From NCBI RefSeq assembly GCF_024713945.1, contig NC_134680.1:377001-441000 (forward strand): a stretch of 64,000 bases of DNA, written 5' to 3'. The position numbers and the translations under genes were made by a program. Every line of letters starts with the position of its first letter. The stretch's first letter is position 1. Under the pieces are notes generated by a model that was not told the DNA's origin, searched no databases, and saw nothing but the letters and a program-made list of their open reading frames with translations. Source of the stretch: Dermatophagoides farinae (taxonomy: Eukaryota > Arthropoda > Arachnida > Sarcoptiformes > Pyroglyphidae). Below, in pieces: positions 1 through 64,000 of this stretch.

Positions 1-582
1 CGAAATAAACGCGAACAATAAATTGTGAAATTGATGGTGAACAAAGTGATGAGCCATCTAGACCTTTCCATGATGGATTCTAAGAATTAGAAACCAGAAT
101 TAGACAAAAGAAAAATAATTACCAAAAAAAAACACAAACATTATTCATGAGAAATTCACTACGATATAATAATCGTCCACAATTACAACCACAGTGGATT
201 TCATTGGTTAATCGTGATGAAGGATCACTTTGATGATGATTAGGACATTCTCGAATGAATGGATAATGTATAGTATAATAGAATGAAATATTTAAACTGG
301 AATATAATCGTGTTTCATCCTCAGCATTATCATCGACAATATTATCATTATTTTCACCAAATAATCGTAATTTAGATCGTAATAATGGTTCTGGAATAAA
401 TAAATTACGGGCAGCAATACGTTTTACATGGCGTAGATATCTCTAATTGATTGTAAATGCAAATAAATCATTAATTAATTTTCCATCAAAAAAGCTGTAT
501 CCTGATTCTTTACCTGTTGATTAATTAATGGAACATATTTTTTACGAATTCTTGAATCAAATGAAAAATCCATACAAGCCAT
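1..582 (-). CDS. UVRAG: UVRAG homologue, N-terminal part (continues beyond window start)
   Basis: Three exons are visible: 582-514, 442-140 and 79-1, joined by GT-AG introns of 71 and 60 nt, both phase 0; the gene runs off the left edge. The start at 582 is the first ATG after an in-frame stop. Seen: the motif RYLRHVKRIAARN at the exon 1/2 junction, then YRSEF and, opening exon 3, NPSWKGLD. These match, in order, the LRHLRNIAARN, YRSEV and NPTWRSLD stretches of animal UVRAG, whose N-terminal C2-like region they define. UVRAG is a subunit of the class III PI3-kinase (Vps34/Beclin 1) complex acting in autophagy and endosome maturation. An acidic Asn/Asp insertion lies between the first two motifs. 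The exon 2 donor (GTTTGT followed by a T run) is weak, so that junction is the least certain part. The coiled coil that binds Beclin 1 would lie outside the window. Confidence 0.72.
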
Positions 583-1042
583 CGATGATCTATGATGAAA
601 TTTATTATTATGATCTATCTATTGATTCGAACAATGGAATGATGAACAAAAATCAGACACATACATACACACACACTAAACAAAAAAAAAAATAAACGAA
701 CCACCACCAAATCTTTTAACAATTCAATAAAATTCACATTTCGATTGATATCATCACATCATCGTCAAAACAGTGGGAATAATAAAATGAAGAAAAAAAA
801 GGAGGAATCAAAAAAAACGCGCATTACAGAATCAAATTGTTTTGGTGTTAACCTTAAAACAGCAAAAAAGTAAATCAATTTTTTTTTATTTTTATTTGTC
901 TCATACAAAATAAAAATCAACAACCAGAAAAAAACACGTCATCTATGGATGGAGGGCAAAAAAAATATTCATCATTTTTTTGAAAAAAGGCGTTTTTTTC
1001 ATCATTTCATTTCAAATTGCATTCAATTGATGATTTGACAGT
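583..1042. other. Intergenic spacer UVRAG / RBIS-like gene
   Basis: AT-rich spacer with A and T runs and a short CA repeat near 660-680. It must hold the promoter and 5' UTR of UVRAG and the 3' end of the RBIS-like gene, both on the minus strand. I see no further coding exon. Confidence 0.6.
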
Positions 1043-1484
1043 TTACAAATTGGACAATCTATCGATTGCATCGTTTAGATCATTTGCTGTTTTCGATGAC
1101 GATGATGATTGATGATTATTTTCATTCGTATTATAAATGGCCATTGGATTGATGAATGTCTTTTCCGGTTTCTGGTGCAAAAAAAACATCAATGAATTTC
1201 ATCTGAAAATTGAATCTGAAAAACAAAAAAAAATTCTATACCTGAATTTTTTCAAACGAATTTCGATTCTTTCGTATGTAATCCAAATTTCTATTCAATT
1301 CAACAACAGCTTGATGGTTCATTTCATTTTTATATTTAACATTTGCTTTATTCTTTTTTGCTTTTATTGCTCGTTTTGGATCAACTTTGAAGAAATTATT
1401 ACTGCTATTACTGCGGCTTTTATTGTTGGATGTACCGCCCCCACTATTTGTTGAACGATTATTTTTTGGAAATTTTTTCGACAT
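1043..1484 (-). CDS. RBIS (C8orf59)-like ribosome biogenesis factor
   Basis: Two exons, 1484-1242 and 1171-1043, with a 70-nt phase-0 intron; predicted 123 aa. Seen: a basic Ser/Asn/Gly-rich start (MSKKFPKNNRST), a core reading FFKVDPKRAIKAKKNKANV, and a C-terminus NDLNDAIDRLSNL. The core and tail resemble the vertebrate RBIS layout (VF..A..K..KAKNKAKPV ... DEATRLMALL), and the length is close (about 100 aa). That family is small, nucleolar and implicated in 60S subunit assembly. The assignment rests on short motifs, so it is moderate. The ATG lies only 39 nt downstream of the TRM5 stop on the same strand, with no AATAAA between. A T-rich stretch ending GTAAATAG just before the ATG could be a 5' UTR splice acceptor. 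Confidence 0.5.
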
Positions 1485-1523
1485 TTTTTTTTCTATTTAC
1501 AAAAAAAAATTTACAGAAATTGA

Positions 1524-3199
1524 TTATTTAACTTTTAATCTTTTCATCACATTTGATTCGGAACGAATTTTTTGTTCATTTCCATTATCACCATCACTAT
1601 CATTATTGAATGTTCGTCCATAGAGAATATTCTTATCAATACGAAAACTAAGTCGATACATTAATTTATTTGGTGCAACTTTACGAACTTCATGTAATTC
1701 TTCAATATTATCAGATGAAATTGTATGACCAAGATTTTCACTAGCCAATTTCCAAAGTTGATCAGAATCTTCAGCTTTGCCTTTGAGAAAACAATAACAA
1801 TGTATACGTAGAAATGGAATTTCATATTGATAATTTTCATCACCACGAATCGATGATAATAATCCATTAAATTCATTGAGAAATTCAATAGCCATGGCCG
1901 GTAGATTCATTATTACATGATGTTGACGATTAATGTTGGAACCATCGAATGATTGAATTTGTTTGATTAAATCTTCTTTCACTTGATTACGAATGAATTC
2001 ACGACCATCCTGATTGAAACAACGGACTAAATGTTCAACTTTATTTAATTGTACATTTTCCTTTAACCAACGATATGATGCTGGATTTAGGTCATTTGCT
2101 AGACATTGACATTTTCGAAGTTTTGCTGCCGTCACAGCAAATGGACCAACACCAGCAAACACATCATAAACGTGATCAATTTCACGATTCAGTTTCTTCA
2201 GAATCAATGTACGTTCATGACTAAGACGTGGATTCCAATAAACATCAGCAAAATCAAAACGAAATCGTACATTACATTCTGTCGTATCGACAACCGTAGT
2301 GACGGATGGATCATCATCGCTGGCCAATGTTTCCATAGCGAAATTACGATATTTTGTATCGATTATATCGATTTTATTCACCACTAAACGGCAACCTTTG
2401 ATTTTATCAAGTAGAACCTTTCAAAAGGAAAAAAATTCAGAAAAGTGTCAATTTTTGGATTAACTGCATTAATTACCTGACCGATAAGTTTTTTATATGG
2501 CAACAAATTTTCACGAAGATTCAGATGAATGATGTGACCAATTGTACTGAAACCGGAAAGTGAAAAATCTGGATTGCTGTTGTCGCTAGATTCATTATTA
2601 TGATCGAATATTGAACGAAATATCGTTAGATGATTAAAATGTTCATATTTTAGTTCAATTTCTTCATGGCCAATGAATTCTTCCGTTGTTTTTGTTAATC
2701 GACATAAAAATTGATGTTCTATTAGATCGCTGATTAATGATTCGAATAGTTCGGAGTGATCGGGATTCAAAAATATTTTTCTTTTTTCATTTGACGATGA
2801 TGATTCATATTCTTGTATCGGTTTGAATTGATTGATTTTAAGAAAATATGGCCGTAATAATTGACCAACTGTATCTATATTGTTGATATCGGTAACAACA
2901 AATGGTATTCGTACAATTCGACGAAATAGATCACGATTTAAATCACGCATTCCACGTACTGAATCGGGTGGCCAAATTATTTTGCCCATTGTTGTTGTTG
3001 TTGTTGTTGTCATCGTTGAATTGCTCATTGTATTCGAAGGCAATTTGGTGATTGAAAATTGTGGAAAACAATTAATTTTTTGATGCAAAATTTTCGTACA
3101 AAAAAATGGCCGGCAACAACGATAGAATAATGATGATGATAATGATGAAATGGAACGAACAAAAAATCGCTTTGTCAAAAACAAAAACATATAACACAC
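1524..3199 (-). CDS. TRMT5: tRNA (guanine-37-N1)-methyltransferase TRM5
   Basis: Two exons, 3199-2477 and 2417-1524, split by a 59-nt phase-0 intron; 538 aa from the first ATG. It methylates G37 of tRNAs (m1G37), preventing +1 frameshifting, and acts in cytosol or nucleus and in mitochondria. Seen: [20 protein letters not shown] ahead of the intron, [18 protein letters not shown] after it, the SAM-binding motif [15 protein letters not shown], the acidic ribose-binding loop ANDLNP, and the NLPA catalytic loop in [14 protein letters not shown]. All are hallmarks of the class I Trm5 family, and the length fits. The first 57 residues are rich in Phe, Ser, Arg and Cys and nearly free of acids, like a mitochondrial presequence. 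A second in-frame ATG at 3028 precedes the conserved body, so two isoforms are plausible. RBIS-like lies 39 nt downstream. Confidence 0.93.
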
Positions 3200-3906
3200 A
3201 CAGACAGATAGTTTTTTACAATCATGGAATTAAATGAAAAACTTACCATTTATTTTCGTCTAAATGAATCAAAAAAACAAAAAATTCAATTCAAACAACA
3301 AAAAAAAAATTTCAAAATCACGTGGACCAAAGAATATTTTTTTTTGATGTAACGTCATTTATGATTATCTCATTTTTTTGTATTTTCAATTGTGATGAAA
3401 AAGAGAGAGAGAGGTAGAGCTCGATATTAACAATTTGTCTAAAACACACCTACCCATCAAATGTGTGTGTGTGTGTGTTTTGTGTGATTCACAATATACC
3501 GATACCAATAGCAACCGTGTGTGTGTATTGAAAGTTTTCGTTCTTTTCTTTCATTTTTTTTTAATTTCTGTTGTTTCATCAAGTCTTCATTCATTCATTA
3601 TCATCATTATCATTATATTAGTGTTTGTGGAATTGTCATCGACAACCAAAAAAAAAACAAAACAAATAAAAAAAAATTCAAACAAAATCTTTGAAAAAAA
3701 TAAACGAAGGAAAATTGTTCATTTTTTCTATTTGCTCTGGGTGTTGATATTTTTTTTTTTTTTTTTTGGTTTGGTCGTTTTGTTTTGTTTTGTTTCGAAC
3801 ATTTTTCATTTTGTGGTCGTAGCCGTTGCTGTTGTTGATTTCATATCAATTAGAATTATTGAATTTAATTGATTTGTGAAAGTGAAACAAAAAACAAACG
3901 AAATTT
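3200..3906. promoter_or_regulatory. Divergent intergenic region TRM5 / UBE2N
   Basis: About 700 bp between the TRM5 start (minus) and the UBE2N start (plus). It contains a GA run near 3402-3414, a (GT)n stretch near 3463-3478 and long T runs around 3749-3768. Both promoters must lie here or in 5' UTR introns; no TATA box is obvious. Confidence 0.4.
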
Positions 3907-4543
3907 ATGATGACTTCTTTACCGAGACGTATCATCAAGGTAAGAGTTTTTTTTACATTTGGGATTTTTAAATTTTACATTTTTTTCACTTAAGGAAACA
4001 CAACGGCTTATGGCTGAACCAGTGCCCGGTATATCGGCCGTACCGGATGATAATAATGCTCGATATTTTCATGTTGTTGTTGCCGGTCCTGAAGGTGTAA
4101 GTTGTTGTTGTTTTGAAATTGAATTTTTTTTTGATGATTTTTATAGTCACCATTTGAAGGTGGTGTATTCAAATTGGAGCTATTTTTACCGGAAGAATAT
4201 CCAATGTCAGCACCAAAAGTTCGTTTTATGACCAAGATATATCATCCAAATATTGATAAACTTGGCCGTATTTGTCTAGATATTCTTAAAGGTTTGATTT
4301 GATGTCATAATTAACAATGTTTTTTGAAGATTGATTGATTGATTCATTGATATTTGATTAGATAAATGGAGTCCAGCCTTACAGATTCGTACTGTATTAT
4401 TATCAATACAGGCATTACTTTCGGCACCAAATCCCGATGATCCATTAGCAAATGATGTTGCTGAACAATGGAAAGTAAATGAAGCTGATGCTATAAAAAC
4501 TGCACGTGAATGGACACAATTGTATGCAACGAATAATTCATGA
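3907..4543 (+). CDS. UBE2N: Ubiquitin-conjugating enzyme E2 N (Ubc13)
   Basis: Four exons: 3907-3939, 3995-4096, 4147-4291 and 4362-4543, with introns of 55, 50 and 70 nt. The product is 153 aa, or 152 from the second ATG (3910), the length typical of Ubc13. With a Uev1/Mms2 partner this E2 builds Lys63-linked ubiquitin chains used in DNA damage tolerance and innate signalling. Seen: the N-terminus [20 protein letters not shown], the E2 core [26 protein letters not shown], the catalytic Cys in RICLDIL (residue 88), and the tail [15 protein letters not shown]. Identity to the animal family is obvious throughout. The 50-nt intron is the shortest in the window. Little doubt about identity; only the choice between two adjacent ATGs is open. 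Confidence 0.97.
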
Positions 4544-5137
4544 TTAATAGCAGTGAATGATTTGATGATTTAAGAATTCGAGATTCATCGTTCCAAACAA
4601 CCAACCAACCAACAGCAACAACAACAACTACTACACACTAAACATTAAACATTCGAATTTGAAAACAAAACAAAAAAAATAAATTTCCATACCCTTTCCT
4701 TTGTCCCTCATCTCTCTCTCTCTCTCTCATGTGAAAAAATAATCTGAAAGAGAAGACAACAAAAATAAAATAAAACTCAAAGAAACGATGATGATGATTT
4801 GATGATAGACACACACACACACAAAACACATAAATGTACAGATGATTATAAATTTCGTTTCCAATTTTAATTAATAATATTGATCAATTTGATTATGATT
4901 TATATGGAAGAGTGATGATGAAATTATAAATAAATTATTATCGATAATCGATGATGATGAAGAAATTTCAAAAATTTATCTGAATTTCATTCTTTTCGAA
5001 TCAATTCGAATTGAATATTTGTTTTTCTGTCCTATCATCGATGAATGGTCCACAAATGATGTGATTTATATACAGACTTTTGAGAAAAAAAAAACAAAAA
5101 ATGTTTTGCAGCACTCATGAGTTGTTGAACAAAGGGA
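4544..5137. other. Spacer UBE2N / PREP
   Basis: UBE2N 3' UTR followed by the PREP promoter region. It holds CAA repeats (4614-4628), a CT run (4710-4728), a CA run (4808-4822) and one TATCGATA octamer at 4939-4946. No coding sequence seen. Confidence 0.5.
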
Positions 5138-7845
5138 ATGATTTGGCGTTTTTTAGTTAGAAATATTTGTAGCCGAAAAATTCGACAATTTCAAAGTAAT
5201 TTTTTCATCCGTAATTCAATTATTTTCAACACAAACGAAATGATGAGTTCAGAACCGACAACAACAACATCATCATTCGTGTATCCAGATGCACGACGTT
5301 CGAATGTTGAAGATGAATATTTTGGTCAAAAAATTGCTGATCCATATCGATGGTTAGAGGATGTGGATAGTGATGAAACGGCTCGATTTGTGGCCGAACA
5401 AAATGCCATTAGTTCGAAATATATTGAATCATGTCAATATCGTGAACGAATCAAAAAACGTTTAACCGATCTCTATGAATATCCACGTTATGGTTGCCCA
5501 TATCGGGAAGGTGAAAATTATTTTATGGAAATGAATACCGGATTACAGAATCAAAATGTCTTGTTTATAATGCGTAATCGATTGGACGCTAAGCCGGAAA
5601 TTTTTTTCGATCCGAATTCATTGAGTAATGATGGAACCATATCATTATCAACATATACTGTATCATTTTCTGATGATGGAAAATGGTGGGCATATGGTCT
5701 GCAAAAATCTGGTTCTGATTGGAATTCGATTAAAATACGTAATGTTGATACAGGTATCGATCTGGATGAAGAATTGACTAAAGTGAAATTTTCAACAATT
5801 TCATGGACGAAAGATAATCAAGGATTTTTTTATTCGGTAAGAAATTGAATTTTTTTTGTTGATTTTTGACTTTATTTTTTTTTTTTTTTTTGCTATAAAA
5901 ACAGTATTATCCTGACCAAAATGATCAATGTGATGGCCAAGAAACTACGGAATGTGCATTTCAAAAATTATATTATCATCGTCTAAACACACCACAATCG
6001 TCCGATATACTTGTCTATGAAACGCCGGAACATCCAAGATATCGATTGTAAGTGTGTATTAATTTAATCGATTGTGGAAGTAATTTGTTTCTTATTCGTA
6101 TAAACAAATATATAGTAAATCTTGTGTTAGTGATTGTGGCCAATATCTTCACGTATTTATAGTTCATAGTTGTGAATATAATCTATGGTATTATCATAAA
6201 TTTTCTGATGCAAAAAATCCATCAATAAATGGCCGATTACAATTTGAACCGGTAATAACAGAATTTGAGGCAAATTATAATTATGTAACAAATGATGGAC
6301 CGATACATTATATTCACACGGATCATAAATCACCAAATTATCGTGTTATTAAAATTGATCTAAGTGATCACACCACAAGTGCCGAATCGAATTGGAAAAA
6401 TCTTATTGATGAACATTCAAAAAACGTGCTGGAATTTGTTTCCATTGTACGTAATGATTTATTGATCTGTCATTATTTAAGCGATGTTATTAGCCGTTTG
6501 GAACTGAGAAAACTTAACGATGGTGCTTTGATCAAAAATATTTCCATTCCTGTCGGTACTGTTTCCGCTGTATCAGCTAAACGTGATCAAAATGAATTAT
6601 TTTATTCATTCACATCATTTTTGATACCATCAAGTTCTTATTATCTAAAATTTACCAGCGACAACGACGATCAAATAGCGGAACCACAATTGTTTAAAGA
6701 ATCGAAACCAAAAAATTTTGATCCATCAAAATTTATTACAAAACAAATATTTTATGAAAGTAAAGATGGTACCCGTATACCGATGTTTATTATACATAAT
6801 AAACAAACGCCAATAGATTCAAGTCGTCCTTGTATTCTTTATGGTTATGGTGGTTTCAACATTTCTGTAATGCCATATTTTTCTGTTATCCGTCTGCTTC
6901 CATTGGAACAAATGAATGCTGTAATTGCTATGGCAAATATTCGTGGTGGTGGTGAATATGGCGAACGTTGGCATGATGATGGAAAATTATTATTGAAACA
7001 AAATTGTTTCGATGATTTTATTGCCGCTGCTGAATATCTGGTTCGAGAGAAATATACCACACCAAAACGGTAAGTTTATATCGCAAATTCAATTCAGTCC
7101 ATTTTTTAAAATTGAATCTTTCTTCATGAAAAAAAACCACATACAGGATTATTATTCAAGGTGGTTCAAATGGTGGTCTTTTAGTGGCAGCCTGTTCGAA
7201 TCAAAGACCTGATCTTTTTGGTTGTACTGTCTGTTTTGTTGGGTAAGAAATACTGTCGATAATGTTATTATGGTGATAATTTACCAATTTCTTGTTTATT
7301 ATAGGGTATTGGATATGTTACGTTATCATAAATTTACTATTGGTCATTCATGGATATCAGAATATGGTTCACCCGATGATGATGAAAAACATTTCCGTAA
7401 TCTAATTAGTTATTCACCATTACATACAATACCGAAGAATGTTGATCGTTATCCAGCAACATTACTTTTAACTGGTATGTTGTTGATGATGATGGTGATG
7501 ATGATGATGATTGATGATTAATAACGTTTTTTGTTTCACTATATATATAGCTGATCATGATGATCGTGTGGTTCCCATACATTCATTTAAATTCATTGCT
7601 GAATTACAGTATCGTCTGGGAAAACATTTGCCTCGAACACCATTGATGATTCGTATCGATACAAAAGCTGGTCATGGTTTTGGTAAACCAGTGGAAAAAA
7701 TTGTAAGTTGATGGTGGATTTTTCTTTTCTTCATCAATCGATTTATGGATTTATATTTATATCATTCACACAGATTGAAGAACTGGTCGATTGTTATAGC
7801 TTTATATTCAATTCATTATCATTGCCATTTGTCGATACAAATTAA
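5138..7845 (+). CDS. PREP: Prolyl oligopeptidase (prolyl endopeptidase, S9A)
   Basis: Seven exons: 5138-5836, 5905-6047, 6116-7069, 7147-7242, 7305-7474, 7551-7702 and 7774-7845; introns 62-77 nt; 761 aa. It cleaves small peptides after proline. Seen: the N-terminal signature [15 protein letters not shown], a seven-bladed propeller region, then the alpha/beta-hydrolase domain with [20 protein letters not shown], the nucleophile elbow GGSNGG (Ser 606), Asp 691 in HDDRVVP and His 729 in KAGHGFGKP, so the catalytic triad is complete. The usual length is about 710 aa. The surplus is mostly an N-terminal 35-residue Arg/Ile/Phe/Ser extension before MMSSEP that looks like a mitochondrial presequence, with in-frame ATGs at 5240 and 5243 for a cytosolic form. 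A likely poly(A) signal AATAAA is at 7931-7936. Confidence 0.96.
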
Positions 7846-10081
7846 TGAAATATAATTAAAACAATTGTGGATCGCTCTATTTTCATACTTTATTTTTTTT
7901 TCTATTTGTTAAATTGAATTTTGAAATTGAAATAAAATCAATCTTTTGAAATGTGGTTTATTGCCTGTGGCTGTATATTAATCGAAATAGGCTTGTTGGT
8001 CCTTATTTACTGGTTGAAATAGATTCGAATGATGACCATCATGATCATGATGAGGATGTGTGACCCTTTTTTTCATTCGAAAAAAAGAAAATTCATATTT
8101 TTATTGTTTTGTTTGATTTAAATTTGTTTTTTCTGTTTTTGTTTTTTTATGTGCTAATTAAATTCAAAATTTGTTGTTCTGTTGTGTTGCCCTTCTACTT
8201 TTATTCATCACTCATCTGAATTTAGCTATCTTGGAAAAAAATGACCTGGCCAATAAACATTTACATATGATTATAATATTTTTTTTTCAGGTACAAATTT
8301 TATTATGGCTGTCATATCTATCTACCTTGTTGTGTGTGTGTGTGTGAAATGAAATACAGGCAATACAGTTAAGTTTAATCTTTTCATTCCTTGACGACCT
8401 TATGATGATGATGATGAACTTTTTCATGATGAAGGTCACATCATATCATCCACCATGTTGACGATGGTGATGATTGCCACCATTGTATTTATTATCATCC
8501 GTGGTGGTTATTTTTTTTATTGTTATATGTGGCTTGTTTTACTTGTTTTTTATTATTATTATTACGAAATTGTTTTTTTCCTGGTTTTATCGTTTTTGTG
8601 GTCGTTATTGTTATGGAAAAATTCACAAGATAATCATGAAACGAAAAGAAAAAAACCGTCATGGCTCATCATCATATAATGATGATGACCCTTGTTGTAT
8701 AATCTGGTTTTGTAATTCAGGATTAAGACATTATTATTATCGATTGTATCGATGGTATCGATTTTGTTCCGGTTTTTTATTTGGGTTTGTACGAGAACAA
8801 AAAAATCGAATCACATTTCCATATTACACTTGTTGAATATTTATTTTTTCATTTTTTTTTTTTTTTTGAATACAGGAAATTCAACGTCAAATAAACGTGA
8901 AATAATTAATGATGATATATATGGTTGCCATTTGGTTACCTTTCAACACTCACTCATTCACTCAATTAACCTATACCCAAAATGATTGATTAAGAAACAA
9001 AATGGTGAAAATCTCGATTTATTCTGAACAGACATGTTTATAATTACAATCTTTAATTTATTATTACACAATATATACAAACATACTCGCATGTTTGTAT
9101 TGTTTTTTTTTTAAATATAAATTCTAGAATTTTTTTTTAAATGATCGTAATTATCATCATCATCATCGTCGTCATCATCATCATTATTCACCGTTATTCA
9201 CATTTTCTCCATATCATGGCTGCTGCTGATATTCTCCAGATTACTACAGTAGCAGAAAAAACAACAGCTGGAAAAAAGTAATTTTCTTTTTTTTCATTTT
9301 CAACATAAAGATGATGATGATGATGATCAGAAAAAAAACGATATTGTAAACATTTGCACGCAGACACATGCATAAATGATGAATAATACATTCCAATGAA
9401 AAATGCCATTATACAACACAAAAAAAAATGGTGTAAACAAAAACAAAATTCAAGAAAAAAACAACAACAACAACAACAAACGCCAAAAACAGAATTGATC
9501 ATCAAAATGGGTAAGCTGAAATATAATCATGAAAAATTCAATTTTTTTTTCTCCACTATTTTTAGCAACAAATATAACAACAACGATTTTTTTTCTGGTT
9601 TGTACGTATGTGTGTAATGCTAATGATATACACCATTGGTATGAAAAAAAAAATTTATGGACATATATGAGCCAATTTGCAATTAATCATTTGGCATCAA
9701 GCAATTTGTATTGAACTTTTTTTTTTACTCAATCGTTCTGATTTATTATCATCATATATTAAATTTTGGCCGGATATCATTTCATTTCTAATTGATTTTT
9801 TTTCTTGTAATGATGAATTTAGGTCATCGAAATTTCTATTTTGTTTTGTTCTGGTCAGCCGAGATTTTTTGTGAAATTAAACGAAGAAATGAAATGGAGA
9901 TCATCATATTTTTTCTCTTGTTTCAATTTCTTATGATTATCATTCGGCTGCTGCTATTTATGCGGCTGTGGCAAAATCCTGATTTATTATGTTGATCATT
10001 CCATTTACATTCAAGCTATATAGCTAATCTTACAACATCATATTCAATGATGATGATGATGATGATGATGATCCAAGCCAG

Positions 10082-10097
10082 ACACACACGTGTGTGT
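10082..10097. repeat. Perfect (AC)4(GT)4 palindrome
   Basis: A 16-nt perfect palindrome made of CA dinucleotides turning into GT dinucleotides, flanked by GAC and further GT units. It can form a cruciform or hairpin and is probably a by-product of dinucleotide slippage. Confidence 0.6.
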
Positions 10098-10524
10098 GTG
10101 TTTGTCTAATGTTTCGGTTTTCATCATCATTTATATACAGAAAAATGTTTTTTGTTGTTGTTGTTGTTGATGTTTTGTTTCTTCTTCATGAACAAAATGA
10201 TTGGTGGTGGATGTTGGACATGATAATAGCCACCACCATCATCATCATCATCAATGATAATAGTTGACACAAACACACAATGATGCTATATTTAGCAAAT
10301 TTTTGTGAAAAAAAAACTTTTAAAAATTGAATTTTTGTTGTCGTTGTCGTCATCGTTGCCGTCATCATCATCATCATCTTTGCACTAGATCCTAATCCTG
10401 TCCATTATAAACACAAATTTTTTTTTTTAAATTTCATTTGTCCAAAATGGAATTGTATGACGATGATGATAATATCATTTTGATTGAATTTTTCTCTATT
10501 ACCATCCATATATGAATATTTTTA

Positions 10525-10525
<1 letters not shown>

Positions 10526-10553
<28 letters not shown>
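10526..10553. repeat. (CA)14 microsatellite
   Basis: Uninterrupted CA dinucleotide tract in the gene-free region; a likely length-polymorphic locus. Confidence 0.85.
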
Positions 10554-10559
<6 letters not shown>

Positions 10560-10760
10560 TCGATTAAGCTGATTGTTTTTTTTTCTATTCCTATAGTTGT
10601 AATAGTTTCAGCTAATAATGTGTAAGAGTCATGATGTATGTGTGTCATTTTTTTTTTTTTTTTTTGAAAGTATAAATGTATCGAATGTTTTTGGCCGGTT
10701 TTTTTCTTTTCACATGAATATAATATTTTTTTTTAGTTTTGTTTTTGTTTTTCATTTTAG

Positions 10761-10762
<2 letters not shown>

Positions 10763-10793
<31 letters not shown>
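10763..10793. repeat. Homopolymer T31
   Basis: Thirty-one consecutive T, the longest homopolymer I noticed. Its length may be unreliable in an assembly. No flanking duplication or element body was found that would make it a retroposon tail. Confidence 0.7.
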
Positions 10794-10794
<1 letters not shown>

Positions 10795-13700
10795 AAAGTT
10801 GTCACAGACCATGTCCAAATCATGTCATTCATCCATATTATCATTCTAATATTACATTGAATGTTGACCCATGAAGATAAATTTATGGCTCTAGTTCCAT
10901 TCATGATCATCATGATCATTGGTCAAATATTTGCAATTTGCAAAAAAAAAATAGAAAAAAAATGAGTTCCATATGTTTATGTTTTCGGTATACTGTTCTG
11001 GAATGTTATTATCATCATCATCATCATCATTATCATGTTCTGTCGATGATCGTCAAAACCAAACGTAATGACAACGACAAACAAACCAATGCAACAAGTA
11101 ATAATAATAATAATCTTTGTTGTTCTTAATGGTCTGCTTGTGTGTGTGTGTCTAATGTTTGGATATGGACTACTAGTATGGGTTATTAATAATCACCAAT
11201 GATGGCGACAATTGATAAATTCACCAAAAAAAAAAAAAATGTCTGATGATGATCATCATGATGATGATGATGGACAAGATAGATTAAATCATGACTAATT
11301 AGATTTAATATGGTATACAGTTGTTATTGGTTTGTTTTCATCATTTTTTTTTTTTAATTACGATGTTTCAATTTTTTGTCATGACATTGAAATTTGTTTT
11401 TTTTTTTTTGAAAAAAAACAAATTATTACATAGAGTTCATTGGCTTTATCCATTTAATTCAAACTTGAACGTGTCTCTGTGTGTGTGTGATACGCCTTGA
11501 TATTCACAACACCCTGTGCATTTAAAACATTCTCCATTTTGTTTTTTTTTTTTTTTGTTTTGTTTTTAGCCATTATTATTCTTGGTCAGTCATCCATCCA
11601 TCCATCCATTTTATTAAGTAACAAGAACCAAGAATGGGCAAATATCACCTGGCCAATAATAATAATGATGGTGGTGGTGGTGGTGGTGGATAGAGCAAAA
11701 AAAAAACTCTCCCTCTTTATTTTTGAATGAAATTGAATAATAAATGAATGGATGAACAACAACAACAAACGAACAATTGAACCAGAACCTGTATCCTCAG
11801 TGGTGGTAGCATTGGTCATATGTGTAAAGAATCTTGATCATAAAAAAAAACTTTTGTTAAACCTGGTAATTATCTCCATCATCATCATCATCATCATAGT
11901 TTCTATGGTTAAATGTAAGAGCAAAGAAGAAAAGCGAGACAGAATAAGCTGAAATTGTCTTTGAATTGAAAGTTTTCAAATTTTGTCATCAAAATTGTTT
12001 GCCATTTAAAGAATACAGGCTAATTTATTCCCAATTTCCCATTCACTTTCCACATATTCTGATCAAATGTCAAACATCTGTTTGTTGTGTGTGTGTGCGT
12101 GTGTGTTATATGTTTTTTATTAACCATTTCGGAACATATTATGATATATCATGATCTCAAATGGCTCAGTATTATCATCATCATAATGATAATGATGATA
12201 CTGGACAACAACAACAACAACAACCAGAAACAATAATTTATTGTACAATATCAATGGATACGAACGAAGGGAAAAAAGTCATTATTGTGCGATGATGATG
12301 ATGATGATGATTACCTTAACCATTACCATCATCATCATCATAACCATAAATCGTTCATTCTCGTGACTAGAAAATTTTCAATGAAAAATCCACATATATA
12401 ATGGATATATTTCGGATTTCGATCCAGTTTTATTTCATTTTATTATATAGATCCCATTTATACATGAAACCATAAAAAAAACTGGAAATTTTTCTTGCCA
12501 TCAATCAAATCAAATCAAATCAAAACATCATGCGATTATTGGAAATTTAATTTTGGCGCCTGAATTCTGAATGAAGTAAAATCAACATCAGTTTTACTTC
12601 TTCCATTCAAAATCTTATTGTTTATGTGGAATTTAAAAGATGCAGACCAAACAAAACAAAAAAAAAGAGATTATCATCATCATCATCATGGTTATTTGGT
12701 GGTCAAATCGAGCAACATCATCATCATCATCATGTGATAATGATGATCATGCAACCAGAACACCAAATATTCAATCGGGCGCGGTTCAAGCAGAACAAAC
12801 AAACACAAGCACATTTTGAATTTGAAAAAAGGCCACACCTCACACACACACACTGAATAAAATGTTAGATTTTTTTTTTAAATGGACAACAAAAGTCTTC
12901 TCTATCCATCTCGTCTAAACCAAAAAAAAACAAGATGATTTTTTTAGATTCGGATTTTTTATTATGTTGCGCTTGCTTAGCTCGATTGTCTGTGTAGTGT
13001 TTTTTTTTCACATTTGTTGCTGGCAGCAAAAAGACGGACTGAAGTGAACAACAACCGAACGCGATAGAGGTTGCAACAACCGAAGAACAAAAAGACTGGA
13101 TGAGACCAAAAAAAAAAATGAGAAATAAGAAAAACGATCTATAAGGGGATAGGTTTTTGTTGCCGCCATCATAGTCATCATCATCATCGATCGATTGAAC
13201 AAGTTTTTCTTCAAACACACACACACTGGTTGCTTGTTTCGTTTTTTTTTCTTTTAAATTTTTTTAAATTTCGCGCTCATCATCATCATCATCATCATTG
13301 TCAACAAATAAATTTTGGAACATTGTGATCAACAAAAATAAAATAAAGGGTAAGCTATATTTTCTGTGGGTCGATTTTTTTTTTTTGTTATTTGTTCCCA
13401 CGTTCGAATGTTTGTCATTTTGGACATAGAAAAAAATTTATGACTCATACACACAGACATTCCAACGAAATGGTCATTGATGACCCTGCGTGTGTATTTT
13501 TGTGTATTATCTCTATGTGGTCCCCCCCATTTAACGAAAACACAACGACGGTATCGATATAGTGATCCATTTGGTTTGTGTGGCTGTGTATTTTTCGTGG
13601 TTTTTTTGTCGTCGTTCTTGTTGGTGGTGGTGAGGACTAGTTTTTTTTGTGGTAAAAAAAAATTCCTAATTTTTGTCGTCATAGTCATCATCGTCGTTGT

Positions 13701-14018
13701 GTGTGTGTGTGTGTGGTAGGGGCTAGGGGGTGGTAGTTGGAATTCAATAGCAGCAGCAGCAGCATGCAAGGCAGGCATTTTGTATGTATAATAAATGTAC
13801 ATGGGCTATGTTTGTGTGTGTGTAACGGTCACAAATCGAATCAAATCGAATGTTTAGATCGTTGTGTCATCATCGTCGTTTTTGTTGAGCTTGAATTTTT
13901 TTCTTTGATTTTTTTTGCGCTCATCTTTAAAAGTGTACCACGTTTCATCAATTTTTCTTTTCATTTGTTTTTGTTTTATTTATTCAACAGCAACAAGAAA
14001 TAACGACAAAGATCAAAC

Positions 14019-15130
14019 ATGGAAAATAAAACTGGTTCCAAATCTAACCTCAATGAATCGGTTCTCCCATTGTTGGATGATGAAATTCATAAGGAAAAAA
14101 TTGAATTGAAAGAAAATTCAACACCGAAATCTAATGAAACGGATGATTTGGATGAAAAAACGAATGCTGATGACAACGCTAAAGATGCAGCCGATGCAGC
14201 TAAAAAGAAAAAAGAAGAAGAAAAAGAACGTAAACGGCAAAAAAAATTGGAAGAAGAAGAACGTAAAAAACAATTAAAATTGGAGAAACAAAAACAAAAA
14301 GAAGAAGGTAAGTTTCTTTTCTTTTTTTAATTTGAGATTTGAAAATTAAAAAATAATCGATTATTCTGTAAATCATTAGAAAAAGAAAAGAAAAAACAAC
14401 AAAAAGCCGAAAAGAAAGCTACAATGGATGTTGCTAAAGGTACATCATCTAATGGTACCTGTTCCAATGGTATATCTTCTGGCGGTATTCTCACTAATCG
14501 TTTGAATCAATTTACCGTTGGAATTAATCTATTGGATCGTGATGAACGTTCGATTAATGATCACATCAATGTCAGCTTTGAAGATGTTATTGGTGAACCA
14601 GATGCAACACAAGGATTTGATGCTGCTTATCAGCTATCATTTGGTCTATTTCAATTTGTACGTTTCTGGCTGTATCGTATTCTGATGGCTATCATTTCAT
14701 TACCATTGGCATTCATCTGGGCATTAGTGTTTGCTTTGTTATCATTGATCTCTGTATGGATCATTACGCCTGGTTTTCGTGTTATGGACATTTTATTTTT
14801 CTTTATGCATCGTGTAAGTTTTTCTTTCATTCATTTTTCGATTATCGATCATTTATTTTTATAAATTTTAAATAGGTTTGGGCCTGTTTGGTACGAACAT
14901 TTTTGGATCCAATATTTACAAGCATCGCTTTGGTACGACAATCGGATCCAAAATCATATCATCCATTGCCAATCATAACAAATAGTGGCCGTCCATTATC
15001 CACCGTATACAAAGATGGTATTAAATATAATAAAGTTAATAGTAATGAAACAGTTGAAACATATAAAACATCAAATAATGGTGAAGATCAATTAAGCCAA
15101 GAAGAACAAGTTACAGTCATGATTGGTTAA
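14019..15130 (+). CDS. Caveolin with long charged N-terminal extension
   Basis: Three exons, 14019-14307, 14380-14813 and 14876-15130 (introns 72 and 62 nt); 325 aa. Caveolins are hairpin-inserted integral membrane proteins that oligomerise into caveolar coats. Seen: INLLDRDERSINDHINVSFE leading into the caveolin signature FEDVIGEP (residues 163-170, consensus FEDVIAEP), then FDAAYQLSF, a hydrophobic hairpin at about residues 184-230, and WACLVRTFLDPIFTSI closing the scaffold region. Typical caveolins are 150-180 aa. The excess is an N-terminal Lys/Glu-rich block (residues about 55-110, repeated KKK/EEE/RK) predicted to be a long charged helix or coiled coil, plus a 60-residue polar tail ending VTVMIG. 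The cav-1-like versus cav-3-like subtype cannot be decided by eye. Confidence 0.93.
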
Positions 15131-15680
15131 AATTTACCTGAAAATGAATCATCATCGAATATAATTGTGGTGTGTGTGTGTGATGAATTTCATAAACTTT
15201 TCAAATCAAATTAACTATTGACAAAATGATCATAATAACTAAGTCTTCATTTATCACCAAAATATATATCTCAACATCATGAAACAATCAATCAGCCACT
15301 TACACATATATGATAAACATTTATTTTTTCTATAGAACTTGACATACACACATACACATAATTTCTCTTTTCTCATCGATAATAATGATAATCATTTTGT
15401 AATGATGACTTATTTTTAAATTATATGATAATAATTAAAAAAAATTTGAATAAAATTGAAAAAAAAATTTATAATTCCATCTGTTGTGGAAAAATTTAAA
15501 ATTACCGATATTCAATTCAATGAAAGTCATGCCGTCATCTGTCGACAGAGAAAGAAACTGTCAGCTATTCAACTTTTTGACTTTACAATTTTTTATTTTT
15601 ATTTATTAAATTTAAATCGGTTATATATGTATTGACAAATCAGGACAGATAAATGGTGTGATATTTTTGGTTTTTTGTTC
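15131..15680. other. Convergent spacer caveolin / LMAN1
   Basis: Holds both 3' UTRs; AT-rich, with a TG run at 15169-15181. No gene seen. Confidence 0.5.
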
Positions 15681-17380
15681 TTAATAAAATTTTTTCGACT
15701 GTGCATCACGACCGGAAAAATAATATAAAGCACCAATAATCATTAAAAGATGGATAGATAGAAAACTAATAAAACTAAGGGTTGAAATGCAACTTGTTTG
15801 TTGTTGTTGTTGTTGATATTGAGGTGATGCATGTCCTGTTTGACCACCACCACCACCCCCAATAGAAGACAATCTGGTCGTTAATGTTCCAAATTCTCTG
15901 CGTACAACATTCATATTTTCACGTACTTCATTCAATAATTGTTGTAATAAAGCAAGCTGTTGATTACCGGAATCTTGTGATCCAACTTGATTATTATGTT
16001 GAACTGGAACCTGTTGCTGTTGTTGACCATGTTGTACAAGAACTTTTATTTCACGTGAATTCTGTAATAATTCACGATGAACACCCAGTAATGATTCAAC
16101 TTCTGGCCGAGATATTGGCATATTGGCTTGAACTAGTTTTGAAAAAAACTTGAGATTAAAAATCGAGATTTATTTGAAAATCAAAACTTACTTTGTGGAA
16201 CACCACCGGGTTGTTGTTGTTGCTGAGGAATACCACCAACTGCATGAATATTCGATATCATTGATAATGCACGTTCTTGTCGTCCAATAATTTCATCCAA
16301 TTTACGACTCATTAATTTTACATGTTCATAGACTTCACTTTGTCCATCGAAAATTTGTCGTAATTCTTTTACGGAAAAATCAAAATCAACATCAACCGCT
16401 TTATCTGATTCCAGTTCTAATTTTCTAGCCTCATCAGGATGTGCTTTCAGATATTCTTCACGTTGTCGTTCAAGTTTTTCTTTATATACTTCATATTCTT
16501 TATTGAAACGTTGTTTATCTGCTTCGGAAAGACCAGGTCCTTGTTGTTGAGAATTACCCGATTGTTGTTGTTGTTGTTGTGCATTGATACTATAGGTAAG
16601 AAATTTCATTACATCATGATCATCAGCCAGACCACCGGTTGCTGCTGTTATACCAAAATGGCCATATTGTGGTAGAAATACATTCTCCACACGGAAACAA
16701 AGTTCATAATCATCATCATTATTTGTATTGCCACTATGAATCATAACACTGAGTACGTTTCGATAATATTCAATTTTAGCACGTACAGGATATGGTTTAT
16801 TACGAAAATCACGTAAACAACCTTGTAGTTGTTGATTAATTCCATCCGAATTATGATCATATGTTTTACTACCATCATTAATCATTGCCATTATGTATGG
16901 ATTGTTTCCTTTGCCATCATTATCGAATGAATCAAAGAAAATTGCCAAACCATTCCAATGATCAGAAGATCCAAACACAGGACCTTCCGGGTATTTACGA
17001 TCAGTAAACCAAAACGCCAAGCCATCAGCACCGATACGTCCTTTTCCCGTCACACGAAATATTAGATCCACTTCCCACCATTCAAATGTTGTCGCTAATT
17101 TTGACCATAATTGTCCTTTTTTCGAATGTAATGATGGTGTAATACGGACTAATTCTTCAGATGCGATAGCATTACCACTATATTCCCAAAATGGTACTGT
17201 GCCATCTTTTTGTGCTAGATATGGTCCTTTAAATGAATATTTATATTCAAAACGACGATGTGGTATATTGGTATCTTGATAATTTGATTCTAATCGTTGT
17301 ACGAACATAATCAACAGGATTAATGTGTTGATTATAACAATCGGTGAATACATTGATATTTGATACATTTTTATTCTCAT
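15681..17380 (-). CDS. LMAN1: LMAN1 / ERGIC-53 cargo lectin
   Basis: Two exons, 17380-16192 and 16132-15681, with a 59-nt phase-1 intron; 546 aa (human about 510). This L-type lectin carries glycoproteins from ER to the ER-Golgi intermediate compartment. Seen: an N-terminal hydrophobic signal (residues about 10-28), a lectin domain starting RRFEYKYSFKGPYLAQ with GADGLAFWFTD, the mannose/Ca2+ residues in FDNDGKGNNP and YDHNSDG, a Gln/Glu-rich coiled-coil stalk (about 280-440), a transmembrane segment (IHLLMIIGALYYF), and the cytosolic end SKKFY. The last four residues KKFY satisfy the KKxx COPI retrieval motif and keep an aromatic terminal export residue where vertebrates have KKFF. Poly-Gln and poly-Gly tracts in stalk and C-terminal half come from triplet repeats. 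Confidence 0.95.
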
Positions 17381-18052
17381 TCAAATTTGAATATTATTGG
17401 TGGGAAAATTTGGAGGAAAAAAGTGGCTAAAGAATAACCAATAAATCGATCATTATTATTTATGAAAAATCAAAATCGAACAAATTACTCACACACACAC
17501 ACACACGACACACCACATAAAAAGGACAGTGCGGAATACAGCTGTGGTTTCTTTCAAATTGAGGAAATTGTGAAACAAAAAATGATGATAATGATGATGA
17601 CACGTTACATCTGTGTGTGCGTGTGCGGATTTGATCAATCGATTAATCGAAAATTAATTGATGATAAAAATAAAGTGATGATTATTTTCGATACAGAAAT
17701 TATGAATTGCCCATAAATGAGAATTTAAAATCAATTTTGGATCGATTTTTTTTTCCTTTGATCAATCAATAGACTATGAGCCGGCTTGATGTTTGACGCT
17801 ATAAAAAACCAAACACAAAAATCTCATCATCCACAATAAATTAATGTGACAATCCAAGATGAACACACACACATACACGTCATAATTGTTACACTGTCAC
17901 ATGCATGAAATTGCCATGAAGCGCCATCTGTTGGTGGAAAAAATGTTTTTGATTTTTTATAATTAAATTGGAATTTTCCGAAAAAAAAATACAAAAACAA
18001 AAAGACGAAAATTTTTCACAAATTCGTCTATATTTATTTTTGGTCAAATAAA
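17381..18052. promoter_or_regulatory. Divergent intergenic region LMAN1 / nicastrin
   Basis: 672 bp between the two start codons. It includes CA repeats near 17489-17506 and 17867-17876. Both promoters are expected here; no TATA or other motif stands out. Confidence 0.4.
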
Positions 18053-20651
18053 ATGAAACATAATACATTCATTATACTTATCATTGTCGTGTTTAGTGAT
18101 GCTCATCTTTTCGATCGTTTCCAAAGCCATCGAATTGATCAATTAATCTATCGAAGATATGAATCAATCAGTGGGGATATTTCATTTTGTATTCGACGAT
18201 TCAATCTAACTCATAGTACTGGTTGTTCATCTAGTAAACATGGTAATAATGGTCATCCATATCAGGTGTATAATCAGTTGGATATGAAAGAAAAAATTCT
18301 GCAAAAACAATATCAGCTATATGGGCCGATTATTTTGCTCATAAATATTCGAGATTTCGGTTCAATCGAATATTTACGACAATATCGACATCGATTGGTT
18401 GAATTAGTCGTCGGTGTGATATTTATCGAATATCGAAAACAATCGATTGTTTCCAACTCATCATCATCATCATCATCATCATTATATAAATCATATTCAC
18501 AAGAATCTGATTGTCCAAATACCGGATACGGTATCCGTATTGTTGATAAAAATAATCGAACTGATGATGAATGTTCACCACGAATTACTGGACCAAATCC
18601 ATATGAAAATTATGCAAAAATATCATGGCCATTTCCGATATTTTTGGTTCGAAATAAATTGGCCATCGAAGAATTTCGTCAATGTCAACGTCAATATAAT
18701 TGTCGTTTACAATTAAAAAGTTTCATGTATGGTACATTGAATTCGCAACGATGTTTACAACGAAGTCAAAATGCAATGGACATGGTGGAAAGTTCATATT
18801 GTAAATTGATTCGTGCACGTAATCTACTGGCAACACTATTTCCAATTTATGAAAATCAATCCAGATTTGAAAATCGTTCCATTCTAATGTTGACAGCACG
18901 ATTAGATTCATTCACAATGTTTGATTCATATTCACCCGGTGTTGATTCAGTTTATTCGGCCATTATTGTCATGATCAGTATTGTGGACACATTGAATCGA
19001 AATCAACATTTAATACTGCCAATGAATCGTACCGGTAGTCAGATTAAAAACATCCTTTATGCATTTTTTGATGGTGAATCTTTCGGTCATATTGGTTCGA
19101 ATTCATGGATTTTTTATAACAATTTTATGGTAACGTTATTTATGGAATGATGAATGTTTAACTTTTTCTGATTTTTTTTTCTTTTTTTTGTTTTATTTCG
19201 GCTACCAAACAAATACCACACAGGATGATAATAGTAATTATGGTTCAATTTTAAGTTCAAAAATTAAATTGAAATCAATTAAACAAGCAATTGAATTGAA
19301 TCAATTGATTGGTGGTGGTGATCCGAATGATAACGAATATTGGATACATTCAGATAATGATCATGTTGTTGATCAAAATGATGGTGATGATGAATTAATA
19401 TCGATAGCGGAAAGATTTTCAAGATTTTGTAAAAGAAATAAATTCTCAATTTCAACACAACAATCATTACCATCATCATGTACGGTAAAACAATTTCGAC
19501 GTTATGATCCCAACATTGATGCCTTGTTGTTAGCTAGTTATGGATCCGAAATTCGAAATCCATATTTTCATAGTCTATTTGATTCACGTGATTATTATGA
19601 TCTGGAAATTATTGTCAAACGTTTACATGTTATTGCCGATTTGGTTTCGAATGTAAGTATCATCAATCTAAATAGATGTGCAAAATGATAATGTTTTTTT
19701 CGCTGTTTTTAGTTCATTTTCGAATTATTAACTGAACAACAGTATCCAAAATATCAACTAAAATCCGATAAGAATCTTATACGTAATCTTGTTGATTGTT
19801 TGATTGGACTGGTACCACAATGTCATCTTTTTGATTCAAAATTGAATATATCGGGCGTAAATTTTGAATTCACTGCCCCTATACAACGTGAAACAGATAT
19901 GATGATCAATACGATTGAAACACGATCATCAAATTTAAAACAACGTATGCAATCCAATATTGACGTGAAACGTTCATTACAAACGATATTATTTTATGCA
20001 AATGCTAGAAAAATTAATTGTTCATCATCATCATCGATTGTGGATCAAGATGGCACAAGTTTTACAATTATACCATTAGGTCAAAATCAAAGTTTTTTTG
20101 ATCATCATCATGATTATCGATCTTTTATTGCTATTGGTGATGGTAGTGGTAAAAATCATGCTAATGCGGCTGCTGGTGGTGGTGGTGGTGGTGGTGGTGG
20201 CGGTGGTGGTTATTGTCTTGTATCACAAACCGTAATGGAATTGTCTGAATCAACATATGCTGAATATATTGGCAAAGGATTATTGTTACTTGCTGATGAT
20301 GTAGAATTATTACGACAAAAAATGAATGAATTAATGGCCACAGCAACAGGTGTACAATTCTCATCATGGACTGAAAGTAATTATCATAAAAATCCAGCTA
20401 ATCGTCCAGTGATTATGATATTCATCGAACAATCCATTTGGATGAAAATGTTTAGCATCATAATCGGTATGGCCATCACAGCCATTTCAATATGGTCTAT
20501 ACGTTTGATTGAACGAAATCCGGAAAAATTTTTCCTAAATCAAACAAATGGCAATTTTGACAGCGGTGGTGGTTTTGTTACTATTGCAGGTCAAAATGAA
20601 ATTCGAACATTATCAACAACAATGTCTTGTCGAATAAATGGAAAAATTTAA
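18053..20651 (+). CDS. NCSTN: Nicastrin, gamma-secretase subunit
   Basis: Three exons, 18053-19129, 19224-19652 and 19713-20651 (introns 94 and 60 nt); 814 aa against about 709 in human. Nicastrin is the glycosylated substrate-gating subunit of gamma-secretase, needed for Notch and other type I protein cleavage. Seen: a signal peptide (first 18 residues), Cys-rich ectodomain, a peptidase-like lobe with TARLDSF and FFDGESFGHIGSNSW (residues about 339-353, matching the family FFQGE..DYIGS region, with Glu 342 retained), many N-x-S/T sites, a C-terminal transmembrane helix (about 745-768) and a cytosolic tail longer than usual. Odd points: the DYIGS motif reads GHIGS, and a low-complexity insertion including twelve Gly codons (about 20173-20211) sits in the C-terminal ectodomain. 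Confidence 0.9.
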
Positions 20652-20839
20652 TTTCAAAAAAAAAATTCGTATTTCGAATGATGAATGATTATTATAAAAA
20701 TTGAAACAATTTCAATGAATTTTTCGTTAAAATTGTTTTTCTTGTTTCGATTTTTGATTGTAAATGTTGTTTAGTTTGTAGTGTTGGTGTGTGTGTGTGT
20801 TTTTTTTACCGGTTTGAAACGAAATTTTTTTTTTGCCAA
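20652..20839. other. Short spacer nicastrin / Asn-rich gene
   Basis: Only 188 bp separate two same-strand genes. It must hold the nicastrin 3' UTR and the next gene's promoter; a GT run lies at 20788-20799. Confidence 0.5.
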
Positions 20840-23193
20840 ATGAATCGATCATTCAATCATAATAAATCCATTTCAATAATTGCTCATCATCCACCATCAC
20901 CATCATCGGCTTTGTTACCGAAACCGGATATTCATCCCAATATTATTGGTGGTTGTGGTAGTGGTGGTGGTGGTGGTGGCCATAATTCTCGCAATTCCCG
21001 TTATCCATATCAATCGAATCCATGCACAACAATAACTTATGCACGAGCAGCAGCAGCAACAAAAACATCGACAAAAGATGTGTCGTCGAATCATCAAACA
21101 AACGGTGTCAGTGGTGGTGGTGGCCAACAATCCATAGAATTAGTAGAGAAAATTTTGAATCAAATTTCACTACATTTTCCACGTAATAATAATTATTATT
21201 CAAATAATTCATCATCATCATCATCGACGACACGAAATCATTCGAATCGATTAATGATTAATAATCGAAGCAGTAGTAATGGATCGAATAAAAATGGAAA
21301 ATGTTATCCAAATCATATAATATTTACGAATAACAGCAACAGTAACAGTAATCATGCAAAGAAACGAAGACATCAAAATAATGTCCAAAAAAATGGCCAA
21401 ACAATGATTGATACCGTAATGATAGACGGACAACAACAACAACATCATTGTCAGCAATGTGAATATCAATTTATAAATGGTCATATTGAATATAAAAATA
21501 AATGTCGAACATGTCAACGTAAAGAATTACAAATTGCCGCTGCTACTATCGCTACTACCGCTACTGCTGATGCTGTACATAGACGTCGTATTATTGGTGG
21601 TAATATAAATAATCGAACGTCATTATCATCATCATCTGAAACACGTCAACAACGACCATATACGAATGATGATGATGAATTACATAATCTGCAAACATTG
21701 ATTGAACAATCGGTACAGAATCCAATAATTGAGCCAAGTACATGTGTAAATGTTAAAAAATATGAAGCTGTTGAAATTGTGTTTGATGAAAATATGATTG
21801 GTGTAATGCCTGTTGCTGTGGCCAAAAATGGTGATGATAATGGTGATAAGAATGATACAATGATGACAATCAATGATGGTGATGATGAAATGATGTTGAT
21901 GGGGCAGGATAAAACTGAAACGACTACTATTATGACAAGTGAAACGGAAAATCACGACAACGATGATGATGAAGGCGACGAAGAATATGATGATGATGAT
22001 GATGATGATGAACAAAGTTCAGAAAGATTCAATCACCAGAATCATAATCAACATTCCGAAAGAACTGAATTGGATGATTTTGAAATACCATTTTCGAATG
22101 TATTTCGTGGACAAAAAGGACGTATATTTACATTTGTAACACCAGTTGAACAACAAAAACAACAACAAGAGCAGCAACCATCATCATTAATGGAATCATC
22201 TGCGGAAGAGGAAGATTTATTATCTGAAGATCATAATAAAGATACAGTAGCAACAGCAACAGTAGCAGCGACAACAACAACAACAACAACATCACCACCA
22301 CGAATACAAATGCTGTACAAACCATATGCTTATGATGATGAATTTGGTTTCGATGGACTTGATGGTAATAATAGCTATCTATATCGTTATATTGGTTATG
22401 TAAATCAAAATCATAATGATTTTGTGCGGCCAAGTAAAGAATTGCTTTTATTGTAAGTCTGTCTATCTGTGTGTGTGTAAATTGATAATTGATTTTTTTT
22501 TCTTATAATTTTCATAGTTTTCTCGGTCATCATCAAGAATCGATTGACAACAACGAAAACAATGACATTGATCTAAGTAATTATTATCGTAATCCAGAAG
22601 ATGAAAATAATGATGATGATGAAAAGAAAGCGGAAAAATGTTATACAAAAGAAATTTTTTATAAAATATTGGAAAATTTATGCGAAAATGATCGTGCAAC
22701 TATTAATGAATTATATCATTCATTTCATCGTAATATAAATTGTTTAAAATCATCATTGGATGAACAAAATGAACAAAATAATTGTCATCATCATTATTAT
22801 AAACAACAAAGACATTCACCATTCTATGGTAATCCAATTATAAGTATTATAATGAAAACAAATGATGATGAAGAACAACAACAACAACAACAACAACAAC
22901 AACGCGAACAAGAACAAGAAAAAGATGATAATAATCTGAATGATGGAACAGCAACAACAACAATCGTCAAACAACTACAGCGTCAAAAAAGAAAAGAAAC
23001 TGAAATGATGCAGAAAAATTTACGACAAATATTGGGCACAAATTTTCAACAGTTTCAACCATATTATTTGACTGATGTTAATTTTGAAAATATTGTTTCA
23101 AACGTAACAACAACAACAACCATGACGAATACAGAAGATAATAATATGGCCACTATTGATAGTTTTGGTGGTGATCATAATGACATTGTTTAA
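20840..23193 (+). CDS. Unrecognised Asn/Asp/Gln-rich protein with a putative zinc ribbon
   Basis: Two exons, 20840-22452 and 22518-23193, joined by a 65-nt phase-2 intron; 762 aa. I do not recognise the family. Start chosen at 20840 (MNRSFNHNK); an upstream in-frame ATG at 20789 lies in a TG repeat and is less likely. Seen: long Asn, Ser, Asp, Gln and Thr tracts encoded by triplet repeats; one Cys cluster C-x2-C-x14-C-x2-C (residues about 205-226) that could bind zinc; islands of ordinary composition such as DDFEIPFSNVFRGQKGRIFT, DEFGFDGLDGNNSYLYRYIG and, in exon 2, IFYKILENLCENDRATINEL. No signal peptide or membrane segment. The overall acidic, disordered character suggests a nuclear or regulatory protein, but that is a guess. 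Confidence 0.7.
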
Positions 23194-23882
23194 TGATGAT
23201 GATGGAGAAAAACAATCATCATCATCATCATTAAACAATTGGGCATTAATTAGATGTTTTCATTTGTATGATATGAATAGATGAGAATTTGATGAAATTA
23301 AAATGAAAATAAATTTTATATTCAAAAAATTGTGATGAACACAAAACTATCGATGTAATTTAATTTGATAATTTTCATCCCTAAAAATGATGATATTTGT
23401 GATTTAGAGAAAAAATTTACTCAAGTTCAACAGGCATACACTTGTTTACATTATTATATTAACTCGATTGATTGATGATTGATTTTCATTTTCATTTCAT
23501 TTATTGTGGTTATTTTATTCGAAATATATGATGAACGAAACTATCGATATGGAAAAAGGGCGGGCACAAGTTTTGTATATGTTGTTGTTGTTGGTGTCTT
23601 TCCTGTGTGTATATTTTATTCCTCTGTAGTGAATTCAATGACTGTCAAACATTTCATCATCTTCATTTTCAATTTTTATTTTGTCATTATCATCGATATT
23701 TTCAAAATCATCATATAATTCATCATCATCTTGTGCATCAAGTTCATCTCGAAGACGTTTATCTCGTTCCAGAATTTATTTCATTAACGAATTTCCATTT
23801 TTCAATCTTTTTTTGGCAAGAGTTTACTCAACTTTGAATCAACTTTATAAACTGAATTTTGATTCAATTCAATTCAATCAAA
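23194..23882. other. Spacer upstream of SMYD copy A
   Basis: Contains the Asn-rich gene 3' end and, from about 23470, sequence nearly identical to that upstream of SMYD copy B (25322 onward), including a TATCGATA octamer at 23542-23549. A GGGCATTAATTAGATGT string at 23241 resembles the 3' flank of both SMYD copies. Confidence 0.6.
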
Positions 23883-25075
23883 ATGATTAGCCATCGTGAT
23901 TATAAAGCTGGAGAAATAATCTCTGTTAATCCATCATTCGTACATGTTATTGTTGAAGATAAAAAGGGTAAATATTGTGATTATTGCTTGGCTCCAACAA
24001 CGTAAGTGTTAAATTTTATTTGAATTGGATTATTCATTTTCGTTATTTTGTTAACAGCGGCGGTGCTACTGCATTGGGCAAATGTAGCAACTGTAAACAC
24101 ATGTATTATTGTGGAAAAGATTGCCAACGAAATGATTGGAAACAACATAAATACGAATGTAAAATTTTCAAGAAAAATTACGAAATTATTACATGCGGAT
24201 TTGATCGAATCTTTTTACGGTTGTATTTGTTCGTAAAAAACAACCCTGAATGTGTTAATGAAAAGCAAAAATTTATTAACGATGAAAATTCAAACCGATG
24301 TTTCAATGATCTCCTTATGACAGATTGGAATCGAATTCAAAATGATTCATTTCGAATCAGGGATTTTGAATTTATATGTACAAAATTCCAATTTATGAAG
24401 ATTGAATTCAATCGCACAGTATTATTTAAATTTTTTTGTAAAACTTGCACCAAATTCTTTCAGATTACAAATTATGAACTAGAAGAAGTAGGCTCAGGCC
24501 TTTATATTGCGGAATCACAAATCGGTCATTCATGTACACCGAACAGTGCACCACTGTTCAATGGTAACCAAATTGTAATGCGTGCTATCAAACCGATTAA
24601 ATCTGGTACACAAATTACTGCCTGCTATGTGTATATAGCTGATTCAAGATATGATCGACAAGCAAAACTGGCTCAATACTTTGATATTACATGTGAATGT
24701 CAACGATGTAATTCAGTGGATTCAGTGAATTATCAATTAATAAAGGAATTTAATATAGCAATGGTTAACTTGTTTTTTGTGGACAAGTTCAAAGCTTATA
24801 AACTTGGTGTGGAAATACTATCAATGTTGCAATGGATTTCTACTGATTATCATCCGATAACAATTATATACACAATTTTTGTATTACAAATATGTTATGC
24901 AATTGCATTGGAAAATGGTGATAATGAACGTATCGGATTATCTGTTGCTGCAATGGCACAACATGTACGAATTGAACTTCCTGATGCATACAAAGAAATA
25001 TTTGAAAATACCTATTTTAATCAACCAGAAGATGTAAAAATCACCATTATGAAAGCACTGACAAATGTTCATTAA
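23883..25075 (+). CDS. SMYD-family SET/MYND protein, copy A
   Basis: Two exons, 23883-24001 and 24058-25075, with a 56-nt phase-2 intron; 378 aa. SMYD proteins are SET-domain lysine methyltransferases split by a MYND zinc finger. Seen: the SET N-lobe start RDYKAGEIISVNP, the MYND finger at residues 32-74 with the full C-x2-C, C-x2-C, C-x3-C, H-x3-C pattern (YYCGKDCQ, HKYEC), the SET core GLYIAESQIGHSCTPNS, and the post-SET cysteines in CECQRC. The family motif NHSC reads GHSC (196-199) and GEEL..SY reads GTQITACY, so methyltransferase activity is uncertain. The C-terminal helical region is shorter than in SMYD1-3, as in insect SmydA proteins. A poly(A) signal AATAAA is at 25213-25218. Its neighbour 1.75 kb downstream is a paralogue. 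Confidence 0.88.
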
Positions 25076-25633
25076 TAATCATCACATTCACATTTCAATT
25101 CTCTTCTCTTTTCCAATATTTTAATCATCGTTATATTTGGGCGTTAATTAGATGTGTTTGTTTTATATGTGTTTGTATTAATCTGTATTTTGAAATAATT
25201 TTGAAAAATTTGAATAAAAAATAAATTTCAAATCAATACTTGTTTACATTATTTAATTTCGTGTTTTTTCTTTATATATGAAATAAGAATTATAATCGTT
25301 ATCGATATCGATTCCTTTTTGATTATTGATGATTGATTTTCATTTTTCATATATTGTGGTTATTTTATTCGAAATATATGATGAACGAAACTATCGATAT
25401 GGAAAAAAGGTGGGCACAAGTTTTTTATATATTGTTGTTGTTGGTGTTTTTCCTGTGTGTGTCCTCTTTATTTCGAATTTCGAATTTCAATTCGTCTCAT
25501 CTCATCACGAAAAAAGGATAAAATTAAAATTTCATCAACGAATTTCCATTTTTCAATCTTCTTTTGACAAAAATTGACTCAACTTTAAATCAACTTTATA
25601 AACTGAATTTTGATTCAATTCAATTCAATCAAA
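25076..25633. other. Spacer between SMYD copies
   Basis: 3' flank of copy A, about 90 bp of unique AT-rich sequence with a TATCGATA octamer at 25300-25307, then the duplicated upstream region of copy B with a second octamer at 25392-25399. Confidence 0.6.
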
Positions 25634-26826
25634 ATGATTAGCCATCGTGATTATAAAGCTGGAGAAATAATCTCTGTTAATCCACCATTTGTACATGCTA
25701 TCGATGAAGATAAAAAAGGTAAATATTGTGATTATTGCTTGGCTCCAACAACGTAAGTGTTAAATTTTATTTGAATTGGATTATTCATTTTCGTTATTTT
25801 GTAAACAGCGGCGGTGCTACTGCATTGGGCAAATGTAGCAACTGTAAACACATGTATTATTGTGGAAAAGATTGTCAACGAAATGATTGGAAACAACATA
25901 AATTCGAATGTAAAATTTTCAAGAAAAGTTACGAAATTATTACAGACGAATTTGATCGATTCTTATTACGGTTGTATTTGTTTGTAAAAAACAACCCTGA
26001 ATGTGTTAACGAAAGGCAAAAATTTATTAACGATGAAAATTCAAACCGATGTTTCAATGATCTCCTCATGACAGATTGGAATCGAATGCAAAATGATTCA
26101 TTTCGAATCAGCGATTTTGAAACTATATGTACAAAATTCCAATTTATGAAGATTGAATTCAATCGCACAGTACTATTTAAATTTTATTGTATAAGTTGCT
26201 CCAAATTCTTGAAGATTGTAAATTATGAACTGGAAAAATTAGGTGCAGGCCTTTATATTGCGGAATCACAAATCGGTCATTCATGTACACCAAACAGTGC
26301 ACAACTGTTCAATGGTAACCAAATTGTAATGCGTGCTATCAAACCGATTAAATCTGGTACACAAATTACCGTCAGCTATGTGAATATGATTGAATCAAGA
26401 TATGATCGACAAACAAAACTGGCTCAATACTTTAATATTACATGTGAATGTCAACGATGTAATTCAGTGGATCCAGTGAATCATCAATTATTAAAGGAAT
26501 TTATAATGAAACTGGATATCTTGTATCTTGTGGACAAGTTCAAAACTTATAAACTTGGTGTGGAAGTACTATCAATGTTCCAATGGATTTATACTGATTA
26601 TCATCCGTCATTAATTATATACAAAATTAATTTATTAAAAATATGTCATGCAATTGCATTGGAAAATGGTGATAATGAACGTATCGGATTATCTGTTGCT
26701 GCAATGGCACAACATGTACGAATTGAACTTCCTGATGCATACAAAGAAATATTTGAAAATACCTATTTTAATCAACCAGAAGATGCACAAATCACCATTA
26801 TGAAAGCACTGGCAAATGTTGATTAA
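25634..26826 (+). CDS. SMYD-family SET/MYND protein, copy B
   Basis: Two exons, 25634-25752 and 25809-26826, with exon and intron lengths identical to copy A; 378 aa. Same domain order: SET start, MYND finger (residues 32-74), SET core with GHSC, post-SET CECQRC. It differs from copy A at roughly 55-60 residues, clustered in the segment just before the SET core (copy B FYCISCSKFLKIV), after it (YVNMIESRYD) and in the C-terminal helices (IMKLDILYLVDK, YKINLLKICHA). The MYND finger is almost unchanged. The SET tyrosine region reads GTQITVSY, closer to the canonical S-Y pair than copy A. The reading frame is intact, so both copies look functional. Both may have diverged toward different substrates. 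Confidence 0.88.
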
Positions 26827-27268
26827 TAATCATCATATTCACATTTCAATTCTCTTCTCTTTTCCAATATTTTAATCATCGTTATATTTGGGCGTTAATT
26901 AGATGTGTTTGTTTTATATGTGTTTGTATTAATCTGTATTTTGAAATAATTTTGAAAAATTTGAAGAAAAAATAAATTTCAAACCACAAACACTAAATGG
27001 CAGCAGCAGCAGCATTATTGGATTCATACAACGCAATCGCAAAATGAATTTTTTTTTTTTTTTTTTTTTTTGGTAGCCAATCAAATTTTGCCAAGTCGGT
27101 ATTTTATTGGTCTCATTGTATTTGATATGGTATATGCCGGCCAACACACTCACACATTGCCTTCTACTGCCACCACCACCACCACCACCACTCTCACTCA
27201 CATTTATTCAATCATCATCATCATTTTGGTTGATTTCGAATATTCTCGGCGTTTTTTCCTTCTGTTTT

Positions 27269-27296
27269 CCAATACAAAAAAAGCAAAGCTGACGTG
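27269..27296 (+). promoter_or_regulatory. CCAAT box plus TGACGTG (UPR-type) element upstream of GRP94
   Basis: CCAAT at 27269-27273 is followed 16 nt later by TGACGTG at 27290-27296, about 255 nt before the GRP94 start codon. TGACGTG is the core of the XBP1/ATF6 unfolded-protein-response element, and GRP94 is a classic UPR target in animals. Use of the element in this species is inferred. Confidence 0.45.
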
Positions 27297-27368
27297 TTGT
27301 TTTATTATTTGACAATTCATCAAAATTTATTCGATTCGATTCGATTTTTTTTCCATTTCAAAATCTGG

Positions 27369-27376
27369 TATAAATA
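27369..27376 (+). promoter_or_regulatory. TATA-like box of GRP94
   Basis: TATAAATA, 176 nt before the GRP94 ATG and 73 nt downstream of the TGACGTG element. In such AT-rich DNA this is only suggestive. Confidence 0.3.
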
Positions 27377-27551
27377 TAAATCTAATGATCAATTGAGGAA
27401 ATAAATTTTTTACTTTCTCTCTATCTCTGTGTGTTTGTTATTCAGTTTGTTTCATATTCTAATTTCAACGCCATCGAAATCAACCTCAACCAGATCTCAA
27501 GTGATAGAATTTTGTTTTTGATATTGACGTTTTTTTTCGATGATAATAATC

Positions 27552-30119
27552 ATGTCATCGTCATCGACGATTCGTTGTAAATTCACTTTTGCCATTCTGA
27601 TTTCGGCATTGATTTTTTCTTCATTCCGTAAGTTTTTTTTTATTTTATTGACAGTTTGTTTAAATGTTTTGCGATTTTTTCTTAGATCTGGCCAGTTGTG
27701 AAGATATTCTTGATGATGAATTAAATTTAGATTCCGCTGCAACTGTTGACCAGGATTTTGGTGCACATCATGATGGTTCGAAAACCGATGATCAAGTGAT
27801 TCAACGTGAAGAGGAAGCAATTAAATTGGATGGCTTGAGTGTTGCACAAATGAAAGAACTTCGTGAAAAGGCAGAAAAATTCCAATTTCAAGCCGAAGTA
27901 AATCGTATGATGAAATTGATTATTAATTCATTGTATAGAAACAAAGAAATTTTCCTTCGTGAACTTATATCGAATGCATCGGATGCATTGGACAAGATTC
28001 GACTGTTGTCATTGACTGATAAAGAAGTATTGGCCGCTACAGATGAATTATCGATACGAATTAAAGCAGATAAAGATAGTAAATTATTGCATATAACCGA
28101 TACAGGTATTGGTATGACTAAAGATGAAATGGTCGCAAATCTTGGTACGATTGCTAAATCTGGAACGGCAGATTTTCTGAAAAAATTATCCGAAACCAAA
28201 GATGTACGTGAAATGAATGATTTAATTGGTCAATTTGGCGTTGGTTTTTATTCGGCATTCTTGATTGCTGATAAAGTTATTGTCACATCGAAATCAAATG
28301 ATGATCCAGTACAACATATCTGGGAATCGGATGGTTCATCATTTACCATTGCCGAAGATCCACGTGGTCCTACATTGAAACGTGGAACATGTGTCACTTT
28401 GGTATTGAAAGAAGAAGCTAAAGATTATCTTGAGCAAGATACACTGAAAAATTTGATTCGTAAATATAGTCAATTTATTAATTTCAAAATCTATCTATGG
28501 GCTAGTCGTATTGAAACCACTGAAGAACCGATTGAAAACGAAGAACCAGAAAAAACCGAAGAAGATAAGCCAAAAACCACTGATGATGATGATGAAGCTA
28601 AAGTTGAAGATGTAAAAGATGACCAGGAAAAGAAACCGAAAACGAAAAAAGTTGAAAAAACCATTTGGGAATGGGAATTGATCAATACATCGAAACCGAT
28701 TTGGACACGTAATCCTGCTGATATCACTGATGAAGAATATAATGAATTCTATAAATCAATGACACGTGATACACAGGATCCGTTGGCTAAAACACATTTT
28801 ATTGCCGAAGGTGAAGTTACATTCCGTTCATTGTTATATGTACCAAAAGTGAATCCAACGGAAACATTGAATCGTTATGGAACACGTACTGATAATATTA
28901 AACTCTATGTTCGTCGTGTATTCATTACTGATGATTTTACTGATATGATGCCAAATTATTTGAACTTTATTCGTGGCCTAGTCGATAGTGATGATCTACC
29001 ATTGAATGTATCACGTGAAACATTGCAACAGCATAAATTATTGAAAGTTATACGTAAAAAATTGGTACGAAAAGTATTGGATATGTTGAAGAAAATCTCT
29101 GAAGCTGATTATGAAACATTTTGGCGTGAATATAGTACAAATATTAAATTGGGCATTATTGAAGATAGTGCTAATCGTTCCCGTTTGGCTAAATTACTTC
29201 GTTTCCGTTCATCAAATTCATTGGATAAAATGATACCATTGTCTGATTATGTGAAAAGAATGAAAGAAAAACAAGAACATGTATATTATATTGCTGGCAC
29301 ATCATTGGATGAGGTCTCAAAATCACCATTCGTTGAACGTTTATTGAAAAAAGGTTTTGAAGTCCTATATCTCACCGATGCCGTGGATGAATATGCTATT
29401 TCAGCATTACCTGAATTTGAAGGTAAAAAATTCCAAAATGTAGCTAAAGATGGTCTGGACCTTTCATCGCAATCGGAACGTATGAAAGAAAAACAAGAAC
29501 AATTGGAGAAAGAATTTGAACCGCTGAAAAAATGGTTCCAAGACCTATTGACGGAGAAAATATCAAAAGTTGTTGTATCACAACGATTACATGAATCACC
29601 ATGTGCATTGGTTGCATCACAATTCGGTTGGACCGGTAATATGGAACGTTTAGCATTGTCGAATGCACATTCCAAATCCCAAGATACTATGCGTGATTAT
29701 TATCTATCGCAAAAGAAAACAATGGAATTGAATCCACGTCATCCATTGATCAGAGAACTATTGCGTCGTATAGAAGAAGATAAAGAAGATCCAGTTGCCA
29801 AAAATATGGCCATGTTAGTCTATGAAACTGCCACATTGCGGTCCGGTTATCAATTGGGTGATACAACATCATTTGCACAACGTGTCGAGACATTACTTCG
29901 TAAAACATTGGGTGTTGATGAAAATGCTCAAGTCGATGATGATGATGATAACGATGTTGATGATTTTAATGATGTCGATAAAATGGATGATTCGGTAAGT
30001 GATTCTTAATTTGATCAAGTAGAAATTTTTTTATAAAATTTTAATTTCCAATTCAAATATAGGAAAACAACCAAGCCAAAGATGATGAATCTGTCAATGA
30101 TGACCATGATGAACTGTAA
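27552..30119 (+). CDS. HSP90B1: Endoplasmin / GRP94 (ER HSP90)
   Basis: Three exons, 27552-27627, 27686-29994 and 30063-30119 (introns 58 and 68 nt); 813 aa. GRP94 is the ER-lumen HSP90 that folds secreted and membrane proteins. Seen: a signal peptide encoded by exon 1 (hydrophobic [16 protein letters not shown]), the ATPase domain with [20 protein letters not shown] (about residue 112), [10 protein letters not shown] and [12 protein letters not shown], a charged Glu/Lys linker, middle-domain signatures ([35 protein letters not shown]), the dimerisation domain with WTGNMERL, an acidic tail, and the retention signal HDEL as last four residues, encoded by the small exon 3. Length is as expected. 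The poly(A) signal is probably AATAAA at 30299-30304. Confidence 0.98.
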
Positions 30120-30319
30120 AAAAAACAAGCAATTTCTCCGGTTTCTTCAAAAAATTTTTTTTTCAAAAATTGAATTTCCTTTTTTTTCTTTTTAATATTT
30201 AAAATATAAAATTTTTCAAATTTATTATCACAATTTATGTTTACAACAATTTGTCTAGAAAAAATTCATTCATTTGGTGTCACATGTCACATGCTGTAAA
30301 TAAAAATTTAAATTTTTTT

Positions 30320-30844
30320 CTATTTCGATTTTAATTTTGATTTTTTTCTCACTTGTTTCGATTCAGTGATTGTTGTTGTTGTCATCATTGATTTTCTTTT
30401 ATTTCGATGGATAATCATTTCAACTGGATCGTTTGGACCATCGCAAGTGGATGAATCAAGTGGCTGTAATTCACATTCATTCGATTCTTGATTCGACGAT
30501 GATGATTGTTTATAAAAATTTAGACAACCTTTTAAACGAGAATCTCGATCCATACGATAGCATGCATTGTCCCCGGATTTTTCTGGTTGAATTTTATTCA
30601 TTGAATAATAGAATGGCAGATCATTACCATCGATTGCTGTAAAATTGTATCCATAAGTTTGATTATTATCATCAATACAGGATGATGATGATGATGATCG
30701 AATAACATTCGGTCGACAATCATCTGTTCGATTTAGATAGATTTTCGTTCCATTCAACGTAGATGGATCAATCGTTTTCGGTACACGTATCAATATGAAT
30801 TCTTCACAATTATCATTTTCATCTTCCACCAGTTTTTGAGTCAT
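30320..30844 (-). CDS. Possible RNA polymerase I subunit A34.5 / POLR1G-like protein
   Basis: Single exon, 174 aa. Seen: an N-terminal segment [20 protein letters not shown] followed by KIYL, a Ser/Asp-rich middle, [20 protein letters not shown], and a very basic C-terminus (RKKSKLKSK). The hydrophobic strand followed by '[13 protein letters not shown]' resembles the 'VP.D..P..L.G..' opening of the A34.5/PAF49 family, which heterodimerises with A49 and also has a basic Lys-rich tail. The evidence is short and I recalled it by eye, so identity is weak; a mite-specific nuclear protein is the alternative. It is divergent from RpS15 with 281 bp between start codons and convergent with GRP94 (200 bp between stops). 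Confidence 0.4.
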
Positions 30845-31125
30845 TTTTTTTTTTTTTTGATATAAATTTCAAAATTGTTTGTAAAAATCAAATGCTCATC
30901 ACACACGTGATATATCAACAACGTTATTATGTCATTTATGAACAGGTCATTTTTGAGTTTGCGCAAATCACATCACACACTCACACTGCTCACACGTTTG
31001 CTTGGATTCCAATTTCCCTTTTCCTCTGTGAGACTCGTGCGTGTGTGTTTTGTTTTTTTCGTGATTTTATTTTGTGTAAATTTTTTGATTTTTCGATTAA
31101 ATTTTCATCAATTTTCAACAAAAAA
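30845..31125. promoter_or_regulatory. Bidirectional promoter region with a TCT-type initiator for RpS15
   Basis: 281 bp shared by two divergent genes. At 31013-31025 a pyrimidine run TTTCCCTTTTCCT fits the polypyrimidine (TCT/TOP) initiator used by animal ribosomal protein genes, with a candidate start C at 31018, giving a 5' UTR of about 108 nt. The start site is inferred, not shown. Confidence 0.4.
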
Positions 31126-31572
31126 ATGGAAGAAACTGAAGCTGTTCAAGTGCCGAAAAAAAGGACATTTAAAAAATATTCATATCGTGGTGTCGATTTG
31201 GAACAATTATTGGACAAATCCAATAAAGATCTGATGGAATTATTCCCGGCACGAGCCCGTCGTAAATTATCACGTGGAATGAAACGTAAACCAATGGCAT
31301 TGTTGGCTAAATTGCAGAAAGCAAAAAAAGAAGCCGCTGCAATGGAAAAACCCGAAATAGTGAAAACCCATCTACGTGATATGATCATTCTGCCCGAAAT
31401 GGTTGGATCAGTGGTTGGTGTTTATAATGGAAAAGTTTTCAATCAAGTGGAGATTAAACCCGAAATGATTGGACATTATTTGGGTGAATTTTCTGTCACC
31501 TATAAACCTGTAAAACATGGCCGTCCAGGTATCGGTGCTACACATTCATCACGTTTTATACCATTGAAATAG
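31126..31572 (+). CDS. RPS15: Ribosomal protein uS19 (RpS15)
   Basis: Single coding exon, 148 aa (human 145). uS19 is a 40S subunit protein near the decoding site, required for late 18S processing and export. Seen: [20 protein letters not shown] at the N-terminus, the basic [15 protein letters not shown] segment, [15 protein letters not shown], and the conserved end [20 protein letters not shown] followed by SRFIPLK. The start is the first ATG after an AT-rich leader; an in-frame upstream ATG at 30892 lies in what should be promoter DNA. A poly(A) signal is at 31725-31730. Low-complexity tracts are absent. Confidence 0.98.
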
Positions 31573-33892
31573 AAAATTCTTGGACAAAACAAAAAAACAA
31601 TGATTTTTTTTTCTTTATAATTAAAAAAAAAAATTTTAAACATCCAAAAAAACATTGTGTAATTTGATTTTTTTTCTCACACCTTTTTAAATTCAATTCC
31701 ATTGTTTCAATGATTGATGAATGAAATAAAAACAAAAAAATCTGATTCACACACACAAAAAAAAAATTGTAATTCTTGTTTTTGGGTTTTTTCCCCTGTA
31801 CATGTGTCGGTTGGTGTCTGAGTCCATGAATCATTTCATTTTTTTTATGTCAAAAAATTCATCACCAGCCTGTAAACACCTTGACATCATTATCATCGAT
31901 CGGTAAAACAATGAAAAATTTATTGCCAATAAAAACGATGGCAACCTCTCTCTTTCTCTACTTTTTTTCGGAAATTCCGGTCAATCAATTAATCATATGA
32001 TTTCAATTGTTTTCTTTTTCGATACAGAGAAAAGATGTGTATATCCAGAAAAAAAATTCAATCACAGGGATGATCATTTGGAGAAAAAATGCAATAAAAA
32101 AAAATCCTTGAAATTTCTTGAATACATTGAATGATTTTGTAGAAAACAAAACAAACAAAAAAAAGAAAAGAAATGTAAAAAAATTCAATTATCGATTGCC
32201 CATTTTTTTTCTTCATCTTCAATAACAATGTTCGAACGGTTTTTGTCAAAGAAAAAATTGAAATTGAAACCCAATCATCATCAATAGAGTGAAAAATGGA
32301 AAAAACGCGTGATCACATCGATTGTTATCCATAGGATGTTGTTTGTCATATTCAAATTAGCAGTTTTCCTTCTTTGATTTCGATATTGCGAATCATCAAT
32401 CGGCTTGTTTTCTATTTTGATTACATCTTTGTGAATGAAATAATATCACACATCATCATCATCATCACCACTACTACACTACGACTAACCAGTAATGGTT
32501 AGTTAATGTTTTGGCCACAATAACAGGTATTTTTGAAGATGATTCTATGATAGAAGAATCATTCAATGACTGCATAGTCTTGTCCATTGATATTTATGAT
32601 CATACATGAGATGGATGTCCATTAATTTTTTCATTCATTCATTCACATTGAATGAATTTGAAAAATCTCTTTTTCATTTCGTATTTTGGTCGTTAAATAA
32701 TTATAACGTAGCTGATATGATGATGATGATGAGAAAAATACAGTAGTCTAGCTGGTTTTTTCTTTTGTTCAATGAAGATGAAGATGATGATGATCGTGGT
32801 CGTCTTCGTCGTCATCATCATTGTAGACAAATCTTGATAATATAATAATAAATGATTATTATTATGTACTTTTCTTGTTTGGTCAAGTTTTGGGTTGATT
32901 CAAACTTATTGATGATGATAATCATTCATGATCATCAAATTTGTTCGATCGAATCAACGAATTAATAATTATTGAAATATTGTAATTCAATTATGAAGCT
33001 AATGTCGTCATTGTTGTTGTTATTGTTGTTGTTGTTGTTTATGACCAAATCTTTTTATTCAAACAATATTGGCCATTCGTCGATCACTATCCATCGCGAT
33101 CACCAGCTTTTTTTTGTCCATTATTCTTTATCAATATATGACATTGATATGTCCATTTTTAAATAGATAAAAATAGCCAAAAAAACAATATTCGTCAACT
33201 TAATCGATTCGATTTTCGAACATCATCATCACTTCATTAGAAATCTAAACTACGCAACAAAACAACAAAAAAAGTTTTTCTGTAAAAAAATAAAATCTTC
33301 AATTAATTGATGAATAAATAGATCATTAAAATTACCTTTGTTATTCATTCATTCATCCATCATCAAACAATGATCGTCCAATCATCGACAACAACAACAC
33401 AATGATCGAAAACAACGACGATGATGTTAATGATGATGATGATGATGGTGATGGCAATGACCAGAAATTAAGAAGGAAAAAAAATAAATTTTTGACCCGT
33501 ATCGTGTATACAAAAACCATTTGATAATTTTGCTGTTTTTCTGTTTTATGATCACCATCGTCGTCGTCGTGGTCGACATTTTTAACACAATAACAATTTA
33601 CTGGTTAGTTGATCTGTGTGTGTGTGTGTGTATGTCAATAGTTTTAATTGTTCCGGGTATATTGCCATTCACCTAAAAAAAAATTTTTAGAAAAAACATC
33701 AAAATCCAGGTTATTTGCATAACATTTATTACCTGTGACCACAAATAGATTTTGTGTGTCTGTAAATATTGAATTGAAAAAAAAGTGAATCCTTATTCAT
33801 CATCGAATTCCAGTATTCATTATATTCGTTTGATTTTCATCTTCGTTTTGCTGTGTTTTGTTTTGTTTTGTTGATTGATCAATCTATCCATC
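31573..33892. other. Gene-free spacer upstream of the helical secreted gene A
   Basis: RpS15 3' UTR then about 2.2 kb of AT-rich DNA with GAT/CAT runs, a (GT)n at 33616-33632 and a (TTG)n stretch at 33013-33040. A 58-codon frame at 32993 with a poly-Leu start comes from that repeat and is not called. The region should contain the promoter of the 33893 gene. Confidence 0.5.
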
Positions 33893-35485
33893 ATGTATGC
33901 ATCATTTTCATTTATTTATCAGCTCACATCATCATCACCATTGTCTGTGATACGATCATCATTTCTATTATCGATGATAATTGTAATGAATTTGATATAT
34001 CCAATACGAATGTTATCGAATAATGATGACAATGGCAATAATTCGATTCTTGTCAAACAACAGCAACTACAACACATGCATCTAAATAATATAATGGTTC
34101 ATATGGATAATACGGATATTGAAAAAAATTCGATAACGGCAGCAACACGAGCTAGCTCGATTAATATGACAACCACAACATTATTATCCGAAACATTAGA
34201 ATCGGTAGCGGCATTATTATTGTCCAAATCATCACCATCGACAACAAAATCTTTTTCATCATCATTATTATCATCAGCACCAAAATCAATATCGATAAAA
34301 GAACGTAATCGCCTTATACGAATGGTTGATAAAGTTGTAAAATTGGCAAATGAAATTCTTGATCTGAATTATACGACAACGGCAGCAGCTGATAATATGG
34401 CCATGTCGATAAACAATAATTCTGTGCAGGATTCTAATGAAAGAAATCTAGGTAAAACAATACCAACAGATTTATTTAATCCATGTCATTCAACAATTGA
34501 TGTTGATTTGATTCATCATATCGACAATAATTATCGATATCGATTAGATCATACAAATGAATTGATTGATAATGTCAATGATGGTGATGATGATGATCCA
34601 CGATTCAATAGACGTAAAAATCAAATTGGTTATGATCTTTTACAAGAAATGATTGAACGTTCGAATCATCTGAAAGGATTGGTTACCGATATGATTCGTA
34701 AAGTAAGTACATTCATTACTATCGATGTAGTCGCCCATTACTTAATGTTCATAATTTTTTTTACATTCGAATTTAAAAGAATCTTATAAAAGATTGTCTT
34801 AGACTTAAAATACCGAATATATTTCGATTACCAGATCCACCACATAATGTAAGTTTTTGATCGATAATTAATTGATTAAATGATTGATTGGTTTTTCGTT
34901 TTGTCCATATAGAATATGTCAAAATCGATGATTATAATCTATCAAACATTGGCAAATCAAACGGCACATTTATATTCATTATGGAATCAACATCGGCGAT
35001 ATTCGGATCAGAAACAACAAAATCCATTGAATGATTGTTGGTTTTATCGGCATCATGTTGAAATGATTGCAACGAAACAACAACAACGAAAACGACAACG
35101 ACAATCGAATACTGGTGATACGATGATACCGGGTTCGGTGGATAACCATAATGATGATGGTCAAACAATGGCAATTGCAACAAGAATAAAAGAAAAACGA
35201 TTAATGACACAAGAAAATTTCTTTGCCGTTAGTGATAATTTACGTAGTCTATTATGTTACCTGAATCAAGCAATACATTTGTTTCAAATACCAGTACCGA
35301 TTGAACAAATAATTCACCAGGTATTATCACATGGTATCGATTCTATCGAACGGCAACAACGATCCTGTTCAAGACAATCGATATTCGAATGTCAATTGAT
35401 GCGTGATGCTGTACAATTGTTGAATGATCTGGAACAATTTCTTCGTAATGAATCACATCGTTTTTTGGCAACAACGACAAAATAA
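33893..35485 (+). CDS. Secreted helical protein A, candidate four-helix cytokine
   Basis: Three exons, 33893-34702, 34780-34848 and 34913-35485 (introns 77 and 64 nt, both phase 0); 483 aa. Not recognised as a named family. Seen: an N-terminal hydrophobic stretch (about residues 20-38) as signal peptide or anchor; a 200-residue Asn/Ser/Thr/Asp-rich pro-like region; RFNRRK at 237-242, which fits a furin-type R-x-x-R site; then four amphipathic helix candidates, YDLLQEMIERSNHLKGLVTD, IIIYQTLANQTAHLYSLW, FFAVSDNLRSLLCYLNQAI and CQLMRDAVQLLNDLEQFLR. A Pro-rich loop (KIPNIFRLPDPP) follows helix one, and five Cys lie in the mature part. Length, helix order and the last helix resemble IL-6/CNTF-type long-chain cytokines. 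That is inference from pattern only. It is convergent with helical protein B. Confidence 0.75.
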
Positions 35486-36441
35486 TTTTGTTTGTTTGTT
35501 TGTTTGTTTACACGATGTAAATATTGATTTGAAATTCAAACATCAGCTGTTTTTGTTTATTTATTTATTTTTTTTCGAAAATTATCATCATAATCACCCA
35601 CATTATTCATTTTTATTCATTCGGATGAAATTAAGAGAAAAAAACGACAATTTTTTTATGCTCATTCATTTGTGTGTGTGTGTATGCGTGTGAGAATAAT
35701 GAGAATGTGTGTAATGTTGTTGTTTTGAAGATAAACCAGATGATGATGATGAGAATATGACAAATATCGATAGTTTCGTTCAGAAAAAAAGGGTGATGTA
35801 GCTTGTTTGTTTGTTTTGTTTTGTTTTGTTCAATCAATCAATTATATTCATTTTTTAGTCCCGGCTAAACAACGAATGATGAATATTCGTAGATCTATTA
35901 TCTCTCTATGTGGATGGGTGTGTACATGCTGGATGTATTACAATGATGAATGGTATGTAAACAGGATTATGAGAGAGAGAGAGAAAAAAAAATTGAATTT
36001 CAAAATGAAAAAAATAGTGCATGTGTGTGTGTGTGTGATGAATAATAATTTAACAGGTAAGCAGCATTAACAACAATTAATTAAATAGGAGATAATAAAT
36101 CATTAAGGTAAAAAGAATGACAATAACAATGATGATGATGATGATTTGGTTGATGAAAATGGTTGCTCATGATATGATTTAGGAATGTTCAGAAAAAAAT
36201 TAAGGAATATCCAGAATTTATGATGATTTCATCAGATTGATTGATTATCGATTATCGATTATCGATTTGATTCGAATCCGGTGGGAAATGATGTTGTGTT
36301 TTATTCAAACAAACAGACAGACAAAAAAAAATGATGTGAATGAATTAAAATCAAAAATTGTGTGTATACAATCAATATTTTGTTGACTATATTATTTTGA
36401 CCGTCGATATTGTCGTCGTTGTTGTTGTTGTTGTTTATCGA
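35486..36441. other. Convergent spacer between helical genes A and B
   Basis: 956 bp holding both 3' UTRs. It has short GT runs, a GA run at 35972-35982 and a TATCGATA octamer at 35765-35772. No coding sequence seen. Confidence 0.5.
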
Positions 36442-37387
36442 TTAACATCTATTAGTAATTTCATCAGCATTATCATCACTACCTTTTGCATGATATATTA
36501 ATGATAATGAATTTTTTAAATCTTCAATATAATTTCTTAATACAGAACGATAACGTTGATGAAAACGTGACAATACAGCCGTATCAGTTAGGCCATTATT
36601 GGTTGTATGTGTTTTTAATTGTTGACATTCGTGTTCAAAATTTGCACAACGTGCAATATAAATTAATTTTTTAATAATATCCTCTTTTAAATGATGTAGC
36701 ACCTGTTCTAAACGTTCTAATTTGTTTAATTGTTTTAATTTTCTTTGTTTACGTTCACTTTCATGTAAATGATGATATAATTGTTGTTGATGATGTTGTT
36801 GTTGCTGCTGTTGTTGTTGTGGGCCACCACCATTCATAGTGTCATTGCCAATTGCATAATTTTCTTGCATCAAACTAAGACGATTTAAATGTTGTGTCAT
36901 TTTTTCAAAAATTTGTCTATATATTGATTCAATCTATATATATATAAAAAAATGAAAATGATGATTAGGGTGAAAATAGTGGCCAAAAAAAAAAAAAAAA
37001 AATGAATTCCATTGGGGTTTTTTTTTCTTCTATGGATCACACACGCACACACAAATAATTTCTGGTGCTATATTGCGCGGTGGCGAATTTTGAAAAAAAA
37101 CTGTTGTTAAGAATTCAAAAAAAAATTTCTTTTTTTATTCTTTTTTTACTCTCTCTCTCTCTCAAAGATCAGATTCTCAACAACAACAACAGGAAAAAAA
37201 TTCCAGTTTGTCAGTTAAATCTCGGATTACATAAAACACAAATCCATGACATCCAAAATGTTATCATTATAATCATCATCCATTGGTTTGTTCCATCAAA
37301 AATCATCCATAAATCCAATATAATCTATACACACACGTAAAGGTGTCATATGTTCTTTTTTTGTGGATTTGTGTGTGTAGGGGGTAC

Positions 37388-37425
<38 letters not shown>

Positions 37426-37660
37426 AGTCATATTTTACTGTTGTTGAAAAAAAAAATAAAAAAAAATCTTTCTACCTACCTACCTACTACCTAAATTAAA
37501 TTAAATTTAAAAAAACAAAAAAAAAAAATAAAAATTTAACACCTAAACCACCACACATCACCACCATTATCTATCGTATTTCCTTTCACATATGACGTAA
37601 ATGAAAATTCAAAAAAAAAACTGTTAGGAAATCTGAGATTTGATGGATAACGCACCAACA

Positions 37661-37701
<41 letters not shown>

Positions 37702-38687
37702 GTCTACCCATTTATCAGTTTTCAGATTGTCTGGTTGAATAAAAATTGGTATTTTTCACCACACACAATTCATTACTTACCGGATTTTTGTTTCCATTAT
37801 TATTTTCATTACGTTTTTCTTTTTGATTCTGATTCTGATGATGATGATGATGGTGATGGTGATGTTGATCCAATTGATTATTATTATGATGATAACGTTT
37901 CCATAATATTCTTATACTTTCATCATGATCACCATTTTGTTGTTGTTGTTGTTGTTCATAATCTAATAATCTATTTGCATCATCATTGTAACCACCATTA
38001 CGTGGATAATTATTTCTATTTCTATTTCTATTTCTATTTTCATTGTGATATGGAAAATCTTTTTCAATCAAATCATCGGTCACTTGAAATGTACCGGTAG
38101 TTGTTGGTGATGATGGTGGTGGCTTACGAATATGGCCACTATTTCGTTTTGATTTATCAGCATCCTGTGTGTGTTTGTGTTTATTTGGTTGATCATGATA
38201 AGTAATGTGAAAATAGACAATTTTTAATCTATACTTACAGGTAATTGATTATAAACCAAACAAATTGAATATTGAATATAAGTTTGTAATTCTTCACTTA
38301 ATCTAGTACGATTACAAAGGGTACTGCCACCACCAGCGCCACCACTGGCACCACCACTGGCGCCACCACCACTATTACCAAATTGTCCCATACGTTTTAA
38401 TATTCCTTTTGATTGGCAGCTATAGAATAAATTTTCATAACGTAATTCTGGTGGCGATGATGATGACGATGATGATGGTGATTGATCAATCATCGGTATC
38501 ATTTCAATCATTGGCATCATTGAACGATGATCAACACCAAATAATAGCCAACAATAAAATGTATAGAATATTAATGGTAAAAATGATGATAAAAATCCTG
38601 ACAATAAACGATAATAAAAGGGTTAAATTTCATTTTTTTTTTTGTTCTTACAAATTTTACTTAAAACTTACTTTGAAATATTTGCAT
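36442..38687 (-). CDS. Secreted helical protein B, candidate cytokine-like partner
   Basis: Four exons, 38687-38672, 38597-38239, 38164-37781 and 36933-36442; introns 74, 74 and 847 nt; 416 aa. Not recognised. Exon 1 encodes only MQIFQ plus one base; exon 2 completes a strong signal peptide (FLSSFLPLIFYTFYCWLLFG). Exon 2 ends in a helix (EELQTYIQYSICLVYNQLP). Exon 3 is pure low complexity (Asn/Arg, Gln, nine His) and is 128 codons long with phase 0 at both ends. Exon 4 carries helices IESIYRQIFEKMTQHLNRLS, LEQVLHHLKEDIIKKLIYI and YRSVLRNYIEDLKNSLSLIY, with Cys in ARCANFEHEC and at the C-terminus. The layout (signal peptide, about four helices, disordered inserts) parallels gene A. The 847-nt intron is the only long finished intron in the window. 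The splice model is by eye. Confidence 0.68.
37391..37423. repeat. (AC)n microsatellite in intron 3 of helical gene B
   Basis: 33-nt uninterrupted AC tract within the 847-nt intron. Confidence 0.85.
37664..37691. repeat. (CT)14 microsatellite in intron 3 of helical gene B
   Basis: 28-nt CT tract, followed by interrupted TCTG units to about 37705. On the transcribed (minus) strand it reads GA, about 90 nt after the exon 3 donor. Confidence 0.8.
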
Positions 38688-41600
38688 CCTGATTTTTTTT
38701 TTCTTTGACTAGGAATTTTTTTTTTTTTTTTTGTTCAGAAAATTTCAAACAATAAAAACGGTTGTGAAATTTCGATTGAAAACAGAACAAAATCAAAATT
38801 TTTTTTCTTCTTCTTGTTTCGATCGAATATCAAAATGAATTGTATTTAAATTCTCGAGGAAATTCTGTAATTCAATTAAAATATTTTTCATTTATTGTTG
38901 TTGTTTTTTTGTTGCAGAATATTATTGGCGGAAATAAAAGTGTTAATAACACTATGTGTGTATGGATGATGATTGATCGTTTGATGAAGAATGGAATGTT
39001 TCAAAAAAAAAGAACCAGAAAATAAATGATGACAATTCCAAACCAAAAACAATATCGGTATTTATATATAAAAAAAAGTGAGAAAATTTTTTTTTTCACA
39101 TGATTATTATCTACGTTTTACACACACACGCTTATGATGATGTCTGCTGCTTTATATAATATAATCAGGCATTATTGCCGCAATTTTTATTTCAAAAAAA
39201 AAAAAAAAAAAATTTGTCGGAAGCTGCTGCTGCATTTTTATTTTGACAAAAAAAAAACAATCTGGTGACAAATTGATGACAATGGTGATAAAAAGGTGGA
39301 GCCAAAGATTGATTTTAATTTTGTTGTTGTACACAACACAACCATTGTTGCATTGTTGATCGCAGAAACTTTGGATCGAATGAAAAAAAAAATGAAAAAT
39401 TTTCTTCGTTGGATTATTGTTCTGAACAACAACAACAACAAAAAGATGAGAAACAAAAGAATATTCTTAGGTGCCGGGTTTTTATCATGATTTAAAAGTA
39501 GGTGGCACTTGCCATTGTAATGCTGGTGGTGGTGTTGGCGATGATGTCGGTGTTAACAATGGTAGTGGTAAAACTGAAAAAAATTCACGTTCCAAAAGGA
39601 TTAACATGATGTTGATGGTGGTGGGCGTGTATTTGGCGATGATGATGATGATGACTTCAGATACGTCAAAAGGTTATTTGGAAATTCTTGTTTTTTTTTT
39701 GAAAAAATTTTATTTTCTGATTTTTTTTTTTTTTGTTTTTGACATTAAAATTTTTTTCACAAATCAAAGAAAAACAAAACAAAAGAAAATTTTCGTTTGT
39801 GCTTTTGTTTTCTTTTTTTTTTATTTGTTATTTAAAAAATTCTGGATTTAAAGATTAGATTATTTCAAGAGATGAAGAGAGAGAAGGACAGAATATTCTG
39901 TTGATAAGCCAAGTGATTATCTGGTGGAAAAAAAGAAAAGATTTTTGCATTTTTTTTCACCAAAAAACCCAAAAATAAAGTAGGAGTAGACGTCATTTGT
40001 TGTTGTTGTTGTCGTTGTCGTTTTTGTTGTTGTTGTGGATATAATTTGTCAACATGATCATCATTCTTTCCATTTTTAACTATCAAATCATCCAGCAAAA
40101 AACAAAAAATAAAAGAATTCAATCGAATGAAAGAGAAAAAAAAATGTTAAAGAATTTTTCCGCAATCAAATTCCTTGAATAATGGTGATGGTGATAATAA
40201 AAATAGACATGATAGATATGTCACAGAATTATGATTTTTATACGTAAATCGATTTGTGATCAATACTGGAGATGTCAAGGATTATTTCCGGTTATGTTGA
40301 ACACACACACACACACACACATAAACAAACACGTAATGGATGTGGTCTTTGATCATTTCAAATCGTAATGGCTCTGTTTTGTAGATTGTTACAATCAAAT
40401 CAAGCAACAAGTGTTGTTGTGTTGTTTGAATATAATTCACATTTGTTCATAAACTTTATTCTTCTCTAATCAAGTTGGTTTCATCGCTGCTGATTGGTGA
40501 TTCAGTCACTGGATCGTGTGTGCATACACACACACACACTGAACTCTATGGTATTGCAATAATCATGAACAAGAGTCAATCACACACTGTGTGTGTGTGT
40601 CTGTTGCGAATGAATATATACATACCGCCCCAAAAAAAAAATGAAGAAATTTTTGAATGAATGAAATCAGCTCAATCCAATTCAATTTAATGAATGAATA
40701 TGATACACCAATGAGAGAGAGAGAGAGAAAAAAAAGGCTAATAAACTTATTGGCATTGAGATTTTCTCTGTGTGTCTCTGTGTATAAGAAAATAGCGTCA
40801 ACTTTTTTTTCGTTGTTAAACAAAAAAAAAACCAAAATGAATCTTCAATTCCATGTCCAACAACAGATATAGGATGGCGAAATAGGAGAAAAAACATTTA
40901 ACCCTTTTATTTCCCGATTCAAATCCGGATTAAATAGTGTGCAACAACAGCAACAAAAATTCATTGATTAATTAGATTTTTAATTATACACAATTTCAAT
41001 CAAGTCTAGTGATTTTTTTTGTTCGAATTTTCTCTCGCAATCGTTTGAAAATTCAGGAATTGTGGTCATGGTTGTCATGTTTTATTTTATTTTATTTTTT
41101 GATGCTATTTCTGCAAAGAAAAATGATGAATTCAATTCTTGGAAATGGAAATATCCAATTCAAGAAAAAAAAAGGTTAATTACAGTCTATTTTTCTTTCT
41201 CACACACTTTTTTTATCGAATTTTTCCTGAAAATTTCCCACTTTCACACCCACAACATCAGATGGGCGTTTTCAGTCATTCACATATATATTGATATGTA
41301 ATGAGAATCCGATTTGTAATGGTATGTAGAATTGATTGATTGATTGATTCAAACGGTAACAGAACTAACTTGTGATCTGTGTGTGTGTGTGTGTGTGTGA
41401 AAAAATTCCAAGAAATCCAATCATTTCAAGACAAAATCGCTGTTTTTATGTTGTTTTTTGTTGTTGTTGTTGTTGTTCACTTAATAATAAAAAAAAACAT
41501 CCTTCATCATCATCATCATTTCGTTGAACTTTGGCCCCATTTTTTTTTCTTCAATGTTTTTTCTTTTCGTAAACGAGAGATTGTCGTAATAAAAACAAAC

Positions 41601-44600
41601 GACGACCACAACAAAAAAACGAATTTTATTTCATTTCATTTCATTTTTTTTTTTTTTGATGTTCCAAGAATTTGTTGTTGAAATCAATATACTATAGATG
41701 CGAATTGAAAGTGTTAATACAAGGGGATGGGGGGAGGAGGCCAATATCAAATGTGTGCGTGTGTCAATGTCTGTTGTTTTTGTTGTCATTATAGGTTTCA
41801 AATAAACAAACAAACGATCTTGATGATGATGATGATGACGATTTAACAATTTTTTTTTTTTTTTTTTGAATCGAACACCATTATATGCTCTGTTTGTCTC
41901 TCTCTCTCTCCTTGTAAATGCTTATCAAACAAAAAAACATAGGCAGGCAAGCAGGCAGGCAGAAGGCGTCGTTCTTTTGGCTTTTTGGCATTTTTAGTTT
42001 TCTTGAACAAATGAAAAATCGGCGTCTTTTTTGTTGTTGTTGTTTCTGTTGTTGCTGTCGATGGTGATGAATAATCCTTGCGGTCTTTGACTTTTTTTTT
42101 GTAAATTTCCCGATTTTTTTTTTTTGGTTCAATTTCATTGTCATGATAACCAAAGCAGAGAGAGAGAGAGAGAGAGCTTAACACTGTGTGTGAGCACATC
42201 AAACAAGCTGCTATTTAATCACCGATGATGATGATGATGATGCTGAACGAAAGTTGGGTCCTGGAGAGAGAGAAAAGAAACGAAAAAACCCATAAATTAC
42301 AACACTACTACCACCATCCGATATCAAAAGTTTATCAGTTTGGTTTCTTTTCTATTGTATATTTCATGAAATGAAAGATGCGGACGATGACCCATTAATA
42401 TAATAATAATATAATGTAAAATGGTAAGCACGCGTTACGATTTTGTTAATTTCTTGGAAAAGTAAAATTTTCCTCTCTTCTATCTTCAAGTTTCTTTCAA
42501 AAAAAAAGAACTGATTAAAATTGATCCAGGTTTTTTTTTCTCTGCTTCAGATTACATCCATGAATGATCGATGTTTGAAATGAAATGAAATGAAAAAATA
42601 AAACATACCGTTTACATGGAAGTAGTCGTAATAAACACCTGGCATATTTTTATCCAAAAAAAAAAAAATTTAGATTTTTGGATCGATCCAAAAATTTCCG
42701 ATTTTCTTTTTACCGTAATCACACCCGTTTGTTTTTTATTGTTGTTGTTGTTCCGAGCCTTTCTTTTTTTTACCGTTAAATAAATTGAATGATTTTTTTT
42801 TCATGGGAAAAATTCCCGGTGGAAGAATTTAAGATAAAAACAAAACAAACAAAAAGAAAATTTCCCAAACAAAACAGAATCCATTTCCGTATCATTTATT
42901 GAATCATCATGGTACACGACAGAATTTTATTTTATTCTCTTCTAAACACACATAGAATTCAGAAAAAAAAATCTAAGAATTTTTTTTTCAAAAAATTTTC
43001 TTTCCGGGAATATTTCCCTAGAAAGTTTTATTTTTGATTTAGTAATGATTTCATTTTTCGGATATCCGACAACCACTTAGATGTTGATGTCAGTGCGTTG
43101 GTTTTTATCATTTTTGTTTGCAATAATAATCACTTTATGATGATGATAATCTATTTGATATAAAAAAACAAACACACTCGCATACACACGGACACATTTT
43201 ATTGAATCTGGTAGTTTGTTTGTTTTTTTTTTATTGATAAAAACAATTGAAGATCACTGGATACAAACAAGCAGCTAACCAGCCAACCAACTACTGCATG
43301 TTAATGAATTTAGATTCTAACAAAAAAAAAAAAATTCTTCATTCATGTTTTCAATGTAAAAGTATAAAGAAAAAATTGAGCAATAAAAGTTGCAATTACA
43401 TCATTTATGACTCATTCATATTTTATTCTGTATGAGAATGACTCATCTATCATTGTGTTCAGTGTGTGTGTGTGTGTGTGATTCATTCATCAATTCCGCT
43501 GCAAATACACGCACACATTTGGTTGATTGTTTGACATAATCATAAAATTGTGATTTTCCTGTTGATTATGGCACGTAATATTTGTTGATCATACACACAC
43601 ACACACACACACATGTACAAAATTCTTTCTTTTTTTTGTGCCTCATTCACTAATCATTCAGATTAGACAGGTTAATCTCTTAAATTGACAATAATAATCA
43701 CAAGAAAATCACTTTAAATATTTTTTTTGACGTAATCAATAACAATGTTTTTTTTGTGCGGAAAGATCCACTCAAAAAAAAAAAAAAAAAATACCACCGG
43801 GTGATACACACAGGTAATTTTTGGATGATTTGTAAACGAAAAAACAATTTCAATTTTACCGTTACACTGATGACACACTCGCACACAAACAGGTGTGTTG
43901 AGGGAGGGAAACAATTTTTTTTTTCCACTGTCCCTGTTTACCTGTTGATTGTGTGTGTGTGTTCGTGACCCTAAAGGGGTAATAAAAAAAAACTTACCAG
44001 GTAATGTGTTTTTGTAACCGTTATACAATAATAATAAAGTTAATGTTTAAAAGCCTAAAGCAAAATAATAATATGACATAACATAATACTGACCAAAAAC
44101 CGTTATTAGACTGATTTCGATTGATATCTTATCGATTGATTCATCTGTGTATGTGTGTGTTTGACCTAGAGAATGATTTTTTTTTCTGGCTGAAGGTCAT
44201 TGAAAACCCTGAAACTGTGCATATGATGATGATTATACAACCTAGTGAGACCTTGACATTTTTTTTTTCTTTTTTTACAGAATGGGTTATATGTTGTAGG
44301 AAGAAGAAGAAGAAGAAGAAGAAGATCAAGAAGATGAACCTTTGAACAAATGAACAAAAAAAAAATTTTTTTGGTGCCTCAAACGGTTGTCGTAGTCCAT
44401 TTGGTATTATTCACCTATGCCATATTCATCATATGGCACACACAGAAAAAAATGTTCGTTTTCGACTTTTTTGTCGAAATTCATTTGTTCATCCGACATA
44501 TTTTTTTTTCCTGTTTTTCCACGAATTTTGTTTTTTTTGCTTTTTGTTTTTGTTTTGCATTCCTTTATTATTTTTTTTTAAATAATATATAGTGTCAATT

Positions 44601-45532
44601 GTCGAAATTTTTTTTTTTCTTCTTCATTTTGGTCATTTTTAATGGTGGTGGTGGTGGTGGTGGTGAAAACAAAAATTACTGGTAGTTAAATACTGGCCTC
44701 TCTCAATCTCAAGAAAAAAAAGATCACAAGACCACCGGCCCGACTTGTAACATTTTTTTTTATTCATCACCATCATCTTGAAAAACAAAACATAACATTG
44801 AATCAAGTGTGTGTGCGCGCGTTTGTTTTGTTGGTTACACATAGGAACATAAATCTTGGTTTTTTGTTTTTTGTTTCAAAGAATCGATATTCATTCAATG
44901 ATGACACATTCAATGGACCATAAGATGAAAAACGAAGAAAAAAAAACGGTCAATTGATATTTGGCTATGGTGGTGGTCTTTTCATCATCATCATCGTCAT
45001 CGTTTTTTTCGGTTTTTTTTTTCGTTTCATTGAATTGTCGAAGAAATTTTTTTTTTTTCAAAACAAAAAACCAATTCACCATGAAAAAAAAGAAAGGTAA
45101 TAAATAACCGGACTTGTTGGTGGTTGTGGTGGTAACATTTATTTTTTTTTCTTCTTCAAAACATTGTCTCTGGAGAGATGAGTGGTTCTTTTCATTTTTT
45201 TTTCACAATTACAAAATGAAAAAGTTTTCTGGAAATTTAAAAAAAATTTAATCAGGAAAACTTCCCCGGCAATCTACTATGTTGTCGGCTGTTATATAAA
45301 TCAATCATCTGTTTATGGTGTGTTTGTGTGTGTTTTTTTATTTTGTTGCCATTTGTGCTGGCCACATGGTTTTTTTATCTTTGTAAAATTATTACCAATC
45401 AAAATGACAATCAACTGATCCAAAAGAATTTGATTATTGTTTGAAGAAAATTAATCTCCAATAAAAAAAAACAGTCTCTGGGTTTTTGTTTGTTTTGTTT
45501 GTTCAATTGGATTACAAAAAAAAATCCATTGA
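38688..45532. other. Gene-free region between helical gene B and FAM136A
   Basis: Nearly 7 kb without a supportable exon. It contains (CA)n at 40303-40320 and 43592-43612, GT at 41379-41398, GA runs at 40713-40728 and 42156-42176, and many A/T homopolymers. Two 13-nt near-palindromes GGGAA-N3-TTCCC occur at 42805 and 43006. It may hold the upstream control region of gene B. Confidence 0.55.
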
Positions 45533-46049
45533 ATGATGGCCGAAGAAGCACAGAAACGTGTACAAGCCGAAGTGAATAAATTTCTAACAAATTTAGATCA
45601 AACATGTTTACGTAAAATGCAAGTACAAATGTTTCAATGTTCAGCAAAATGTTGTGAAAACAACAATGCATCAATGGAACAAGTGGCCAGCTGTGTGGAA
45701 GATTGTTCATCAAAATTTCGTAAAGCACAAAGCTATATATCGAATGAAATGTCTGGATTTTTGGTAAGTTTTTTTTTCTTTGTTTGTTTCAGACGAAAAT
45801 TTTTCTTAATTAAAACCTTTTTTTCTACTTTCACATGATTAGAAACGATTAGAACGTTGTGCATTACAATGTCAAGATCAGATACATGATCAAATGAATG
45901 CCGATACTACTGATGATCAAATGAAACGTTTTGAATCGCAATTTGAATCCTGTGTAATACGTTGTGCCGATGATACCATTAAAGTGATGCCTGATTTATT
46001 TCGTAAAATAAAAGGAATTATTGAAAAAGAAGCTTATCATAAAGCTTGA
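45533..46049 (+). CDS. FAM136A: FAM136A homologue, mitochondrial twin CX3C protein
   Basis: Two exons, 45533-45763 and 45843-46049, with a 79-nt phase-0 intron; 145 aa (human 138). FAM136A is a small mitochondrial intermembrane-space protein of unknown precise role. Seen: four C-x3-C units, CSAKC, CVEDC, CALQC and CVIRC, in the family order; LDQTCLRKMQVQMF before the first pair; RCADDTIKVMPDLFRKIK near the C-terminus. There are two adjacent start codons (45533, 45536); the second gives MAEEAQKRV, the usual family start. A poly(A) signal AATAAA lies at 46349-46354. Confidence 0.95.
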
Positions 46050-47494
46050 TTTGTGAAAGTAAAATTTTACATTCACCACCTCTTTAAATCAAAATTATTA
46101 TTTCGTATAAAGAAGACAAAAAATCACACATCATCATTATCATCATCATCATCATTCCTTATAAATGTAGAATATTCCTGCACGTATAGCAGCAACTATA
46201 TATGTATATATAGTTGATGGTTCCTCTGTGTGTAATGAATATGTAGAATTGACAAAAGAAATGACAATCAAACACACACACACGCACCACCTCCAAATTG
46301 AAAATTTTTGATCAATTCTATTAATATTTTTTCATTCGAAAAAAAACAAATAAAATTTGCGTGGTTTCCCCCCCACCCCCAAAAAAACGAATTCTTTAAT
46401 TAAACAACAACAGCAACAACATTGACAGGAAGAATTGAATTTGGAAATTTTTTTTAAATAAATTCAAATCAATATGTGGCCTACGCTCTGATGTGTTTTG
46501 AATCTGATTTTATGGATTTTGGCAAAATTGATTTGGTTCGAATAGTTGTGGTTTTCTTTTTTTTTTTTTGGTGCAAAAAAAAGGTGTTGGCGTTTAATCT
46601 GCTGTCGTGCTTCAAAAAAAAAAATCACGATTGATGATGACATTTGTCATCGATTATTAATCAATTTTGCGTGTGTGTATGCGTTTTCAACAACCAACTC
46701 ATCACTTTGTTTTTTTTTACGAAAAAAACAATTGAAACAAAAAAATTTCTTAATTTAATAAAATTAAAAAAAAAATAGTATCGATAGTATCGCTTTGAAA
46801 AATATCGATTATTCGAAGCCGAATGATATTGTTGTTGTTGTTGTTGTTTTTTATTGTTGTTTGGGCGTCGATATATTTGTTGCTAATATGATGATTGCAC
46901 CAAAAAAAGCCAGCCAGCTTGTTTGTAAGTTCGACAAAAAATAACGACAATTTTTTTATTCATTCATTCATCTTGGCAATCACAGATTGACAGAGCAGGG
47001 AAATAAAAAAAATTGTCAAACCACCACCGTTAGAGCAACTCTCGATCAACGATCATTCATTCAAGTAATAATCCGATTCAAAAAAAGCCAAGAAACAACA
47101 TCCATCCATCCACCCATCCACATGTAAGTATATATGAATTATATTAGAAATTCAAGTCATCAACATTCAAAGTTTGACGTCTTGAATTTTTTTTTCTTTT
47201 TTTTTGGCTCAATTTCAATTTCAATGACAAAAACAAGAAAACATTCGATTGCCTGTTGCTTTTTTTTTTGTCTTTCAGTGGATTGCTTTCGTAACAAACC
47301 AAGAAAAAACTTTATAATTACACCCGAAAAACAAAACGAAAATGAAATCCACTTATATAGCCGCCTATTAGTCTATAGTCGTTTTTTTTGTTCACTCACT
47401 AAAAGTTTGTTTGTTTTTGTCATTTTCATTGTGTAGATTGAATAGAAAACCAAGTGACGAGCATCAGTAACAACAACAACAATACCGAAAAAAA
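46050..47494. other. Spacer FAM136A / WDR1
   Basis: FAM136A 3' UTR to about 46370, then the WDR1 promoter region. It contains a TATCGATA octamer at 46779-46786 followed by a second ATCGAT at 46803, a C-rich stretch at 46368-46380 and GTT/CAA triplets. No exon seen. Confidence 0.5.
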
Positions 47495-49541
47495 ATGTTT
47501 CAAAATCGTAAGTTTTCTGGAAAGATAATGAATGCTGATGATGTCATCTATTTTTTTTGTTCGATGTTTAGGTAATACTTTTGCAACATTACCACGTACA
47601 CAACGTGGTATGCCACTAGTGTTGGGTGGTGATCCAAAAGGCAAAAATTTTCTTTATCCAAATGGAAATTCTATTATCATCAGGGATATTAATAATCCAG
47701 CTTTGGCGGATATTTATACTGAACATTCAACGACGACAACAGTGGCAAAATATTCACCAAGTGGTTTTTATATCTGTTCCGGTGATATTGGTGGACGTAT
47801 ACGAATATGGGATACAACGCAAACAGAACATATTCTAAAGAATGAATTTCAACCATTTGCTGGTAATATTAAAGACCTGGCATGGTCACCGGATTCACAA
47901 CGTATTGTTGTTGTCGGTGAAGGCCGAGAACGTTTTGGTCATGTTATTATGATGGAAACCGGTACCTCGGTTGGTGAGATTGCTGGACATTCAAAAACGA
48001 TTAATTCATGTGATTTTCGTCCAGCACGCCCATTTCGTATTGTAACCGGTTCGGAGGATAATTTTGTCGGCATTTATGAAGGTCCACCATTCAAATTTAA
48101 AACACAGCTAGAAGATCATAATCGTTTCGTGCAAAGTGTACGTTATTCACCGGATGGTCAATTATTTGCAACGGCTGGTTTTGATGGAAAAATGTTTCTC
48201 TATAATGCTAATGATTATAGTAAACAAGGTGAATTCAATGTTGGTGATGATGGAAAAAAACCTGCACATGCTGGTGGTATTTATGCCATTTCATGGTCAT
48301 CTGATGGTAAACAAATTTTGACCAGTTCTGGTGATAAAACTTGTAAGATTTGGGATGTTTCAACATTTACTGCCGTTACGTAAGTGGTGATTATTAATGG
48401 ATTTGTTTTTTCATTTTGAAACTTTTTCTCTTCGTTTATTTGGCAGCGAATTTCCAATGGGTTCAGATGTATTGGATCAACAGGTTAGCTGTCTGTGGCA
48501 AAACAATTATTTATTATCCGTTTCGTTATCTGGTTTTATCAATTATTTGGATGTAAATAATCCAACAAAACCATTACGTGTTGTAAAAGGTCATAATCGT
48601 ACAATAACTGCATTAGCTATTAACACTGTTTCTGCGGATCAACAACGTCTTTATACTGGCAGTTGTGATGGTTATATAACACATTGGAATCCTCAGAATG
48701 GTGAACATGATCGTATCGTGGGCCGCACACATACAAATCAAGTTAGTGGTATGGTTTTCGATGGCGATAATCGTATCTATAGTGCTGGTTTTGATGATAT
48801 AATCCGTACGATCGACGTGAATACAAATGAATTTATTGGTGAATTTAAACTCGATCAACAACCACAAGGATTAGCATTAAGTAGTGATAAACAAATCCTG
48901 TTCATCGCTTGTCATTCACAATTACAAGTAAGACGTGCACATGATGGTGGCATTCTTTCAGTGGTGACAGCACCATATGAACCATCAAGTATTGCTTGTA
49001 ATCAACAAACTGGTGACATTGCTGTCGGTGGTAATCGTGATAGTAAAGTACATGTCTATAAATTTGATGGCCAAAAATTGAATGAACAATCATTCACCAC
49101 ATTGGATCATCGTGCTGGTATAACAGATGTCGCTTATTCACCAGATGGAAAATATTTAGCCGCATCGGATCAGAATCGTAAAATTATTCTATATAACAGC
49201 AACGATAATTATCAACTAGCTCATGATCTAGAATGGGGTTATCATGTGGCACGTGTTAATTGTTTAGCATGGTCACCAGATTCATCCTTATTAGCATCTG
49301 GTAGTCTTGATACCGGTATTATTATCTGGGATTGTGTTAATCCAACCAAACATTTTACACTTAAAAGTAAGTTTTTTTTCAAATTGTTTATTTTATTAAT
49401 AAAAAAAAATTTCGTTTATCATAATGTGTAGAAGCACATCCACAAAGTCAAGTAACACGTATCGCATGGCTTAATCAATCGACCATTGTATCTACTGGTC
49501 ATGATGGTTCAATAAAAATCTGGGAAATTAAATTAAAATGA
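47495..49541 (+). CDS. WDR1: WDR1 / AIP1 actin-interacting WD-repeat protein
   Basis: Four exons, 47495-47507, 47572-48379, 48447-49366 and 49432-49541 (introns 64, 67 and 65 nt); 616 aa (human 606). AIP1 works with cofilin to disassemble actin filaments; the Drosophila gene is flare. Seen: [14 protein letters not shown] and [12 protein letters not shown] near the start, [20 protein letters not shown] as WD unit one, then a run of WD repeats forming two seven-bladed propellers ([58 protein letters not shown]; final [13 protein letters not shown]). The first exon encodes only four residues plus one base, placed by the splice pattern, so the extreme N-terminus (MFQNR) is the least certain part. 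Confidence 0.96.
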
Positions 49542-59747
<10,206 letters not shown>

Positions 59748-60634
59748 ATGTTTCAAATGTTGGAAGAAATAATGTTAATGATATTCATCATCATGATTAT
59801 TGTGATACAAGTAACAACAACAACGGCAACGGCAACAACAACAACAACAAAATCGCCATTGACCAAAGAAACAGCCAAACAAAATGTGATTATCATCAAT
59901 AATCCATCATCATCATCATTATCATTAATGGATAATGATCTAATTGTTCATTTGAGCAATAATTTTGATTCTGATCATGCGCATTATAATATTGATAAAC
60001 AAATATTGATGAAAAAAAGAAAAAAGAGAAGAAGAAAAAGAATTAACACTGTAACTACCATCAATGATGATGATGATGATTGGAATAATTATTTATTATT
60101 ATATAACGATAACGATGAAAATGATGATGATAATGAAAATATTTCATCAATAATTTCATCAGCCGCATCTTCTGCATCTGCATCTGCATCTGCATCATCA
60201 TCATCATTATTATTATTATCACAATTACCAAGCTCAAATCACCATAATAATCGTAATAATAATAAAAACAAAAATAATGGATTGGATGAAAATTTCATTG
60301 AAAATCATGGCAATATGAATTCATCTATTTCTGTGAATAATAATAATAATAATATTACATCATCATCATCATCAATTTTATTGTTTAATGATGATGATGA
60401 CATTGATTTTGATATGGATTTATTATCAACAAAATCGACAACAACAACAACAACAACGGATGATGATGATGATAGTCTATGGTCATTATCAAGTACAGAA
60501 ATTGCATTACGTTTAATTGGTGCAATAATATGTATTGCATTGATAATTGTGACCATTGTTGGCAATGTATTGGTTATTATTGTTGTTGCACGTTTTCATC
60601 GTATGCGTACAGTAACGAATATTCTGCTTGCAAG
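59748..60634 (+). CDS. Class A GPCR, first coding exon (partial)
   Basis: One exon of 295 codons plus two bases, ending in a consensus donor (GTAAGT at 60635). The 3' part of the gene is not found in the remaining 3.4 kb, so it must lie beyond the window. Seen: an N-terminal hydrophobic stretch (MLMIFIIMIIVIQV) that may be a signal peptide; an ectodomain of about 225 residues rich in Asn, Ser, Asp and Thr with many N-glycosylation sequons; then TM1 (residues about 252-283) with the class A hallmark GNVLVIIVV (Asn 1.50) and the intracellular loop RMRTVTNILLA. MRTVTN after TM1 occurs in peptide receptors such as CCK/sulfakinin and orexin/allatotropin types, so a neuropeptide receptor is likelier than an amine receptor, but the subtype cannot be decided from TM1. 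Confidence 0.82.
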
Positions 60635-63600
60635 GTAAGTTGTTTGTTTGTTTGTTTTTTTACATCATGGAAATTTGATACTTGTTTTCTTCGGTTCCAA
60701 TATTTTTTTTGTTGTTGTGCATCTGGGCAATGAAAATATTGAAAAACCAACCCGCACACAGAAAATTCTCTGTTTTCGTTTGTTTGACTTTACAATTTTC
60801 TTGAATTATTTCCAGGTGTTTTTTTTTCTGTTTTCTGTGTGCAGCCATTGGTTTCTGGTTAGTTATTATTCCCAGTTATGCCAATCAAAATGAATCTGAA
60901 TCAAAAAAATGTTTTTCTTCCTTGAAAAAGTGCGAGTTTTTTTTCTGTTTGTTTATCGAACGAAAAAAAAATTCAATGCATCCCTTTTCCATTTTTTTTC
61001 TCTCTCTCTCACCATTGATTTATTCGTGAATGAATATAGCTCAGCTTCATTGGCTAAAAAAAATTCATTATTTTTTTTTCTCTTGTTCATGAATATTAAA
61101 ATTAGCTATGGTTGAAATGTTTGTTGTGAATAAAAAAAAAATCAAAAATCATTAACCGTTTTCATTGTTCATTCTTGTTGGAATTTTAAATTTCAAAAAT
61201 TTCTTTTTTTTTATCACCATTTTTTTTCTCTATGGAATATTCGTGTTTGGAATTTTTTTTCTTTTTAGAATTTTAAATTCACCACACACACACACCAATA
61301 CTTGTATCGATTCATTGATTTTTATCAATCGATTTTTGATCTCTGGTGTAGCAAAAATTTTAAAATAATGAAAAAAAAACACAGAAAATTCATTCGAAAA
61401 CAATTAATTTCAATTCTTGTTGTTGCACTATGTAAACACACACACATGCAGAATATGTTAATCATTTATTCAGCGATTCTTGAATGTAAAATTCGAAATT
61501 CCATTTCCTGAAATTCTTTATCTTTGTCGTTTTTTTTTTTGTTATTCCTTTTCCGTTTGTTAATGTTTTTTTTTCTTTTCATTTATTATTGGAGATCAAA
61601 CACTAAGAAAAAAAAACACTGCGATCGACTTGATGAAAATGACAAAACAAAATGCACTTAGGAAAATAAATAAAAAAAACACACACACACACAGACAGAC
61701 AGTCAGACGTGTCTGATAAATCAACCGACCAACAATTGAAACCAGAAAAAAAACATCATCATCATTATCAATTGAAAATTGAATCGAAAAAAAAAGATTT
61801 CAAATCCTAATGATGATTCAATCCAATTCATTTAATTGAAAAAAAAAGAATGAAAGAATCACATTGAAATTCATGAACTTTAGGAACAAATTGATTTTGT
61901 GTTATTTTTTTATAATTTGTAAATGTGATGGTACAACAGAAACGAAAACGAGAAAAAAAAACAAGATAAGATAAAGATAAATCAACTTGTAACTCAATGA
62001 TAAAAAAGGTTTTTGTTTTTTGGCGAAAAAAATTTTTTTTTTCATCATTTTCTGCTGACTTTTTTTTCCTCTTAATGGCAGATTGTATTATTGAGAGTGG
62101 ATCCGCGTTCATTGGATGTTTGATCTTCTAAATGTTTTTTCTTCTTCTTCTTCTTCTCTGGGTTTAGGTTTAGGTTTTTTTTTCATTCTTTCTTAATGAT
62201 GCTAAGATAAGCAAAAAAATGATGATGGTGATGGCTATATATAGACCATGAGAGAGAGAGAGAGAGAGTGAAGCGAAATTAAATGGTTTTTTGTTGTTGT
62301 TGTTGTTGGCCAGAAATCTTGTAGAATAAAATGATAAAATACAGTGGTCTGGTGTGTGTGTGTGGCCATAGATCATCATTGATTTAAATTCAATTCTCCA
62401 ATGGAATCATTTTCGACCAAACCCAAAAAATTCTTGTGCTGTTTGATTTGGTCGATTTTTTTTTGTTCCATACCATTACCATTGCTTTGTTTTTGCTCGA
62501 TATGTCCATTTTTTTTATTTTTTGTTCATTTCACAATCATTCGCAGTCCATTTATTTTTTTTTTTTTTTTTTTTGTTGTTGTTGTTGTTGTCTGTATTTT
62601 CAGTTGTGATTTAGCAATCCAGAAAAAGAATCGATGATGATGATGATGAAACCGGGCGTTATTATTGATCAACAATCGTGCATTTTTGGTGAGAAAAAAA
62701 TTGATTGATCATTATCGCCAATGAATTTTGTTTTGTATTTGCATTTTTTTCCCCAAAAAAAACAAACAAACGAAAACGAAAAACGAAAAACAAAAATCGA
62801 CCAAAATCGAAAAAAAATGCTGATGATGATGATTGTTGTTGTTGTTTTCGATTGATCATCAAGAATCTAAATTTCATTTTCGTTTGTCTTTTCTTTTTTT
62901 TCTCTTTCTTCAAAAGATTTATTTTTCTGTTTATTTTTCAATCATTCGATTGGAAAACCTGATGATTTGGCTGATTTGTTCGATACACGATAATGATGAT
63001 GATGATCATACTAATCGAATTCTTAAATTACAAAGAAGAAAAAATTATTCTTGAATTGAATTTTTTTTTTTTTGGACAGTATCAGCAACGACAAACAAAA
63101 TGTTGAAAAAAAATCACATTAGTATTCAAAATTCAATTCTGTGTATCGATCACAGATTCTTTGTCGTCGTTGTCGATTTTTTTTTTGTTTTCATTCATAA
63201 ATTCTGATCATGAATCATTTATTCTTGTATATTGGCAATTTCATTCAAGTCAAGTTTTTTTCTTCATTCAAATGGTCAAAAAACGTTTTTTTTTGCATAT
63301 TCTTCTGGATCCAAAATTCCAATCGTGATTATTATGATCCAAATTCTATGTATATAGAATCTCATTTCACACACACACGCATCATCAGTGTGACATTTAA
63401 TAGCAGAGAAAAAAAAGAGAAGAATTTTGTTTTTTTTTCAACTAATCAATCATTCAATTTTTGACGACAACAATGAAATTCTAAAAAATGAATTCAGAAT
63501 ATTCAGACAATGACAGAAGCGATGATGATGATGATGAAATTCTGCCGATTCGAATGGATGAACATTATGTCTCCTATGGCTGGTTGGTTGGCTGGTTGAC

Positions 63601-64000
63601 TTGGAGAAGAAAAAATTTTTTCAAGACAGAGACATGGGGAAAATGCAGACCGACAATTCATTATTTCGTTGGTTTCGTAGTAAGATTTTTTTTGCCCATT
63701 TTATTGTCCCAATAATAATGAAAAAATATTTTCCATGAAAAAAAAGAAAATGGCAATAATGACGACGACGACGATGACAAAAAATATTTTCATATAACAC
63801 AACGATGATGATGATGATAAGAAATGAAAATTAGACACACAGAGAGACACAAAGATAGAGGGAGAGAGCGATTTTTTTTTTATTTGACCTATTCAGTTGC
63901 AGTGTTATTTTGTTGTTGTTGTTGTTGTTGTTGTCGATGATGATGATGATGATTCATGATTTTTTTTTACGGTTTTCTTTTTCATTATTATTTTTCTTCT
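60635..64000. other. Start of a long GPCR intron
   Basis: Follows the GPCR exon donor. I looked for the next exon (a phase-2 acceptor leading into TM2, LAxxDL-like) and found none; candidate acceptors near 61040 and 62600 lead to non-receptor sequence or early stops. The stretch holds GA (62251-62268), CA (61680-61692), GTT (63911-63934) and GAT repeats and T runs. Confidence 0.5.

Follow-up and report, generated by a model that had tools for sequence, protein, structure and literature searches.

Does the gene at positions 33893-35485 (+) of the window, the whole 64,000-nucleotide stretch analysed here (C4:377001-441000 of the 62.4-Mb Dermatophagoides farinae genome), encode a helical cytokine, and could it act as a ligand of the mite JAK-STAT pathway? 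Passages of PMC12027997 and PMC7962413 describe ticks and mites as carrying Domeless, JAK and STAT, with the ligand reported as unidentified. The former refers to 'an as-yet-unidentified ligand' for Varroa, Ixodes, Galendromus and Tetranychus (D. farinae is not in the species set as given there), and the latter states that Upd 'is missing' in ticks. Among the open-access entries listed by our literature search, none reported an acarine Unpaired or the 33893-35485 gene. The analysis below presents the gene product as a candidate cytokine that can be tested rather than one that has been demonstrated.

Gene structure and the convergent neighbour

The predicted joins link three exons into a single 483-residue frame through two GT-AG introns of 77 bp (intron 1) and 64 bp (intron 2), both in phase 0 and both with GTAAGT donors.

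33893..34702 (+): exon 1, residues 1-270, with the hydrophobic N-terminus, the pro-region, RFNRRK and helix A; donor GTAAGT
34780..34848 (+): exon 2, residues 271-293; completes helix A and carries the Pro-rich loop; acceptor AAG
34913..35485 (+): exon 3, residues 294-483 plus the stop codon; carries the other helices

The 3' end of intron 1 is AAG rather than YAG, and of the usable acceptors listed, this one (34779) alone maintains the frame from exon 2 into exon 3; a transcript without exon 2 would also stay in frame. The stop-to-stop frames span 304 and 190 aa, compared with a longest ORF of 148 aa in 20 mononucleotide shuffles of the window. Under a codon model fitted to ten long ORFs of the same genome (9,769 codons), the annotated frame scored 0.16 in exon 1 (other same-strand frames, -0.54 and -0.58), 0.178 in exon 2 and 0.134 in exon 3, while the two other same-strand frames ranged from -0.36 to -0.80 across the three exons. 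For the 69-nt exon 2, one opposite-strand frame was also positive (0.148). Because the exons join in frame and each is best coding in that frame, 33893-35485 is, on these sequence signals, a real coding gene. The joining of three exons in one frame described in the earlier note is thus borne out, with a positive codon score in all three, and we infer that they are spliced in this way in vivo. An own-genome search with exon 3 matched only itself at E up to 0.001, so that no second copy was found.

On the opposite strand, 0.96 kb downstream and convergent with this gene, lies a second gene (38687-36442, -) that would encode 416 aa from four predicted exons, with intron phases of 1, 0 and 0.

38672..38687 (-): neighbour exon 1, 16 nt, with a phase-1 intron behind it; too short for a codon score
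38239..38597 (-): neighbour exon 2, rest of the signal-peptide-like segment, Gly/Ser-rich stretch and helix A; codon score 0.356
37781..38164 (-): neighbour exon 3, low-complexity loop with phase-0 introns on both sides; codon score 0.286
36442..36933 (-): neighbour exon 4, helices B, C and D; codon score 0.247

The neighbour protein has a signal-peptide-like start and Gly-, His- and Gln-rich runs. The amphipathic moments of its helices A, B and D were reached by 0.023, 0.018 and 0.009 of shuffles, respectively, while that of the long helix C was not above shuffles (0.306). In both genes, the loop that follows helix A is flanked by introns. The two proteins displayed no similarity to each other (domain score 47 vs 41.6 +/- 7.0; exon score 33 vs 37.3), and it is from layout only that they may be kin. 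Searched against its own genome, neighbour exon 4 returned itself and five weak rows (E 0.05 to 8.3). In the roughly 8.8 kb upstream of the neighbour (38700-47500), coding signal was confined to a short low-complexity stretch at 39474-39590, making this a possible regulatory region.

Elsewhere in the window, a Pfam scan of ten ORFs gave matches for 7, including HSP90, nicastrin, an L-type lectin, a prolyl oligopeptidase and a TRM5-type methyltransferase, none of which hints at the function of the 33893-35485 gene. The window also contains a group 2 allergen gene, matching Der f 2 (PDB 1ahk) at 119/120 residues, which identifies the species as D. farinae. Two tandem 364-aa ORFs (23981-25072 and 25732-26823, +), the second with zf-MYND and SET matches, are identical over their first 50 residues and represent either a recent duplication or an assembly duplicate. 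A further ORF (59745-60635, +), for which Pfam gave no match, has a long Asn/Ser-rich N-terminus followed, by eye, by a GPCR-like first transmembrane helix and then a donor site.

Receptor, JAK and STAT in the same genome

A survey of fn3 domains (148 rows) led us to a gp130/Domeless-type receptor gene.

C8 about 3623127-3627141 (-): gp130/Domeless-type receptor gene

The layout of this gene comprises a signal peptide, an Ig domain, C-x9-C-x-W and C-x11-C-x-W motifs and YWSDM, then more fn3 domains and a transmembrane segment; Pfam found no enzyme domain in the long tail that follows. In a search with its first 347 residues, IL-31 receptor alpha matched at 2.7e-11 and gp130 at 3.3e-9 (residues 37-336). 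Class I cytokine receptors (IL31RA, gp130, IL13RA2, IL12RB2 and IL23R) made up 24/29 rows at E up to 0.01, the other five being titin (3), Dscam and obscurin. The gene was not picked up by the Pfam IL6Ra-bind model, and its 877-aa putative downstream exon, taken alone, had receptor phosphatases and the insulin receptor as its best PDB rows. The genome also encodes a JAK-type FERM_F1 domain (31.3 bits, cut-off 26.1) adjoining a FERM_F2 match just under its own cut-off, and a STAT (STAT_alpha, 99.7 bits). The JAK-type call is based on these adjacent FERM_F1 and FERM_F2 matches. By sequence matches, then, the receptor, JAK and STAT that such a pathway presupposes occur together in one genome.

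In gp130, LIFR and G-CSFR, the Ig domain contacts tall four-helix cytokines. Because it does so, a long-chain helical ligand would be expected, by analogy, to be encoded somewhere in the D. farinae genome. This ligand may, however, be a protein other than the 483-aa one. The tick receptor Dome1 reportedly responds to a host protein. According to PMC5645147 and PMC9195186, arthropod Domeless can be activated by non-Upd proteins, in crustaceans a C-type lectin coiled coil and peroxiredoxin 4; the mite protein differs from these in having no lectin or peroxiredoxin Pfam match.

Features and relatives of the 483-residue protein

The spliced product combines a low-complexity N-terminal half with a C-terminal half that is predicted, from sequence and the structure model, to be helical (residues 243-483). 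The segments considered are as follows.

33947..34006 (+): N-terminal hydrophobic segment, residues 19-38, by hydropathy; signal peptide or signal anchor
34298..34366 (+): residues 136-158, an amphipathic segment inside what was called the pro-region; moment 0.57 (0.016 of shuffles as high)
34601..34618 (+): RFNRRK, residues 237-242, minimal R-x-x-R site; near chance
34622..34702 (+): putative helix A, residues 244-270; moment reached by 0.024 of shuffles
34916..34996 (+): putative helix B, residues 295-321; AlphaFold2 helix, no more amphipathic than its shuffles (0.315)
35210..35284 (+): putative helix C, residues 393-417; AlphaFold2 helix, shuffle share 0.013
35300..35359 (+): additional helix lying between C and D, residues 423-442; AlphaFold2 helix, shuffle share 0.024
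35381..35458 (+): putative helix D, residues 450-475; AlphaFold2 helix, shuffle share 0.026

As the earlier note had it, there is an N-terminal hydrophobic segment, at residues 19-38, with the most hydrophobic 17-residue stretch in a hydropathy scan beginning at residue 19. The protein is probably secreted, although 18 residues ahead of the segment and Arg at 21 and 39 make it atypical as a signal peptide. In the disordered pro-region proposed to follow, residues 43-136 and 159-236 have a high content of Ser, Asn, Thr and Asp, but between them lies the strongly amphipathic stretch 136-158. The supposed furin-like site is present as RFNRRK at 237-242, but of the furin-type motifs R-x-[K/R]-R and R-x-x-R, RFNR/RK fits the minimal R-x-x-R only, and the protein contains 3 R-x-x-R matches against a shuffle mean of 1.96, which is near chance. 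Cleavage at RFNRRK is putative. The C-terminal half carries five cysteines and three N-x-S/T sequons.

Helix moments were compared for 14 segments with hand-chosen bounds, each against its own shuffles, and the shares are uncorrected. Four amphipathic helices had been claimed; A, C and D are indeed above shuffles, but B is not, residues 136-158 and 423-442 are amphipathic as well, and more than four helices are predicted. An AlphaFold2 run on exon 3 alone, from a single sequence and without helix A, gave six helices (2-28, 42-66, 84-94, 100-124, 130-149 and 157-188 in exon numbering) with a mean pLDDT of 57.8 (37 to 42 in the remaining four models) and a pTM of 0.44. With helix A of exons 1-2, the total again exceeds four. 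Residues 335-356 form a helix in the AlphaFold2 model, yet their moment was reached by 0.949 of shuffles. The Pro-rich loop said to lie past helix A was found, carried by exon 2 (IPNIFRLPDPPHN). The best Foldseek matches of this low-confidence model were HIP1R and talin, and the matches are to generic bundles that include the mite helical allergen Der f 21 (E 0.49); VIA-align placed designed proteins first.

Sequence and profile searches did not identify a cytokine relative. Exon 1, exon 3 and the spliced protein all stayed below the cut-off of every Pfam model, residues 243-483 had no match among PDB sequences at E up to 10, and the CNTF and IL6 profile models found no relative over cut-off in the whole genome. 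The Unpaired model (PF15972) gave no row for the spliced protein at E up to 10 and nothing over cut-off genome-wide (best E 1.03, on another contig, C6), as was also the case in 14 control genomes. In a local alignment with residues 243-483, human CNTF scored 29 vs 32 +/- 5 for shuffles, a score equalled or exceeded by 0.522 of 67 control mite chunks, and the two helices D were not paired. The resemblance of the last helix to helix D of CNTF asserted in the earlier note is thus no better than chance. We accordingly set aside filing the gene as Unpaired, given no PF15972 match over cut-off, or as CNTF-like, given a similarity not above shuffles. The profile and sequence silence itself carries little weight, because human CNTF used as a PDB query (E up to 1) retrieves just two CNTF sequences and three chance-level rows; genuine cytokine families, too, would be expected to miss one another in such searches. 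Relatives of exon 3 were also sought in genomic and viral contig collections (23 and 2 pattern-matching stretches, respectively), and those of neighbour exon 4 in viral contigs (600 stretches), with none confirmed.

The Drosophila upd genes are clustered, and the mite has two neighbouring genes. In its proposed role, the mite protein would resemble Unpaired (Upd1-3) of Drosophila, a secreted helical ligand that acts through a gp130/Dome-type receptor on JAK-STAT, but it differs in lacking a PF15972 match over cut-off, the Pfam model being the one means of this comparison. With the IL-6 family (IL-6, CNTF, CLCF1 and LIF) it shares putative helices of 25-27 residues and a Pro-rich loop after helix A, and differs in its possible N-terminal pro-region and, for CNTF, in showing no sequence similarity above shuffles. 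CNTF and LIF have FxxK at the start of helix D; the mite helix D likewise starts with Phe (SIFECQ) but reads FxxQ. Helices B and C of IL-6-type cytokines are joined by a short loop; those of the mite protein are about 70 residues apart. The extra helix ahead of helix D has a counterpart in IL-6, for which passages of PMC7378365 describe a short helix within the CD loop.

Intron layout offers a further parallel. Passages of PMC2654155 report that IL-10-family genes, IL3, IL21 and IFNL1 have codons left unsplit by the introns between helices, and that IFNL2/3 have a phase-1 intron after a tiny first exon, with phase-0 inner introns. Both mite genes likewise have phase-0 introns between helical parts, as is usual in class I helical cytokines, and the neighbour shares the tiny first exon and phase-1 intron of IFNL2/3. 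In contrast to the interferon-lambda/IL-10 family, the two mite genes each encode helices B-D in a single exon, with fewer introns in the helical part. This layout is weak as evidence because phase 0 is common generally.

Candidate ligand and alternatives

On the specific mechanism that we favour, the 483-aa protein would be a highly diverged class I helical cytokine, secreted, with its helical half at 243-483 behind a low-complexity N-terminal half; it would bind the mite gp130/Domeless-type receptor and so signal through JAK to STAT. It would then be among the tick and mite ligands that the literature describes as unidentified, and its convergent neighbour would be a second. A coding gene, the amphipathic helices A, C and D, an exon 3 predicted to be helical and a genome in which profiles find no Unpaired all speak for this reading. 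Against it stand the missing cytokine similarity, six exon 3 helices instead of three, the wide spacing of B and C, a B no more amphipathic than its shuffles, a model resembling generic bundles, the near-chance R-x-x-R, the atypical N-terminus and the dissimilarity of the neighbours. Neither of the earlier note's specific arguments, a furin site and a CNTF-like helix D, exceeds chance. The circumstantial case is nonetheless stronger than it was there, because the genome has a gp130-type receptor, JAK and STAT, plus an adjoining second helical gene. We infer that the protein may adopt a four-helix topology and bind the receptor; that it is the ligand seems to us a reasonable possibility, though less likely than not. 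The wider proposal is doubtful: that both convergent genes are the missing acarine ligands of gp130/Domeless-type receptors, members of a cytokine family diverged past sequence recognition, one with a cleavable pro-region, whose receptor has kept a gp130-like Ig domain.

We rate slightly higher, though still under even odds, a residual class with no single mechanism, in which the gene encodes some other sort of lineage-specific secreted helical protein (an extracellular or gland protein, or an allergen-like bundle) whose cytokine look comes from common amphipathic helices. The lack of a family match, the low-complexity N-terminal half, the extra helices and the generic bundles among the structure matches, Der f 21 included, would all suit such a protein, but a gp130-type receptor in the genome should have a ligand, and both the intron layout and the pairing with a neighbour are in keeping with helical cytokines. 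The unusual N-terminus raises a separate and rather improbable option, a type II membrane-anchored or non-secreted protein in which the hydrophobic stretch at 19-38 acts as a signal anchor or is there by chance, and RFNRRK either serves for shedding or has no meaning. Here the long stretch ahead of the hydrophobic segment and the flanking arginines are joined by the finding, by eye, of no clear cleavage motif beyond the segment, while the five-cysteine, three-sequon C-terminal half could be extracellular either way. Least probable by a distance is a small-peptide precursor, with dibasic sites (RRK, KR and RKR) releasing short signalling peptides and the helices incidental: several such sites are present, but by eye there is neither a repeated peptide nor a Gly-Lys-Arg amidation pattern, and amphipathic helices of such length point to a folded domain.

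If the ligand reading of the 483-aa protein is true, helical cytokine ligands exist in chelicerates. The candidate gene pair, together with the receptor gene, makes the question of the acarine ligand directly testable in a major allergen-producing species.
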